In this document: positions 1 through 64,000 of the stretch, piece by piece
How the letters are laid out: each line of letters opens with the position of its first letter
How positions within the stretch are numbered: position 1 is the first letter of the stretch
Origin: Cedecea neteri
GTDB taxonomy: Bacteria; Pseudomonadota; Gammaproteobacteria; Enterobacterales; Enterobacteriaceae
Direction of reading: 5' to 3'
Assembly (NCBI RefSeq): GCF_000757825.1
Contig: NZ_CP009451.1
Coordinates: 3,596,001 to 3,660,000 of the forward strand
DNA: 64,000 bases
Position numbers and translations under genes: made by a program
Notes under the pieces: model-generated
The model's input: the letters and a program-made list of their open reading frames with translations, nothing else
Database searches by the model: none
Told to the model about the DNA's origin: nothing

Positions 1-553
1 TTTGTTGCACCTGAAGTAGGGTTTTTCATGTGGTTTTTTCAATGACAAAATTAATTTTTTACTTTCAAAAATAAAATTAAGGTTAATTCCCTAATAGGAT
101 TAGTCTGTAAATCCATGTTTTTTAATATTTCATCTCTGTAAGTTTTGTTTTTATTTAACACCAACAAAAACAATCAGTTGTGTTGTGTTTTTGGTCTGAA
201 GATATCAGTTTATATCCTCATCTAAATTCCCCTTATTATTCATTCCATGCGCCAGGTCAAATTGTAATACAATTTAATTTCACTTAAGGCTATTTTCATG
301 GTGTTAAAATTAGTCACCGAAATGAATTTTTTCTCTGAAAGAAATAGCCGTGAAAGGTTAATTTTATCGCCGCTTGGGTGTTTTGTAATTACATTGTTTT
401 AACACGAGAGTGACTTTTAAATGAACCCAGCTTTCATTTGATGGTTGTTTTCGCTCGTCTTTTAAAACCCTAAGGCAATTTTCAATAAATTGTTGCGCGC
501 CTGTTTCTGATATTTCGAATCAACATAACTCCGCAGAGTTAAAGAGGACGGAA
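1..553. other. AT-rich leader upstream of autotransporter
   Basis: No credible coding region is visible in this AT-rich stretch, which lies upstream of the glycine-rich autotransporter. It most likely holds that gene's promoter and regulatory sites, but I could not assign a specific promoter or operator. A ribosome binding site (AGAGGACGG, about 543-550) immediately precedes the start at 554. The low GC contrasts strongly with the very GC-rich gene that follows, a common pattern for silenced surface-protein promoters; H-NS control would be an inference. Confidence 0.5.
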
Positions 554-3500
554 ATGCCCCATTTATTACAGACCCCCGGTAAGCGACATTTGATTGCCAC
601 CGCAATCGGCGCCGCGTTGTTAAGCACCGCCCCACAGTATGTGCTCGCCGCTGACGGCCAGACAGGTGCACCTTCAACCGTTTCTGACAGCGCTCAGGGT
701 GGCGGTGGCGGCACAATGGACACCACAACGGGCATCGGCGGTAACGGTGGTGCCGGGGGGGCCGGTGAGCGTGGGCAGGGCAGTAGCCAGGGGGAAAATG
801 GCGGCGCCGGGAGCGTGGATGGCGTGGATAATTCGTTGCCACCGGGTACCGCAACCGGGGGCGTAGGCCAGCAGCCTAACGGCACGGCCACCAACGGCAG
901 CGGTTCTGCCGGCGGCGGCGGCGGCGGTGGTTCAGCGGGTGAAGTTGTCGGCGGCAATAACCAGAGCAGCAACGGCGGCGACATCAAAGGCGGTAATGGT
1001 GGGCGCGGGGGCAACGGCGGCAGCAACGCCACCGATGTTGCCGATGCAGGTAACGGCGGCAGCGGTGGTGACGGCGGTGAAGGCGGGGCGGGTGTACTGA
1101 TTACCGGGTCGGGCAGCTATAGCAACATTGGCTCCATTAGCGGGGGCGACGGGGGCACCGGCGGTAATACCGGGAGCGCAACGGCTAACAGCCAAACCAC
1201 ACCGGGCGAAGAATTACACGGCGGGAGCGGCGGTGCCGGTGGGGCCGGAGGCGACGGCATCATGTCGACACAGGGCGGCAATATCACCAACGACGGAACC
1301 ATCACCGGCGGGCATGGTGCGACGGGCGGCCTGGCGGCAAACGCGGACACCAAAGACAACGCTGATGTTACCGGTTTTGGCGGCAAAGGCGGTGAAGCTG
1401 CAGAGGGCGGAAACGGCGTATTGCTGAGCGGCACCAGCGCCATCACTAACAACGGTAATATCCACGGCGGCGACGGCGGCGACGGCGGTAACGGCGGGGC
1501 CGTTGAGTCCGGCCAGGGAACCGGCATCGTAGGTTATGGTTCTGCGGGCGGCAACGGCGGCAGCGGCATCACCGTCAAAGGCAGCGGTAAGGTCATTAAC
1601 AGCGCAGGCGGTCATATTGTGGGCGGCAACGCCGGGACAGGCGGCGGCGGTAACTCCAACAGCAGCGGGGATAATCTCACCGGTGGCGACGGCGGCGATG
1701 GCGGTAAAGGCGGCAGCGGGATCTCGCTTGAGGGCGGCGGCAGCGTCAGTAACTTCGGTGAAGTAACCGGCGGCCTCGGCAATCGCGGTGGCGGTAGCGG
1801 CAATTTAAGTACCTCGCAGGGGGGGGATTCTGGTGCGGGCGGTATTGGGATTGAAATCAACGGCGGGGGCGATGTTGTTAACGAATCCACCGGTGTAGTG
1901 ACCGGCGGTAAAGGCGGCGATGATTCTGCCGGCGGCGGTGGTGTCGGTGGCGCTGGGGGTGATGCTGTCTCCATTATTGGCGCCGGGAGCGTCACTAACC
2001 AGGGCTCGTTTGTCGGCGGCAACGGCGGCGCGGGCGCCAACGGCAGCAGCCCAACGTCAGACGGCGGGACCGGGGCAAAAGGCGGTAACGGCCTGTCCAT
2101 TGACGGCCAGGGTACGCTGACCAACGATACCGGCGCCAGTATCACCGGTGGGCTAGGGGGAACCGGCGGCGGCAGCGGTGGCAATGCCAGCCACGGCGGT
2201 AGCGGGGGCGAAGGCGGAAGCGGCGTCCTGATTGGTGCCGGCGGCATGGTCGTCAATAACGGTACAATTCTGGGCGGGACGGGCAATCGCGGCGGCGGCG
2301 GTGGCGGTGATGCCGGCGGTGCAGGCGGCGCGGGGATCAACATTACCTCCGGCGGCGGTAGCGTCGTAAATACCGGCACGATATCCGGGGGCAACGGTGG
2401 CGAACCGGGTACGGCGGGCGGCAATAACGGCGTAGGGGCCGTGGGCGTTGGCGGGGTGGGTATCAGCGGTAGCAATATGACCATCGTCAACAGCGGTACC
2501 CTTAGCGGCGGGATGGATTTCGATGGGCAAAATCGCTCTCAGGCCGTTTTGTTTACCGGCGGGACCAACTCGCTGGAGCTGCGCGACGGCTATAACGTGC
2601 TGGGTAACGTGCAGGCCACGGCCGGGGACGATACGCTTATCCTGGGCGGAGCGGCGGACAGCCAGTTTGATGCGGCCAGCATTGGCGATACTGCTCAATA
2701 TGAAGGTTTCGAGCATTTCCATAAAACGGGTGCCAGCACCTGGGTGCTGAACAACACCACGGCTGCTACAACGCCATGGACTTTGTATGAAGGTATCTTA
2801 CAGGTCGCTGAAAACGGCGCGCTGGGCTCTGCCGCCAGCCTGCTGACTTTTGACGGCGGTACGCTGCAGTTGAGCAATAGCTTTGATTTAGAACGTGCCA
2901 TCACGCTGGAAAGCGCGGGCGGCACGCTGGATACCCAGGCATTTAACACGACCATCAGCCAGGGCGTAACCGGCAGCGGCAGCCTGACCAAACTGGGCAG
3001 CGGCGCGCTGACAATGACCGGCGACAGCACCTACACAGGCACCACTACGCTGGCGGAAGGGAGCCTGGATGTCACGGGAACTCTGGTCAGCGACGTGACG
3101 GCCAGGAGCCTGACCGAGCTTTCCGGGACCGGCAGCATAGGCGCAGCCACGCTGGAAACCGGCAGCAGCTTAACCGTTGGCAGCCCGCTGCAGAACAACG
3201 ATGCTGCAGCCAGCTTTACCGTGAACGGCGCTCTGAATAACAGCGGCACCGTTAATCTTTCCCGGAACGCTAACATTGCCGGCAACCGTCTTAATGTTAG
3301 CGGTGATTATATCGGCGGGGCCAACAGCCAGCTGAACGTTAACACCGTGCTGGGGGACGACAGTTCGTTGACCGACAAACTGGTTATCCATGGTGGCACT
3401 TCTGGTTCAACCGTTCTGACTGTCAATAACGTTGGCGGCCAGGGGGCGCAAACCGAGCAGGGTATTGAAGTGGTGACCGTTGACGGGAACTCTGCGGCGG

Positions 3501-4633
3501 GCGCGTTTACCCAGTCCGGGCGTATCGTTGCCGGGGCATGGGACTACAGCCTGGTGCAGAAGGGGCAGAACTGGTACCTGACCTCTATGAGCAACCTGCC
3601 TCCGGAGCCGCCGGTTATCCCGGTTACCCCGATTACGCCAACGCAGCCAGATCCTGTACGGGTTTATCGCCCTGAGGTCGGCAGCTACCTAGTGAATCTG
3701 GCGGCGGCAAATACGCTGTTTAACCTGACGCTGGACGATCGTGAAGGGGCCACCGAATACCGTGCTCCACTGGACGAGCGCGGTCTGACCCGCAGCACTT
3801 TCTGGCTGCGTCAGGAGGGCGGACAAAACCGCTTCCATACCGGGGAAGGCCAGATCAGCTCCAGCGCTAACCGCTATGTTGCACAGATGGGGAACGAGTT
3901 CTTACACGGCACCAGCAATCAGACCGACCGCTGGGGCGCAGGCCTGATGGCCGGTTACGGTAACGTTAGCGGCAACTCACGTTCGAATCTGACCGGCTAT
4001 CGCTCTGAGTCAGAGATGGACGGCTACAGCGTCGGCGCATACGGTACCTGGTATCAGAACGCCGTGTCCCGCGAAGGCGTCTATGTCGATGGCTGGGTGA
4101 TGTACAACTGGTTTAACAACCGAGTAAGCAGTGACGATTTGCCGAACGAAGACTACAAGAGCCGGGGCTTCACCGCGTCGCTGGAAAGTGGCTATAACAT
4201 GCTGCTTAGCGAAAGCGAGCGCCAGGCGGTTTATCTTGAACCTCAGGCGCAGCTGACCTGGATGGGCGTACACAGCCCTGATCACACCGAGGTTAACGGC
4301 ACTCGCATTCAGGACAGCGGGCAGGGCAACCTGCAGTCTCGTCTGGGCGTGCGGCTGTACCTGCGTGGTCACCGCAAAGAGGACGACGGCAAAGGGCGTG
4401 AATTCAAGCCTTATGTCGAGGCTGACTGGCTGCATAACAGCAAAAACTTTGGTGTGAAAATGGGGGATACGCAGCTCAATGAAGAGGGGGCCCGCAACAT
4501 CGGCCAGCTCAAGCTTGGCGTGCAGGGGCAGATTTACCATGACCTCAATATGTGGGGCGGCGTCGCGCAGCAAATTGGCGATAAAGGCTACCATGACACC
4601 TCCGCGATGATTGGTGTGAAATACGGGTTCTGA
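554..4633 (+). CDS. Glycine-rich classical autotransporter (type Va)
   Basis: A 1359-residue surface protein. Residues 1 to about 33 form a signal peptide ending near VLA/ADG. Residues about 40-175 are almost pure Gly/Ser/Asn. From about 177 to 650 there are some eleven irregular modules, each pairing GGxGG tracts with a hydrophobic beta-rung pattern (I/V-x-N-x-G-x-I-x-GG). Residues about 700-1010 carry autotransporter-associated beta-strand repeats (GTLxLSN, GSGSLTKLG, STYTGTT). After a proline linker (PPEPPVIPVTPITPTQP, about 1016-1032) the last ~300 residues are the C-terminal outer-membrane beta-barrel, ending in the typical aromatic residue (GVKYGF). The barrel should secrete the passenger to the surface, giving an adhesin or autoaggregation role by inference. 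No protease active site was recognised. The start has a good ribosome binding site. The passenger is compositionally like mycobacterial PGRS domains, but no relationship is implied. Confidence 0.9.
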   Translation: MPHLLQTPGKRHLIATAIGAALLSTAPQYVLAADGQTGAPSTVSDSAQGGGGGTMDTTTGIGGNGGAGGAGERGQGSSQGENGGAGSVDGVDNSLPPGTATGGVGQQPNGTATNGSGSAGGGGGGGSAGEVVGGNNQSSNGGDIKGGNGGRGGNGGSNATDVADAGNGGSGGDGGEGGAGVLITGSGSYSNIGSISGGDGGTGGNTGSATANSQTTPGEELHGGSGGAGGAGGDGIMSTQGGNITNDGTITGGHGATGGLAANADTKDNADVTGFGGKGGEAAEGGNGVLLSGTSAITNNGNIHGGDGGDGGNGGAVESGQGTGIVGYGSAGGNGGSGITVKGSGKVINSAGGHIVGGNAGTGGGGNSNSSGDNLTGGDGGDGGKGGSGISLEGGGSVSNFGEVTGGLGNRGGGSGNLSTSQGGDSGAGGIGIEINGGGDVVNESTGVVTGGKGGDDSAGGGGVGGAGGDAVSIIGAGSVTNQGSFVGGNGGAGANGSSPTSDGGTGAKGGNGLSIDGQGTLTNDTGASITGGLGGTGGGSGGNASHGGSGGEGGSGVLIGAGGMVVNNGTILGGTGNRGGGGGGDAGGAGGAGINITSGGGSVVNTGTISGGNGGEPGTAGGNNGVGAVGVGGVGISGSNMTIVNSGTLSGGMDFDGQNRSQAVLFTGGTNSLELRDGYNVLGNVQATAGDDTLILGGAADSQFDAASIGDTAQYEGFEHFHKTGASTWVLNNTTAATTPWTLYEGILQVAENGALGSAASLLTFDGGTLQLSNSFDLERAITLESAGGTLDTQAFNTTISQGVTGSGSLTKLGSGALTMTGDSTYTGTTTLAEGSLDVTGTLVSDVTARSLTELSGTGSIGAATLETGSSLTVGSPLQNNDAAASFTVNGALNNSGTVNLSRNANIAGNRLNVSGDYIGGANSQLNVNTVLGDDSSLTDKLVIHGGTSGSTVLTVNNVGGQGAQTEQGIEVVTVDGNSAAGAFTQSGRIVAGAWDYSLVQKGQNWYLTSMSNLPPEPPVIPVTPITPTQPDPVRVYRPEVGSYLVNLAAANTLFNLTLDDREGATEYRAPLDERGLTRSTFWLRQEGGQNRFHTGEGQISSSANRYVAQMGNEFLHGTSNQTDRWGAGLMAGYGNVSGNSRSNLTGYRSESEMDGYSVGAYGTWYQNAVSREGVYVDGWVMYNWFNNRVSSDDLPNEDYKSRGFTASLESGYNMLLSESERQAVYLEPQAQLTWMGVHSPDHTEVNGTRIQDSGQGNLQSRLGVRLYLRGHRKEDDGKGREFKPYVEADWLHNSKNFGVKMGDTQLNEEGARNIGQLKLGVQGQIYHDLNMWGGVAQQIGDKGYHDTSAMIGVKYGF

Positions 4634-4671
4634 TAAACCACACAACGCGGTCGCGAAGTTTGCGGCCATTC

Positions 4672-4700
4672 AAACGCCGCCACTGTGCGGCGTTTTTTTA
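4672..4700. terminator. Bidirectional terminator after autotransporter
   Basis: An AACGCCGC/GCGGCGTT stem with a short loop is followed by a T7 run on the plus strand. It lies between the convergent autotransporter and AraC-type regulator genes. Confidence 0.8.
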
Positions 4701-4703
4701 TTC

Positions 4704-5630
4704 TCAACTTACCGTGTTGCGGGCGGCGTTACGCCATGTTTTGGGCGACAGCCCGGTTTCGCGCTTAAAGGCGTTGCTAAAGGCGCTTTCGGAGGTGTAA
4801 CCGAGGGACTGGGCCACCATGGCAATTTGGTCTGCCTGCTCGCGCAACGCTTTCTCCGCCAGCCGCATACGCCACTGGGTCAGATAAGCCACGGGCGTAA
4901 TACCCGATACGTTACGGAAATACTCTGCAAATGTGGTGCGCGACATGGCGCAGGCTTTGGCGAGATCTTCCAGACGCCAGTTCCGAGCCGGGTTGGCGTG
5001 GATAAGCTGCAGCGCCGGGGCAAGGCGGGCATCTCCCAGTGCGCGCAGTAAACCTGCCGGAAGCGAACTGCTGGTTTGCAAATGGGCACGCAGGATCTGA
5101 ATAAACAGCAGCTGTGAAAGCTGCGCGGAGGCGAGCTGCGTGCCGGGCAGGGCCGTTTCTCGTTCGGCTATCAATCGATCGAGCAGCCAGCGAAACGAAG
5201 CCGCCTGTGGCGACGCCGCCGGAATGTGAATCCACTGCGGCAGCACCTGCGCAAGCATTTGCCCGCGGTTGGGGTCCAGCAGCACGTGGCCGCCCATATA
5301 CTCAAACTCCTTTCCTTCCCCCAGGGCGGCGTAGTTCCGCTCTCCGGCCTTAAAAACGCTCATGGCATCGACCGGCTTGATCTCCGGCGAGCTGGCGACA
5401 ATAAACGCCCGCCTGGCATTCAGCAGGCCGACGTCGCCGGTGCAAAAATGGATCGGTTCCGGATGGCCTTCGAGCATCACCCAGCAGCTGCCTTTGACGA
5501 TGGCGAAGAACTTGATTTTGTCCGGCGGGGGGAAGTGAAGCGCCCAGTCGCCGCCCGCGGTAAAGCCGCCGGTAACCAGCGACTCGGCGTCGGCAAATTT
5601 GAGGATTTCAGAAAACGGGTCGGTATGCAT
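4704..5630 (-). CDS. AraC-family regulator with cupin sensor domain
   Basis: A 308-residue transcription factor. The N-terminal half (about 1-190) resembles the cupin-like ligand domain of AraC regulators of the Cupin_6 type (FFAIVKGSCWVML, CTGDVGLLNA). The C-terminal ~100 residues contain the two helix-turn-helix motifs (LAKACAMSRTTFAEYFR; IAMVAQSLGYTSESAFSNAFKRETG). I chose the ATG at 5630 because the upstream extension has no family similarity. It is transcribed divergently from the reductase gene at 5751, with about 120 bp between them, so it probably controls that gene in response to a small-molecule substrate. Specific ligand unknown. Confidence 0.85.
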   Translation of the reverse strand: MHTDPFSEILKFADAESLVTGGFTAGGDWALHFPPPDKIKFFAIVKGSCWVMLEGHPEPIHFCTGDVGLLNARRAFIVASSPEIKPVDAMSVFKAGERNYAALGEGKEFEYMGGHVLLDPNRGQMLAQVLPQWIHIPAASPQAASFRWLLDRLIAERETALPGTQLASAQLSQLLFIQILRAHLQTSSSLPAGLLRALGDARLAPALQLIHANPARNWRLEDLAKACAMSRTTFAEYFRNVSGITPVAYLTQWRMRLAEKALREQADQIAMVAQSLGYTSESAFSNAFKRETGLSPKTWRNAARNTVS

Positions 5631-5750
5631 TGCCGTACTATCACGCAAGTATAACGGACTTTCAAGCATTCAAAATCCAGAGGTCGGGCTTTATTCTGTG
5701 CAGCAAATGAATGTATACCGCCTGCTTGCCAGGCCACAGAGGACAGAAGC

Positions 5751-6782
5751 ATGACACAAGATAGCGTATTGGTTACCGGCGGGACCGGATTTATTGCCCA
5801 GCATTGCATTATTACGCTGCTGACAAAAGGCTATGAAGTTCGCACCACCGTGCGTTCCGCTGACCGCAAAGCAGAAGTGCTCAAAAACCTGAAAGAGGGC
5901 GGCTGTGAACCAGGCGATCGTCTCTCCTTTTTCGTTGCGGATTTAATGGCGGATGAAGGCTGGGCAGATGCTATGGCCGGGTGTAGCTATGTGATGCACG
6001 GCGCTTCCCCGACGCCTTCTGGCAACCACGCCACCGACGATGACTGGATCAAACCCGCGGTGGACGGCAACCTGCGAGTGCTCCGCGCCGCAAGCTTTGC
6101 GGGCGTTAAGCGCGTGGTGCTTACCTCTGCCTTTGGTGCCGTTGGCGTTGGGCATCCCGCAGGCCACCGTCGTCCGTTCGATGAAACGGACTGGAGTGAC
6201 GTCTCCGGTAAAGTCTGGCCATATCAGAAGTCGAAAACGATGGCTGAAAAAGCGGCATGGGCGTTTATCGAAAAAGAGGGGCGCGGGCTTGAGCTGTCGG
6301 CGGTGAACCCGGTGGCGGTGATGGGGCCGGTATTAGGGCCTGATTTTTCCCACTCCACGCGGCTGGTGAAAAACATGCTGGACGGGCAAAAGGGCAACCC
6401 GAACATCAACTCTTGCTTTGTGGACGTGCGCGACGTGGCCGATTTGCACTGGCTGGCGATGACGCATCCTGCCGCCAACGGGGAGCGCTTCCTTGCCAGT
6501 TCCGGCCACAGTCTGCTGATGGTTGAGGTGGCAAAAATCCTGCGTAAACACCTCGGTGAAGCCGCCAGCAAAGTCTCCACCCTCGCGCTGCCGGACTGGA
6601 TGGTGCGCCTGGCGGCGCACAAAAATCCGGGTATGAAAGGGTCGCTGACTCTGCTCGGTGTGGACATGAATGTGACCAACGCGAAAGCGGTAAACCTGCT
6701 CGGCTGGGCGCCGCGCTCCCCGGAGGAGGCTATTGTCGCCACCGCCGAAAGCTTTATTCGCCTGGGTTTACTGGAGAAATAA
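5751..6782 (+). CDS. NAD(P)-dependent extended SDR aldehyde/ketone reductase
   Basis: A 343-residue protein of the extended short-chain dehydrogenase family, close in layout to dihydroflavonol-4-reductase/cinnamoyl-CoA reductase-like aldehyde reductases. The Rossmann nucleotide-binding motif TGGTGFIA is at residues 9-16, and the catalytic Tyr and Lys are in WPYQKSK (about 159-165). Length is normal for the family and the reading frame is intact. It probably reduces aldehydes or ketones in the cytoplasm. The divergent AraC regulator next door is the likely controller. The physiological substrate cannot be read from the sequence. Confidence 0.85.
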   Translation: MTQDSVLVTGGTGFIAQHCIITLLTKGYEVRTTVRSADRKAEVLKNLKEGGCEPGDRLSFFVADLMADEGWADAMAGCSYVMHGASPTPSGNHATDDDWIKPAVDGNLRVLRAASFAGVKRVVLTSAFGAVGVGHPAGHRRPFDETDWSDVSGKVWPYQKSKTMAEKAAWAFIEKEGRGLELSAVNPVAVMGPVLGPDFSHSTRLVKNMLDGQKGNPNINSCFVDVRDVADLHWLAMTHPAANGERFLASSGHSLLMVEVAKILRKHLGEAASKVSTLALPDWMVRLAAHKNPGMKGSLTLLGVDMNVTNAKAVNLLGWAPRSPEEAIVATAESFIRLGLLEK

Positions 6783-6784
6783 AC

Positions 6785-6897
6785 CCTGGCAGCGTGTGGC
6801 CTTCAGCCGTGGCCACGCTAAGGCTATCTGAAAGCGCCTGCCTCATCAGGGCTTCTCCGCCCTGCGTCGCCAGAATATCGCCCACGCTGCCGGGCAT
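6785..6897 (-). pseudogene. Remnant of ketopantoate-reductase-like gene (C-terminal fragment)
   Basis: On the minus strand about 37 codons read PGSVGDILATQGGEALMRQ and then SDSLSVATAEGHTLP. This resembles the C-terminal domain of the ApbA/PanE family of 2-dehydropantoate 2-reductases. A stop codon lies just upstream, no N-terminal Rossmann domain is present, and the fragment abuts the decayed mqsR. I read it as debris of a lost gene. The family call rests on remembered sequence pattern only and could be wrong. Confidence 0.45.
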
Positions 6898-6959
6898 CGG
6901 TCATTTCTGAAGATGTCTCGAGGATTTGAATCTGGTCAATTTACACACAGGTTAATCTC

Positions 6960-7034
6960 ATGGAGAAGAGAACGCCCCACACCCGTCTGAGTGTTATTCA
7001 CTCTATGGTCAGAGCAAATACTAAGGAGTCCTGA
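6960..7034 (+). pseudogene. mqsR: mqsR toxin remnant with large internal deletion
   Basis: The ATG at 6960 opens a 24-codon frame whose first 11 residues, MEKRTPHTRLS, are the start of the E. coli MqsR mRNA interferase. The last 13, VIHSMVRANTKES, line up in length with the end of MqsR (VIH...KEK). About 74 central codons, including the whole catalytic RelE-like core, are missing, and the join is in frame. It stops 1 bp before the mqsA start, the same spacing as in the E. coli mqsRA operon. The product cannot be an active endoribonuclease. Confidence 0.8.
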
Positions 7035-7035
7035 T

Positions 7036-7437
7036 ATGAAATGCCCAGTGTGCGGTGGCAATCATGCCGTTCATGAAGCCCGTGATATTCATTATGAATA
7101 CAAAGGCCATTCAAAGACGTTTCCAGGCGTGACCGGGCTGCATTGCCATGATTGCGGCGAAATTGTTTTCGCCGACGGGGAAGGTGAAGAGTATTTCACC
7201 GGTATGCTGGCATTTAACCGTGAAGTGAACGCTCAGGAGGTCGACCCTGCTTTTATCGCGGCGGTGCGGAAGCGTTTAAAACTGAACCAGGCGTAGGCTG
7301 CGGAGTTTTTTGGCGGGGGCGCAAATGCCTTCAGCCGCTATGAAACCGGGTGTATTGCTCCGCCACGTCCATTAATCCTCTTATTTGAAGCCCTGGATAA
7401 ACACCCTGAGCTTTTCGAAGAACTCAAAACAAGTTAA
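7036..7437 (+). pseudogene. mqsA: mqsA antitoxin interrupted by an in-frame amber codon
   Basis: The frame from the ATG at 7036 encodes the N-terminal zinc-binding domain of MqsA (MKCPVCGG, then GLHCHDC, providing four cysteines). It stops at a TAG at 7294-7296, after 86 residues. Reading straight on in the same frame gives the DNA-binding half (AAEFFGGGANAFSRYETG, then ALDKHPELFEELKTS) to TAA at 7435-7437, so a single codon change, probably GAG to TAG by comparison with E. coli, splits the gene. The ribosome binding site AAGGAG is at 7023-7028. The truncated product would keep the toxin-binding domain but lose the XRE-type helix-turn-helix. The last 4 bases overlap the convergent LysR gene. 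Without an intact mqsR there is no toxin to neutralise. Confidence 0.85.
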
Positions 7438-8366
7438 ACGTCCTGCCAGTAGGGCGGTGAACCAAACTTCCCCATAAAGAAGTCGATGACGGTGCGGGTG
7501 TTGAGCGACGGAAAGCGGCCGCCGGGGTACAGCATATAGAGTGAATGATCGGTGGCGCTGTAAGACGCGGTGTAATCCGTCATCAACGGAATCAGCCGTT
7601 GAGTCCGCAGCGAGTCGCTTATCTGCCAGTCCGGGAACAGCACGATACCCGCGCCGTCTTCCGCGGCTTTCACCAGCATCTCCGCATTGCCGGAAACGAT
7701 TTTAGGCTCCGGCAGGAGCTGTAGCTTCTCTTCACCCTTCGTAAAGTACCAGCGCTGCAGCCCCATCAGGCCGCGGTAGGCCAACAGCCTGTGGCCGTGC
7801 AGGTCTTCCGGCGTTTGCGGTAAGCCGTAGCGTTCGAGGTAGGCCGGGCTGGCGACCAGATAAGCACGCTGCCGGGTAATGAAGCGCCCGTGAAGCGAGC
7901 TGTCCTGCACCGGGGCAATGCGCAGCAGCAGGTCCGTACCGTCCGCCAGCGGGTCGATGTAGTTATCGGTCAGGTTTAGCTCCAGCCGCAACGCCGGGTA
8001 GCGCTCGCTGAGTTCGGCAATCCACGGGGCAATGTGGCGCAGCCCGAAGGAGACCGGGGCGTTAAAGCGAAACACGCCACCGGGCTGCTGGCGACGCTCG
8101 CCAATCTGGGTTTGCGCCTGCTCAAGCTGGCTGAGCATTTCCCGGAACGCGGCGGCGTAGATATTCCCCGCATCGGTGGCGGCCACCGCTCGTGTATTGC
8201 GGTAAAGCAACTGGGTCTCCAGAGACTGCTCGAGCTGAATCACGGTGCGCGAAACGGAAGAGGGGGACAGATTTTCCTGGCGGGCCACTTCGGAAAAACT
8301 GCCTTCGCTGATGACCGCCAGGAAGAGGCGTATCGAGCGGGCGTTTATCTGGCTAAGATCTTTCAT
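7434..8366 (-). CDS. LysR-family transcriptional regulator
   Basis: A 310-residue LysR-type regulator. The N-terminal winged helix-turn-helix occupies residues about 5-65 (FLAVISEGSFSEVARQENLSPS, SVSRTVIQLEQSL). The C-terminal periplasmic-binding-like effector domain follows (RFNAPVSFGLRHIAPWIAEL onward). I chose the ATG at 8366 (MKDLSQINARS); the 31-residue upstream extension lacks family features. It is divergent from the nitroreductase gene (8489), with 122 bp between starts, the classic arrangement for a LysR regulator and its target. Effector unknown. Confidence 0.88.
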   Translation of the reverse strand: MKDLSQINARSIRLFLAVISEGSFSEVARQENLSPSSVSRTVIQLEQSLETQLLYRNTRAVAATDAGNIYAAAFREMLSQLEQAQTQIGERRQQPGGVFRFNAPVSFGLRHIAPWIAELSERYPALRLELNLTDNYIDPLADGTDLLLRIAPVQDSSLHGRFITRQRAYLVASPAYLERYGLPQTPEDLHGHRLLAYRGLMGLQRWYFTKGEEKLQLLPEPKIVSGNAEMLVKAAEDGAGIVLFPDWQISDSLRTQRLIPLMTDYTASYSATDHSLYMLYPGGRFPSLNTRTVIDFFMGKFGSPPYWQDV

Positions 8367-8488
8367 TTGTGCAGTTTCCGCAAAAGTCTTTAAGGGATTA
8401 TACGGTTTTTCGCTATGCCCGGCAGCGCTAACATCCTCGGCAGCAAATCTTTCCGGCACATTGCCGGGTTATAAACAGAGAGGATGGT

Positions 8489-9169
8489 ATGAGCAATCAG
8501 GTTCTGGCTTTTGACGAGGCCGTGCGCCAGCGTTTTTCATCGCGAGCGTTTCTGTCTACGCCGCTGACCAACGAGCAGATTCAGGCCGTTTTGCAGGATG
8601 CGCAATATTCCCCGTCCAACTGCAATACGCAGCCGTGGAACGTGCATATTGTCTCCGGCGCAACCAAAGACGCGCTGCAAAAGATGATGATTGAGAACGA
8701 CATTGCGGGCAACGTAACGCCGGACTTCAGCTTCAGCTATGACGACTTCCACGGCGACTACTACGAGCGCAGCCAGCGCCAGGCGAAGGTTTATTATGAT
8801 GCGTTAGGCATTGCCCGCGATGATAAAGAGAAACGCCGCGAAGCCTACCTGCGTAACTTCAACTTCTTCGGGGCGCCACACGTGGCCTTCCTGTTTATGC
8901 CGTCGTTTGGCGACAACGTGCGCGTGGCGTCAGATATCGGTATGTACGGCCAGAGCTTCCTGCTGTCTCTTGCGGCACGCGGTTTTGCCGGTATTCCGCA
9001 AACGCTGCTGGGCTTCCATGCTGACGCGACGCGTAAAATTCTGGGCGTGTCGGATGACTATCGCCTGCTGTTCGGCATCTCTTTTGGTTATGCCGACCCG
9101 GATGCACCTTCCGCTGGCGTACGCATGTGGCGTCAGAGCGTGGACGAAAGCGTAACGCTGCATAACTAG
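8489..9169 (+). CDS. Nitroreductase-family flavoprotein
   Basis: A 226-residue protein of the FMN-dependent nitroreductase superfamily. The N-terminal FMN-binding signature SSRAFLSTPL is at about 17-26, and PSNCNTQPW (about 42-50) is the typical flavin-binding loop. The C-terminal half contains the conserved GIPQTLLGFH and FGISFGYAD segments. It probably reduces nitroaromatics, quinones or similar acceptors with NAD(P)H in the cytoplasm. It starts 122 bp from the divergent LysR gene, which probably induces it. The start has the ribosome binding site GAGAGGA. Confidence 0.88.
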   Translation: MSNQVLAFDEAVRQRFSSRAFLSTPLTNEQIQAVLQDAQYSPSNCNTQPWNVHIVSGATKDALQKMMIENDIAGNVTPDFSFSYDDFHGDYYERSQRQAKVYYDALGIARDDKEKRREAYLRNFNFFGAPHVAFLFMPSFGDNVRVASDIGMYGQSFLLSLAARGFAGIPQTLLGFHADATRKILGVSDDYRLLFGISFGYADPDAPSAGVRMWRQSVDESVTLHN

Positions 9170-9176
9170 CGGGCAT

Positions 9177-9203
9177 AAAAAAAGCCGCTTTCGCGGCTTT
9201 TTC
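9177..9203. terminator. Bidirectional terminator
   Basis: The stem AAAGCCGC-TTTC-GCGGCTTT is flanked by an A-run and a T-run. It serves the nitroreductase gene on the plus strand and possibly the convergent exported-protein gene. Confidence 0.85.
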
Positions 9204-9218
9204 TTCAGAGAAGGCGAA

Positions 9219-9578
9219 TTATTCGCTGACTTTTTTCTTCAGGTCAGAAGCGCCTTCTTTGGTTTTATTCCACCCTTTTTCAGCGCCTTCTTTGGTTGCG
9301 TCCCAACCTTTCTCGGTGCCTTCTTTGGTTTTATGCCATGCCTTCTGGGAGCCTTCGCTTATCTTGCTGCCCGTGCTGTCGCTCTTCCCTTCGACGGCAT
9401 GTTTAGACTTGAGCTTCAGCTCTTCGCCTTTGTTCTCTGCCTGGTGCAGTTTCTCTTTGGCGGTGTTAGCGCCTTCGTGCGCCGCGGCGACGGTGTCATC
9501 TGTTGCGTGTGTGGTGGTCGCGGCAAAAACAGGAGCAGCCAGCAGAATTGCAGATAAAGCGATGATCGTTTTTTTCAT
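9219..9578 (-). CDS. Small exported LEA-like repeat protein
   Basis: A 119-residue protein with a clear Sec signal peptide (MKKTIIALSAILLAAPVFA, about residues 1-19). The mature part is very hydrophilic, rich in Lys, Glu, Gly and Ala, with no cysteine. Near the C terminus an 11-residue motif of the form xxKxWxxTKEG occurs three times in tandem, followed by a degenerate copy. Such 11-mer amphipathic repeats recall group 3 LEA (desiccation/stress) proteins. The periplasmic location is an inference from the signal peptide. Molecular function is not known to me. Confidence 0.75.
   Translation of the reverse strand: MKKTIIALSAILLAAPVFAATTTHATDDTVAAAHEGANTAKEKLHQAENKGEELKLKSKHAVEGKSDSTGSKISEGSQKAWHKTKEGTEKGWDATKEGAEKGWNKTKEGASDLKKKVSE
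9250..9348 (-). repeat. 33-bp tandem repeat, three copies
   Basis: Three consecutive 33-bp units begin at 9250, 9283 and 9316. Each contains CCTTCTTTGGTT on the plus strand and encodes one 11-residue LEA-like repeat of the exported protein. Divergence is modest, so copy-number change by slippage is plausible. Confidence 0.85.
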
Positions 9579-9727
9579 AATATCCTCAACAAACGTTATC
9601 AGTCCTTATGACCGTGAATAAGCCTGGCACAGCGAAGCGGAAGTTGCCTTAGGTAATAATCCTAAATGAATCAGGACATTCACGGCTGGTGGATATATTT
9701 CTCTGAATAATCCACCAGGTTATGTGC

Positions 9728-10033
9728 CTATGGGTGGCGGATGAAACGCCCTATCCGCTGTCTGAGCAGGCGATTCTCCTGGCGCAGGCGTTCGTTCTCC
9801 TCGAGCAGCGTGAGCGCCACGGCGATGCCCGGCCAGTCCAGCGCTAATTCTCGTCTTAACCGCAGTGCTCGCTGCGCGACGTTGATCGCGTGGTCGTCAA
9901 ACTGCCACGGTTTGACCTCAAAATCGTAAGGTTCGACGACGCCAAGCCCGACGATTTCATTGAGTTCCTCTGCCTGAATGCCGGTGTGCAGGCAGAACTC
10001 GGTGATGGTAAAAGTGACGGTGACGTTAGCCAT
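9728..10033 (-). CDS. cbpM: Chaperone modulator CbpM
   Basis: A 101-residue MerR-like small protein. In E. coli CbpM binds the J-domain of CbpA and blocks its DnaJ-like co-chaperone and DNA-binding activity. The length matches E. coli CbpM. The N-terminal helix-turn-helix-like part ([20 protein letters not shown]) and the C-terminal coiled coil ([19 protein letters not shown]) are visible. The start ATG at 10033 overlaps the cbpA stop codon by one base (TAATG), implying translational coupling and stoichiometric production with its target. Confidence 0.93.
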
Positions 10034-10953
10034 TATTTTTTCCCCCAATCTTTGCGCGGATTGAACGCCGACTGGGCGTCTGCGAGCTGCTGCCAGAGCG
10101 CCGCAGCGTTTTCGTCTGGCTTAGGCGGCATCACGATTTTAATTACCGCGAACAGGTCGCCGGTATGCTGTTTACTGACCAGCCCTTTGCCCTTGATGCG
10201 CAGCTTCTGCCCGGCCTGGCTGCCCGCTGGAATGGTCATCAAAATGCTGTCTTTGAGCGTTGTAACCTCGACTTTGGCGCCCAGCGCGGCTTCCCACGGC
10301 GCCAGCGGCACCACGACTTCCAGATTGTGGCCGACAATGTCGAACAGCGGGTGCGGCGCGATGTGCATCACCAGCCACAGGTCACCGTTTGGCCCACCGT
10401 TTTCACCCGGCGTGCCCTGGCCTTTGAGCCGGATGCGCTGCCCGTCGCCGACGCCCGCCGGAATTTTCACGTTCAACGTTTTCGGGATTTCCCGCTCGAC
10501 GATGCCAAAGACGTTGTAGACCGGCAGCTTGTAGCTGATGGTGCGGCTGTGTTCGGCCAACGTTTCTTCGAGGAAGACCGCCACTTCGATCTCTACATCG
10601 TGGCCGCGTGCAGCGTGCGGCTGGCGAGACTGCCTGGCCTGCTGGCCGAACATAGAAGAGAAGATATCTTCGAAGTCATGGGCGTTGTAGCTCTGCTCGC
10701 CGCCCTGGTGGAACTGCTGATTAAACTGCGGGTCGTTGCGGTGCTGCCACATCTGGTCGTATTCGGCGCGGCGCTGCTCGTCGCTCAGCACTTCCCAGGC
10801 TTCAGCCACTTCCTTAAAGCGGGCTTCTGCGTCGGGCTCTTTGCTGACGTCGGGGTGATATTTGCGCGCCAGGCGGCGGTAAGCGGTTTTGATGGTTTTG
10901 AGTTCGTCCGTCGGTTTCACGCCCATGATGGCGTAATAATCCTTTAATTCCAT
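10033..10953 (-). CDS. cbpA: Curved DNA-binding protein / DnaJ-type co-chaperone CbpA
   Basis: A 306-residue class II J-protein. The J-domain at residues 1-70 has the catalytic HPD in [11 protein letters not shown] Gly/Gln-rich linker ([28 protein letters not shown]) leads to two C-terminal substrate-binding beta domains (about 115-290). There is no zinc-finger region, which separates it from DnaJ. It stimulates DnaK and binds curved DNA in the nucleoid in stationary phase in E. coli. I chose MELKDYY at 10953 as the start, matching E. coli. It forms a two-gene operon with cbpM. Confidence 0.95.
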
Positions 10954-11137
10954 ATCGTTATCTCGCATAAATCGGTGCATGCAGAACAGAACGTGCGGAA
11001 AGTGTCGCCAATAAGTATAGGCCCGTTGGGGGAAGGTGGGGCCGTTATAACGGGATTTTTAGGTGCGACGATCTGGCAGGATTTGAGGACGGTCGAGATT
11101 AGTTGTTGAAAATTTGCGCCAATGAGCATATCGTCAT

Positions 11138-11158
11138 TGTACGGAATATTTCCGTACA
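11138..11158. promoter_or_regulatory. Perfect 21-bp palindrome, probable TacA operator
   Basis: TGTACGGAA, a 3-bp spacer TAT, and TTCCGTACA form a perfect 9+3+9 inverted repeat about 80 bp upstream of the tacA-like start. Ribbon-helix-helix antitoxins with GNAT toxins autoregulate through such palindromes, so this is the best candidate operator. It is not followed by a T-run and is not a terminator. Confidence 0.65.
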
Positions 11159-11238
11159 TATTTAAGTGGCTAGCCTTAAGTTGTTCATTGATTTTATCGT
11201 ACTGCTGACACCTGCGGCAGTGCGGGAGTAAATACAGG

Positions 11239-11508
11239 ATGCCAGCTTTAAAAAAACAGCGTATCGATCTTAGATTAAGCGACGACGACAAAAGCATGAT
11301 CGAAGAGGCTGCGGCAATGTCCAACCAGACGATCACTCAGTTTATGATTGCCTGTGCGTCTGCGCGCGCTGCGGAAGTGATCGAGCAACATCGCCGCCTG
11401 GTCCTGAATGAAGCATCATGGAACCTTGTGATGGATGCTATCAGCAACCCGCCTGAACCGGATGACAGGCTCAAACGTGCAACAAGGCGTCTGAAAGACA
11501 TGGAGTAA
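11239..11508 (+). CDS. tacA: DUF1778/TacA-family ribbon-helix-helix antitoxin
   Basis: An 89-residue antitoxin of the DUF1778 family. The N-terminal ribbon-helix-helix is at about 7-55 (KKQRIDLRLSDDDKSMIEEAA, then MSNQTITQFMIACASARA). The C-terminal part (VLNEASWNLVMDAISNPPEP) is the toxin-neutralising segment typical of TacA, AtaR and KacA. It ends 3 bp before the toxin start and probably represses the operon together with the toxin. Confidence 0.9.
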   Translation: MPALKKQRIDLRLSDDDKSMIEEAAAMSNQTITQFMIACASARAAEVIEQHRRLVLNEASWNLVMDAISNPPEPDDRLKRATRRLKDME

Positions 11509-11511
11509 GCC

Positions 11512-12036
11512 GTGGCAGACCTGATGATTGAATTATTTTCAGAACAAACTGCGTATGATTTTCGCGGCTTCGACTGCGGTGAAGCTTCTCTGAATGCGTT
11601 TCTCTCCGAGCACTTTGTCCGGCAGCATAATGGCCGCTTTTTACGCGGCTATCTTCTTGTGACAAAGGACGCCAATCCCAAAGTGCTGGGTTACTACACT
11701 TTGTCCGGCAGCTGCTTTGAAAAAGAGGCGCTGCCGTCAAACACCCAGAAGCGAAAAATCCCTTATGCCAATGTCCCCAGCGTGACGCTGGGGCGGCTGG
11801 CGATTCACAAAGATCTGCAGGGCCAGGAATGGGGTTCGACGCTAGTGGCGCATGCGATGAAGGTGGTTTATTTAGCTTCGCAGGCGGTGGGCGTTCATGG
11901 GATTTTTGTCGATGCCATTAACGACAATGCGAAGCGCTTTTATCAAAAATTAGGGTTTATTCCGCTGGTGGGAAAAAACAACAATTCGCTTTTTTATCCT
12001 ACCCGCTCGATTGAGAAATTATTTGAGCAAGAATAA
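11512..12036 (+). CDS. tacT: GNAT-family tRNA-acetylating toxin (TacT/AtaT type)
   Basis: A 174-residue GNAT acetyltransferase downstream of a DUF1778 antitoxin, the standard arrangement for toxins that acetylate the amino acid on aminoacyl-tRNA and stop translation. The acetyl-CoA binding region is VTLGRLAIHKDLQGQEWGS (about 85-103), and the C-terminal catalytic tyrosine is in RFYQKLGFIPL. The start is probably the GTG at 11512; ATG at 11524 is an alternative. The pair looks intact, unlike mqsRA nearby. Which tRNA is modified cannot be told from the sequence. Confidence 0.88.
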   Translation: MADLMIELFSEQTAYDFRGFDCGEASLNAFLSEHFVRQHNGRFLRGYLLVTKDANPKVLGYYTLSGSCFEKEALPSNTQKRKIPYANVPSVTLGRLAIHKDLQGQEWGSTLVAHAMKVVYLASQAVGVHGIFVDAINDNAKRFYQKLGFIPLVGKNNNSLFYPTRSIEKLFEQE

Positions 12037-12301
12037 GCGATCTATTTGATCTTCTGTGACATGACTTATTATTCAGTATGGCAAATACTTGAATTAATTA
12101 ACCGACCTGACAGAATTTGTTTTTTTGAATAGTTTAGTTCCGTAACTTATTAAAATTGAGCTTTCGGTTATTTTGAGCTGGCTCCCAGCTAAAGCTCAGA
12201 TTGCTTCAAAAAAAACGCTACATTTGTTATATTGTTGCTCATTGATTATTCACCTAGCGGTGCCAAAAAGAACAAGATTCACCGCGACCCAGGAAAATGA
12301 A

Positions 12302-12781
12302 ATGTTAGATTACCGCTTCCCGACAGCTTTGCAGATGGTTCTCAGCGTAGCGATGGCGGAGCAAATGGGTGAACGCTCGACCAGCGCCATCCTGGCCTAT
12401 GGTCTGGAAGCTAACCCGAGCTTTATCCGTAAACTGATGGTTCCCCTCACGCGCGACGGCATTATTGTCTCGACGCTGGGGCGCAACGGTTCCATTCATC
12501 TTGGCCGCCCGGCCGAAGAGATAACCCTGCGAGATATTTACCTGTCGGTGATTGAAGACAAAAAGATTTGGGCGTCCCGCCCGGACGTGCCTGCCCGCTG
12601 CGTGGTCAGCGCCAACGCCTGCTGGTACTTCAAAACGATTGCAGAAGAAGCCGAAGAGGCGTCTCTGGCGGTGCTGGCTCGTCATACCGTGGCAAGCGCG
12701 CTGGAGAAAGTGAAAAAGAGCGATACCAGCGGCTGCCAGCCGGTGCCCGAGCTTGAGGCGCTGTACAAAAAAGGCCACTAA
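12302..12781 (+). CDS. oqxR: Rrf2-family repressor OqxR
   Basis: A 159-residue Rrf2-type winged-helix regulator. Residues 1-85 form the DNA-binding domain (SAILAYGLEANPSFIRKLMVP, GIIVSTLGRNGSIHL). Cys100, Cys107 and Cys145 are present, but no Fe-S role is proven. In Klebsiella OqxR represses oqxAB, and its loss raises quinolone and chloramphenicol efflux. Here the gene is intact and convergent with oqxB. I chose the ATG at 12302, with ribosome binding site AGGA at 12291-12294, over a longer frame starting at 12173 whose extra residues are not family-like. Confidence 0.9.
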   Translation: MLDYRFPTALQMVLSVAMAEQMGERSTSAILAYGLEANPSFIRKLMVPLTRDGIIVSTLGRNGSIHLGRPAEEITLRDIYLSVIEDKKIWASRPDVPARCVVSANACWYFKTIAEEAEEASLAVLARHTVASALEKVKKSDTSGCQPVPELEALYKKGH

Positions 12782-12810
12782 GCCCCACAATCACCTCTCC
12801 GCAGAAATAA

Positions 12811-12840
12811 AAAAACCGCCTCTTTAAAAGGCGGTTTTTT
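12811..12840. terminator. Bidirectional terminator between oqxR and oqxB
   Basis: The stem AAAAACCGCCT / AGGCGGTTTTTT with a short loop has an A-run on one side and a T-run on the other. It serves both convergent genes. Confidence 0.9.
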
Positions 12841-12884
12841 GTTGGGCTAATCGGGCGGCTTTTACACCGCCCTTATTATCTGGC

Positions 12885-15800
12885 TCACGCCTCGATAGTT
12901 TTGGCCTGGGATTTGCCGCGCGTAACGAGCTTACGCAGCGTGACGTAAAACACCGGCGTCAGGAACAGACCAAACAGCGTCACTCCCAACATGCCCGAGA
13001 ACACCGTCACCCCGGTCACGCCGCGTACTTCCGCCCCTGCGCCGTGGCCCAGAATCAGCGGAATAGTCCCGGCGATAAAGGCGATGGAAGTCATCACGAT
13101 AGGGCGCAGACGCAGGCGGCACGCTTCCAGCGCAGACTCCATAATGCCTTTGCCCTGCATCTCCAGCTCGCGGGCGAACTCGACGATCAGGATGGCGTTC
13201 TTACAGGCCAGGCCCATCAGTACCACCAGCCCGACCTGCACGAACACGTTGTTGTCGCCCCCGGTCAGCCAGACGCCGAACAGCGCCGACAGCATGGTCA
13301 TCGGCACAATCAGGATCACCGCCAGCGGCAGCGTCCAGCTTTCATACAGCGCGGCGAGCACCAGGAACGCCAGCAGCACCGCCACCGGGAAGACGATCAT
13401 CGCCGTGTTGCCCTGGGTTGCCTGCTGGTAGCTCAGATCCGTCCATTCGATGTTCATCCCGTTCGGCAGCACCTGGCCGGACATCGCGGCCAGTTTTGTC
13501 ATCGCCTGAGCGGAAGAGAGCACGCGTGGGTCCGCATCCCCGATGAGATCCGCCGCCGGATAGCCGTTGTAGCGGATCACCGGGTCCGGCCCGTAGGTGG
13601 TGGTGATTTTTACCATACTGCCGATCGGCACCATTTCGCCCTGATTGTTGCGGGTACGCAGGTTCCCGATGTCTTCGATGCTGTCGCGGAACTGCCCGTC
13701 GGCCTGGGCCATCACGCGCCAGGTACGGCCAAACTCGTTAAAGTCGTTCACGTAGGACGAGCCTAAATAGGTTTGCAGCGTGCCGAACAGGTCGGTCAGC
13801 GACACGCCCTGGGCTTTGGCTTTGTCGCGATCTACCTGCACATCAAGTTGCGGCACGTTCGCCTGGTAGGTGGAGATCGGGAAGTGCATCCCCGGCGTCT
13901 GCATGATCGCGCCTGACATGGTGTTCACCGCGGTTTGCAGCGCGCCATAGCCTAAGCCCGCCCGGTCCTGGATATACAGCGAGTAGCCGGAACCCTGGCC
14001 CAGCCCCAGAATTGGCGGCGGCAGAATAGAGAAGCCGAAGCCTTCCTGGATTTGCGAGATTTTGGCGTTGATCTCGGCGTTAATTTGCGCGGCGGTATGT
14101 TTCCGCTCGCCGAACGGCTTCAGGCCGAAGAACACCGTGCCGGTATTCGGCGTGTTGGTGAACTGCAGCGCGTTGAGGCCTGGGAACGCCACCGCGTAAT
14201 CCACGCCCTCGGTATTCATGCCGATTTCGCTCATCTTACGGATCACCGCGTCGGTGCGTTCCAGCGAGGAGCCTTCCGGCATCTTCACGCCGCCGATCAG
14301 GTAGAGCTTATCCTGGGTAGGAATAAACCCGCCCGGTACGGTTTTGAACATCACCCCGGCGGCGCAAAGCAGCAGCACGTACACCGCGAACACCGCGCCA
14401 CGGCGACCAAGCGTTTTGCCAACCAGCCCCTGGTAACCTTCCGAACTGCGGTGGAAGAAGCGGTTGAACGGCCGGAACAGCCAGCCGAACAGGCGGTCGA
14501 TCAGCCGGGTTGGCATGTCCTTCGGCGCGCCGTGCGGCTTCAGCAGCAGGGCCGCCAGCGCAGGGGAGAGCGTCAGGGAGTTAATCGCCGAGATCACCGT
14601 CGAAATGGCGATGGTCACCGCGAACTGCTTGTAGAACTGCCCGGTCACGCCGGAGAGGAACGCCATCGGCACGAACACCGCGCACAGCACCAGGGCGATG
14701 GCGATAATTGGGCCGGACACCTCGCGCATGGCCTGATGCGCCGCCTGCAGCGGGGCAAGCCCTTCCTCAATGTTACGCTCGACGTTCTCCACCACCACGA
14801 TGGCGTCGTCCACCACGATGCCGATGGCGAGCACCAGCCCGAACAAACTCAGCGTGTTCAGCGAGAAGCCAAGCAGGTAAAGAATGCTGAACGTCCCCAC
14901 CACCGAAACCGGGACGGCAATCAGCGGGATAATCGACGCGCGCCAGGTTTGCAGGAACAAAATAACGACCATTACAACCAGCACCACGGCTTCCAGCAGG
15001 GTTTGCACCACCGCCCGGATGGAGTCGCGCACGAAGACCGTTGGGTCGTAAGGTGCCGCCCACTTCATGTCTTCCGGGAAGCGCGTGGACAGCTCGGCCA
15101 TCTTGGCGCGCACGGCGTTAGACAGGTCGATGGCGTTGGCGCCAGGCGCCTGGAAGATACCGATCCCGACCGCATCTTTGTTGTTCAGCTGGGAGCGCAG
15201 GGCGTAGCTGCCGGAACCCAGCTCGATACGCGCCACGTCGCGCAGGCGAACCAGCGAGCCGTCCGGCGAGGTTTTCAGGATGATGTTGCCGAACTCTTCT
15301 TCGCTGTGCAGGCGGCCCTGGGCGTTAATCGAGATCAGGAAATCACTCGCTTTCGGCAGCGGCTCTGCGCCGAGCTGACCGGCAGAGACCTGGACGTTCT
15401 GCTCCTGCATTGCGGTGACCACGTCAGAGGCCGTCAGGCCACGCGCCGCCACTTTGTTCGGATCTAACCACACGCGCATGGCGTATTCGCCGGAGCCGAA
15501 AATCTGGATCTGCCCGACGCCCGGCAGGCGCGCCAGCTCGTCTTTTACCTTCAGCGTGGCGTAGTTACGCATATACAGCGAGTCGTACTTGCCGTTCGGC
15601 GAGAACAGATGCACCACCAGGGTGAGCGTCGGCGACTGTTTCTGCGTGGTGATGCCGAGGCGGCGAACGTCTTCCGGCAGGCGAGCTTCGGCCTGGGAAA
15701 CGCGGTTCTGAACCTGAACCTGCGCTTGATCCGGGTCGGTGCCCGGGCGGAAGGTCACGGTCGTCACCAGCACGCCGTCGGAACCGGCGACCGATTTCAT

Positions 15801-16037
15801 GTACATCATGTTTTCGACGCCGTTGATCGCTTCTTCCAGCGGCGTCGCCACGGTTTCAGCGATCACTTTCGGGTTGGCGCCAGGGTATTCCGCCCGGACC
15901 TGCACGCTTGGCGGCACGACGTCCGGGTATTCACTGATCGGCAGCAGCGGGATCGCGATAAGCCCCGTAATAAAAATCAGAATCGACAGCACTGCGGCAA
16001 AAATCGGCCTGTCGATAAAAAAGCGGGAAAAGTCCAT
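12885..16037 (-). CDS. oqxB: RND multidrug efflux transporter OqxB
   Basis: A 1050-residue inner-membrane proton-driven transporter of the HAE1 RND family, the same length as known OqxB. It begins MDFSRFFIDRPIFAAVLSIL, the usual RND start with transmembrane helix 1. Twelve transmembrane helices and two large periplasmic loops are expected. The TM4 proton-relay Asp pair is seen in GIVVDDAIVVVEN (about residues 402-414). It expels quinolones, olaquindox, chloramphenicol and similar drugs with OqxA and an outer-membrane TolC encoded elsewhere. It lies 23 bp downstream of oqxA in one operon. The frame is intact. Confidence 0.96.
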   Translation of the reverse strand: MDFSRFFIDRPIFAAVLSILIFITGLIAIPLLPISEYPDVVPPSVQVRAEYPGANPKVIAETVATPLEEAINGVENMMYMKSVAGSDGVLVTTVTFRPGTDPDQAQVQVQNRVSQAEARLPEDVRRLGITTQKQSPTLTLVVHLFSPNGKYDSLYMRNYATLKVKDELARLPGVGQIQIFGSGEYAMRVWLDPNKVAARGLTASDVVTAMQEQNVQVSAGQLGAEPLPKASDFLISINAQGRLHSEEEFGNIILKTSPDGSLVRLRDVARIELGSGSYALRSQLNNKDAVGIGIFQAPGANAIDLSNAVRAKMAELSTRFPEDMKWAAPYDPTVFVRDSIRAVVQTLLEAVVLVVMVVILFLQTWRASIIPLIAVPVSVVGTFSILYLLGFSLNTLSLFGLVLAIGIVVDDAIVVVENVERNIEEGLAPLQAAHQAMREVSGPIIAIALVLCAVFVPMAFLSGVTGQFYKQFAVTIAISTVISAINSLTLSPALAALLLKPHGAPKDMPTRLIDRLFGWLFRPFNRFFHRSSEGYQGLVGKTLGRRGAVFAVYVLLLCAAGVMFKTVPGGFIPTQDKLYLIGGVKMPEGSSLERTDAVIRKMSEIGMNTEGVDYAVAFPGLNALQFTNTPNTGTVFFGLKPFGERKHTAAQINAEINAKISQIQEGFGFSILPPPILGLGQGSGYSLYIQDRAGLGYGALQTAVNTMSGAIMQTPGMHFPISTYQANVPQLDVQVDRDKAKAQGVSLTDLFGTLQTYLGSSYVNDFNEFGRTWRVMAQADGQFRDSIEDIGNLRTRNNQGEMVPIGSMVKITTTYGPDPVIRYNGYPAADLIGDADPRVLSSAQAMTKLAAMSGQVLPNGMNIEWTDLSYQQATQGNTAMIVFPVAVLLAFLVLAALYESWTLPLAVILIVPMTMLSALFGVWLTGGDNNVFVQVGLVVLMGLACKNAILIVEFARELEMQGKGIMESALEACRLRLRPIVMTSIAFIAGTIPLILGHGAGAEVRGVTGVTVFSGMLGVTLFGLFLTPVFYVTLRKLVTRGKSQAKTIEA

Positions 16038-16060
16038 GCGTCGGATTCTCTGGTAAGGGA

Positions 16061-17239
16061 TCAGTTAACGGCAGCGCTGGTGGCGGCCATGTCGACAGGT
16101 TTGGCGTTCACCGGCATGCCCGGCATAAACACTTTTTGCAGCCCGTCGACGATGACTTTATCGCCAGGGTTCAGCCCCTGCTGCACGATGCGCAGCCCGG
16201 AAGCCAGGCGGCCCGGCGTGATGTCGCGGCGCTGTGCCTTGCCGTCTTTATCCACGATGTAAACGTATTTTCTGTCCTGGTCGGTCAGTACCGCTTTGTC
16301 GTTGATCAGCAGGGCCTGGAACTCCGCGCTGCCCGGCAGGCGAACGCGGGCGAACAGCCCCGGCGTGAACTGACGCTGGGCGTTATCCAGCAGGGCGCGC
16401 ATGCGGATGGTGCCGGTGCTGGCGGTGAGCTGGTTATCGAGGAAGTCCACTTTGCCCTGGTGCGGGTAGCCTTCTTCCCCGGACAGGCCAATTTCTACCG
16501 GCAGCGCCTGATGGTTGCTGGCCGCGCCCTGGCCGCTGCGGGCGAGGTTCTGGTAGTGGAGATAGGTGGATTCATCCACGTCGAAGTAGGCGTAAACCGT
16601 CTTCTGAGACACCACGGTAGTGAGCACGCTGGCGCTGTCGCCCGCCGTGACCAGGTTGCCGCTGGTGATCAACGCGCGGCTGGCGCGGCCGTCGATCGGG
16701 GCGGTGACTTTGGTGAAGTCGAGGTTAAGCTGGGCCGCGTCAACCGCCGCCTGGGCCGCACGAATATCGGCGTCGGCCTGGGTGGCTGCAGAGCGGCGCT
16801 GTTCCCACTCTTCGCGGGAAATCACGTTGGTGCCGATCAGCTTATCGGTGCGGCTGGCTTCGCTGCGGGCGAGGCTGGCCTGGGTTTTAGCTCTCATCAA
16901 CGCCGCCTGCGCCTGTTCCAGCGCGGCACGGTAGGTTCTGTCGTCGATGGTGAACAGCACTTCGCCTTTCTTCACTTCCTGGCCGTCGGTGTAGTTCACT
17001 TTGTCGATATAGCCGGAGACGCGGGGGCGGAGCTGAACGCTTTCCACCGCCTCGATGCGGCCGTTGAAGCTGTCCCACTGGCTGACGGGTTTCACCACCA
17101 CGTCGGCGACGCTGACGGCAGGTGCCTGCGGCACGGCGTTTTGTGCGACTCCCCGGTCGCATCCGGCGAGAAGCGCGGCAAGCAGTACCGGCCCCAACAC
17201 GCGCAGATGAAGGCTAACCCAATGTTTTTGCAGGCTCAT
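16061..17239 (-). CDS. oqxA: RND periplasmic adaptor OqxA
   Basis: A 392-residue membrane-fusion lipoprotein. Its signal peptide ends in the lipobox LLAGC (Cys near residue 22). A lipoyl/barrel-sandwich domain (SGYIDKVNYTDGQEVKKGE), an alpha-helical hairpin (about 95-165) and beta-barrel domains follow. It links OqxB in the inner membrane to an outer-membrane channel. The start at 17239 (MSLQKHWVSLH) is preferred over the 36-residue upstream extension. It is first gene of the oqxAB operon and divergent from rarA, so both share one control region. Confidence 0.95.
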   Translation of the reverse strand: MSLQKHWVSLHLRVLGPVLLAALLAGCDRGVAQNAVPQAPAVSVADVVVKPVSQWDSFNGRIEAVESVQLRPRVSGYIDKVNYTDGQEVKKGEVLFTIDDRTYRAALEQAQAALMRAKTQASLARSEASRTDKLIGTNVISREEWEQRRSAATQADADIRAAQAAVDAAQLNLDFTKVTAPIDGRASRALITSGNLVTAGDSASVLTTVVSQKTVYAYFDVDESTYLHYQNLARSGQGAASNHQALPVEIGLSGEEGYPHQGKVDFLDNQLTASTGTIRMRALLDNAQRQFTPGLFARVRLPGSAEFQALLINDKAVLTDQDRKYVYIVDKDGKAQRRDITPGRLASGLRIVQQGLNPGDKVIVDGLQKVFMPGMPVNAKPVDMAATSAAVN

Positions 17240-17420
17240 TATTCTTATTCCGATAGTTGAAGTCGGCCGGGCAAGACGCAGCGGAGGGTGCCGCGCCACT
17301 TCCTTTGTCCGGGCTGACCTGAGGCCATTTGTGTCGCTCATCGGCACAAAATGTGTATCAATTACGAATACAGTATCGCGGCGATTGTAGGAAGGCGTAG
17401 AACTAAGTGCAAGAATAATT

Positions 17421-17439
17421 GTTGCACTTTATGTGCTAT
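17421..17439 (-). promoter_or_regulatory. Candidate marbox upstream of oqxA
   Basis: Read on the minus strand, ATAGCACATAAAGTGCAAC matches most positions of the mar/sox/rob box, including the invariant GCAC. It lies between the divergent oqxA and rarA genes. RarA is a known activator of oqxAB in Klebsiella, so this is a reasonable binding site. The same bases also form an imperfect GCAC-TTTAT-GTGC inverted repeat that OqxR could use. Candidate only. Confidence 0.35.
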
Positions 17440-17574
17440 TTGTGCCCTTGCAAAAAGGCCCATTTGTAACGGGGATTTAATGTAACAATAAAACTTGCAA
17501 TTTTTGTCAAAGCAGGTCAACTTTAAATGCAACTGATAAAGATGCTTTTAACAAACCCGCAGGGGAGAGACACG

Positions 17575-17925
17575 ATGAGCACCGATGCCTTCATGCATGA
17601 TTTACTCAACTGGATAGATAATCACCTGGACAGCCGCCTCGACATCAACACCGTTTCCGAGCGGGCAGGGTACTCGAAGTGGCACCTGCAGCGGATCTTC
17701 AAGCAGCACACCGGCTACAACCTGGGGGAGTACATTCGCGCGCAGAAGCTGAAGAAATCTGCCGAGCGCCTGAGCCACACCGAAGAGCCGATCCTGAACG
17801 TGGCGATCTCCCTGGGCTTTGACTCGCAGCAGTCTTTCAACCGCAGCTTTAAGCGCCAGTACGGTATTGCGCCGGGCGTGTGGCGCAGGCAGCTGGCGCA
17901 CGACGGGAACCGCTATGGAGCCTGA
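17575..17925 (+). CDS. rarA: AraC-family activator RarA
   Basis: A 116-residue single-domain AraC/XylS activator of the MarA/SoxS/RamA/RarA class, consisting only of the two helix-turn-helix motifs. The recognition region reads SERAGYSKWHLQRIFKQHTG, and a second motif reads ISLGFDSQQSFNRSFKRQYG. In Klebsiella and Enterobacter rarA lies beside oqxAB and activates it along with other multidrug-resistance genes. Here it is divergent from oqxA, as in Klebsiella. I chose the ATG at 17575, with AGGGGAGAG just upstream, over the 17527 start. RamA is the main alternative name; the genomic context decides for RarA. Confidence 0.85.
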   Translation: MSTDAFMHDLLNWIDNHLDSRLDINTVSERAGYSKWHLQRIFKQHTGYNLGEYIRAQKLKKSAERLSHTEEPILNVAISLGFDSQQSFNRSFKRQYGIAPGVWRRQLAHDGNRYGA

Positions 17926-17980
17926 GGCTTTCTCCGCGCGGGCAACCCGCTTTATGCTTTGGCTTATACCCGACGATAAA

Positions 17981-18000
17981 CCCCGGCGATGAAACCGGGG
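17981..18000. terminator. GC-rich hairpin after rarA
   Basis: The hairpin CCCCGG-CGATGAAA-CCGGGG lies between the convergent rarA and symE-like genes. No strong T-run follows, so termination efficiency is uncertain. Confidence 0.35.
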
Positions 18001-18013
18001 TGGGCGTCATCCG

Positions 18014-18352
18014 CTAGACTCCGCGCGGCTTCGGCGCGATAACGTCCTCGATAAACGCTTTGACCTGCTTCTGCCTGCGGGTGGAAAGCTTACACACCTT
18101 GCGCAGCGTCTGCATGATCTCCGGCTCTTCCACCGGCGGCTGCGGTTCTTTGGCCGTTAATATCAGGCAGCCAGGCAGAACCCGCACCTCCACGCTCGTG
18201 CCCGTATCAAAACCCGCTTCCGCAAGCCAGAACCCATTTAACGTTATGGCGGGTGAGGGCTGGAGTTTTTTCGAATCTCGAATGTAGCCCACAGTATAAG
18301 TCCTTGTTGTTGTGGGGATGTGCTTCTCTGGCTTACTATGCTCGTCAGTCAT
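18014..18352 (-). CDS. SymE-family type I toxin
   Basis: A 112-residue protein matching the SymE family of AbrB-fold toxins. In E. coli SymE is SOS-induced, held down by the antisense RNA SymR and by Lon, and compacts the nucleoid or cleaves RNA when overproduced. The family core YTVGYIRDSKKLQPSPAITL, then GFWLAEAGFDTGT and GCLILTA, is present at about 20-75. The start is taken as ATG 18352 with AGGAG 6 nt upstream; a TTG at 18358 is the alternative. A promoter-like -10 (TATAAT, minus strand 18487-18482) would give a leader of about 120 nt. I found no LexA box, so SOS control is not supported here. Confidence 0.8.
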   Translation of the reverse strand: MTDEHSKPEKHIPTTTRTYTVGYIRDSKKLQPSPAITLNGFWLAEAGFDTGTSVEVRVLPGCLILTAKEPQPPVEEPEIMQTLRKVCKLSTRRQKQVKAFIEDVIAPKPRGV

Positions 18353-18608
18353 GATCAACTCCTGTTTAGTTGGTTGTGATTAGCGGTTAGGGCGGGTTGC
18401 CGCCTGCCTTAATCGCGCTTCTTTTACTTCTTTTCTTTATTGCTTCTTACAGCTGTTGATAGCTGCTTACTACATGCGGGTATTATACCTTGCGGGCTGG
18501 TTTTGCTGGCAAAAGGGTCGGATAAATGGAATGCGCCTCCCCAAAAATGGTAGGGGGAAAATATCTTTTATTCGCTTACTATTTCTTCTCTTCGGCTCTT
18601 GTTAATCA

Positions 18609-19091
18609 TTGATAAAAACAGGTGCATTCTTGGTTAATTTGTTGCTAACAGATCTGAACATTTACCCCGCTTGCCCCGACGATGCGCAGATGCTGGCTGA
18701 TATACGCGTTGAATCAATGCGGCCCAGTCTGGAAGCGCTGAACAGGTTTGATCCCGTCAGAGCGCGAGAGCGTTTTCTTTCGACGTTTGAGGAAAGTGAT
18801 ACCTTCATCCTTTCCCTGGATGGCGAAGTCGCTGGTTTCTATGTGCTCAGAACCTACCCTGAATATTTCTATCTGGATCACTTCTATATTAAAAACCAAT
18901 TTCAGGGGAGAGGAATCGGAAGCATTGTGATGGAAGGCCTGAAGACACAAGCCAGCACTTTGAAGAAACCTATCCGGTTGATCGCCCTAAAAGAAAGCCC
19001 GGCCAATGCATTTTATCTCTCTCAGGGTTTTGTTTTTGAGCGTGAGGAGGGGGTTGATAGGCATTATTTTTGGGAGTTGGACGGTCTCTAG
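18609..19091 (+). CDS. GNAT-family N-acetyltransferase
   Basis: Up to 160 residues of GNAT fold. The acetyl-CoA pyrophosphate-binding loop is QFQGRGIGS (about 97-105), followed by the typical NAFYLSQGFVFERE segment near the C terminus. The substrate is unknown. There is no ATG near the N terminus: the frame opens with TTG at 18609, and other TTG or GTG codons lie in the next 15 codons, so the exact start is uncertain. It stands alone with no adjacent antitoxin gene, so I do not call it a toxin. It lies at the edge of the low-GC island. Confidence 0.75.
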   Translation: MIKTGAFLVNLLLTDLNIYPACPDDAQMLADIRVESMRPSLEALNRFDPVRARERFLSTFEESDTFILSLDGEVAGFYVLRTYPEYFYLDHFYIKNQFQGRGIGSIVMEGLKTQASTLKKPIRLIALKESPANAFYLSQGFVFEREEGVDRHYFWELDGL

Positions 19092-19329
19092 AAGTAGATG
19101 GTTTGTGTTTTAGGGAGTGTTTAACATATGTCTACAGGTATTGGTGGGATTGTTATCAGAATGCAAGTTATTCTGATGGTTTTTAGGCGGGTGATTTTGT
19201 TTTTTCTTTAATAATATTGTTTTTTATAATATTTCAATGCTTATTTGCAACCGAATAAAAATCGCACTGATTAATATCTTTTAATTCTAAAGGCAGCATT
19301 AGAGTTTCTAATTCTGCCTTTAGATGGGG

Positions 19330-21021
19330 CTATATTTTTGCTTTTAGCTTAAAAGTGAAGTCTCGACTTCGAATGGCATCTTCTTTACTTAAAGAAACTG
19401 TGTCTTTAACTGAGTCTATAATTTTACAAGATTGAATGAATATATTAAGGATGAGATTCATATTCTTAGCATCGGTCAAAATTTTATCTTTATTGTTATT
19501 GTTATTTTTAATTAAAAGTATATATGCTACATAGGCAATGTGATATTTATAGTCTTTATACGATTTTTTGATTTTACGAAGTCTAAACAAAGTTTCCAAC
19601 CTGTTTACAATCAAAGAAGAAGTGTAATATGCATGCATATTTTGTGTAGAATTAAACAATCTGGCACTATTACTTGTTAGTATTTCCCCATAATAACGAT
19701 GAGTGCTTTGAGGTTGCTCCAGTATCAGTGAAACATAAGCTTTAACTTGCGCAGCAAGCGTCACTACCTGAAAAGGTTTTATTTGTGGATGACCGAGGTA
19801 TTCTTTAGATCTACGCTCATAATAAATAGGATTGGTATATCCTTTTGCCATTGCTTTGTAATACTCTTCTAAATCCTTATGAAATGGCTTTAGCGATTCA
19901 AAGGCTTCATCCCTAACCTCAGTTTGTCTATTGGTTGCTCTTATTATATTGTTGATTACAGTTTGATCGTTTGTTTCAATTATTTTAACTATAAGATAAA
20001 CTTCATTATTTATAAATTCTCTGTTTTCAAATATTACATTACTAGACTGACAGCCATTAACAATTTGAAAATCAGATAGCTTTAATTTTGTCCCAACTTT
20101 ATCTACCTTTTTGGAAATTATTGTAATGCCATTATTTAATAAAGGTAATAATGCTTGCATTGTCTTGTCTTTAAGCGTCTTGCTGATCTCTTGATTTACT
20201 TTGTTGTCACCTTGATAATCCCTTACGTTATCATAGAATAACCCCTTTGCAAGCACCCCATCCTCATTTGTTATTAGGTTTATATAGTCTTTTATTGGGA
20301 CGCAGCCTATGAAAGATTGTCGGACATTTAATTTTTCTGATACATCAGGTAAAACAATTTGAGTTTGAAATGGAATTTCCTTTACTGATTTTCTGCTCAG
20401 TTCACGGTATGTCTGCTTTAGCCTTTCAGCGTCATAAAATTCTATTTTTGATTTGTTTGAAAAGAGATTTCTTTTATCTAATTCTTGTAATTCTCGTTCT
20501 GCTTTTCCTTTGATTTGAGATGGTTCTTTCCATTCGCCAGTGGTGACGAAAAATAATTTCAAAACAGGAGCTTTTTCGAAGTCAATAGAATGTTGATAAA
20601 CCTTTTGCTTAAGCTTTCTAATTTTATTTATATTTTCATTTTCTGGTATTGATGGCTCATCATCAAATAAGCTTTTAACTCCAAAAATAAAATTGCCGAC
20701 TTGGTCTCCTTTGAATTTAGGCGAGTTTTTTGATTGAATTAAAGCGAAAACAACATCAAGGCTACCATTTCGCTCCCGCAAAAAGTCGATTTCTTCTTCA
20801 GATGTAACAATTGAACCATTTACTATAATCGCAGCACCATCAATTGCTAAATCATCCCCTCCACCTGTTGAAAGGTCATCAACATCTAATTCTCTAGGAT
20901 ACAATTTAGAGACTACGTTAAAATTTGAAAACTTCTCGAATTGCTCATCTTCATCTAATTCTGTATATTCATTTTGCTCACAGAAATTGGCTAAGAAATT
21001 TTTCAATATTTCATCTTTCAT
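19330..21021 (-). CDS. AIPR-family protein (abortive phage infection related)
   Basis: A 563-residue protein of the AIPR family, named for relatives linked to abortive phage infection. The N-terminal ~130 residues have a fold-like pattern with acidic and lysine residues suggestive of a nuclease-type domain (DDLAIDGAAIIVNG, then VVFALIQSKNSPKF, an E/Q-x-K-like core). The central part carries the family signature LLNNGITIISKK and QIVNGCQSSNVIFEN (about 285-335). The ATG at 21021 (MKDEILKNFL) is preferred. Base composition is far more AT-rich than the surrounding chromosome, indicating transfer. It stands alone on its strand beside an IS and a truncated integrase, so a phage-defence role is plausible but inferred. 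Confidence 0.8.
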   Translation of the reverse strand: MKDEILKNFLANFCEQNEYTELDEDEQFEKFSNFNVVSKLYPRELDVDDLSTGGGDDLAIDGAAIIVNGSIVTSEEEIDFLRERNGSLDVVFALIQSKNSPKFKGDQVGNFIFGVKSLFDDEPSIPENENINKIRKLKQKVYQHSIDFEKAPVLKLFFVTTGEWKEPSQIKGKAERELQELDKRNLFSNKSKIEFYDAERLKQTYRELSRKSVKEIPFQTQIVLPDVSEKLNVRQSFIGCVPIKDYINLITNEDGVLAKGLFYDNVRDYQGDNKVNQEISKTLKDKTMQALLPLLNNGITIISKKVDKVGTKLKLSDFQIVNGCQSSNVIFENREFINNEVYLIVKIIETNDQTVINNIIRATNRQTEVRDEAFESLKPFHKDLEEYYKAMAKGYTNPIYYERRSKEYLGHPQIKPFQVVTLAAQVKAYVSLILEQPQSTHRYYGEILTSNSARLFNSTQNMHAYYTSSLIVNRLETLFRLRKIKKSYKDYKYHIAYVAYILLIKNNNNNKDKILTDAKNMNLILNIFIQSCKIIDSVKDTVSLSKEDAIRSRDFTFKLKAKI

Positions 21022-21045
21022 TTTATTATCCTTTATAAAACACAA

Positions 21046-21499
21046 AAAATGGCGAGTTATAGTTTAAAACCACTGACCGTTATACTAATTAACCATGTAA
21101 GTTGAAGTAATCATATACCCAAATAATGGCTGTTGACTTTTTTAATTTTAGCTATTGGAGTGGATTGTGTTTCAAAAACAAATTATGTGCATATTTTTCT
21201 CTGGCGTAATATAAAATTTGAATCCTTGGTGGCATATTTTTGGAAAATGCTACAGCTTCAATTATACTTAGTCTGCAGTTCAAAAATAATGCAAAGACAT
21301 GCCTCACCTTGTTGCTTTTCTCCATAGAAGAGTGGCAATGATTAAGGAAGATGTATGTTTCATTTGTTAGTGATTTTGATTAGCCTAAGTATTTTATATC
21401 ATTGATTATTATCACTATTTAACTAGTCTCATTTTCCATGTTCATCATGTCAAACATAATCACTTAACATCTCATCAAAGATATAGTTTTCAGTTGTAT
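21046..21499. other. AT-rich spacer upstream of AIPR gene
   Basis: This 450-bp low-GC region holds the presumed AIPR promoter near 21022-21120 on the minus strand. A 64-codon plus-strand frame at 21133-21327 has no visible family features and no good ribosome binding site, so I do not call it. The last bases, GTAT at 21496-21499, are the left copy of the IS target duplication. Confidence 0.5.
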
Positions 21500-21570
21500 T
21501 GACCTGCTCCCCGTTGATTAATACACCGCGATGTTAGTAATGTCTTCATAAGCCACATGAGGACATCCCC

Positions 21571-21834
21571 ATGAAGAAGCGTTTTTCCGACGAACAGATC
21601 ATCAGTATCCTACGCGAAGCTGAAGCAGGGGTTTCTGCCCGTGAGCTCTGCCGCAAGCACGCCATTTCCGACGCCACCTTTTATACCTGGCGTAAGAAGT
21701 ATGGCGGTATGGAGATGCCCGAGGTTAAGCGCCTGAAGTCGCTTGAGGAAGAGAACGCCAGACTCAAGAAGCTGCTTGCCGAAGCCATGCTGGATAAGGA
21801 GGCACTTCAGGTGGCTCTGGGGCGAAAGTACTGA
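21571..21834 (+). CDS. IS3-family transposase OrfA
   Basis: An 87-residue HTH protein starting [20 protein letters not shown]. The helix-turn-helix region ([23 protein letters not shown]) binds the terminal repeats, and a leucine-zipper-like C terminus ([20 protein letters not shown]) mediates assembly. It ends at TGA 21832-21834. The orfB frame lies in the -1 phase and stays open across the orfA end (reading [14 protein letters not shown]). A programmed -1 shift near the GGGGCGAAAG sequence should give the OrfAB transposase, as is usual in the family. Confidence 0.92.
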
Positions 21835-21866
21835 CGACAGACCAGAAGCGGGAAGCCGTTGAGTTT

Positions 21867-22691
21867 ATGTGTGATGCGACCGGTCTGTCGCAACGTCGTG
21901 CCTGCACGCTTACAGGTTTGCCCCTGTCGACCTGCCGCTATGAGGCTCAGCGTCCGGCGACTGATGCGCATTTATCAGAGCGCATCACTGAGCTGGCACT
22001 GGAGCGCAGGCGTTTTGGCTACCGCCGCATCTGGCAGTTACTGCGCCGTGAAGGCCTTCATGTTAATCACAAGCGCGTGTACCGCCTTTATCATCTGAGA
22101 GGGCTGGGCGTAAAACGCAGACGACGTCGTAAAGGGCTGGCAACAGAACGTCTGCCGCTGCTCCGCCCGGCGGCGCCCAACCTGACCTGGTCGATGGATT
22201 TTGTCATGGACGCGCTCGCCACCGGTCGCAGGATCAAGTGCCTGACCTGTGTGGACGACTTCACGAAGGAGTGCCTGACAATCACCATCGCATTCGGGAT
22301 TTCAGGCGTTCAGGTCACGCGTATTCTGGACAGCATTGCACTGTTTCGAGGCTATCCGGCGACGATAAGAACTGACCGGGGGCCGGAGTTCACCTGCCGC
22401 GCACTGGATCAATGGGCCTTTGAGCATGGTGTTGAGTTGCGCTTAATCCAGCCGGGCAAGCCAACGCAGAACGGATTTATTGAGAGCTTTAACGGACGAT
22501 TTCGCGATGAATGTCTGAATGAGCACTGGTTCAGCGATATCGTTCACGCCAGGAAAGTTATTAATGACTGGCGGCAGGATTATAACGAGTGTCGTCCACA
22601 TTCAGCACTGAATTATCAGACGCCATCAGAGTTTGCAGCACGGTGGCGAAATGGAAAATGTGAAGGTAAACAAACCGACATTACTAACTGA
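21867..22691 (+). CDS. IS3-family transposase OrfB (DDE integrase core)
   Basis: A 274-residue catalytic part from the first ATG of the frame; the fused OrfAB product would extend further upstream. The DDE residues are visible: Asp in [12 protein letters not shown], Asp in [10 protein letters not shown] and Glu in [18 protein letters not shown]. The HTH_21-like segment ([15 protein letters not shown]) lies N-terminal. The frame is intact, so the element may be mobile. Confidence 0.92.
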
Positions 22692-22724
22692 TAGTTGTAT
22701 CTAATACTGGGGGCAGGTCAGTAT

Positions 22725-22862
22725 ATCCTTACGTTCAATCGCAGTGGTACCAACTATCTTCCTGACTAAGATGAAATGTTCTTTGAGTATATCTACGATT
22801 AACAGTGGGTCATTATAATGCCGGAATATTGTTTCTGAATGGAGCAGGATTTTGGGGCAGGG
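22725..22862. other. Debris between IS and truncated integrase
   Basis: About 140 bp with no open frame of note and no continuation of the integrase that I could read in any frame. The sequence next to the integrase break resembles an insertion-sequence terminus. It may be what remains of an older IS or of a deletion junction. Confidence 0.4.
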
Positions 22863-23375
22863 TCAAGTCTCTAATGCACCTCTGGCCTGAACCGGCTGAA
22901 CAGCTTTAACCAGAGTATGAGCCTTAATCTCAGTGATGTTGATATCACCGATTGCTGGGAAAACATCTCTCTCAAGCGAGCGCCAGATATCGTCGGCATA
23001 GTCCTCTGTTACGCTGGCTTTCTTCACATTCCACCAACGCTCGGCAACTAACAGGAAGGTGTTGGTTTTGGCCTCTTGAGAATTCCTCACCTGTTCTTTC
23101 TGATGTTCCTGAGGATCAATATCTTTTGCCAATAAAACTCGAGATTCGGCTCTGAGTTTACGCGCATCAGAAAGTGAGACGGCAGGGTAGGCTCCGAAGC
23201 TCTGTTTGGTTCGCTGCTTGGTCAGAGGGCGATAGTAACGGAACTGCCAAAGCTTACTGCCACTGGACTTGATTAACAGAGTAAGCCCGTCACCGTCATA
23301 CAGCTGGTAATCGGCATCTTTAGGTTTGGCGGCTTTGATTTCCGTATCGGTTAACGGCTTGGTTTTTCTTGCCAT
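22863..23375 (-). pseudogene. Truncated P4/CP4-57-type integrase
   Basis: 170 residues of the N-terminal part of a P4-type tyrosine integrase: the DUF4102 arm-binding domain (LTDTEIKAAKPKDADYQLYD, GDGLTLLIKSSGSKLWQFRY, SLSDARKLRAESR) and the start of the core-binding domain. It stops abruptly after VQARGALET at TGA 22863-22865. The catalytic domain with the RHRY residues is missing, so it is not functional. It starts about 200 bp from the ssrA 3' end and reads away from it, as in islands integrated at ssrA. Just beyond the break the minus strand reads TGACCCTGCCCC, like an IS3-family end. Confidence 0.88.
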
Positions 23376-23395
23376 GGGGGAGTCTCCATGCGTTT

Positions 23396-23432
23396 AGGCC
23401 CAACGAAAACAATAGAGCTTTTCGTTGGGCCT
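23396..23432. repeat. Perfect 14-bp inverted repeat upstream of the integrase
   Basis: AGGCCCAACGAAAA and TTTTCGTTGGGCCT are separated by 9 bp, about 20 bp upstream of the integrase start codon. It could be an arm-type or excisionase binding site, an integrase operator, or a hairpin limiting read-through between ssrA and int. A further GGGCCTAAAA copy follows at about 23440. Confidence 0.6.
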
Positions 23433-23578
23433 ATCAATGGGCCTAAAAGGTTCGGATTTAATTAGTTCTCTTCGGACTTCACGGGACAAATTACAGGCAC
23501 AAAAAAGCCCGCATAACTTTCGCCATGCGGGCTTTCAGGACTTCGTATCGGGCTCTGGTAACCGTCAACAAAGGATTT

Positions 23579-23942
23579 TGGTGGAGCTGGCGGGAGTTGA
23601 ACCCGCGTCCGAAATTTCTACATCCTCGGTACTACATGCTTAGTCAGTCTTTACATTCGCCGGGCAACTGCGGACAGACACGCCATTACCAAACTATCCT
23701 GATTAGTTTTAATGCTTCAACCCCAGGCAAGGCATCCACACGATCTCTTTTGGGTTTGACCTCTCTTTGATCCCCGTCTTAAGAGCGGAAGCTAGGGAGA
23801 GAGGGCTCAGAGCAGGTTATTAAGCTGCTAAAGCGTAGTTTTCGTCGTTTGCGACTATTTTTTTGCGGCTTTTTACGAGGCCAACCGCCCCTCGGCATGC
23901 ACCTTGGGTTTCGCAAATCCCGTCGAATCCAGAATCAGCCCC
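23579..23942 (-). ncRNA. ssrA: tmRNA (ssrA)
   Basis: The mature tmRNA is about 364 nt on the minus strand. The 5' end (GGGGCTGATTCTGGATTCGA) is at 23942. The 3' tRNA-like end, with the TTCAACTCCCGCC T-arm and terminal CCA, is at 23579. The internal tag frame encodes ANDENYALAA followed by TAA (about 23853-23820), identical to the E. coli tag as I remember it. With SmpB it rescues stalled ribosomes and marks the products for degradation. The 3' end is a known integration site for islands and the P4-type integrase remnant lies just beyond it. Here ssrA is separated from smpB by the 17-kb adhesin operon. Confidence 0.97.
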
Positions 23943-23956
23943 AATGTGTACCAGCG

Positions 23957-23986
23957 AGTATAACAGATTTATTACGCGCGTGACCA
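23957..23986 (-). promoter_or_regulatory. Candidate ssrA promoter
   Basis: On the minus strand, a -10 TATACT (23962-23957) lies about 15 nt upstream of the mature 5' end. A weak -35 TGGTCA (23986-23981) precedes it with 18-bp spacing. This gives ssrA its own promoter downstream of the secretion operon. Confidence 0.6.
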
Positions 23987-24059
23987 GCCGTCTAAAGAGA
24001 AATCCCGCCGAGTGCTGGTCGTACAAAATTCCTTCAGCACCAGCGGGATAGATGGTCAA

Positions 24060-25250
24060 TTAACGTTCGCGCAGCGCCTCGCGGGCGCGGTTGAACGGCT
24101 TAATCAGGTACTCAACGATGGTTTTCTGCCCGGTTTTAATGTCCACGGTCGCCACCATCCCCGGTGAGATGGAGAAATGGTGGCCGATTTTGTTCACCAG
24201 GTAGTCCTGGTTAGTGCGGATAAACACCCGGTAGTAGACGATTTCCGGCTTCACCTTGTCCTGAATGGTGTCCGGGGAGATGGTTTCCACCGAGCCTTCG
24301 AGCCCGCCGTAAATCGCGTAATCGTAGGCGGTGATTTTCACCAGCGCGCGCTGCCCTGGGTGAATAAAGGCGATGTCGCGAGGGGAGAGCCGGGCCTCAA
24401 TCAGCAGGTGGTCGTCCACCGGCACAATCTCCATCATCTCACCGTTCGGCGGAATAACGCCGCCGATGGTGGTCACCTGAATGTTCTTCACGATGCCGCG
24501 CACCGGCGAGCGCACGGTCATGCGGGTCACCGAATCCTCACGCCCTTTGATGATGGAGGTCAGCATGTCCACTTCGGCATTGGCTTTCGACAGCGCCTCA
24601 CGCGCCTGCACGTAATACTGCGAGCGCAGGTCGGTTATTCTCAGGCCCAGGTCGCTTTTCTGCCGCTGCAGGCGCAGCACTTCTACGTGGCTCGCCGCGC
24701 CGCTTTTCACCAGCCGCTGGGTGATATCCAGCTCTTTGTTGACCGACGTCAGCGCGTCCCGCAGCTCGGATTCGGAGTCGTTCAGCTGCGCCCGGCGGGT
24801 TTTATACAGCCGGGTTTCGGAGGCGACAAGATCGGGCGAGGCCTTGAGCGAATCCGGGAACTTCAGCGGCTGGTCGTTCACCTCTGCGTAAAGCCTGGCG
24901 CTGGAGGCGAGCGAGGCGCGGTAGCGAGCCGCGCTTTCGCCCACGTTGGACTCGGAGCGCGTCGGGTCGAGGCGGGCGACAATTTGCCCGGCCTGCACTT
25001 TATCGCCCTCGTGCACCAGCAGCTCGGTGACTATCCCGCCGTCCAGCGACTGCAAAATTTGCTCGCGGGAACTCGGCACCACTTTGCCGGTGCCGGTGGA
25101 GACTTCATCCAGCGTGCCGAACCACGCCCACACGCCAAACAGAATAAACAGCAGCGTGATGAGCAGGATGATGCGGCTCGCTCCGGAAAATTCGCTTTCG
25201 CGCTGGATGTCCGGGTCATCGTTGGTGACGTCATGCTGACTGGTTTTCAT
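24060..25250 (-). CDS. bapD: HlyD-type membrane-fusion protein of the adhesin exporter
   Basis: A 396-residue periplasmic adaptor of a type I secretion system. A short cytoplasmic N terminus, one transmembrane helix (ILLITLLFILFGVWAWFGTL, about residues 27-46), a biotinyl-lipoyl motif (GGIVTELLVHEGDKVQAGQIV), long coiled coils (about 125-275) and the C-terminal HlyD beta domain are visible. It bridges the ABC exporter and the outer-membrane channel. Its start overlaps the end of the ABC gene by 20 bp. The symbol follows the Salmonella bapABCD operon by gene order and is tentative for the individual letters. Confidence 0.9.
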   Translation of the reverse strand: MKTSQHDVTNDDPDIQRESEFSGASRIILLITLLFILFGVWAWFGTLDEVSTGTGKVVPSSREQILQSLDGGIVTELLVHEGDKVQAGQIVARLDPTRSESNVGESAARYRASLASSARLYAEVNDQPLKFPDSLKASPDLVASETRLYKTRRAQLNDSESELRDALTSVNKELDITQRLVKSGAASHVEVLRLQRQKSDLGLRITDLRSQYYVQAREALSKANAEVDMLTSIIKGREDSVTRMTVRSPVRGIVKNIQVTTIGGVIPPNGEMMEIVPVDDHLLIEARLSPRDIAFIHPGQRALVKITAYDYAIYGGLEGSVETISPDTIQDKVKPEIVYYRVFIRTNQDYLVNKIGHHFSISPGMVATVDIKTGQKTIVEYLIKPFNRAREALRER

Positions 25251-27438
25251 TGTTCCACTCCCGCGGTGGTGTCTGGGCGGCGGCCGGGGCCTGAGCCGGT
25301 ACCGGTCTTGCGGCGCCGAGCGCCTGGGCCTTCGGTGCATCCATTACCAGCTGGCCGTCTTTGAGCACCAGCACGCGTTCGACCAGTTCGAGCACCGGCA
25401 CGCGGTGGGTGGCGACCACCAGCGTGCGGTGGCCGAGCCACTGGTTAAGCCGCTGAATAAATTCGCGTTCGGTGTGGTCGTCCAGCGAGGCGGTCGGTTC
25501 ATCGAGCAGCACGATGTTGGGCGAGCGCAGCAGCATACGCGCCAGCAGGATCGACTGACGCTGCCCGCCGGAAAGCCCGCTGCCGCCTTCCATGATCGGG
25601 TGATCCAGCCCCTTCGGCAGATGCTTCACGAAGTTGCTCGCGCCGCTGACTTCTAACGCCTCGAAGATCGCATCGTCGCTGGCGTGTGGCGCGCCAAGGG
25701 TGAGGTTTTCCCGCAGCGTGCCGTAGAACAGCCGGGCGTTCTGGCTCAGGAAGCCGATGTTGCGGCGCAGATCCGCCATGTCGATTTGGGTCATCGCCAG
25801 ATCGTCGAGCCTGGCTTCGCCGCTGGCCAGATCGACGCCGCCGGCAAGCGCCTGCAGCAGCGTGGATTTGCCCGCGCCGTTACGCCCGAGCACGGCAATG
25901 CGTTCGCCGCGCTGGATCTCAAGGCGGGCAATACGCAGCGGAATGCGCGGATCTTCGCTGTGGTATTTGAACTGGGCGCTTTCAAACAGGTAGTGGCCGT
26001 GGAAGATGTCTTTGTGGATGAGGTTTTCATCGCGCTGGGTTTCCACCGGCAGCTGCATGATGCTGTCCAGCCCCTGTTTGGCGGCTTTGACCTGCTGCCA
26101 GCGCGCAAGCACGCCGCACAGGTTTGCCATCGGGGCAATCATCCTTGAGGCCAGCATGGAGGCGGCGACCATTGCCCCGGTGGTCATCTCGCCTTCAATG
26201 ACCAGCGGCGCCCCGAACAGCACCACCACCACAAACACCAGGCTCTGAATGGTGATCCCCCAGCTGATTAAGCCCTGGGTCAGTTCGCGAGTTTTCAGGC
26301 CGGATTCGGCAGTAATGCGGATGTAGCTGTTCCACTGCTGGAGGAAACGGTTCTCCGCCTGCATCAGCTTGATGTCCTCCAGCCCCTGCACGCTTTCTAC
26401 CAGCACGGCGTTGCGCAGGGTTGATTCGTGCGCGGCCTGGTTTGCCAGCGTGGCGAGCTTTTTCTGCAGCAGCAGGCCGGGTAGCACCATCACAATGGCG
26501 GCAACCGGGGCGATCCATGCCAGCTGCGGGGCGATGATCGCCAGTACGCCAACAAACAGCAGGAAGAACGGCAGATCGACGATCGTGGAGATGGTCGAGG
26601 AGGTGATCATCTCGCGGATCTGCTCCAGCTCGCGCAGCTGAGAAATAAAGCTGCCGGTGGAGCGGGGCACTGCGCTGTTGCGCAGCCGCAGGGCGTGGCT
26701 GAAGACGCGATCGGAAATGCGCATATCGGCCCGCTTGCCCAGCACGTCCATGATGTTGCTGCGCGTGACTTTCAGGATGAAGCCAAACACCACGGCGATC
26801 AGCACGCCGGTCGCCAGCACGTACAGCGTCGGGTACGACTGGGCGGGGATCACCCGGTCGTATACCTGCATCGAGAACAGGATCCCGGCCAGCGACAGCA
26901 CGTTCACCCAAAAGGCCGCCAGCATCACCGGGCCATAAGGGCGAACGTCAAGCATGATCAGCTCTTTCATCCAGTCGGGGCTGAAGCGTGAGATATAGGC
27001 GTCGACGCGGCTGTCTTTCAGGGCCGAGAGCGGGCGCAGGGCGGCCACAAAGCGAATTTCCGGCAGCAGTTTGCTGAGCGACTGGCGGTTGGTGTGGCGT
27101 TCGTCGTCGAAGTAGCAGATATCCACGGTGTCCTCACCGTCAAACTGTTCGATCACCGCGATCTGGCCGCTGGCTAAGTCCACCACTACCGGCAGCCGCC
27201 ACTGGGCAATGGCTTTTTCGGTATTGCCGAGCAGGTGGAAGGAAAGCCCTGCCTGGCGTGAAAGCTGGGTTAAAGCGGCGACTTTGGTTTTGTCTTTGAA
27301 CCACGGGGCGTTGGCCTGAATGGTGCCGGGCGAGCAAACCACGCGGTAATGCCCGGCAACGTGACTGATGGCGTGGGCCCATTGGGTCAGGGCCTGTTCG
27401 CTTAAATACTCCCCGGCGGGAGAGGCTGTCTGGCTCAT
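25231..27438 (-). CDS. bapC: Type I secretion ABC exporter (LapB/BapC-like)
   Basis: A 735-residue fused permease-ATPase. An N-terminal C39-peptidase-like domain (about 1-145) lacks a catalytic Cys, as is usual for exporters of giant adhesins and RTX proteins. The six-helix transmembrane domain follows (about 165-450). The nucleotide-binding domain has Walker A GRNGAGKST, signature LSGGQRQ and Walker B IVLLDEP. It powers export of the BapA-like protein. Its start overlaps the end of the upstream channel gene by 4 bp (ATGA), so the operon is translationally coupled. Frame intact. Confidence 0.93.
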   Translation of the reverse strand: MSQTASPAGEYLSEQALTQWAHAISHVAGHYRVVCSPGTIQANAPWFKDKTKVAALTQLSRQAGLSFHLLGNTEKAIAQWRLPVVVDLASGQIAVIEQFDGEDTVDICYFDDERHTNRQSLSKLLPEIRFVAALRPLSALKDSRVDAYISRFSPDWMKELIMLDVRPYGPVMLAAFWVNVLSLAGILFSMQVYDRVIPAQSYPTLYVLATGVLIAVVFGFILKVTRSNIMDVLGKRADMRISDRVFSHALRLRNSAVPRSTGSFISQLRELEQIREMITSSTISTIVDLPFFLLFVGVLAIIAPQLAWIAPVAAIVMVLPGLLLQKKLATLANQAAHESTLRNAVLVESVQGLEDIKLMQAENRFLQQWNSYIRITAESGLKTRELTQGLISWGITIQSLVFVVVVLFGAPLVIEGEMTTGAMVAASMLASRMIAPMANLCGVLARWQQVKAAKQGLDSIMQLPVETQRDENLIHKDIFHGHYLFESAQFKYHSEDPRIPLRIARLEIQRGERIAVLGRNGAGKSTLLQALAGGVDLASGEARLDDLAMTQIDMADLRRNIGFLSQNARLFYGTLRENLTLGAPHASDDAIFEALEVSGASNFVKHLPKGLDHPIMEGGSGLSGGQRQSILLARMLLRSPNIVLLDEPTASLDDHTEREFIQRLNQWLGHRTLVVATHRVPVLELVERVLVLKDGQLVMDAPKAQALGAARPVPAQAPAAAQTPPREWNNENQSA

Positions 27439-28841
27439 GGCTGAATCTCCAGGGACTGGATGTTGCGGTGTTCCAGACCAAATGCGTTGCGTAGTCTGCC
27501 GGTGTTGTACAGGCAGTTAAGCTGCAGTTGATGGAGCTGGCTCAGCGTTTGTTGTTGGGCGAATCGCGCCTGGTAGACTTCCTGCTCGGCGTTGAGCACG
27601 TCCAGCAGCGGGCGGGAACCGAGGTCAAGGTACTGCTGTTGGTAAAGCTCGCGGGTGCGGGCGCTTAACTGTTCCTGGCGCTGCAGAACCTGGAGCGCGG
27701 TGACCAGGCTCAGCGCCTGGCTGCGTGACTCCATCAGTTTTTGGCGCACGTCGAGGCGAACCCGGTCGATGCCGGACTGCGCGGCTTCCACCGCGTGGCT
27801 GGCGGCGTTGCGTCTCGCCGTCAGGCCGCCGCCCTGGTAAATCGGCATTTCGACGCGGATATACGCCGAGTATTGCGTGCGGTCCAGCACTTCACTCCCG
27901 GAGTAGTTCTTGTTCAGGTAGTGCTGGACGGAGGGTTCCAGCGAGATCGTCGGGGTCATCTGCGCATTGGCGTAGTCGAGGTTGGCCTGCGCGACGTTGG
28001 CCTGCGCCCAGGCCGCCAGCACCGCGGGCACCAGGCGGTCGTCAGGCTTAGCCACGTCGCAGCTGTTGTTCAGCTTCTGCGGGAAATCAGGGCTGATTTT
28101 GTTGAGGCTGGTCCAGCCGAGCTGGCTCATTAGCGTGGCCTGGGTGCTGTCGAGATTCGACTCGTACTGGATGAGCTGCGAGCGGGCGGACTCGATACGC
28201 GCGTCGGTTTGCACCACGTCTGACATCGAGGTTGCGCCCTGATCGTTGCGCTCTTGAGTCAGGCGGCCAACGGCGGTCAGCGCATCCAATTGTTCTTTGG
28301 CGATGTCGACCATTTGCTGCCAGAGCTGCACTTGTACCATCGCCGAAGCGGTGTCGTGCCCGACGGTATCAATACTTACCAGCACGTTGGCCTGGGCCTG
28401 GGCTTCCCCGGCGGTTTCGGCGCGAACCTGGCTGGCGACTTTGCCAAAGTCATACAGCATCTGGGACAGGGAAAGCACCAGCGACGGGCTGTAGCCGCTG
28501 TTGCTGTAGGTATTGGTGTAGCCGTTATTCATCCCGGCGCTGATTTGCGGATAGTACTTAGATTTGGCGACGTTTATCTGTTCGGACTGACCGTAAAGTT
28601 TGCCGATGGCTTCACGAATGCCGGGATGCCAACTGACCGAGCGGTTGACCGCCTCGTTCAGGGTTAAGATTCCGGGCGCAGGGGCATTGAGCGGGAGGGC
28701 GGTTGGGCCATCGAGTGAGGGCAGCTCTTGTTGCTGAGCGAGGCCCTGAGTCGTAATAGAAGCAGGTTTGTCGTCGGCCCAGGCCTGGAGTGAAAACAGA
28801 CCGCAAGCCAGCCATAACGCAACAGGCTGTAATTTTCCCAT
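27435..28841 (-). CDS. bapB: TolC-family outer-membrane channel of the adhesin exporter
   Basis: A 468-residue outer-membrane efflux protein with a signal peptide (about 1-22, ending AWA). Two repeats of helical TolC-type domains follow (SVSWHPGIREAIGKLYGQ and SYSPSLVLSLSQMLYDFG in repeat 1, LEPSVQHYL and PIYQGGGLTARR in repeat 2). It is the dedicated channel for the giant adhesin gene that lies directly upstream (81 bp gap). Resembles the LapE/AggA type. The letter of the symbol is by order in the operon. Confidence 0.9.
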   Translation of the reverse strand: MGKLQPVALWLACGLFSLQAWADDKPASITTQGLAQQQELPSLDGPTALPLNAPAPGILTLNEAVNRSVSWHPGIREAIGKLYGQSEQINVAKSKYYPQISAGMNNGYTNTYSNSGYSPSLVLSLSQMLYDFGKVASQVRAETAGEAQAQANVLVSIDTVGHDTASAMVQVQLWQQMVDIAKEQLDALTAVGRLTQERNDQGATSMSDVVQTDARIESARSQLIQYESNLDSTQATLMSQLGWTSLNKISPDFPQKLNNSCDVAKPDDRLVPAVLAAWAQANVAQANLDYANAQMTPTISLEPSVQHYLNKNYSGSEVLDRTQYSAYIRVEMPIYQGGGLTARRNAASHAVEAAQSGIDRVRLDVRQKLMESRSQALSLVTALQVLQRQEQLSARTRELYQQQYLDLGSRPLLDVLNAEQEVYQARFAQQQTLSQLHQLQLNCLYNTGRLRNAFGLEHRNIQSLEIQP

Positions 28842-28922
28842 GTTCTTTCCCTAATAAATGGCACTGCGTTTTTGTCTTATTCCCCGGGCGTCTGCGCGCC
28901 CGGGGATTTTTCGCGTCTACTA

Positions 28923-31900
28923 TCAGGCAACAATGTGGTTGTTCTGGATCAGCTCATCGAGCGTGGTGTGTACGTTCTCCAAAGTGACGAGAGTGGTTGA
29001 GTGGAACGTGCCGGCGGAGCCATCACGGTCGATGGAGATGACCGTGTTGTTGCCGACGGTAGCCACGCTCAGGTAGTTACCTAACGTTGAGGCCTGGCCG
29101 TTCCAGCCGACCAGCAGGTCGTGGACGTTGATCTGGTCGCCCTGGGCGAGCGAGAAGTTCTTCCAGACGTCTGCGCCGTTGCCGCCCGTGCCGTCGTTCG
29201 CCCCGCCAGCAAGGACGTGGTACACCAGCGTGTCGGCGTAGGCCGACGACCCGTTGATGATGTCCCCATAGGCGGTGCTGACGAACTGCGGGTTCATGTT
29301 GATGGTCAGCGTGGCAGTGTCCGAATGCCCGTTCTGGTCGTTCAGGGTGTAGGTGAAGGTTTCCTTGTTGACGATCGATCCCGGCGCTACGCCCGCTTTC
29401 AGGGTGTAGGTATAGTTCCCGCTGATGTCGATGGTCAGCGTGCCGTACTGCCCCTGAATCGTCGCTACCGCGCTGCTGTTGGTGAGCGGGTTCAGGGTGG
29501 CCGTGCTGCCGTTCACGCCGTTGATCGTCAACAGGGTGTGGACGCTGCCAAGCTGGTCTGACGCACCGGCAGAGTCGCTACCGTCGTACAGATTGCCGTG
29601 TACGACGGTGCTCTGTGCCGTGAAGCTGTCCAGCAGGTGCGAAGTCCCGGTGACCGTTGGGGTAATGGTAATGTTCCCTACGCTTAGCGGCCCCATGTTG
29701 CCAACATAGCTCAGCGTCCAGGTGCCCGAATGCAGGTCCGTGACCGGAATAATGGCCGTGCCGCCCAACAGCGCGCTGCCGCTAAAAGTACCGGTGTAGG
29801 TATGGCCCTGACCGTCGCTCAGCGTCCAGGTCACAGACAACCCACCCAACGCCAGACCGGAAGCCACTTTGAACACCAGGGCGGCTCCGCCCAGGGTGGT
29901 GTTGTCCGCAATGGTGAACGTACCGCTGCCGTTGCCGTGGCTGGATGCCAACAGCGCAGTAGTCCAGGTCGCTGAACCGACGTTGGCACTCGTGTAAGCC
30001 GCAGTGTTCTGCGTTGACGCGATAGCCATAATCGAACTGATGTCGTTCACGGCATCCACGGTGTGCGGCGTGGCGGTGATGTTCAGCGACGCGGTACCGG
30101 TGTCTCCGTTTGGCGCGGTGACGGTATAAACGAAGCTGTCTGGCGTATTGATGCCGTCGGCACCCACGCCTGCTTTCAGCGTATAGGTGTAGTTGCCGTG
30201 GGCATCAATGGTCAGCGTCCCGAACTTGCCGACGATGGTGGTGGTACCGGTCGCCGACACTGCGACGCCGTTCACCGCCGTCAGCAGGCTGCCCGCCGGA
30301 GCGATATCGTCCTGCATCACGTTACCGGTAGTTGTTGCCGCCAGGCTGTCTACCGCGTAGGTGTGATCCTGCAGGATATTCAGCGTGTAGCTGGTCAGCA
30401 GCGAGACGCCGCTGGCGTTCATCAGCAGGAACAGGTAATCCCCGCCGCCGAGTGTGACGGTCAACTGACCTGACGAACCGCCGAGCAGCGGCGCCGTCAG
30501 CCAGGTTTTCTGCACCTGGAACTGTTCATACTGCTGGGTGGCCACGTTGAACTTGTAGATATACAGGTCGAAGGTGGACAGTAGCGCCACCCCGCCAACG
30601 CTCGCCTGCAGCGTCATGGTACGAGTTGACCCGTCTGCGACATCAAACAGAATCGGGTTGCTCATATTGGCCAGCAGGTTGAGGTTAACCACGTTGCCCA
30701 GGCCTACGCTCAGCACCGACAGGCCGGTTTGCTGAGATGCGCCGTGGTCAACGGCGACAACGTCCGTGCCGTAAGTCAGCGACCCGGTGTTATCCGTTGC
30801 CGTAACCGTGCTGGCCGGCGCGCCGTTACCCAGGGAGACAATCAGCTGTGCAGAGTCGCTGACGCCGTTGTGGGTAATGGTGTAGGTGAAGTTCTCCGTG
30901 CGTCCCAGCACCGTGGCCGAGGTGTTGGTTAAGGTGTAGGTATAGCTGCCGTCCTGGTTGATATGCAGGGTGCCGTATTTACCCTGAATATCCAGCCCGC
31001 CAGCGCCCACGGTGTGGCTGACGCCGTTGGCATCGGTAATCGCCGTCACTACCGTGCCGGTAGGCGCGTTATCCACCGCACCGCCAGGGCCTGCATCGGT
31101 AATCACGTTCCCGTTGGAGGTGGTGGTGCCGCTAACGACGCCTGCGCCGGTTTGCTCGACGGTGACCGCAAGGTTCGTCGTCGCCCCGGTCGCCAGCAGG
31201 CTGGTGTTGTAGCCGAGTACGCGGTATTGCCCTTCACCCATTCCGTCAAGGTTCAGGGTCACGCCCGTCGCGCCCAAGGTTAACAGGTTAAGGAACTGCG
31301 GCAGAGAAGAGTCGACGACCGTGGTCCACGAGTTGGTGGCCGCGTCATATTTCTGAATGGCGATTTCCAGCGTATTCAGCAACGACAGCACCACGCCGGT
31401 GGCGGCGGCATTAATGGTGATATGCCCGGTAGCGCCGCTGCCGATGGTGAAGCCAACCTGCGCAGTATTGCTGCCCAGCACCGAAGCCACGCTCCCCAGG
31501 GCGCCAATCAGCAGGCTGCCGTAGCCGCTGTAGTGCTCGGTGGTAATTTCTGCGTTACTGGTGAGAGCCAAATCGACTACGTTGCTGCTCGCTGCCAGAG
31601 GCAGGACTGGCGCGGTAATCGACAGCGACGGCGAAACGTTCCCGGCGGCGTCGGCGGCAGAAATCGACAGCGACTGGCCTTCAATTTGACGCGTCGGCAG
31701 CGTGATGCTGAAGGCGCCAGAAGCGTTAGCCGTGCCGGTAACGGTGATCCCGCCTGGCAGGGTGATCGTCACGGTGCTGTTGGCTTCCGCAACGCCGGTA
31801 ATTGTTGCCCCGTCGGCGCTGATAACCCCGGTTGGGATCAGCGGTGGAACGGTATCGACAATAACCGAGGTTACCAGAGACGCAGCACCTGTCCCGTTGG

Positions 31901-34900
31901 CGTTAGTTGCCGTGGCGGTAAAGGCATGAACGCCATCACCCAGCGCGCCAGTTGGGGTAAACGTCCAGACGCCGCTCGCATTGGCGGTTACCGTGCCGAG
32001 CAACGAACCGTTGTCGTAAATCTTAACGGTGGCGTTGGCTTCGGCGGTACCGTTGAGCGTCGGCCGGGTATCGTTGGTGCTCTGGCCGTTGCCCACAATG
32101 CCGGTCTTCGGCAGTACATCGTCAACGATGCTGGTGATAACCGGCAGCCCCGGCACGCCGGTGAACGGCGCGTTGAAGCCTGCCGACACCCCGACGTTCC
32201 CCGCCGCATCCTGGGCAAAGGCAAGCAGAGGCTGGCCGCTGGTCTGTGCAGGAGAGAGCGTAATGCTGAAGTTACCGCTGCCGTCCGCTTTCGCCGTACC
32301 CAGTACCGTGCCGGTTGCGGAGGTAATGGTGACGGTGCTGTTGGCTTCGGCAAGGCCGGTCACCACCGAGCCGGTGGCGTTGACCGTCAGGCCGGTTGGC
32401 GCCAGCGGCGGCACGGTATCAACGACGATACCGGCAGGCACGGAGGTGACGCTGACGTTACCTGCCGCATCCGTTGCCGTGACGGTGAACGAATGGTTGC
32501 CCTGGAGAAGCGGCAGCGTTGGCGTAAACGTCCAGACGCCGCTGCCGTTCGCCGTCGTGGTGCCAAGCAGCACGCCGTTATCAAAGATATTAATAGTGGC
32601 GTTGGCTTCTGCGGTACCGTTCAGGGTCGGGCGAGTGTCGTCCGTTGGCTGGTTGTTGCCCACCGGGCCGGTGATTGGGCCGATGTCATCTACCACCGAG
32701 GTAATCGCCGGCTGGCCAGGCGCCACGGTATCCACAACCACGGTGAAGCCAGCGGTTGGGCTGCTGACCACGCCTGCGCCGTTGGTGGCGGTAATGGTAA
32801 AGGTGTGCGAGCCGTTTGCCAGCGCGCTCGGCGGCGTAAATACCCAAACGCCGAGTACGTTAGCGGTGACGGTGCCAATCAGGTTGCCGCCATCGTAAAT
32901 TTTGATGGTGCTGTTGGCATCGGCCGTTCCGTTGAGGGTCGGACGCGCATCGTTAGTGGCCTGGCCGTTAGTCAACGGACCTACCACTCCGCCGACAACG
33001 TCATCCACCACCGAGGTCAGCACCGGCGTATTCGACACGCCGCTGACGATGTTCAGGGTGAAGTCGGCCGAGGCGACGCTGGTGTTACCGGCGGCATCGG
33101 ACGCCGTGACGGTGAACACATGCTGGCCCGGAGTTAATGCGGTGCCCGGCGTGAAGCTCCAGACGCCCAGCGCGTTAGCGGTGACGGTGCCAATCAGGCT
33201 GCCGCCATCGTAAATCTTGATGGTGGCGTTAGCTTCCGCAGTGCCGCTGAGCACGGGCAGGGTATCGTCGGTACTTGAACCACTCACCAGCGGCCCCTGA
33301 ACCGGGCCAACGTCGTCAAACGCCTGAATCACAATCGGCTGGGTTGGCGCGATAGTATCCACTACGACGTTAAACGGCGCCGATGGCAGGCTGACGTTGC
33401 CCGCGGCGTCTGTCGCGGTGACGGTCAGCGCATGGCCGCCGTTAACCAGCGGCGTACCCGGCCTGAAGGTCCATGCTCCGCCCGCATCTGCCTGTACGGT
33501 GCCAAGCAGAATGCCGTTGTCGTACACTTTGACGGTGGCGTTGCCCTCGGCGGTACCGGTCAGTACTGGACGGGTATCGTCGGTGGCCTGGCCGCTGGTC
33601 AGGTTACCGGTGATTGGCCCTACCGCGTCCGCAACGGTACCGATCGCTGGCGCATTCGGTGCAATGGTGTCGACGGTCAACGCGAAGCCATTCGACGGAT
33701 TACTGACGTTGCCCGCTGCATCGGTGGCTGTCACGGTTAACGTATGTGAACGGTTGCCGAGCGCTGCTACCGGGGTCAGGCTCCATGCGCCAGAACCGTT
33801 GGCAACGGTGGTGCCTATCAGGTTGCCGTCGCTGTATACCTTGATGATGGCGTTAGCTTCAGCTGTCCCGCTCAGGGAAGGCCGGGTTTCGTTGGTAGCC
33901 TGGCCGTTGGTGATTGGCCCCAGCACCGGCGCGGTGTTGTCCAGCACGGTGACGATAACCGGCGGATTTGGCGCAACCGAGTCAATATTCACGCCAAATG
34001 AGGCCGTATTACTGACGTTGCCTGCGGCATCGGTCGCCGTGACGTTCAGGGTATGCGTCCCCTGGCCCAGCGGCCCGGTTGGCGTGAATGTCCAGTTGCC
34101 CAGACCGTCTGCCTGAGTCGTACCCAGTACGTTATTGCCGTCTTTCACCGTAATGATGGCGTTGGCTTCTGCCGTACCGCTCAGGGTTGGCTGTGTGTCC
34201 TTCGTCAGTTGACCGTTAATCAGCGGCAGGTTAGTGCCTGGCTGCGTCTGGTCGTCTATTACAGAGAGGATAATCGGCACAATCGGCGGCACTGTATCCA
34301 CCACCACGTTGAAGCCGACGCTTGGGCCGCTGGCATTACCTGCGGCATCCGTAGCGGACACGGTGATGTTATGGCTGCCGTCCAGCAGTGGAGCCGCTGG
34401 GGTGAATGTCCAGCTTCCTCCCACCGGTACCGTGACCGTCCCGATAACGACGTTCCCGTCCTTAAAGGTCAACGTTGTACCTGCCTCGGCGGTGCCGCTG
34501 AAGGTTGGCGTATTGTCGTTAGTTGGCTGGCCGGAGGTGATTGGCTGCGCGGTAATGTCGTTGGTGACCGTCAGCACGACAGGCGTACCCGGCGCGACGG
34601 TATCCACGTTCACCACAAATCCGCTGGAAGGCGGGCTGACGTTACCGGCGGCGTCGGTCGCCGTGACGGTAAGCGTGTGCGCGCCTTCGCCAAGATTCGT
34701 TCCCGGCGTGAAGGTCCAGATGCCGAGGGCGTTGGCGGTGACGGTACCGATAACGGCACCGTTATCAAGGATGTTCACCGTCGAGCCGGCTTCTGCGGTG
34801 CCGCTCAGGGTTGGTTTGGCATCGTTAGTGGCCTGACCGCTGGTCAACGGCCCGAGGGCACCACCCACTACATCGTCCACCACGGAAAGGATAACTGGCT

Positions 34901-37900
34901 GTGCTGGTGGCGTGGTATCGACAATGATGTTGTAAAGCGGTGACAGACCGCTGGTCTCAATACCTACCGTCTGGCTGACCGCAAAGGTGTGTGGCCCCTG
35001 GCCTAAAGGAACGGTAAATTGATAGGTCCAGCTACCGCCAGCGCCTACAGGGACGCTGGTAAACAGCAGGCCATCGACATAGATATTGACTGTCCCTCCA
35101 GCTACCCCTCCAGAGCCGCTCAACGTTGGCAGCGTATCATCGGTGGTTTTCCCGTTGCCGACATTACCAGTTATCGTGCCAACGTTGTCGTCCACCAGAT
35201 CGATGGTTGGAGGGTGAGGGATAATCGAGGTCGTTGCGTTAAAGTTCACGCCACCACTCTGGTTACCCGCTGGGTCCTGTGCCACGGCAGTAAGCTGTGC
35301 GCCAGTAGTCTGGGCTGGTGAAAGCGTAACGACCCAGGCACCGGTTATTGGCGCCGCTACCCCCGTGCCCAGGACGTTGCCGCTGGAATCTTTGATGATC
35401 ACCGTCGCCCCGACTTCAGCGGTACCGGAGACGAGGGTACCGGTCGGATCAATGACCAGAATCGTAGGATTTCCGGGCGCAGTGGTATCGACGTCAATCA
35501 CAATTGGCGCAGATGGCCCAACGCTATGGCCGACATCATCGGTCGCTTTGATGGTAATGCTGTGCGGGCCTTCCGACAGCGCGGAAGTGGTTATGCTCCA
35601 TTTGCCATCCTGGCCTACGGTACCGGTACCCAGAATGGTTGTGCCATTAGTGTCGTACAGCGTAACTGTGCTGCCGATTTTTCCGGTGCCGGTAAATGTT
35701 GGCGTTGTGTCATCGGTGACGCTGCCGTTGACCAGCGGCGTCTTGATTGGGCCAACGTCATCAATGATTTCAACGACGACCGGCGCGGTAAGCGGTACGG
35801 TATCGACGGTCAGTACGTAATCGGTTGACGGCCCGCTGACGTTACCTGCCTTGTCGGTTTGAACGGCGGTGAGGGTATTTTCGCCATTGGCCAGGGCGGT
35901 ATCTGGCGTGATGGTCCAGTTACCCGTACCGTCCACGACCGCAGAGCCTATCGCCGTGGTGCCGTTGTAAAGCGTGACGGTTGCGCCGATTTCCCCCGTA
36001 CCGTGGAACACTGGTTTCGGGTCGTCGGTGATCCCGTTGGTGATAGTACCGGTAACCGGGCCAACGTTGTCATCCACGGTGCCAATAGTCGGTGCCCCAG
36101 GCGCCGTAGTATCTACGGTAATGGCAATCGGCGCTGACGGCAGGCTGGTGTTGCCCGCCGGGTCGGTCACCTGCACGGTAATGTTATAGGTCGTTTCGCC
36201 AAACGGCGTGGTAGGCGTCACGCTCCATGTGCCGTCAGAACGCACGGTGGTGGTGCCGACCAGCTCGTTCCCGTTGTTGTAGACGTTGATGGTAGAGCCC
36301 GCGACGCCGGTGCCGCTAAAGGTCGGCGTCGTGTCGTTGGTGCTGCCGCCAGGGGCGACGGTGCCCACTACCGGCGGCACGTCATCAGTCACAATTGGGG
36401 CGACAGGCTGAGCCGGAGGTGTCGCGTAGACCGACAGCGTAAATTCGGCCGAAGGTGCCCCGACGTTACCCGCCGCATCCGTTGCCGTGGTCGTGAAGAT
36501 ATGAGTCCCGCTACCCAGCGGAGAATTTGGAGTAATACTCCAGTTGCCGTCGGCGTCAACGACCGCGCTGCCGATTGGCGTTGTTCCGCCGTCAGCGTAC
36601 AGCTTGATGGTGGCGCCTACTTCGCCCTTACCGGAGAGCACCGGTTCGGTACTTTGGGTGCTGCCGCCGTTAACCAGGGTGATTGGCGTGCCGGCGACGT
36701 TGCCCAGCGCACCGTCAATGGAAGGCGCTCCCGGAGGTGCGGTGTCGATAATCACAATCTGCGTTGTGGCAGAGCTGGTGTTTCCGGCCGCATCCGTCAC
36801 GTAGACATTAAGCGTATGCGAGCCTTCGCTCAGCGGCTGGCCTGGCTGGAATGTCCATGCGCCGGTGCCATCCGCCGTAACGGTACCGATAAGCGTTGTG
36901 CCATCGTATATTTTGACGACCGCATCAGCGGCTGCTGTCCCGTTGATAATGGGTTGCGGATCGTTGGTTGAGCCGCCAGGCAGTACCGGGCCAAGATCCG
37001 GGTTAACGTTATCCACTATCTCGCCGATCGTCGGCGCGTTTGGCAGGGTGGTTATCTGTTCAACGTTCCACGGCGTGGAATGCGCGGTGACGTTTCCTGC
37101 GGCATCAGAAGCCGTGACGGTAAAGGAGTGAGGTCCATCCAGCAACGGCGTGGTTGGCGTAAATGTCCAGGTGCCGCTGCCGTTCACGGTGGTGGTGCCC
37201 AGTACGTTCAGGCCATCGTAAACCGTGATGGTGGAACCTGGCTCGCCGCTGCCGCTGAGGGTTGGCGTTGGGTCGTTGGTCGCGCCGTTATTGCTGACCG
37301 GCCCTGTTACGGTGCCCACATCGTCATACACCTGAGTAATCGTCGGTGCCGTAGGCGCGATAGAGTCTACTTTAATGTTAAAGGCGTCGCTTGGCTGGCT
37401 GACGTTACCTGCGGCGTCGGTAGCGGTGACGGTCAGGTTATGAGAACCCTGTCCGAGAGCCGCCGTTGGCGTAAATGTCCATGCGCCGGTACCGTCTGCA
37501 TTTACAGTGCCAATAAACGTGCCATTGTCATAGATCTTCACGGTTGAGTTGGCCTCAGCCGTACCGGAGAGCGTCGGTTTATCGTCGTTGGTCAGGTCGC
37601 CGCTGTTCAGGTTGCCGGTATGATCCGGCACGTTATCTACCACTGAGCCGATGATCGGCATGTTCGGCGGGGTGATATCCGGCGCGGTAATCGGGGCGTC
37701 AGGGCCGATGTTCCCTGCTTTATCCGTGGCGTTTACTTCCAGATGCTGGCCGTTAGCCTGCGGCGTAGTCAGGGTGATGGTAAAGCTGCCGTCCGGCCCG
37801 GCGACTGCCTGGCCCAGCGGGTTACCCTGGTCATCGGTAACTTTTACCGTGCTGCCTGCCTCCGCTTTACCGGTCACAATAGTGCCGTCTTCGTTAACCT

Positions 37901-40900
37901 GCAGATTAGTTGGTGCCAGTGGAGGAGTGTGATCCTGGGCAATAACTGCTGCTGGTGAGCTGGTGTTGTTCGCGGCATCCCTGGCGGTGACCATCAGCGT
38001 CTCGCCGTTAAGCTGCGGCGGCGTGAGCGGGAAAATATCAAATGTGCCGGTGCCGCTGGCGACACCGGTGCCAATCGCGTTGCCGTTACCGTCCCAAATG
38101 GTGATGGTACTGTTTGGCTCTGCGGTGCCGGTCACGTGCAGGCCATCCGCGCTGACGGCAAGCCCTGTCGGTGCATTCGGTGCAGTATGGTCCGGTGCAG
38201 GCACGGTTGTACCCGGGCCGGTATTGCCCACCGCATCGGTGGCCTTCGCGGTCAGAACTTCACCGTTCAGTTGCGCCGGGGAAAGCGTCACGCTGAAGTG
38301 GCCCGTACCGTCTGCCGTAGCGGTGCCGAGTACGGTACCGCTGGCGTTAGTGATGGTCACTTTGCTGTTGGCTTCAGCTGTCCCGGTCAGCGTTGTCCCG
38401 TCGTTGGAAACGGCCAGGCCGGTCGGCAATCCAGGAGGAACAGTATCAACCTCTACGCCAAACGGTGCGGACAAGCCGCTTGTGCCGCTGCTATTCGTTG
38501 CGGTGAAGGTGAAGGCATGCGGGCCATCCAGCAGAGGCAGTAACGGCGTAAATGTCCAGTTACCGTTCGCGTCAGGTACCGCGTTCCCAATAAACAGGCC
38601 ATTATCATAGATATCGATGCGAGTTGTGCCCGCTTCGGAGGTACCGGTCAGCGTTGGGCGGCTGTCATCCGTGGCCTGGCCATTGGTCAGCGGGCCCTGG
38701 ATAGTACCGACATCGTCTGTCACTGAAACCAGAACCGGCACGGTCGGGAAGCCGGAGTTTGAGGCCGGGAAAGTCGCATCCGGGCCTGAATTACCCGCCG
38801 CATCCTGTACCTGAGCGGTTAATGTTCCGCCGTGGGTTTGAGCCGGAGAGAGCGTCAGCGTGAAGTGCCCGGTTCCATCAATTTGTGCCGTACCGAGCAC
38901 TACGCCATTTGGACCGACAACTTTGACGGTATCGCCAATTTCGCCGGTCCCGGTTACGGTCGTCCCGTCCTGGCTCACGGTGTCAATGGTGACGGCAACC
39001 GGTGCAACTGTATCGACGGTGAAGGTTGGGCCGGCGGTAATGGTACTGACGTTGCCAGCAGGGTCGGTCTGCTGCAACGTAATCGTGTGTGGGCCTTCAC
39101 CCATTGCGTTGGTTGGGGTAAAGGTCCAGTTCCCGTCATTACCGACGATGACCACACCAATCGGAAGAGCATTATCAAAGATGGTGAGTGAACTGCCCGG
39201 TTCACCGGTGCCGCTGAAGACAGGCTTGCTGTCATTCGTGATGCCATTATTGGCGATTGGCCCGGTAAAAGGTTCAGCCGTATCGAGGATCTGACCAAGT
39301 ACCGGCGGATTTACGACGGTATCCACCACCACGGTATAAGAAGCGGAATCACTGCTGTCGCCGCGAATGTTAGAGGCGGTGGCGGTGAAGTTATGCGGGC
39401 CGTCGAGCAGATTTACGCCTGGCGTAAAGCTCCATGTACCGCCGGGAAGCACAACGGTGGTGCCAATCTCAAGCCCGTTATCAAAGATATGGATGGTTTC
39501 ACCGGCTACGCCTGTCCCCTGAATAGTCGGGGTCTGGTCATTGGTTGGCTGATTGTTTGGTACTGTGCCAACGATTGGCGGTGCGTTATCAATGATGGCG
39601 GTGATCGTCGGCACCGTGGGTAACGGGAAGAATGGCGCAGTCGCCTCACCTGGCAGGCTGACGTTGCCTGCCGCATCGGTCGCCGTGACGCTAAGCTTGG
39701 AGCCGTCCAGCTGCGGCGTGGTCAGGATAATATTAAATATACCGGTCACAGGGGCGGCGGTGCCGGTACCAATCACGTTGCCGTTAGCGTCTTTGATGGT
39801 GACGGTGCTGCCCGGTTCGGCAAGCCCCGTTACAGTATCGCCATCGGCGCTGACTATCAGGCCGGTGGGTTCTGCTGGCGCGCTAGTATCTACGGTAACG
39901 GTGTAGCTGCCGGAAACGCTGCTATCGCCCCGGACGTTGGAGGCCGAGGCGGTAAAGGTGTAGGTGCCTTCGCCCAGCGGGCTCTGTGGCGTAAAGCTCC
40001 AGGTACCGTCCAGCCCAACTTTGGCGGTACCAATCTCGCCGCCGTTAGACAGAATATGGATGGTGTCGCCTGGCTGGCCTGTGCCCTGCAGCGTGGGGGT
40101 GGTGTCGTTGGTGGTCTGGTTATTCCCTACGTTGCCGGTGTTGGGTGCCGCATCGTCAATGATGGCGGTGATCACAGGCTCCGCCGGAGGCAGAACGTTT
40201 GGCGCCGTCGCTGTGGCTGGCGGGCTGTTGTTACCTGCCGGGTCGGTGACGACCACGGTCAGCGTTTCGCCGTCTACCTGAGGCGTTGTCAGAGTGATGG
40301 TGATGTTACCGTTGTTATCGGCAGTGCCGGTGCCCACGATCGCGCCATTCGGATCTTTAATGGTTATCGAGCTACCGGCTTCTGCGTGCCCGGTAAGAAC
40401 TTCGCCATCCGGGCTGACGACCAGGCCTGTTGCCGCCGCTGGTGGGGCGGTATCAATGGTGACGGTGTACGCCGGGGAAGTGGCGCTTTCGCCTCTTTCG
40501 TTAGTCGCCACAACGGTGAATGCATGGGAGCCGTCCGGCAGGGCGGTGCCCGGCGTAAAGCTCCAGGTGCCGTTAGCGCCGACAACCACGGTGCCAATCT
40601 GCACGCCATTGTCGTAGATATGAACGGTTGTGCCCGCCTGACCGGTACCCTGCAGGGTTGGAGTATTGTCGTTGGTTGGCGAGTTATTACCTATGTTGCC
40701 ACCGTTTGGCGCATTCACATGATCGTTAGTGAGGCCGGTAATGCCTGGCTCGCCGGGCAGGGGAATATTAGGGGCGGTGACGGTGGCACCCGGCCCGGTG
40801 TTGCCTGAAGGATCGGTCGCCGTGGCGGTTAGCGTTTCCCCGTCCAATTTCGGAGAGGTTAATGTGATGGTAAAGCTGCCGTCGCTGCCCGCGGTGCCGG

Positions 40901-41495
40901 TACCGATGACATTTCCGTTGGCGTCTTTGATGGTGACCGTGCTGCCTGCTTCGGCGTTACCGGTGATGGTTTTACCGTCCGCCGATACGGCAAGGCCGGT
41001 AGGGGCTGCCGGTGGCGTGGCGTCTGGTCTGCCCGGATTCCCCGGGTTGCTGCCGCTGTCCGAATGGCCGCCGCCGCCGCTTGATGCGGCGGCAATGGCT
41101 CCGCCGGCAGCAACCGCCAGTCCACCCAATATCCATGGCCATGCTGCCCCGCCTTCAGCGTGGGCGCCTGTGGCGGCCATCAGTGCGTCAATATTGGCAA
41201 TTTGCTCATAGTGAGCCGCAGCCTCTGGATCCTGAACCCACCAAAGCACGCCGTCGTGGCCTTCCAGTACCAGCTGATTGCCGCCCTGGTCGGCAAAGGC
41301 GTAGTAGTTTTTGATGGTAATGGTTTCGCCGGAATGGAGTTTGATCACCAGGTCCTGGCCTGAACGAGTGAAGCTGGCGACCTCTTCACGTTCAATTTTT
41401 AGCTCGACAATTGAGGGACCTTTTAAGGTGATTTCAGAGGCTTCGACGTTATTTTTTACGCCGGTTAATTTAGAGATAATTGAAATTGAACGCAT
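28923..41495 (-). CDS. bapA: Giant BapA-like type I secreted biofilm adhesin
   Basis: A 4190-residue surface protein with an unbroken frame. Residues 1-110 are the BapA-type N-terminal domain (SIISKLTGVKNNVEASEITL, then ALMAATG). A short hydrophobic Gly/Ala segment (AAWPWILGGLAVAAGGAIAA) follows at about 117-140. From about 158 to 3285 roughly thirty Ig-like repeats of about 100 residues follow (xVDTxxPxxP, TNDxxPTLxGTxExxxTV, GxWTFTP, TDAAGNVS). About 3465-4070 hold three VCBS-type units (YGTLxIxxxGxYTYTL). The last ~110 residues (NGADVWKNFSLAQGDQINV) are the type I secretion signal. Start ATG 41495 has GGAG 8 nt upstream. In Salmonella BapA (somewhat shorter) promotes biofilm and is co-expressed with curli; that regulation here is an inference. 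Confidence 0.93.
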   Translation of the reverse strand: MRSISIISKLTGVKNNVEASEITLKGPSIVELKIEREEVASFTRSGQDLVIKLHSGETITIKNYYAFADQGGNQLVLEGHDGVLWWVQDPEAAAHYEQIANIDALMAATGAHAEGGAAWPWILGGLAVAAGGAIAAASSGGGGHSDSGSNPGNPGRPDATPPAAPTGLAVSADGKTITGNAEAGSTVTIKDANGNVIGTGTAGSDGSFTITLTSPKLDGETLTATATDPSGNTGPGATVTAPNIPLPGEPGITGLTNDHVNAPNGGNIGNNSPTNDNTPTLQGTGQAGTTVHIYDNGVQIGTVVVGANGTWSFTPGTALPDGSHAFTVVATNERGESATSPAYTVTIDTAPPAAATGLVVSPDGEVLTGHAEAGSSITIKDPNGAIVGTGTADNNGNITITLTTPQVDGETLTVVVTDPAGNNSPPATATAPNVLPPAEPVITAIIDDAAPNTGNVGNNQTTNDTTPTLQGTGQPGDTIHILSNGGEIGTAKVGLDGTWSFTPQSPLGEGTYTFTASASNVRGDSSVSGSYTVTVDTSAPAEPTGLIVSADGDTVTGLAEPGSTVTIKDANGNVIGTGTAAPVTGIFNIILTTPQLDGSKLSVTATDAAGNVSLPGEATAPFFPLPTVPTITAIIDNAPPIVGTVPNNQPTNDQTPTIQGTGVAGETIHIFDNGLEIGTTVVLPGGTWSFTPGVNLLDGPHNFTATASNIRGDSSDSASYTVVVDTVVNPPVLGQILDTAEPFTGPIANNGITNDSKPVFSGTGEPGSSLTIFDNALPIGVVIVGNDGNWTFTPTNAMGEGPHTITLQQTDPAGNVSTITAGPTFTVDTVAPVAVTIDTVSQDGTTVTGTGEIGDTVKVVGPNGVVLGTAQIDGTGHFTLTLSPAQTHGGTLTAQVQDAAGNSGPDATFPASNSGFPTVPVLVSVTDDVGTIQGPLTNGQATDDSRPTLTGTSEAGTTRIDIYDNGLFIGNAVPDANGNWTFTPLLPLLDGPHAFTFTATNSSGTSGLSAPFGVEVDTVPPGLPTGLAVSNDGTTLTGTAEANSKVTITNASGTVLGTATADGTGHFSVTLSPAQLNGEVLTAKATDAVGNTGPGTTVPAPDHTAPNAPTGLAVSADGLHVTGTAEPNSTITIWDGNGNAIGTGVASGTGTFDIFPLTPPQLNGETLMVTARDAANNTSSPAAVIAQDHTPPLAPTNLQVNEDGTIVTGKAEAGSTVKVTDDQGNPLGQAVAGPDGSFTITLTTPQANGQHLEVNATDKAGNIGPDAPITAPDITPPNMPIIGSVVDNVPDHTGNLNSGDLTNDDKPTLSGTAEANSTVKIYDNGTFIGTVNADGTGAWTFTPTAALGQGSHNLTVTATDAAGNVSQPSDAFNIKVDSIAPTAPTITQVYDDVGTVTGPVSNNGATNDPTPTLSGSGEPGSTITVYDGLNVLGTTTVNGSGTWTFTPTTPLLDGPHSFTVTASDAAGNVTAHSTPWNVEQITTLPNAPTIGEIVDNVNPDLGPVLPGGSTNDPQPIINGTAAADAVVKIYDGTTLIGTVTADGTGAWTFQPGQPLSEGSHTLNVYVTDAAGNTSSATTQIVIIDTAPPGAPSIDGALGNVAGTPITLVNGGSTQSTEPVLSGKGEVGATIKLYADGGTTPIGSAVVDADGNWSITPNSPLGSGTHIFTTTATDAAGNVGAPSAEFTLSVYATPPAQPVAPIVTDDVPPVVGTVAPGGSTNDTTPTFSGTGVAGSTINVYNNGNELVGTTTVRSDGTWSVTPTTPFGETTYNITVQVTDPAGNTSLPSAPIAITVDTTAPGAPTIGTVDDNVGPVTGTITNGITDDPKPVFHGTGEIGATVTLYNGTTAIGSAVVDGTGNWTITPDTALANGENTLTAVQTDKAGNVSGPSTDYVLTVDTVPLTAPVVVEIIDDVGPIKTPLVNGSVTDDTTPTFTGTGKIGSTVTLYDTNGTTILGTGTVGQDGKWSITTSALSEGPHSITIKATDDVGHSVGPSAPIVIDVDTTAPGNPTILVIDPTGTLVSGTAEVGATVIIKDSSGNVLGTGVAAPITGAWVVTLSPAQTTGAQLTAVAQDPAGNQSGGVNFNATTSIIPHPPTIDLVDDNVGTITGNVGNGKTTDDTLPTLSGSGGVAGGTVNIYVDGLLFTSVPVGAGGSWTYQFTVPLGQGPHTFAVSQTVGIETSGLSPLYNIIVDTTPPAQPVILSVVDDVVGGALGPLTSGQATNDAKPTLSGTAEAGSTVNILDNGAVIGTVTANALGIWTFTPGTNLGEGAHTLTVTATDAAGNVSPPSSGFVVNVDTVAPGTPVVLTVTNDITAQPITSGQPTNDNTPTFSGTAEAGTTLTFKDGNVVIGTVTVPVGGSWTFTPAAPLLDGSHNITVSATDAAGNASGPSVGFNVVVDTVPPIVPIILSVIDDQTQPGTNLPLINGQLTKDTQPTLSGTAEANAIITVKDGNNVLGTTQADGLGNWTFTPTGPLGQGTHTLNVTATDAAGNVSNTASFGVNIDSVAPNPPVIVTVLDNTAPVLGPITNGQATNETRPSLSGTAEANAIIKVYSDGNLIGTTVANGSGAWSLTPVAALGNRSHTLTVTATDAAGNVSNPSNGFALTVDTIAPNAPAIGTVADAVGPITGNLTSGQATDDTRPVLTGTAEGNATVKVYDNGILLGTVQADAGGAWTFRPGTPLVNGGHALTVTATDAAGNVSLPSAPFNVVVDTIAPTQPIVIQAFDDVGPVQGPLVSGSSTDDTLPVLSGTAEANATIKIYDGGSLIGTVTANALGVWSFTPGTALTPGQHVFTVTASDAAGNTSVASADFTLNIVSGVSNTPVLTSVVDDVVGGVVGPLTNGQATNDARPTLNGTADANSTIKIYDGGNLIGTVTANVLGVWVFTPPSALANGSHTFTITATNGAGVVSSPTAGFTVVVDTVAPGQPAITSVVDDIGPITGPVGNNQPTDDTRPTLNGTAEANATINIFDNGVLLGTTTANGSGVWTFTPTLPLLQGNHSFTVTATDAAGNVSVTSVPAGIVVDTVPPLAPTGLTVNATGSVVTGLAEANSTVTITSATGTVLGTAKADGSGNFSITLSPAQTSGQPLLAFAQDAAGNVGVSAGFNAPFTGVPGLPVITSIVDDVLPKTGIVGNGQSTNDTRPTLNGTAEANATVKIYDNGSLLGTVTANASGVWTFTPTGALGDGVHAFTATATNANGTGAASLVTSVIVDTVPPLIPTGVISADGATITGVAEANSTVTITLPGGITVTGTANASGAFSITLPTRQIEGQSLSISAADAAGNVSPSLSITAPVLPLAASSNVVDLALTSNAEITTEHYSGYGSLLIGALGSVASVLGSNTAQVGFTIGSGATGHITINAAATGVVLSLLNTLEIAIQKYDAATNSWTTVVDSSLPQFLNLLTLGATGVTLNLDGMGEGQYRVLGYNTSLLATGATTNLAVTVEQTGAGVVSGTTTSNGNVITDAGPGGAVDNAPTGTVVTAITDANGVSHTVGAGGLDIQGKYGTLHINQDGSYTYTLTNTSATVLGRTENFTYTITHNGVSDSAQLIVSLGNGAPASTVTATDNTGSLTYGTDVVAVDHGASQQTGLSVLSVGLGNVVNLNLLANMSNPILFDVADGSTRTMTLQASVGGVALLSTFDLYIYKFNVATQQYEQFQVQKTWLTAPLLGGSSGQLTVTLGGGDYLFLLMNASGVSLLTSYTLNILQDHTYAVDSLAATTTGNVMQDDIAPAGSLLTAVNGVAVSATGTTTIVGKFGTLTIDAHGNYTYTLKAGVGADGINTPDSFVYTVTAPNGDTGTASLNITATPHTVDAVNDISSIMAIASTQNTAAYTSANVGSATWTTALLASSHGNGSGTFTIADNTTLGGAALVFKVASGLALGGLSVTWTLSDGQGHTYTGTFSGSALLGGTAIIPVTDLHSGTWTLSYVGNMGPLSVGNITITPTVTGTSHLLDSFTAQSTVVHGNLYDGSDSAGASDQLGSVHTLLTINGVNGSTATLNPLTNSSAVATIQGQYGTLTIDISGNYTYTLKAGVAPGSIVNKETFTYTLNDQNGHSDTATLTINMNPQFVSTAYGDIINGSSAYADTLVYHVLAGGANDGTGGNGADVWKNFSLAQGDQINVHDLLVGWNGQASTLGNYLSVATVGNNTVISIDRDGSAGTFHSTTLVTLENVHTTLDELIQNNHIVA

Positions 41496-42277
41496 TGTTA
41501 TCACTCCATTCGCGATGAACGTGGTGGTAGTCTGATGCCCGGCATAAGGTGTTAATTACCGATAGCAAAATTTTTAAGTGAGCGGGGTCCTTCGCTATGA
41601 AGAAGCGAAAAAGGAATCCGGCATCAAAAAATTGATGACAGTGATTATTAATAAATAGAGCGTTTCCGTTGCGGAATCGAAATTAGTTAATTCTCAGGGT
41701 CATAGGCTCGTCGTTTAATAAATAGAGACTATTGATGATATAGACAGGAAAAAATGAAAGCGCAACTTAAGCCATGTTTAACAATATGTAAGTAACTCTA
41801 AAGTACCAGCGTTGGCAGAGACCTCACCCAAACGGCTGACGTCAACTGGTATGCAGGCTGGAGATTGACGATAACTTTATCGCATTGAAAAGTTTAAGAT
41901 AAGTTTTGAGTAGCGATCGCGTGATGGGGTATTTTGCTATGACTGTAGATATGAAAGACCTTGTGTCATGCGTGGGTATGATGATTTTTTTAGTGAGGTA
42001 TTTTCTGTTGTAAGTCAGAAATTAATAGAAGGGATTGTCTATTTTGTGAGGGGCGTTAGGTCAGGGCTGGTGCTAGCGAAAATATTATATATTTGTGGCT
42101 GGTTATTTTTAGAGAAGAGATAATAGTGAAGGAAAGTAGCATATATCATTTAGCATGGCTTAATTAACGGCGATGCAGATTTATTTGACCGCGCAATAAT
42201 AGCTGATAATTAAAAATGCGTGAATATTTTTATACTGGCCCTTCGCATGAAGAGCCAGTGAGGGAGTAAACCGCGCC
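41496..42277. other. Long AT-rich control region of the adhesin operon
   Basis: About 780 bp without a credible gene, between smpB and the BapA-like gene on the same strand. Its low GC contrasts with both neighbours. It must contain the adhesin promoter. A stem ACTGGCxCTTC-GCAT-GAAGxGCCAGT at about 42236-42262 follows smpB, but without a clear T-run. I could not identify specific regulator sites. Confidence 0.55.
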
Positions 42278-42760
42278 TTAACGGCCAGCGTTCTTCATGA
42301 TACGGGCTTTATCAACCGCCCATTCGCGATCTTTAACGTCGGTACGCTTATCATGCTGCTTCTTACCTTTCGCCACGCCAATTTTCACCTTGCACCAGGC
42401 GTTCTTCCAGTACAGGGACAGGGCGATGACGGTGTAGCCGTCCCGGCTAACGCTGCCGAAGAGGTTATCCAGCTCGCGCTTGTTCAGCAGCAGTTTACGG
42501 GTACGCGTTGGATCGCAGACTACGTGGCTCGAGGCCACGTTCAGCGGGGTGAAGTTGGCGCCAAAAAGATAAGCTTCGCCATCTTTAAAGATAACGTAGC
42601 TGTCGCCGATGTTCGCCTTCCCGGCGCGCAATGATTTTACTTCCCAGCCCTGCAGCGCAAGGCCCGCTTCAATCTCTTCTTCGATAAAGTATTCGTGGCG
42701 GGCACGCTTGTTTAGCGCAATGGTGGCTGAGCCTGGTTTGTGTGCTTTTTTCTTAGTCAT
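42278..42760 (-). CDS. smpB: SsrA-binding protein SmpB
   Basis: A 160-residue RNA-binding beta-barrel protein required with tmRNA for trans-translation. Length equals E. coli SmpB. Conserved [29 protein letters not shown] and the basic C-terminal tail ([21 protein letters not shown]) that enters the ribosome mRNA channel are all present. Normally ssrA follows directly; here the bap operon is inserted between them. Divergent from ratA with about 150 bp between. Confidence 0.98.
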
Positions 42761-42913
42761 AGTGCTGCTCAGTATACGTAATCCAGGAGTTCAAAGACAC
42801 CCCGCAGCCTGCGCGAGGAGGAAGCGCTTATCTTAGCATGAGCGGCAGAGAGTTTTTGTTTGCGCGGTGATAAATGTTATTATTTGTCCGATTTATGACT
42901 CCCAGGAATTGTT

Positions 42914-43351
42914 ATGCCGCAGATTAGCCGTACTGCGTTGGTGCCCTACAGCGCCGAGCAGATGTACAAGTTAGTGAACGACGTGAAGTCCTACCCGGAA
43001 TTTTTACCTGGCTGTACCGGTAGCAGGGTGATAGACGCCTCGGCTAATCAGATGACGGCGGCGGTAGACGTTTCAAAAGCCGGGATAAGCAAAACGTTTA
43101 CTACCCGTAATACGCTTACCGACAATCAGACCATCCTGATGCAGCTGGTGGACGGGCCGTTCAAGAAACTGATGGGCGGCTGGAAGTTCACCCCGCTGAG
43201 TGAAGACGCCTGCCGGATTGAGTTCCAGCTTGATTTTGAATTTACCAATAAGCTGATTGAGCTGGCCTTTGGCCGCATCTTTAAAGAGCTGGCGGGCAAC
43301 ATGGTTCAGGCATTCACTACCCGCGCCAAAGAGGTTTACCGTGTCGCGTGA
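42914..43351 (+). CDS. ratA: Ribosome-association toxin / coenzyme Q-binding RatA
   Basis: A 145-residue START/Polyketide_cyc-fold protein ([28 protein letters not shown]). In E. coli RatA binds 50S subunits and blocks 70S assembly when overproduced; it is homologous to mitochondrial Coq10, so a ubiquinone role is an alternative. It overlaps the ratB start by 11 bp. Frame intact. Confidence 0.95.
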
Positions 43352-43631
43352 GATTCAGGTAGAGGTAATTTATGCCCTGCCGCAGAAGCAGTACCTGCGC
43401 CAGGTTAAGCTTGAGGAAGGCAGCACGGTGGAGCAGGCGATTATCGCCTCCGGCCTGCTCGAGCTTCGCGACGATATCGACCTGAAGCAGAACAAAGTGG
43501 GTATTTATAGCCGTCCGGTGAAGTTGGGCGATAAGGTGAATGACGGCGATCGGGTTGAGATTTACCGCCCGCTGATTGCCGACCCTAAAGAGCTACGTCG
43601 CCAGCGAGCAGAGCGCTCCGCCCAGAAATAA
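43341..43631 (+). CDS. ratB: RnfH-family ubiquitin-like protein RatB
   Basis: A 96-residue RnfH/UPF0125 beta-grasp protein, ending [20 protein letters not shown] as in E. coli RatB. The start is the GTG at 43341, inside the end of ratA (ratA stop 43349-43351), matching the E. coli overlap arrangement. Once proposed as the RatA antitoxin, but evidence for this is weak. Function otherwise unknown. Confidence 0.92.
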
Positions 43632-43647
43632 TCCTGCTTTCAAGCAT

Positions 43648-43675
43648 AAAAAAGCCGCTTTCGCGGCTTTTTTTT
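43648..43675. terminator. Bidirectional terminator between ratB and bamE
   Basis: Stem AAAGCCGC-TTTC-GCGGCTTT flanked by A-run and T8; the two genes converge on it. Confidence 0.9.
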
Positions 43676-43690
43676 GTCCATTGAGTAAAC

Positions 43691-44035
43691 CTACTCCCCT
43701 TTGGTCAGGGCTGGTTTGTTGTCAATGTTGGTCAGCACGCCGCCGCTGTTGAAGGTCAGGGTCAGCGTCTGCTGAGTCACGTTCTCGTGGCCTGGCTGCT
43801 GGCGGAAGACGTAGAACCAGGTATTGGTGCCGAACGGATCGGACATCATTGGCGTACCCAGCGTGTAGGCAACCTGCTGCTGCGTCATACCGACGCGGAG
43901 CTTGGAGACGTCATTCGGTGCCAGATAGTTACCCTGGTTGATGTCTGGGCGGTAAACCACTCGCTCCAGAGTGGAACAGCCTGCGGTCAACATCAGAAGA
44001 ACCGCTGCGGCAGCAGTCAGCATTTTACAACGCAT
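43691..44035 (-). CDS. bamE: Outer-membrane assembly lipoprotein BamE
   Basis: A 114-residue lipoprotein of the BAM complex. The signal peptide ends in the lipobox LTAGC (Cys about residue 20). Conserved [20 protein letters not shown] and [17 protein letters not shown] identify the family. It supports beta-barrel insertion with BamA, B, C and D; bamD is also in this window. Slightly different C terminus from E. coli, frame intact. Confidence 0.96.
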
Positions 44036-44254
44036 AGTGATTTGATTCCTTTTCGGGCCCGAGTAGTGCGTGGCTCATTCGTATTATGCCGATGATAATA
44101 GACCTTTAAGCAGTTTAAAACCTTAAGGCGCTCAACTCTGACAGTGGGAGCGTAAAAAAGTTGGCTGAAAAGGGGGCAGAAAGGCAGATTACTGAATGGG
44201 GTGGTCGTTTTTTGCACGATGCGCGGCATGCAATATACCGCGCATCGTAAAGCG

Positions 44255-45916
44255 TTATGCGGCCAGCAGCTCTTTGGCGTTCGCCAGAGTATTGCGGGTC
44301 ACCTCGCTACCGCCGAGCAGACGGGCAAGCTCCTGCAGGCGAGAACGTTTGTCCAGCGGCTGCATATGGGTTTCCGTCATTTCGCCATCGGTTTCCTTGC
44401 TGACGAAGAAGTGATGGTGACCACAGCCGGCAACCTGAGGCAGGTGAGTGACACACATCACCTGCGTAGATTCGCCCAGCTGGCGCAGCAGTTTACCTAC
44501 CACCGCGGCGGTAGGGCCGCTGATCCCCACGTCTACTTCATCGAAGATCAGCGCCGGCGTTTCCATTTTACGAGCGGTAATCACCTGAATCGCCAGCGCA
44601 ATACGAGACAGCTCGCCGCCAGACGCCACTTTCGCCAGCGGCTGAAGCGGCTGGCCGGGGTTGGTGCTGACGCGGAAATCAATGCGGTCCGCACCCTCGG
44701 CGGTCAGGTGGTTTTCGTTAAAGTCGACATTTATGGCAAGTTTACCGTGCGGCATCGACAGGGAATGCATGCTCTCGGTGATCAGCTGGCACAGTTCATT
44801 GGCGTGTTTTACCCGACTTTGGTGCAGCGAGCTGGCTACGGAAAGCGCCTGCTGGTGGTGCAGCGCAACGGCCTGCAGTAATTCTTCCAGCGAGCCGGTC
44901 TGGTCATCCAGTAGCTGCTGTTCATCGAGCAGTTTCTGATGGAAGGCCGGCAGTTCTTCTGGCGTGATGTGGTGCTTACGCGCCAGGGAGATCTGGCGGG
45001 AGATACGTTGTTCCAGTTCGTACAGGCGGTTTGGATCCAGATCCAACCGATCGCAGTAATGACGCAGTTCGTCGCTGGCTTCGGAGATCTGAATCGCGGC
45101 TTCTTCCAGCATATTCAGTACGCCAGAGAGCTTATCGTCCATGCTCACCAGCTCGCCCATTAGATGGCGCACGGTGTGCAGCTGGTTTTGTAAATTCGTT
45201 TCTTCGCCGTCGGCCAGCACGTCAAGCGCCTGCTGGCTGGTAGAGAGCAGCTGGCCGCTGTTGGCGAGGCGTTTGTACTCTTCGTCGATCAGCTCAAACT
45301 CACCGGCGACGGGGGAAAACTCGTTCAGCTCTTTCAACTGATAGTGCAGCAGTTCCGCTTTGGCTGAGCGCTCCTGCGCCAGCTGTTGGTGCTGCGCCAG
45401 CGTGCGGCAGCTCTGGTGCCATTCACGATAGCGCTCCGCCATTTGCAGGGTCAGCGCCTGTTCACCGGCATAGCCGTCCAGCAGCGTTTTTTGATGCTCG
45501 GGTTTGAGCAGCAGCTGGTGCGCGTGCTGGCCATGAATCTGGATGAGCAACTGGCCGAGATCGCGCAGTTGGGAAAGGGGAACAGCGGTGCCGTTGATGA
45601 AACCGCGGGAGCGGCCATCGCTGCTGATGACGCGACGCAGCAGGCATTCACTGCCGTCTTCCAGCTGGTTTTCTTCCAGCCAGCGCAGCGCCGCCGGAGT
45701 GTCTTTCAGAGAGAAGCGGGCGCAGAGATCCGCACGGTTTGCACCAGAACGCACCATATCCGCTTCCGCGCGACCGCCCAGGCACAGGCCCAGCGCATCT
45801 ATGGCAATAGATTTACCGGCACCGGTTTCCCCGGTGATGGCCGTCATCCCGTGATGAAAGTCGATTTCGAGTTCACGAACGATAGCGAAGTTACTGATGG
45901 TGAGTTGAGCGAGCAT
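44255..45916 (-). CDS. recN: DNA repair protein RecN
   Basis: A 553-residue SMC-like ATPase for double-strand-break repair, same length as E. coli RecN. Walker [13 protein letters not shown] (about 29-40), long coiled coils in the middle, and the C-terminal signature [13 protein letters not shown] and Walker [16 protein letters not shown]. Start [13 protein letters not shown] at 45916 with the ribosome binding site AGGAAGG. SOS-induced: two LexA boxes lie upstream, but an ERIC repeat separates them from the gene. Confidence 0.97.
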
Positions 45917-45932
45917 AGCCACCTTCCTGTAT

Positions 45933-46057
45933 GAACTCGTCATACTTCAAGCTGCAGGGGTGTTGGCTGCTTTCACTTACCCCAGTCACTTACTCAAGTA
46001 AGCTCCTGGGGATGCACTCTCTTGCCGCCTGGCTGCAACTCGAATTATTTAGAGTTC
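45933..46057. repeat. ERIC element in the recN leader
   Basis: A 125-bp ERIC (intergenic repeat unit) bounded by inverted ends GAACTC and GAGTTC, with the central ERIC core (CACTTACCCCAGTCACTTAC, then AGTAAGCTCCTGGGGATGCA). It lies between the recN ribosome binding site and the two LexA boxes, so the SOS-induced recN mRNA must carry it as a structured leader. Confidence 0.9.
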
Positions 46058-46065
46058 GATTTGGT

Positions 46066-46085
46066 TACTGTGTTTTCATACAGTA
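46066..46085 (-). promoter_or_regulatory. LexA box 1 of recN
   Basis: TACTGTGTTTTCATACAGTA, a near-consensus SOS box (CTGT-N8-ACAG). Matches the paired boxes known upstream of E. coli recN. Confidence 0.9.
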
Positions 46086-46087
46086 TA

Positions 46088-46107
46088 AACTGGTTTTATA
46101 TACAGTA
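46088..46107 (-). promoter_or_regulatory. LexA box 2 of recN
   Basis: CTG-N10-CAG with the AT-rich centre GTTTTATATA, directly beside box 1. The minus strand also reads like the E. coli recN promoter here (TTTACTGTATATAAAACCAG). Confidence 0.85.
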
Positions 46108-46125
46108 AAGTGGCCAGGTGGTTTT

Positions 46126-47004
46126 TTAGAACAATTTTTTCGACCAGCCGAGCTTCGAGCTTAATGTGTTGAAATAGCTGTAGTCTTTCGGGTGAATCAG
46201 ATTGAGATGATAGTCGCAGCGGCGAATGAGCACGTCCTCACCTTCCTGTATCGGCAACGCAATCTGGCTGTCACAGCTGATTTCAAGGTCGCTGCGCATG
46301 TGGGAAAAACGCAGACGAATGGTGCTGCTGCTGTTGATGACCAGCGGGCGAGCCGAAAGCGTGTGCGGGAACATCGGCACGAGCGTTATTGCATCCAGCG
46401 ACGGCGTCAGGATTGGGCCACCGGCTGAAAGCGAATAGGCGGTTGAGCCGGTCGGCGTGGAGATAATCAGCCCGTCAGAGCGCTGGGAGAAGGCAAAGAT
46501 TTCGTCGATGTAAACTTCGAACTCAATCATATGCGCGACTTTACCGGGGTGCAGCACCACTTCGTTTATCGCCGTACTGAGGCGCGTGGGCGTATCGTGC
46601 TGGCAGACCTGAGCCTCCAGCAAAAAGCGGCGTTCGGTAATGTAGTGCCCCTCGAGCACGTCCGCCAGCTGCTGCTGGGCGTTGTCCGGGTCGAGGTCGG
46701 TCAGGAAGCCTAAATTGCCGCGGTTGATGCCGATAACCTTGATGTCATAGCGAGCCAGTACTCGCGCCGCGCCCAGCATGTTGCCATCCCCGCCAACCAC
46801 CACGGCCAAATCAGCCTGCTGGCCAATCTCCGCCAGCGTGCCGGTTTTTACCTGCTTGAGGTTAAGCTCCTGGGCGATTTGCTGTTCCACCATCACTTCA
46901 TAACCTTTGGCGCACAGCCAGCGATAGAGCATTTCATGCGTGGTCAGGGCGGTGGGGTGACGCGGGTGCCCGACGATACCGATGCAGTTGAAATGTTTGT
47001 TCAT
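46126..47004 (-). CDS. nadK: NAD kinase
   Basis: A 292-residue enzyme phosphorylating NAD to NADP, same length as E. coli. The family motif [13 protein letters not shown] (about 71-83) and the Gly-rich substrate loop ([17 protein letters not shown], about 173-189) are present. The start [16 protein letters not shown] at 47004 is chosen over a 103-codon longer frame that overlaps the grpE control region and start. Divergent from grpE. Confidence 0.97.
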
Positions 47005-47056
47005 TATCCTGGTGGTCCTTATTCGCAGAGGTTCCTGCGACAATATGACAGGTTCC

Positions 47057-47085
47057 CTTGAAACCCTGAAACTGATCCCCATAAT
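47057..47085 (+). promoter_or_regulatory. Sigma-32 heat-shock promoter of grpE
   Basis: CTTGAAA (47057-47063), 13-bp spacer, CCCCATAAT (47077-47085): an excellent match to the sigma-32 consensus, 42 bp before the grpE start. Confidence 0.92.
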
Positions 47086-47127
47086 AAGCGAAGCAGCGAG
47101 ATGAATGCTAAAAACGCGGAGAATTTC

Positions 47128-47706
47128 ATGAGTAGTAAAGAACAGAAAACACCTAACGAGCAAGCCCCGGAAGATATCGCCATGGATCAGCACGAAGAAG
47201 TCGAGGCCGTAGAAGGTGCCGATGTCGTGGATCCGCGCGACGAAGAGATTGCCAATCTGCAGGCTCAGCTGGCTGAAATGAAGCAGCGCGAGCGTGAGAT
47301 TGAGCCTCGCCATCAGGCTGACTTAGCTAACCTGCGTCGCCGCACCGAACAGGATATCGAGAAAGCGCACAAGTTCGCCCTGGAGAAATTCGTGAACGAA
47401 CTGCTGCCGGTTATCGACAGCCTGGATCGCGCGCTGGAAGTGGCCGACAAGTCCAACCCGGATTTAGCCCCAATGATCGAAGGCATTGAGCTGACCCAGA
47501 AGTCGATGCTGGATGTGGTTCGCAAGTTCGGCGTGGAAGTGGTGGGCGAGACTAACGTGCCGTTTAATCCGGACGTGCATCAGGCCATTGCGATGGTTGA
47601 ATCTGCCGACGTTGCGCCAAATAACGTGCTGATGGTGATGCAGAAAGGCTATACCCTGAACGGCCGTACTATTCGCGCCGCGATGGTTTCCGTAGCGAAA
47701 GCCTGA
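47128..47706 (+). CDS. grpE: Nucleotide exchange factor GrpE
   Basis: A 192-residue DnaK co-chaperone that releases ADP. An acidic, charged N terminus, a long coiled coil (about 30-130) and the C-terminal beta domain with [17 protein letters not shown] and [19 protein letters not shown] chose [12 protein letters not shown] at 47128, matching E. coli; an upstream ATG at 47101 is less likely. Heat-shock regulated from the adjacent sigma-32 promoter. Confidence 0.97.
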
Positions 47707-47721
47707 TCCGTTGCCCGAAGT

Positions 47722-47750
47722 AAAAAGCCAGCCCTGCGGCTGGCTTTTTT
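47722..47750. terminator. Bidirectional terminator between grpE and yfjD
   Basis: Stem AAGCCAGC-CCTGC-GGCTGGCTT flanked by A-run and T-run, between convergent genes. Confidence 0.9.
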
Positions 47751-47754
47751 ACGT

Positions 47755-49041
47755 CTATTGCTCAACGCTTTGCCGCAACGGCTTCACCGGCGTGACGCGT
47801 ACCTGCTTAATCATGTTGTCCTGAACGTCGAGAATATCGATGTCGTACTGGCTCAGGCGGATACGGGTCCCGGCCGCCGGTATTTCCTGAATCTCTTCCA
47901 GGATCATGCCGTTGACCGTACGCGCGTCGTCTTCCGGCAGCGTCCAGTTGAAGGCTTTGTTAAGTTCACGGACGTTGGCACTGCCTTCGATAATGACCGA
48001 GCCGTCGTTTTGCGGTGTCACTTCTTCAGCAAGCGAGGGGGACATTGAGGTGGTGAAGTCACCCACAATTTCCTCAAGAATATCCTCTACCGTGACCAGC
48101 CCCTGAATATCGCCGTATTCGTCCACGACCAGGCCGACTTTCTTTTTGTTGCGCTGGAATTTCACCAACTGCACGCTCAGCGGCGTGCCTTCCGGCACGA
48201 AGTAAATCTCGTCGGCGGAGCGCAACATCACCTCTTTGGTGAACTCTTTCTTCTCGGTCATCAGGCGGTAGGCTTCACGTACGCGCAGCATGCCGATGGC
48301 ATCATCCAGGCTGTCGCGGTACAAGACGATGCGGCCGTGCGGGGAGTGGGTCAGCTGGCGGACGATGGATTTCCAGTCGTCATTAATATTGATGCCGACG
48401 ATTTCGTTTCGCGGCACCATGATGTCGTCAACGCTGACTTTTTCCAGGTCCAGTACCGAGAGCAGCATGTCCTGGTTACGCCGTGAAATCTGCGAGCGTG
48501 ATTCATGCACGATGGTGCGTAGCTCATCTTTGCTGAGCGCGGTGCTGATGATGTTATCGACCTTAATCCCGACCATACGCATCAGCAGGCGGGTAATGGT
48601 GTTGAGCAGCCAGACCAGCGGCATCATAAGGATCAGCAGCGGGCCGAGCAGCCAGCTACTTGGGTAAGCGACTTTTTCCGGGTACAGCGCGGCGATGGTT
48701 TTAGGCAAAACTTCGGCAAACACCAGCACGACGAACGTCAGTACCCCGGTGGCAATCGCCACGCCCGCGTTGCCGTAAAGGCGAATGCCGACGATGGTTG
48801 CCAGCGCGGAAGCAAGAATATTGACCAGGTTGTTCCCGATTAACACGAGGCTAATCAGGCGGTCCGGTTTACGCAGCAATTTTTCAACGCGCTTCGCTGC
48901 CCGGTTGCCCTGTTTGGCGCGGTGACGCAGGCGGTAGCGGTTTAGCGTCATCATGCCGGTTTCTGAACCGGAGAAGTACGCTGACACCACCACCATGATG
49001 ATCAGGGTGACGATCAGCGTGGTGGTTGAAATGTGTTCCAA
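47755..49041 (-). CDS. yfjD: CNNM/CorC-family membrane protein YfjD (CorB)
   Basis: A 428-residue inner-membrane protein. The N-terminal DUF21/CNNM domain (about 1-190) has several hydrophobic helices, starting TLIVTLIIMVVVSAYFSGSE. Two CBS domains follow (about 205-330, with VDDIMVPRNEIVGI and GLVVDEYGDIQGLVTVEDIL), then the C-terminal CorC_HlyC transporter-associated domain. Salmonella CorB, linked to Mg2+/Co2+ efflux and cobalt resistance, is the equivalent. Followed 25 bp upstream on the same strand by ypjD, likely one operon. Confidence 0.93.
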   Translation of the reverse strand: MEHISTTTLIVTLIIMVVVSAYFSGSETGMMTLNRYRLRHRAKQGNRAAKRVEKLLRKPDRLISLVLIGNNLVNILASALATIVGIRLYGNAGVAIATGVLTFVVLVFAEVLPKTIAALYPEKVAYPSSWLLGPLLILMMPLVWLLNTITRLLMRMVGIKVDNIISTALSKDELRTIVHESRSQISRRNQDMLLSVLDLEKVSVDDIMVPRNEIVGININDDWKSIVRQLTHSPHGRIVLYRDSLDDAIGMLRVREAYRLMTEKKEFTKEVMLRSADEIYFVPEGTPLSVQLVKFQRNKKKVGLVVDEYGDIQGLVTVEDILEEIVGDFTTSMSPSLAEEVTPQNDGSVIIEGSANVRELNKAFNWTLPEDDARTVNGMILEEIQEIPAAGTRIRLSQYDIDILDVQDNMIKQVRVTPVKPLRQSVEQ

Positions 49042-49066
49042 AAGAGGTTCCTTTAAAGAGAAGGGG

Positions 49067-49855
49067 TTAGCTAACGAACTGCTGCAGGACGCGGCTGCCG
49101 AAATAGGCGAGCGTTAGAATGCCCGCGCCGGCAACGTTAAACCAGACAACGCGACGGCCGCGCCAACCTTCATGATAGTGTCCCCACAGCAAAACGACGT
49201 AGACAAACCAGGCAAGAATCGACAGCACGGCTTTATCGACGTTCTCCATGCTGAACAGATTCTTCATGTAAAACAGGCCGGTGCATAGCGTCAGGGTCAG
49301 CAGAACCACGCCAACCTGGGTGATGTGAAACATTTTACGCTCGATAACCATTAGCGGCGGCATTTCTGCACTGAACGCCAGCTTTTTGTTTTTCAACTGG
49401 TAGTCAATCCACGCGAGCTGTAAAGCGTACAGGGCGGCGATGATAAGCGTCGCGTAGGAGAAGAGCGACAGGCCAATGTGCACCATCATTCCCGGCGTCG
49501 CTTCGAGATGGGTGATAAATTCATTGGGCATAAAGGTCGCCAGCGCCAGATTTATCAGCGCGAAGGCGTAAACAATTGGCAACAGCAGCCAGCCGCGATT
49601 GCGGGAGGCGACAATCGTCATCACCGTACAAATCATCAGGCTGACGAGAGAACCCACGTTCAGCAGGCTAAGATTTTGCCCGCCGTCGACGGTGAAGAAA
49701 CGGGCTTCCAGCGCCAGCGCATGGCTAACCAACGCGATAGCTGCGGATAAAATGGCAAAGCGTCGCCATCCGCTGTTCTTCCGCAGAAGACCGGGAATGA
49801 TCAGCGCGAGGCTGACGGAGTAGGCTACAAGCGCAAGAATGGCGAAAACGGGCAT
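49067..49855 (-). CDS. ypjD: CcsA/cytochrome-c-assembly-like membrane protein YpjD
   Basis: A 262-residue protein with about eight transmembrane helices, of the cytochrome c assembly (CcsA/CcmC-like) family, beginning MPVFAILALVAYSVSLALII. The conserved WGHYHEGWRGRRVVWF near the C terminus matches E. coli YpjD (CorE). Genetic work in enterobacteria links it with cobalt/magnesium handling alongside CorB and CorC. The start at 49855 is chosen over a 27-codon extension. Confidence 0.9.
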   Translation of the reverse strand: MPVFAILALVAYSVSLALIIPGLLRKNSGWRRFAILSAAIALVSHALALEARFFTVDGGQNLSLLNVGSLVSLMICTVMTIVASRNRGWLLLPIVYAFALINLALATFMPNEFITHLEATPGMMVHIGLSLFSYATLIIAALYALQLAWIDYQLKNKKLAFSAEMPPLMVIERKMFHITQVGVVLLTLTLCTGLFYMKNLFSMENVDKAVLSILAWFVYVVLLWGHYHEGWRGRRVVWFNVAGAGILTLAYFGSRVLQQFVS

Positions 49856-50022
49856 ATTAAGGTGTCGGTCAAATTGGCCAGAGAACGAAAAAGTCAGTAT
49901 AACGTTACCTGTCGCCTGCTCCAACCGTTGGATCACACCCGAGGCGGCTTCATGATATAATCCGCCAAATTCAGTTTTGTGTCGCGAGCTGCGGCCCCAG
50001 TTACCACGTTAGGCAAAATACC

Positions 50023-51384
50023 ATGTTTGATAATTTAACAGACCGTCTGTCGCGTACCCTGCGCAATATTAGCGGCCGTGGGCGGCTAACCGAAGAAAAC
50101 GTTAAAGAGACGCTGCGCGAAGTGCGCATGGCCCTGCTGGAAGCGGACGTTGCGCTGCCGGTGGTGCGTGATTTTATCAGCCGCGTAAAAGAAAAAGCGG
50201 TTGGTCATGAAGTCAACAAAAGCCTGACGCCGGGCCAGGAGTTCGTCAAAATCGTTCGCGCTGAACTGGTTTCCGCGATGGGCGAAGAGAACAGCAGCCT
50301 GAACCTGGCGGCGCAGCCACCGGCCGTTGTACTGATGGCGGGCCTGCAGGGCGCGGGTAAAACGACCAGCGTCGCTAAGTTAGGTAAGTTCCTGCGCGAA
50401 AAGCAGAAGAAAAAAGTGTTAGTGGTTTCGGCGGACGTTTATCGCCCGGCGGCGATTAAACAGCTGGAAACTCTGGCCCAGCAGGTTGAGGTGGATTTCT
50501 TCCCGTCCGACGCTCAGCAAAAACCGGTCGACATTGTTAACGCCGCGCTGAAAGAAGCGAAGCTGAAGTTCTACGACGTGCTGCTGGTGGATACCGCCGG
50601 TCGTCTGCACGTCGACGAAGCAATGATGGACGAAATCAAACAGGTTCATGCCGCGATTAAACCGGTAGAAACGCTGTTTGTGGTCGATGCAATGACCGGT
50701 CAGGATGCGGCCAATACCGCGAAGGCGTTCAGCGAAGCGCTGCCGCTGACCGGGGTAGTACTGACCAAAGTAGACGGTGACGCCCGCGGTGGTGCTGCGC
50801 TGTCGATTCGCCATATCACCGGTAAGCCAATCAAGTTCCTTGGCGTTGGCGAGAAAACCGAAGCGCTGGAGCCGTTCCACCCGGACCGTATCGCTTCCCG
50901 TATTCTCGGCATGGGCGACGTGCTGTCGCTGATTGAAGATATTGAAAGTAAGGTTGACCGCGCGCAGGCTGAAAAGCTTGCCACCAAGCTGAAAAAAGGC
51001 GACGGCTTCGACCTGACCGACTTCCTCGAACAGCTTAAGCAGATGAAAAACATGGGCGGCATGGCGAGCATGATGAGCAAGCTGCCGGGCATGGGCCAGC
51101 TGCCGGACAACGTCAAATCCCAGATGGACGACAAAGTTTTGGTGCGCATGGAGGCGATTATCAGCTCGATGACGCTGAAAGAACGTGCCCAGCCGGAAAT
51201 TATTAAAGGTTCCCGTAAGCGCCGTATCGCGCAGGGTTCCGGCATGCAGGTGCAGGACGTTAACCGCTTACTGAAGCAGTTTGACGACATGCAGCGCATG
51301 ATGAAGAAAATGAAGAAAGGCGGAATGGCCAAAATGATGCGCGGCATGAAAGGCATGATGCCGCCAGGTTTCCCAAGCCGTTAA
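50023..51384 (+). CDS. ffh: Signal recognition particle GTPase Ffh
   Basis: A 453-residue protein, same length as E. coli Ffh. N domain (1-90); G domain with P-loop GLQGAGKTTS (about 104-113), DTAGR and TKVDGDARGG; and the Met-rich M domain (from about 300) with KMKKGGMAKMMRGMKGMMPP at the C terminus. Binds 4.5S RNA and hydrophobic signal sequences to target membrane proteins to FtsY/SecYEG. Divergent from ypjD. Confidence 0.98.
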   Translation: MFDNLTDRLSRTLRNISGRGRLTEENVKETLREVRMALLEADVALPVVRDFISRVKEKAVGHEVNKSLTPGQEFVKIVRAELVSAMGEENSSLNLAAQPPAVVLMAGLQGAGKTTSVAKLGKFLREKQKKKVLVVSADVYRPAAIKQLETLAQQVEVDFFPSDAQQKPVDIVNAALKEAKLKFYDVLLVDTAGRLHVDEAMMDEIKQVHAAIKPVETLFVVDAMTGQDAANTAKAFSEALPLTGVVLTKVDGDARGGAALSIRHITGKPIKFLGVGEKTEALEPFHPDRIASRILGMGDVLSLIEDIESKVDRAQAEKLATKLKKGDGFDLTDFLEQLKQMKNMGGMASMMSKLPGMGQLPDNVKSQMDDKVLVRMEAIISSMTLKERAQPEIIKGSRKRRIAQGSGMQVQDVNRLLKQFDDMQRMMKKMKKGGMAKMMRGMKGMMPPGFPSR

Positions 51385-51437
51385 GCTCTTTTCGATTGCT
51401 TTTTACGCCGAAATGAGTAAAATTTTCGGGCTTTTAA

Positions 51438-51746
<309 letters not shown>

Positions 51747-51764
51747 TCTGTCACGGTGGTCATG

Positions 51765-52313
51765 ATGAGCAAGCAACTCGCCGCACAGGCTCCTGTTAAC
51801 CCAATCGTGTTGGGCAAGATGGGCTCCTCCTACGGTATTCGTGGTTGGCTCAGAGTGTTTTCCTCCACCGAAGACGCCGAAAGCATTTTTGACTACCAGC
51901 CCTGGTTTATCCAGCGCGGCGGTCAGTGGCAGCAAGTACAGCTGGAAAGCTGGAAGCACCACAATCAGGATCTGGTCATCAAGCTGCAAGGCGTTGACGA
52001 TCGGGATGCCGCGAATCTTCTGACCAATTGCGAAATTGTCGTGGATTCAACGCAACTGCCGGCTCTTGACGCAGGTGACTATTACTGGAAAGACCTTATG
52101 GGCTGCCAGGTAGTGACCACTCAGGGGTACCAGCTCGGTAAAGTCATCGATATGATGGAAACCGGCTCGAATGACGTTCTCGTCATCAAGGCAAACCTGA
52201 AGGATGCATTTGGCATCAAGGAGCGGCTGGTTCCGTTCCTCGATGGGCAGGTTATCAAGAAAGTCGATCTCGCTACTCAAACCATTGAAGTAGATTGGGA
52301 TCCTGGTTTTTAA
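51765..52313 (+). CDS. rimM: Ribosome maturation factor RimM
   Basis: A 182-residue 30S assembly factor that binds S19 and helps 16S rRNA 3' domain maturation. N-terminal RimM barrel ([19 protein letters not shown]) and C-terminal PRC-barrel ([20 protein letters not shown], then [13 protein letters not shown]). Nearly identical to E. coli. ATG at 51765 chosen; ATG one codon earlier is possible. Confidence 0.98.
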
Positions 52314-52359
52314 AACTCCGAAATCATACGGTAGTCGTTAGCATAGTGGGGATTGGCTT

Positions 52360-53127
52360 GTGTTTATTGGTGTCGTTAGCCTGTTTCCTGAGATGTTCCG
52401 CGCAATTACCGATTACGGGGTAACTGGCCGGGCAGTAAAAAATGGCCTGCTAAGCATTCAAAGCTGGAGTCCGCGTGACTTCACCTATGACCGGCACCGT
52501 ACCGTGGACGATCGTCCTTACGGCGGCGGACCGGGAATGCTGATGATGGTGAATCCTTTGCGGGAAGCCATCCACGCAGCGAAAGCGGCGGCAGGAGAAG
52601 GTGCTAAGGTTATCTATCTTTCACCTCAGGGGCGCAAGCTTGATCAAGCGGGCGTCAGTGAACTGGCAACGAACGAGAAGTTAATTCTGGTTTGCGGCCG
52701 TTACGAAGGGATCGATGAGCGCGTGATCCAAACCGAAATTGACGAAGAATGGTCAATCGGCGATTACGTTCTCAGCGGCGGTGAGCTGCCAGCGATGACG
52801 CTGATTGACTCAGTCTCCCGGTTTATTCCGGGCGTGCTGGGACATGAAGCTTCGGCAACCGAAGATTCGTTTGCTGAAGGGCTGCTGGATTGTCCTCACT
52901 ATACCCGTCCTGAAGTGTTGGATGGCATGGAAGTACCGGCGGTCTTACTGTCGGGGAACCATGCAGAGATTCGCCGTTGGCGCCTGAAACAGTCGCTGGG
53001 CCGTACCTGGCTTAGAAGACCTGAACTTTTGGAAAACCTGGCTCTGACTGAAGAGCAAGCAAGGTTGCTGGCGGAGTTCAAAAAAGAACACACGCAACAG
53101 CAACATAAACATGATGGGCAGGGTTAA
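52360..53127 (+). CDS. trmD: tRNA (guanine-37-N1)-methyltransferase TrmD
   Basis: A 255-residue SPOUT methyltransferase that makes m1G37 and prevents frameshifting. The knotted AdoMet-binding region ([40 protein letters not shown]) is present. Starts with GTG at 52360, as the E. coli N terminus alignment (xxIGxxSLFPEMF) requires. Third gene of the operon. An ERIC element sits in the unusually long gap before rplS. Confidence 0.97.
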
Positions 53128-53141
53128 TCCTTCCCAAAGCC

Positions 53142-53258
53142 CCTAAATAGTTGGAGTTGCAGCAAGATGGCAAGCGAGTGAATCCCGATGAGCTTACTTT
53201 GGTAAGTGACTCGGGTGAAGGAGAGCAGCCAGCGCAGATGCAGCTTCAAATATGACGG
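53142..53258. repeat. ERIC element between trmD and rplS
   Basis: About 117 bp matching the ERIC pattern (GAGTGAATCCCGATGAGCTT, then AAGTGACTCGGGTGAAGGA by near match, and GCAGCTTCAAATATGACG at the end). It lies within the transcribed spacer of the rpsP operon, on the order of 35 bp before the rplS start. Confidence 0.85.
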
Positions 53259-53290
53259 GGATATATCAGTTTACCCAGGATAAGAGATAA

Positions 53291-53641
<351 letters not shown>

Positions 53642-53666
53642 GATTCGCTTAGGCGACATCCAAATA

Positions 53667-53696
53667 AAAGGGCTGCCATCTGGCAGCCCTTTTTTA
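53667..53696. terminator. Terminator of the rpsP operon
   Basis: AAGGGCTGCCA-TC-TGGCAGCCCTT with a T6 run; probably also serves convergent yfiB. Confidence 0.92.
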
Positions 53697-53715
53697 TGCG
53701 CTGAATTTGTTTAGA

Positions 53716-54201
53716 TTATGGGGCGGTAATCACGACCGCGACGCGGCGGTTTTCGGCACGTCCCTCGCCGGTACTGTTGCTGGCAACCGGGTATTTCTTA
53801 CCCAATCCTTGCGTGGTGAGGTTACTGCGCGGGATTTTAGCGCCTTCGGCCCAGGCATCCGCGACGATGTTCGCGCGCTTGAGAGAGAGCTGTTCATTGT
53901 AGCCGTCTTCGCCGTAGTTATCGGTGTGGCCATCAAGACGGGCGTGCTTCAGGCCGGTTGCTGAGAGCTTAGCGGCCATCGACTGAATGGTTTGATAGCT
54001 TTCAGGCTGTAGCTTGTACTGGTTTTTACCGAACAGAATTTTATCCGACAGCCCAAGCGACCAGCCGTCGTTTGACTCTGAGAAGCCGTAGGAGCGCATG
54101 GCGGCAACTTGCTCAGGGGAGAAGGTTGACGGTGGTGCCTGACAGCCGGTTAACAGGAATGAAAAGAGCATTGCTGGTGCAAATAAGCGCGAAGCTATCA
54201 T
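53716..54201 (-). CDS. yfiB: OmpA-family lipoprotein YfiB
   Basis: A 161-residue outer-membrane lipoprotein. The lipobox LLTGC puts the lipidated Cys at about residue 20. The C-terminal OmpA peptidoglycan-binding domain contains HARLDGHTDNYGEDGYNEQLS (NxxLSxxRA motif). In the YfiBNR system YfiB sequesters YfiR under envelope stress, releasing the diguanylate cyclase. Start overlaps the dgcN stop by 4 bp (ATGA). Confidence 0.93.
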   Translation of the reverse strand: MIASRLFAPAMLFSFLLTGCQAPPSTFSPEQVAAMRSYGFSESNDGWSLGLSDKILFGKNQYKLQPESYQTIQSMAAKLSATGLKHARLDGHTDNYGEDGYNEQLSLKRANIVADAWAEGAKIPRSNLTTQGLGKKYPVASNSTGEGRAENRRVAVVITAP

Positions 54202-55442
54202 AATGAATCCCTTTGGTGCTGTTTTGTAAGCAACTCACGCTGCTTGTGTTTTTCTATGTACATGTTGCGATCGGCCGTTTCCATGAGGGTTTCTGCTGAC
54301 GTAATGTCTTTCGCGAGCGCGACGCCAACGCTTAGAGTCATGGTGACCCAGTGTTCGCCCGGTAAGAGAATCGGCTGCTCAATAATTTCCTTTAGCTGCT
54401 TTAGCACTCCTGCGGCCTGTCCTTCATTGCAGACTGCGTGAAGCAGCATGGCAAATTCATCTCCGCCGAGACGGAATGCAAGATGGCGGGTATTGGCAAA
54501 CATCAGCAGCCGTTTTGCGACCTCAATAAGTACTGCATCGCCGGCAGCGTGCCCCCAGGTGTCGTTAATAAATTTGAAATTGTCGCCGTCCATAAATAGC
54601 AGCGCGCTGTTCTGGAGCGTATCGGCGTCCTCAATTAGCTTATCCAGCGCCGTACGGAAGGCTGCGCGATTTGCAAGTCCTGTCAGCGGATCCTGAAGGG
54701 CAGTTTTTTGCAGCGACGCGTTCTTCAGCTGCAGCTGTCTTTGCCACTCTTCCATCTCGTCCAGCAGACTATTGAAGTCCAGGGCAAAAAGGTGAAACTC
54801 TTCAATCTTTTCCGGCGACACGCGGCGAGAAAAGTTACGGTTACTGCGGACGTCGTGAACAACGTCGGTAATATTCTGCAAAGCGGCGTCGATATCACCG
54901 TGCAGATGGCGTGAAATACCCAATGCGATAATGGAGGCAAGCAAAATGCAGGCCGTCAGCACGCCTAGCGAAAGCCAGACGAACAGGGTAACGGTGGCAT
55001 CTGTGCCTATGAGGCGCATTTCACCGATGATTTTGCCGTTGTGCCAAATCGGCTGTCTTATAGGGTGAGGGTAAAGCCACCGCGTGACCAGGCCGCCAAC
55101 CATGTCATGTTGAGACGGCTTATCTGCCTGCCAGTGGGTCAGTTCCCTGCCTTCAGAATCTACCACCTTCGCGGCGGTGAATTGCCCTTGCCTGCCCAGC
55201 ACCGAAAGGGTTTCATTGGCGGAGGCACTGTCGCGGAAAACAACGGCAGCCTCCAGGCTGTGGCTCACGGTTACCGCCAGTAACTCGAGGTTTTTTTGAG
55301 CGTATTGTTTTAGCGTCAGCATCGAGGCGACGGAAAGCAACAGCCAGACAATCAGCATGGCGACAACCACGCTAATGATGCTGATTCTGCGTAATGTTCC
55401 TTTAAACGTCGGACGTGACGAGGGGGTCAAATCCTTATTCAT
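54198..55442 (-). CDS. dgcN: Diguanylate cyclase DgcN (YfiN)
   Basis: A 414-residue inner-membrane enzyme producing c-di-GMP. N-terminal transmembrane helix (about 20-42), periplasmic CHASE8-like sensor (about 45-160), second helix (about 163-185), HAMP linker, and a C-terminal GGDEF domain with intact RLGGDEFAML active site. The start at 55442 (MNKDLTPSSRP) overlaps the yfiR stop by 8 bp. Expected to drive biofilm and block division when YfiR is removed. Confidence 0.95.
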   Translation of the reverse strand: MNKDLTPSSRPTFKGTLRRISIISVVVAMLIVWLLLSVASMLTLKQYAQKNLELLAVTVSHSLEAAVVFRDSASANETLSVLGRQGQFTAAKVVDSEGRELTHWQADKPSQHDMVGGLVTRWLYPHPIRQPIWHNGKIIGEMRLIGTDATVTLFVWLSLGVLTACILLASIIALGISRHLHGDIDAALQNITDVVHDVRSNRNFSRRVSPEKIEEFHLFALDFNSLLDEMEEWQRQLQLKNASLQKTALQDPLTGLANRAAFRTALDKLIEDADTLQNSALLFMDGDNFKFINDTWGHAAGDAVLIEVAKRLLMFANTRHLAFRLGGDEFAMLLHAVCNEGQAAGVLKQLKEIIEQPILLPGEHWVTMTLSVGVALAKDITSAETLMETADRNMYIEKHKQRELLTKQHQRDSL

Positions 55443-55980
55443 GACTATTATTCCCTGGCCGAGCCAGCAGTAATACATCCGGGCTAACCCTGACGCCGCT
55501 GCGCGTAAGGGCATCAAGGTTTACCGAAAAAGAAACTGCGTCATTATGAATATTCAGGCAGAAAGCGCTGCCAATTATGCATTGCGGGTTCTGCTCGGCA
55601 ATTAACAATAAAGGTCGAGATTGATAACGTTCTATTAATTGCAACTGCTGTTGTGGTGACTCGTTACCAAAATAGATCCCGTCACACTGGGCTCTTAATG
55701 CCTCTTCGTCAGACTTAACGAGCAACGGTTGGAACGATATATCGCTATTTTTATCGCTTAGCGTGGCGGCATAGGCGGCGGTTGAGAAGATACACAGCTT
55801 GGGAAGCCCCTGCGTCTGGGGCCAGCGCGTATAGCTTACAATGCCGGAAACAATGGTGCGAACCTTGTCGGACAGTACCGGACTTGCCGGCGGTGAGGCC
55901 AGCGTTCTGGATATAAATAGCAGGCAGACGATAAACGTCGTAAATAAAGGCATCCCGCGAAAAATAGGCGAAGTTTTCAC
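55435..55980 (-). CDS. yfiR: Periplasmic repressor YfiR
   Basis: A protein of about 181 residues with an N-terminal signal sequence (FTTFIVCLLFISRTLASPP) and the YfiR fold (IVSGIVSYTRWP, then FYFGNESP-like and IIGSAFCLNIHNDAVSFSVN with conserved cysteines). It inhibits DgcN from the periplasm. The frame opens with GTG at 55980; an ATG at 55953 would give 172 residues, the E. coli length, so the start is uncertain. First gene of yfiR-dgcN-yfiB. Confidence 0.9.
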   Translation of the reverse strand: MKTSPIFRGMPLFTTFIVCLLFISRTLASPPASPVLSDKVRTIVSGIVSYTRWPQTQGLPKLCIFSTAAYAATLSDKNSDISFQPLLVKSDEEALRAQCDGIYFGNESPQQQLQLIERYQSRPLLLIAEQNPQCIIGSAFCLNIHNDAVSFSVNLDALTRSGVRVSPDVLLLARPGNNSHE

Positions 55981-56278
55981 GCGCCACCAGCCCTAAAGCA
56001 TCGTAGCCGCAGTAAACAGCTTTTATTATTTATGATGTCGCCGTTGAGCATATCACTCCTGCATAATCCCGTCATTCATTCCTGAGTGTGATGATATTCC
56101 TGATTATCAAAAATAATAACGAGAATAGCCCTGGAATGATGGCGTAAATCGTTATCCTTCTCCTCTTAAAAAATGTTCTCACGAGGATAATATCAGCATA
56201 GAAGGGGGAATGAATTTTTACGCGCTGTTTTGTATGTTAATGCAATTTTGCCCACAAAATACGCACTTTTATGCCGCG

Positions 56279-56296
56279 TGTAATTTAATGTTTACG
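56279..56296 (+). promoter_or_regulatory. TyrR box 2 of aroF
   Basis: TGTAATTTAATGTTTACG matches TGTAAA-N6-TTTACA at most positions. Tyrosine-dependent repression of aroF-tyrA. Confidence 0.75.
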
Positions 56297-56330
56297 GTTG
56301 TTGCGCTTTTAAGCGCTATTAAATCATTAG

Positions 56331-56348
56331 TGTAACGATTAATTTACG
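56331..56348 (+). promoter_or_regulatory. TyrR box 1 of aroF
   Basis: TGTAACGATTAATTTACG directly abuts the TATAAT -10 element, so TyrR bound here would block RNA polymerase, as at E. coli aroF. Confidence 0.8.
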
Positions 56349-56444
56349 TATAATGGATTGCAATCTTTACTGTTGGCGGTTACAGTAAGTCCTCCTCCAC
56401 GAGGAAACGACTATCGCAAACGAGCTAAACACAGGACTGCCATC

Positions 56445-57515
56445 ATGCAAAAAGACGCGCTTAACAATGTTCATATCTCTGACGAACAAATACTCATCAC
56501 TCCGGATCAGCTGAAAGCAGAGTTTCCACTCACCGCAGCGCAGGAAGCGCAAATTGAGCAATCACGTCAAACGATTTCCAACATTATTGCTGGCCGCGAT
56601 CCGCGCCTGTTGGTTGTCTGTGGACCTTGCTCGATCCACGATCCGGAAGCCGCGATTGAATACGCTCGTCGTTTTAAAGCTCTGTCTGAACAAGTTAGCG
56701 ATAGTCTGTACCTCGTGATGCGCGTCTATTTTGAAAAGCCTCGTACTACCGTTGGTTGGAAAGGGCTTATCAACGACCCGCATATGGATGGCTCGTTTGA
56801 TGTGGAAGCAGGGCTGAAAATTGCGCGTCGCCTGCTGGTTGAGCTGGTTAGCCTTGGTCTGCCGCTGGCAACCGAGGCGCTGGATCCGAATAGCCCACAA
56901 TACCTGGGCGACCTGTTTAGCTGGTCCGCAATCGGGGCTCGCACCACTGAGTCCCAGACTCACCGCGAAATGGCTTCTGGCCTTTCTATGCCGGTTGGTT
57001 TTAAAAATGGTACAGATGGCAGCCTGGGGACGGCGATTAACGCCATGCGCGCTGCCGCTATGCCGCACCGTTTCGTGGGCATTAACCAGGCCGGCCAGGT
57101 TTGCCTGCTGCAAACTCAGGGTAACCCGGATGGGCACGTGATTTTGCGCGGTGGCAAAGCCCCTAACTACAGCCCGGCGGACGTTGCCCAGTGTGAAGCC
57201 GAAATGCAGAAAGCAGGCCTGCGCCCGTCCTTGATGATAGATTGCAGCCATGGCAACTCAAACAAAGACTTCCGTCGTCAACCGGGCGTGGCAGAATCCG
57301 CCATTGCCCAGATTAAAGATGGTAACCGCTCTATTATTGGCCTGATGATTGAAAGTAATATCCACGAGGGTAATCAATCGTCAGAGCAGCCGCGTAGCGA
57401 AATGAAATACGGCGTGTCCGTGACCGATGCATGCATCGACTGGGAAACTACGGACAGCCTGCTGCGTGAGATCCACAAGGATCTGAGCGGTGTGCTGGCG
57501 GCTCGTCAGGCATAA
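56445..57515 (+). CDS. aroF: Tyrosine-sensitive DAHP synthase AroF
   Basis: A 356-residue class I DAHP synthase, same length as E. coli AroF, joining PEP and erythrose-4-phosphate at the start of the shikimate pathway. Metal and substrate motifs [35 protein letters not shown] and [13 protein letters not shown] are present. Chosen start [12 protein letters not shown] at 56445, with the ribosome binding site ACAGGA. Forms an operon with tyrA, 10 bp downstream. Confidence 0.97.
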
Positions 57516-57525
57516 GAGGTTTACT

Positions 57526-58647
57526 ATGGTGGCTGAATTGACCGCGCTGCGCGATCAAATCGATGAAGTGGATAAAGCGCTACTGGATTTGCTGGCTAAG
57601 CGGCTGGAACTGGTAGCGGAAGTCGGCGAAGTGAAAAGCCGCTTCGGTTTACCGATTTATGTGCCGGAACGCGAAACTTCAATGCTGGCGTCGCGCCGTA
57701 AAGAAGCCGAAGCCTTAGGGGTTCCACCGGATTTAATTGAAGATGTTCTGCGCCGCGTGATGCGCGAGTCGTACTCCAGCGAGAACGACAAGGGTTTTAA
57801 AACCCTGCATCCTTCACTGCGTCCTGTGGTGATTGTGGGCGGTGGCGGCCAGATGGGGCGTCTGTTTGAAAAAATGCTGACGCTTTCTGGCTACCAGGTT
57901 CGCATTCTTGAAAAAGAGGACTGGGCCAACGCACCTGAGCTGTTGGCCGATGCGGGCATGGTGATTGTGAGCGTGCCGATTCACATCACCGAGCAGGTTA
58001 TTGCCAGTCTGCCTCCGCTACCTGCGGACTGCATCCTGGTGGATCTGGCTTCGGTGAAGAATGGTCCGCTGCAGGCGATGCTTGCCGTGCACGCTGGCCC
58101 GGTATTGGGTTTGCACCCGATGTTTGGCCCGGACAGCGGCAGCCTGGCAAAACAGGTTGTGGTGTACTGCGATGGCCGCCAGCCGGAAGCTTACCAGTGG
58201 CTGCTGGAGCAGATTCAGGTTTGGGGCGCGCGTTTGCACCGCTCCAGCGCCGTGGAGCACGACCAGAATATGGCATTCATCCAGGCGCTGCGTCACTTTG
58301 CGACCTTCGCATATGGCCTGCATCTGGCGGAAGAAAACGTACAGCTGGAGCAGCTGCTGGCGCTGTCATCGCCGATTTATCGCCTTGAACTGGCGATGGT
58401 TGGCCGACTGTTTGCCCAGGATCCGCAGCTTTATGCCGATATTATTATGTCGTCAGAAAGCAATCTGGCGCTGATCAAGCGTTATTACAAACGCTTCGGC
58501 GAGGCGATTGGCCTGCTGGAACACGGCGACAAGCAGGCGTTTATCGACAGCTTCCGTAAAGTGGAGCACTGGTTCGGGGATTACGCTCAACGTTTCCAGA
58601 ATGAGAGCCGCGTCCTGTTACGCCAGGCAAATGATAACCGCCAGTAA
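57526..58647 (+). CDS. tyrA: Chorismate mutase / prephenate dehydrogenase TyrA
   Basis: A 373-residue bifunctional enzyme, the E. coli length. N-terminal chorismate mutase ([20 protein letters not shown], about 7-90) and NAD-dependent prephenate dehydrogenase ([20 protein letters not shown] onward) with GLHPMFGPD. Makes 4-hydroxyphenylpyruvate for tyrosine. Second gene of the TyrR-controlled aroF-tyrA operon, ending at its own terminator. Confidence 0.97.
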
Positions 58648-58668
58648 GTGGCAAAAGGTTTTATAATC

Positions 58669-58702
58669 AAAAGCCAGTGGGAGTTTGCCCGCTGGCTTTT
58701 TT
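58669..58702 (+). terminator. Terminator of aroF-tyrA
   Basis: AAGCCAGTGGG-AGTTTG-CCCGCTGGCTT followed by a T6 run. Located 22 bp before the start of the SMP-30-like gene, so that gene needs read-through or its own promoter. Confidence 0.9.
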
Positions 58703-58724
58703 GTTTGCCAAAAGGATACCTGAA

Positions 58725-59597
58725 ATGGCTGAGCCGCAGCTGCTGTTCGACTATACCGGTCACTTACCCGAATGCCCTACGTGGAGCGCAGAAGAAGGCA
58801 GCCTCTATTGGACGGACATTCTTGAGAACGAAATCCACCGCTACCATCTTGCCAGCGGCAAACATGACGTTATTCAGTTTTCTGAAGAGGTGGGCTGCTT
58901 TGCCCTGCGTGAGTCCGGCGGGTTTATCGTGGCGATGCGCAGCGGAATCTGGCTAACCAATAAAACCGGGCTTATCGTGGGCAAAGTCTGTGATAACCCA
59001 AGTAACCCGGATTTGGCCCGTTTCAACGACGGCGGTACCGACAGGCAGGGGCGTTTTTACGCCGGCACGTTTTGGGGCCCCGGTGACTATAATGGCGCGT
59101 TACTTTGCCGGGTGGATAACGACCTGACGCCGCATGTGATTCAGCATGATATCCACGGCGCTAACGGGCTGGCATTTAGCGCGGATGGAAAATGGATGTA
59201 TACCTCGGACACGCCAAATGCCGTGATTTACCGCACGCCGCTGGATGCCCATGGCGAGCCGGGCATACGTGAAGTCTTTAAGCGATTTGCCCAAGGCGAG
59301 GGCATGCCTGACGGCGCGGCGATGGACAGCGAAGGGCATTACTGGACGGCGCTGTTTGATGGCTACCGCATAGCGCGTATTTCTCCACAAGGGGAAATAG
59401 TGGAAGAGCACCGCTTGCCCGTGCGCTGCCCAACGATGGTCTGTTTTGGTGGCGATGATATGAAAACGCTATTTATCACCACGACCAGAGAAAACATGGA
59501 CGATGAAGAAGTGGCTCGGTTACCGCTGTCTGGGGCGCTTTTCACCCTCCGCGTTGAAGTGGCCGGAATGGAAAAGCTGAAGTTTCGGGAAATGTGA
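58725..59597 (+). CDS. SMP-30/gluconolactonase/LRE-family protein
   Basis: A 290-residue six-bladed beta-propeller hydrolase-like protein. Family motifs: ECPTWSAEEGSLYWTDI (metal-binding Glu near residue 15), RFNDGGTDRQGRFYAGTF (Asn and Asp), HGANGLAFSADGKWMYTSD and GMPDGAAMDSEGHYWTALF (metal-binding Asp). It probably hydrolyses a sugar lactone; the exact substrate is unknown. Start ATG at 58725 with AAAGGA. It sits between tyrA and pheA, which are direct convergent neighbours in E. coli K-12 as I recall it. Intact. Confidence 0.88.
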   Translation: MAEPQLLFDYTGHLPECPTWSAEEGSLYWTDILENEIHRYHLASGKHDVIQFSEEVGCFALRESGGFIVAMRSGIWLTNKTGLIVGKVCDNPSNPDLARFNDGGTDRQGRFYAGTFWGPGDYNGALLCRVDNDLTPHVIQHDIHGANGLAFSADGKWMYTSDTPNAVIYRTPLDAHGEPGIREVFKRFAQGEGMPDGAAMDSEGHYWTALFDGYRIARISPQGEIVEEHRLPVRCPTMVCFGGDDMKTLFITTTRENMDDEEVARLPLSGALFTLRVEVAGMEKLKFREM

Positions 59598-59602
59598 TTT
59601 AT

Positions 59603-59627
59603 CCAGCCCGGTTGAAGCCGGGCTGGC
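59603..59627. terminator. Hairpin between SMP-30-like gene and pheA
   Basis: CCAGCCCGG-TTGAAG-CCGGGCTGG between two convergent genes. The flanking T-run is weak. Confidence 0.6.
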
Positions 59628-59634
59628 ATTGTTA

Positions 59635-60795
59635 TCAGGCCGGGTCGACCGGTACTACGTTTTCGCTTGGGTAGCTGCCCAGTAGCTTCAGGGAGCGGGT
59701 GATTTCGCCCAGCTCTCGTAGCGCCTTACGCATAGCCTCATCTTTCAGGTTGGCCTGAATATCCAGATAAAACATCTCTTCCCACGGGTTGCCGTTGATT
59801 GGGCGTGATTCCAGCCTGGTCATGATCAGATTGTGGTTGCGTAAGACCAGTAACGCCTCTACCAGCGCACCGGCCTGCTGGCCAGTTGCCATCAGCAGAG
59901 TGGTTTTCGCGGGTACCTGATCGGACACTTCAACGGCCTTACGCGCCAGCACGATAAAGCGAGTAATGTTCTGGGTCTGATTTGCAAGGTTGCGTTCCAG
60001 CACCTGCAGGCCGTAAAGAGCGCCACCGGCTTCACTGCCCAGCGCGGCGACGTGAGGCGAGTTAGCCTGTGCGACTTTTTCCATCGCCGCAGAGGTGCTT
60101 TCCGTGTATTCAATTTTCCAGTGAGGATAGCGATTAATGAACTGGCTGCACTGCTGGAAAGGCTGAGGGTGACTGTAAACAGTCTGGATCTGCTCGAGGT
60201 CGGTAGAGCCGGAAACCAGCACGCAGTGGTCAATCGGCACCGTCATTTCGGCCACGATCGACAGGCTGGTGTGCTGCAACAGGTCGTAGACGTCGTTGAT
60301 AGCCCCCGAGCTGGTGTTTTCAATCGGCACGACGGCGTAATCCGCCTGGCCGGTTTCCACCTGGTTGAAGATATCGTGGAATTTGGCGCAGCCGCTTTCG
60401 ATGAACTGTTCAAAGTGTCGAGCGGCGTACTGGCGAGCGGCTAGGTGAGAGTAAGAGCCTTTAGGCCCAAGGAAAGCGACGCGGGCAGAGTGAGGGTTAG
60501 TTTTATTCAGGTGCTGCTGCAGCAAGGTCTGCTGGGTAAGAACTGAGTCTTCAATAATGAGCTGGAACAGGCGCGTGATGTAGTGGGCATCGAGATGGTG
60601 GTCTTTACCGAGGGTAATCAGGCGTTCCAGTAAGTCTCTTTCTCGATCGATATCGCGTACCGGGCGGTGAGAAGCGAGCTTTGCTTTGCCAACCTCAACC
60701 GCCAACAGGCGGCGCTCTGCCAGCAGGGCTAACAGCTTTTCATCCAGCGCGCTGATTTTATCGCGCAGGGCCAGCAACGGATTAATTTCGGTCAT
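59635..60795 (-). CDS. pheA: Chorismate mutase / prephenate dehydratase PheA
   Basis: A 386-residue bifunctional enzyme, the E. coli length. N-terminal chorismate mutase ([22 protein letters not shown]), prephenate dehydratase ([36 protein letters not shown] with the catalytic Thr-Ser region) and a C-terminal ACT domain for phenylalanine feedback ([15 protein letters not shown], then [18 protein letters not shown]). Controlled by transcription attenuation at the pheL leader just upstream. Confidence 0.97.
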
Positions 60796-60818
60796 AACGC
60801 TACCTTTTCGATGTCCAT

Positions 60819-60845
60819 AAAAAAAGCCTCCCGCTTGGGAGGCTT
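60819..60845 (-). terminator. pheA attenuator
   Basis: Stem GCCTCCC-GCTT-GGGAGGC with a seven-base A-run on the plus strand (T-run on the transcribed minus strand). A further GCCTCCC copy at 60884-60890 can form the alternative antiterminator pairing, giving the classic Phe-controlled switch. Confidence 0.9.
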
Positions 60846-60892
60846 GTTTGTTCGTCTTCGCATTCTTTATCACACGACGAATTGCCTCCCAG

Positions 60893-60940
60893 TCAGGGGA
60901 AGGTAAAAAAGAATGCGAAGAAAAACGGGAAAAGTTTCAT
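60893..60940 (-). CDS. pheL: pheA leader peptide PheL
   Basis: A 15-residue peptide [15 protein letters not shown] with eight phenylalanines, followed by TGA. Ribosome stalling on the Phe codons when charged tRNA-Phe is scarce favours the antiterminator and pheA transcription. The N terminus differs slightly from the E. coli peptide (MKHIPFFF...). Confidence 0.93.
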
Positions 60941-60997
60941 GTCAGGTTTCCTGAGGAATCTGAGAGGTAAAGTACCTGCTCTGTTTTCGTTCTGTCA

Positions 60998-61023
60998 ATA
61001 AAAAACGCGCCCGAAGGCGCGTT
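60998..61023 (-). terminator. Terminator of raiA
   Basis: AACGCGCC-CGAA-GGCGCGTT followed on the minus strand by a T-run. Confidence 0.88.
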
Positions 61024-61049
61024 GCGGTGAGTGGAAGGAGAGTGATGTA

Positions 61050-61394
61050 TTACTCTTCGTCAGCTTCTGCTTCTGCGAAGGACACGTCTTTCACTGAACC
61101 TGCTGCGCGACGTGCTTCACCTTTGTGTTGCACTTTATTTAACTGCCGCTCCAGTTTGTTGATTAAATCGTTGATAGCCGTATACATATCTTCATGTCTG
61201 GCACTGGCTACGAGGTGCCCATTCGGTGTGTTAATCGTGGCATCGGCCACAAAACCCTGAGGCTCTTTGGACAAGATAATATGTGGATTAATTAGATGAG
61301 TTTGCCACTTGTCCAGCTTACTGAGACGGTCGGCGACATGCTGGCGAATAGCTGGGGTGATTTCCATTTGCTTGCTGGTAATGTTCATTGTCAT
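61050..61394 (-). CDS. raiA: Ribosome-associated inhibitor RaiA (YfiA)
   Basis: A 114-residue hibernation factor of the short HPF/RaiA family ([20 protein letters not shown], then [19 protein letters not shown]). It binds the 30S decoding centre under cold shock and stationary phase, blocking translation without forming 100S dimers. The acidic C-terminal tail (AEADEE) is typical of RaiA rather than HPF. Confidence 0.96.
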
Positions 61395-61616
61395 AAAGTT
61401 ACCTCTTGTCTTTGCCGTCTTGGTAACTTCAGCATACCGTTCCTAATGTCAAAATGTGTGATGTAAATCACATTATTTTGTCACTTTTTGTCAAGGAAGG
61501 CTTTTTGTGAGGCAGAACAGGATATGTATTTTTAAGGCTTGTGGTTATCGGAAATCGCGTCCATATTTGATGGGATGACCTGACGCTAAACCGTTTCAGT
61601 TTTTGCGTCGGCAGAT

Positions 61617-61646
61617 AAAAAAACGGCAGCCGAGGCTGCCGTTTTT
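61617..61646 (-). terminator. Terminator of bamD
   Basis: AACGGCAGCC-GA-GGCTGCCGTT with an A-run on the left (T-run on the transcribed minus strand). Confidence 0.9.
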
Positions 61647-61662
61647 CTTGCGATATCGTCGA

Positions 61663-62400
61663 TCAGGTATTGCTGCTATTGGCGGCAATAATCTTCGCAA
61701 CTTTGTCAGCCTGACCCGGCATCTGCATCTCGCGGTAGGCATTTTCCATCAGCTTCAGGCCGTCACGAGTGGCCTGAGTGTCCGGATAATCACGCAGCAT
61801 ACCTTCAACGCGATTAACTACTGCAACCCAGGCGCCGCGTTTCGTGTAATATTGCGCCACGGAAAGCTCATACTTCGCCAGGCGATCTTTGAGGAACACG
61901 AGGCGTTTGGTCGCATCGGTGACGTATTGGCTGTTTGGATAGCCGCGAACCAGCTTCGAGAAGTCGTTGAATGCGTCGCGAGCGTGCTGCGGATCGCGGT
62001 CAGAACGATCAACGCCGAAGAAGCCTTGCAGCGCACTGTCATCCAAAGCCATGTCCGTCAGGCCACGCATGTAAAGTACGTAGTCGATGTTTGGATGAGT
62101 CGGATTAAGGCGCATGAAGCGATCGATCGCCGCCTGAGCCAGCGGTAAGTCCGCATTTTTGTAGTAGGCGTAGATCAGGTCGAGCTGCACTTGCTGAGAG
62201 TACGGGCCGAACGGATAACGGTTATCCAGCGCTTCCAGTTGCGTTATCGCCGCTTTAAAGTTACCGTCCTGCAGCTTTTGCTGGGCAGTCGCATAGATCT
62301 CAGAAGGCGGATTATCAGGAACCTCATCCTTGGAACTGGAGCAACCAGCCAAAGCCAGGCTCAACGTGGCCGCTGCCACCAGATATTTCATGCGCGTCAT
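61663..62400 (-). CDS. bamD: Outer-membrane assembly lipoprotein BamD
   Basis: A 245-residue essential lipoprotein, the E. coli length. Signal peptide with lipobox LALAGC (Cys about residue 20), then five TPR motifs ([40 protein letters not shown]). Scaffolds the BAM complex with BamA, B, C and E. Divergent from rluD. Confidence 0.97.
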
Positions 62401-62533
62401 GACGTTTGACTTTCCTAAGTAATTTTATTTCCGGGAGAGTTCGTGTTCCAGCTCCCGATAAAGACCAGCTACAATAGCACATTATATTAAACGGCATTGC
62501 CGTAAAACCCAACGTTAACGAAAGAAGCTGTCT

Positions 62534-63514
62534 ATGGCACAACTAGTACAACTCACCGAAACGGTGTCCGATTCACAACTGGGTCAACGCTTAGATCAGG
62601 CATTGGCCGAATTGTTCCCGGATTATTCGCGTTCGCGCATAAAAGAATGGATTCTTGACCAGAAAGTCACGGTCAACGGCGTTGTCTGGGACAAGCCGAA
62701 AGAGAAAGTGTTGGGTGGCGAACTCGTTGCTATCAATGCAGAAATTGAAGAAGAAGCGCGCTGGGAGCCTCAGGACATCCCGTTGAATATCGTTTATGAA
62801 GATGAAGATATTCTGGTGATCAATAAGCCGCGTGACCTGGTAGTGCATCCTGGCGCAGGCAACCCGGACGGCACGGTGCTGAATGCGCTTTTGCATTACT
62901 ATCCGGCGATTGCGGATGTACCGCGTGCGGGCATCGTCCACCGTCTGGATAAAGACACCACCGGCCTGATGGTCGTGGCGAAAACCGTTCCTGCACAGAC
63001 TCGCCTGGTTGAAGCACTTCAGCTGCGTGAAATTACCCGTGAGTACGAAGCCGTTGCGATTGGTCATATGACCGGCGGCGGTACGGTGGAAGAGCCTATC
63101 AGCCGCCATCCAACCAAACGTACCCACATGTCCGTGCACCCAATGGGAAAACCTGCGGTGACTCATTACCGCATTATGGAACACTTCCGCGTTCATACGC
63201 GTCTGCGTCTGCGTCTGGAAACCGGGCGTACTCACCAGATTCGCGTACACATGGCGCACATCAGCCATCCGCTGGTGGGCGATCAGCTGTACGGTGGCCG
63301 TCCTCGTCCGCCGAAAGGGGCTTCGGAAGAGTTTGTCAGCATACTGCGCAAGTTTGACCGCCAGGCGCTGCATGCCACCATGCTACGTCTTTACCATCCA
63401 GTCAGCGGCATTCTGATGGAATGGAGCGCGCCGATCCCGCAGGATATGGTTGATCTTATCGAAGCCCTGCGCGTCGATACCGAAACCCATAAGGATCAAC
63501 TGGACTGGCTATGA
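62534..63514 (+). CDS. rluD: 23S rRNA pseudouridine synthase RluD
   Basis: A 326-residue enzyme, the E. coli length, modifying U1911, U1915 and U1917 in helix 69. N-terminal S4 domain (SRSRIKEWILDQKVTVNG) and catalytic domain with HRLDKDTTGLMVVAKT, where the Asp is catalytic. Its stop overlaps the pgeF start (ATGA). Confidence 0.98.
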   Translation: MAQLVQLTETVSDSQLGQRLDQALAELFPDYSRSRIKEWILDQKVTVNGVVWDKPKEKVLGGELVAINAEIEEEARWEPQDIPLNIVYEDEDILVINKPRDLVVHPGAGNPDGTVLNALLHYYPAIADVPRAGIVHRLDKDTTGLMVVAKTVPAQTRLVEALQLREITREYEAVAIGHMTGGGTVEEPISRHPTKRTHMSVHPMGKPAVTHYRIMEHFRVHTRLRLRLETGRTHQIRVHMAHISHPLVGDQLYGGRPRPPKGASEEFVSILRKFDRQALHATMLRLYHPVSGILMEWSAPIPQDMVDLIEALRVDTETHKDQLDWL

Positions 63515-64000
63515 CCAAAACGATCGTCCCGCAGTGGCCCCTTCCTGAAGGGGTTGCCTCCTGTAGCTCAACCCGTATCGGCGGTGTTAGCGTCGCGCCA
63601 TATGACTCGATGAATCTGGGCGCCCATTGCGGCGATGATTTGGAGCATGTCGAAGAGAACCGCCGGCTGTTTTACACCGCGGCAGGCTTGCCTTCCCGGC
63701 CGGTCTGGCTTGAGCAGGTTCACGGCAAAACGGTGTTGAAGCTGACGGGCGAGCCTTATGCCTCAAAGCGTGCGGATGCTTCTTATAGCAATACGCCGGG
63801 GACGGTTTGTGCGGTGATGACGGCAGATTGTCTGCCGGTACTGTTTTGTAATGAGGCGGGAACCGAGGTTGCCGCAGCACATGCCGGCTGGCGAGGCTTA
63901 TGTGAAGGCGTACTAGAAGAAACAGTTGCCTGTTTCCAGGACGATCCGCAGAACATTCGTGCCTGGCTTGGGCCGGCGATTGGCCCCCTGGCGTTTGAAG
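63511..64000 (+). CDS. pgeF: Polyphenol-oxidase-fold purine nucleoside enzyme PgeF/YfiH (partial)
   Basis: The first 163 codons of a YfiH/LACC1-family gene, cut by the window end; the full protein is about 243 residues in E. coli. Visible: MTKTIVPQWPLPEGVASCSS, WLEQVHG (His), MTADCLPVLF (Cys) and AAAHAGWRGL (His), the conserved metal-site residues. Described in E. coli as a peptidoglycan editing factor with activity on misincorporated amino acids, while homologues act on purine nucleosides. Start codon overlaps the rluD stop. Confidence 0.95.
   Translation, partial: MTKTIVPQWPLPEGVASCSSTRIGGVSVAPYDSMNLGAHCGDDLEHVEENRRLFYTAAGLPSRPVWLEQVHGKTVLKLTGEPYASKRADASYSNTPGTVCAVMTADCLPVLFCNEAGTEVAAAHAGWRGLCEGVLEETVACFQDDPQNIRAWLGPAIGPLAFE

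Follow-up and report, generated by a model that had tools for sequence, protein, structure and literature searches.

Is an mqsRA toxin-antitoxin operon with a gutted toxin gene and a stop codon inside its antitoxin gene simply dead, or has the part of the antitoxin that can still be read been kept for a use of its own? The question is raised by a locus in a stretch of 64,000 nucleotides of Cedecea neteri (the window), which covers positions 3596001-3660000 of a single-contig genome of 4,876,443 bp (a chromosome of about 4.88 Mb). Comparison with relatives indicates that the locus is very probably a dead operon, and that the most plausible cause of its decay is ordinary loss of selection. As such, it represents the ordinary decay of a chromosomal toxin-antitoxin operon, an already described process. 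PMC7167474 and PMC2654758 describe such decay, through deletion and nonsense mutation, in E. coli, and PMC7354431 reports on a Klebsiella survey that found a high share of orphan antitoxins apparently degraded from whole systems. Decaying loci such as ccdO157 of E. coli show the same kinds of lesions at a fixed position, although they belong to another toxin-antitoxin family and another genus. A literature search for truncated MqsA found no paper, and among the matches listed for Cedecea together with MqsR or toxin-antitoxin, none mentions Cedecea.

Lesions of the control region, toxin gene and antitoxin gene

At least three separate lesions affect mqsRA, one in the control region, one in the toxin gene and one in the antitoxin gene. 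The features concerned, in window coordinates, are the following:

6788..6907, minus strand: remnant of a PanE/ApbA-type gene, 120 bp, 77-83% identical to G002-G007 and lying within a gene that G004 has whole and that matches PF02558/PF08546
6946..6955, plus strand: scar of a 40-bp deletion, with only the right half (AGGTTAA) of an operator-like palindrome remaining in the alignment with G004
6960..7034, plus strand: mqsR remnant, made of the 19 first codons, 2 junction codons, the 3 last codons and the stop, from the alignment with G004
7023..7028, plus strand: AAGGAG, probably the ribosome-binding site of mqsA, preserved in the surviving sequence next to the mqsR deletion
7036..7293, plus strand: zinc (toxin-binding) part of mqsA, 86 codons (PF15731, 91.4 bits; TIGR03831)
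7294..7296, plus strand: in-frame TAG at mqsA codon 87 of 133, where the five full-length relatives used for comparison all have a sense codon
7297..7437, plus strand: remainder of mqsA behind the stop, helix-turn-helix (HTH) part, 46 codons plus stop (PF15731, 57 bits)
7434..8459, minus strand: LysR-type regulator, a conserved flank whose stop overlaps the mqsA stop and which has a DNA match in all eight genomes of the genus

The homology to mqsRA is far beyond chance. The best reference is the intact, syntenic pair of another genome of the genus (G004), which matches positions 6940-7016 with 88% identity (E 6e-22) and positions 7022-8927 with 86%, at the same site and with the same LysR/nitroreductase flank; all three lesions are absent from G004, which also retains five upstream genes. 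Set against this locus the lesions are real, as the original prediction held in stating that both halves of the operon had been hit by different ones. When E. coli genomes and plasmids were searched in distant mode with the locus, no match was obtained. At the protein level, the sequences are homologous to E. coli MqsR/MqsA (PDB 3hi2, 3gn5, 2kz8), where, according to PMC6918082, the toxin gene also comes first; the window differs in that its toxin lacks the catalytic residues, its antitoxin is cut between the domains and its operator-like element is halved.

The mqsR remnant encodes 24 amino acids, a net in-frame loss of 225 bp or 75 of the 99 codons of the G004 gene. The two genomes are colinear through codon 19, which ends at 7016, and colinearity resumes at 7022, leaving five junction bases (7017-7021) that can be assigned to neither side. 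What survives is the first 19 and the last 3 codons with the two junction codons between them, not the first 11 and last 13 proposed earlier. That proposal seems to have confused VIH (codons 12-14) with the VIH found at the C-terminus of MqsR in E. coli, while the stretch VIHSMVRA to which it belongs is N-terminal, with FIHSMVRA (codons 12-19) as its G004 counterpart. The deletion covers the positions of both Lys56 and Tyr81, residues that E. coli MqsR needs for cleavage according to PMC9636575. The remnant has no Pfam or NCBIfam match and stays below the PF15723 cut-off, and a search for the deletion junction in viral contigs gave 0 matches.

Just 5′ of mqsR, a 40-bp deletion at about 6946-6948, missed in the original prediction, has removed the left half and centre of the operator-like palindrome. 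A widely spaced AACCT..AGGTT just before mqsR is common to G004 and three other relatives (L021, L023 and L027). More generally, 19 mqsR loci were scanned, of which seven yielded no upstream sequence (four without a match, three without a recognised start); of the 12 loci whose start was recognised, 8 have a paired ACCT..AGGT, a frequency given without a chance control. Further upstream, the five genes that separate the epimerase gene from mqsR in G004 (MFS transporter, AraC-type, PanE-like, HxlR-type and alpha/beta hydrolase) are missing from the window, apart from the 120-bp PanE remnant and a short stretch adjoining mqsR.

The antitoxin frame (7036-7437) is colinear with MqsA throughout. 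Its zinc part, related to the solved structures 3hi2, 3gn5, 2kz8 and 3ga8, keeps Cys 3, 6, 37 and 40, the zinc cysteines given for E. coli MqsA in PMC2791442. The toxin-first order and the short gap are also kept, with the mqsR TGA at 7032-7034 and the mqsA ATG at 7036-7038, so that the 1-bp spacing noted at the outset holds and is that of intact G004. The proposed separation of the zinc part from the HTH part by the TAG is borne out by the two pieces matching PF15731 apart. The HTH domain is still coded, but behind the TAG, and hence not in the same protein as the zinc domain; since inspection of the sequence behind the TAG revealed no in-frame ATG, GTG or TTG, it is left without an obvious restart. 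Amber suppression was considered and rejected, as a search that left 47 of 197 first-look candidates unscored found 81 tRNA genes and among them no CTA anticodon, which would read UAG.

The history of the locus can be proposed as follows. The ancestor common to G004 and the genome of the window would have carried mqsRA at the same chromosomal site. In the lineage of the window, one deletion cost the operator/promoter element its left half and its centre, an in-frame internal deletion cost the toxin gene three quarters of its length, both catalytic residues included, and a nonsense codon cut the antitoxin between its toxin-binding zinc domain and its DNA-binding domain. The resulting locus would yield neither toxin nor repressor, and the zinc-domain fragment probably in small amounts at most.

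Loss of mqsRA within the genus

The eight genomes of the genus comprise one with intact mqsRA (G004), one with the decayed locus of the window, four with scars and two without trace (G001 and G006), in line with profile counts of one genome with MqsR and two with MqsA above the cut-off. In G002 and G003, the last 63 bp of mqsA survive behind nearly the same filler, and in G005 and G007 a hydrolase frame that has lost its stop continues into a few bases resembling the end of mqsA. These scars, few as the bases are in the second pair, argue for a former presence and later loss of mqsRA. One genus thus offers, at one site, an intact operon, a lesioned one, two kinds of deletion and trace-free genomes, which makes the loss of mqsRA traceable by strain comparison.

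The states of the operon do not agree with the tree of the flanking genes. The first scar type is shared by G002 and G003, the second by G005 and G007, whereas the flanking tree, with all genes or with the LysR side alone, places intact G004 with G005 and G002 with G007; the left-side tree is poorly resolved. This disagreement suggests recombination or sorted polymorphism behind the scar distribution. The nearest named homologues of the flanking LysR-type regulator are from C. davisae (84%) and C. lapagei (90%). Among near kin, a database MqsR of 82 amino acids (P0020), from a contig of 618 bp, has an end unlike that of the family, of the kind a frameshift would produce; it represents either a further broken allele or an error of sequencing.

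The zinc-domain fragment and the order of the lesions

Two features count against the reading of the operon as dead. One is that mqsA keeps its ribosome-binding site, with AAGGAG preceding the mqsA start in all 12 loci compared, G004 included, and its start codon. The other is that the dN/dS between the window and G004, stop codons excluded, is 0.054 for mqsA codons 1-86 and 0.013, with dS saturated, for codons 88-133, values that do not exceed the range of four neighbours (0.044-0.117), the second lying beneath it, measured for the neighbours on stop-to-stop frames (lysR 0.117, nitroreductase 0.117, epimerase 0.068 and AraC-type 0.044). Because these values are still low, the decay must be recent.

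The free zinc-domain fragment of the original prediction, of 86 residues, is possible. Its expression is doubtful, because little is left of either the operator region or the mqsR stretch that holds two mqsA promoters in E. coli (PMC6918082, section 6). A promoter scan of 6700-7500 found no promoter-like site in the window, and is uninformative since intact G004 likewise has none.

The same fragment bears on the order of events. It had been claimed that the order is readable, with the toxin lost first, but at this locus it is not readable. According to PMC2791442, cells co-expressing MqsR can grow with no more of E. coli MqsA than its residues 1-76; beside a working toxin, a codon-87 stop therefore need not be lethal. 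The argument for a necessary prior loss of the toxin may thus fail in the case of MqsA, since in E. coli its zinc domain is enough to neutralise the toxin. Nothing at the locus itself orders the TAG against the deletions. The wider family leans towards toxin-first loss as the general rule, since all 19 family genomes with MqsR have a full-length MqsA without a stop and none of them shows a whole mqsR beside a cut mqsA; toxin-first is therefore the better guess in general. One of the 19 (G179, of another genus) has at its locus L020 an mqsR with an in-frame TAA and an adjoining mqsA without a stop, a case of broken toxin and whole antitoxin.

The ability of the zinc domain to neutralise MqsR in E. 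coli also speaks for the main alternative, in which the 86-residue domain has been kept as a streamlined orphan antitoxin against the MqsR of plasmids or phages, in an anti-addiction role. In its favour, a survey of 295 genomes of the family (cut-offs of E <= 1e-10 for MqsA and E <= 0.001 for MqsR) found MqsA in 24 and MqsR in 19, all of the latter within the former, and the five genomes with MqsA but no MqsR, among them that of the window, all have a readable zinc part and nothing more of the antitoxin that can be read. A second genus (g76) provides a close parallel. One of its three genomes (G082) has both genes, and the other two (G202 and G275, loci L120 and L119) are decayed: mqsR is in fragments, as in the window the toxin is gutted, and the ribosome-binding site, the mqsA start and an open zinc frame of 65 codons are kept, the difference being that the HTH part was lost by one common deletion of about 170 bp instead of by a stop codon.

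Against this role stand the loss of the operator and of most of mqsR in the window and, with the little weight already stated, its lack of promoter-like sites. Moreover, the five zinc-only genomes represent at most four events, and some of them may belong elsewhere. Loci L121 (1480-1689) and L122 (1489-1704) encode solitary zinc-only MqsA-like proteins of 69 and 71 amino acids, with no mqsR or HTH remnant seen next to the frame, which are possibly a separate small zinc-only family; a weak MqsR match of 41 residues (E 0.001) about 1 kb from the zinc frame of L121 was taken as chance. The test that decided the matter was made in g76. The zinc frames of G202 and G275 differ by 18 changes with a dN/dS of 0.33, and comparison with the intact sister gives values of 0.17 and 0.41, as against 0.051 for a neighbouring peptidase gene, and their departure from neutrality reaches P 0.055 in a simple neutral simulation. 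The g76 zinc frame is under relaxed constraint, and recurrence alone therefore makes no case for function. After this test, anti-addiction was rejected as the best explanation and is regarded as unlikely. The broader proposal, that selection has repeatedly favoured loss of the toxin and the DNA-binding domain as an end state giving zinc-only, repressor-free antitoxins against MqsR in several Enterobacteriaceae genera, is held to be quite unlikely.

Reality of the stop codon and other features of the window

Ordinary decay of a dead operon thus remains the preferred reading, and the next explanation to be weighed is that an error of sequencing or assembly created the TAG, mqsA being in fact a full-length orphan antitoxin. 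It draws on a database MqsA of 133 amino acids (P0004) that is identical to the window over the first 86 residues and is apparently a full-length antitoxin of near kin, this entry being a 90% cluster of 15 member sequences, without gene context, that may also hold sequences of the G004 type. The only two other differences from P0004 lie both behind the stop, at positions invariant in the five full-length relatives, as would be expected if the stop were old enough for the rest to drift. Expressed over all invariant codons, changes affect 2 of 34 after the TAG (codons 106 and 118) and 0 of 43 before it, a weak contrast (Fisher P 0.19). Judged from these comparisons, the two changed codons and the identity to P0004 fit, if weakly, a stop that is real and of fairly recent date. 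Whatever the status of the TAG, the other two lesions are unaffected, and a sequencing or assembly error is considered very unlikely.

That the locus is a recombined extra copy, with a working mqsRA elsewhere, is extremely unlikely, since nothing was found in its favour, the whole single-contig genome gave 0 matches to PF15723 (a model also silent in 14 named control genomes, yet able to find MqsR in G004 and in the 19 family genomes), and the only other PF15731 match, to the HTH part, is weak (22.7 bits, below the cut-off). With no other MqsR found in the genome, the reading of the locus as toxin-antitoxin decay, put forward in the original prediction, is supported.

About 4 kb downstream of mqsRA, at 11239-12036, the window holds a second toxin-antitoxin-like pair, of the TacA/GNAT type (PF08681 followed by a GNAT acetyltransferase), in which both frames are open. 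A tmRNA gene lies at 23579-23942 on the minus strand; tmRNA genes are common integration sites for islands.
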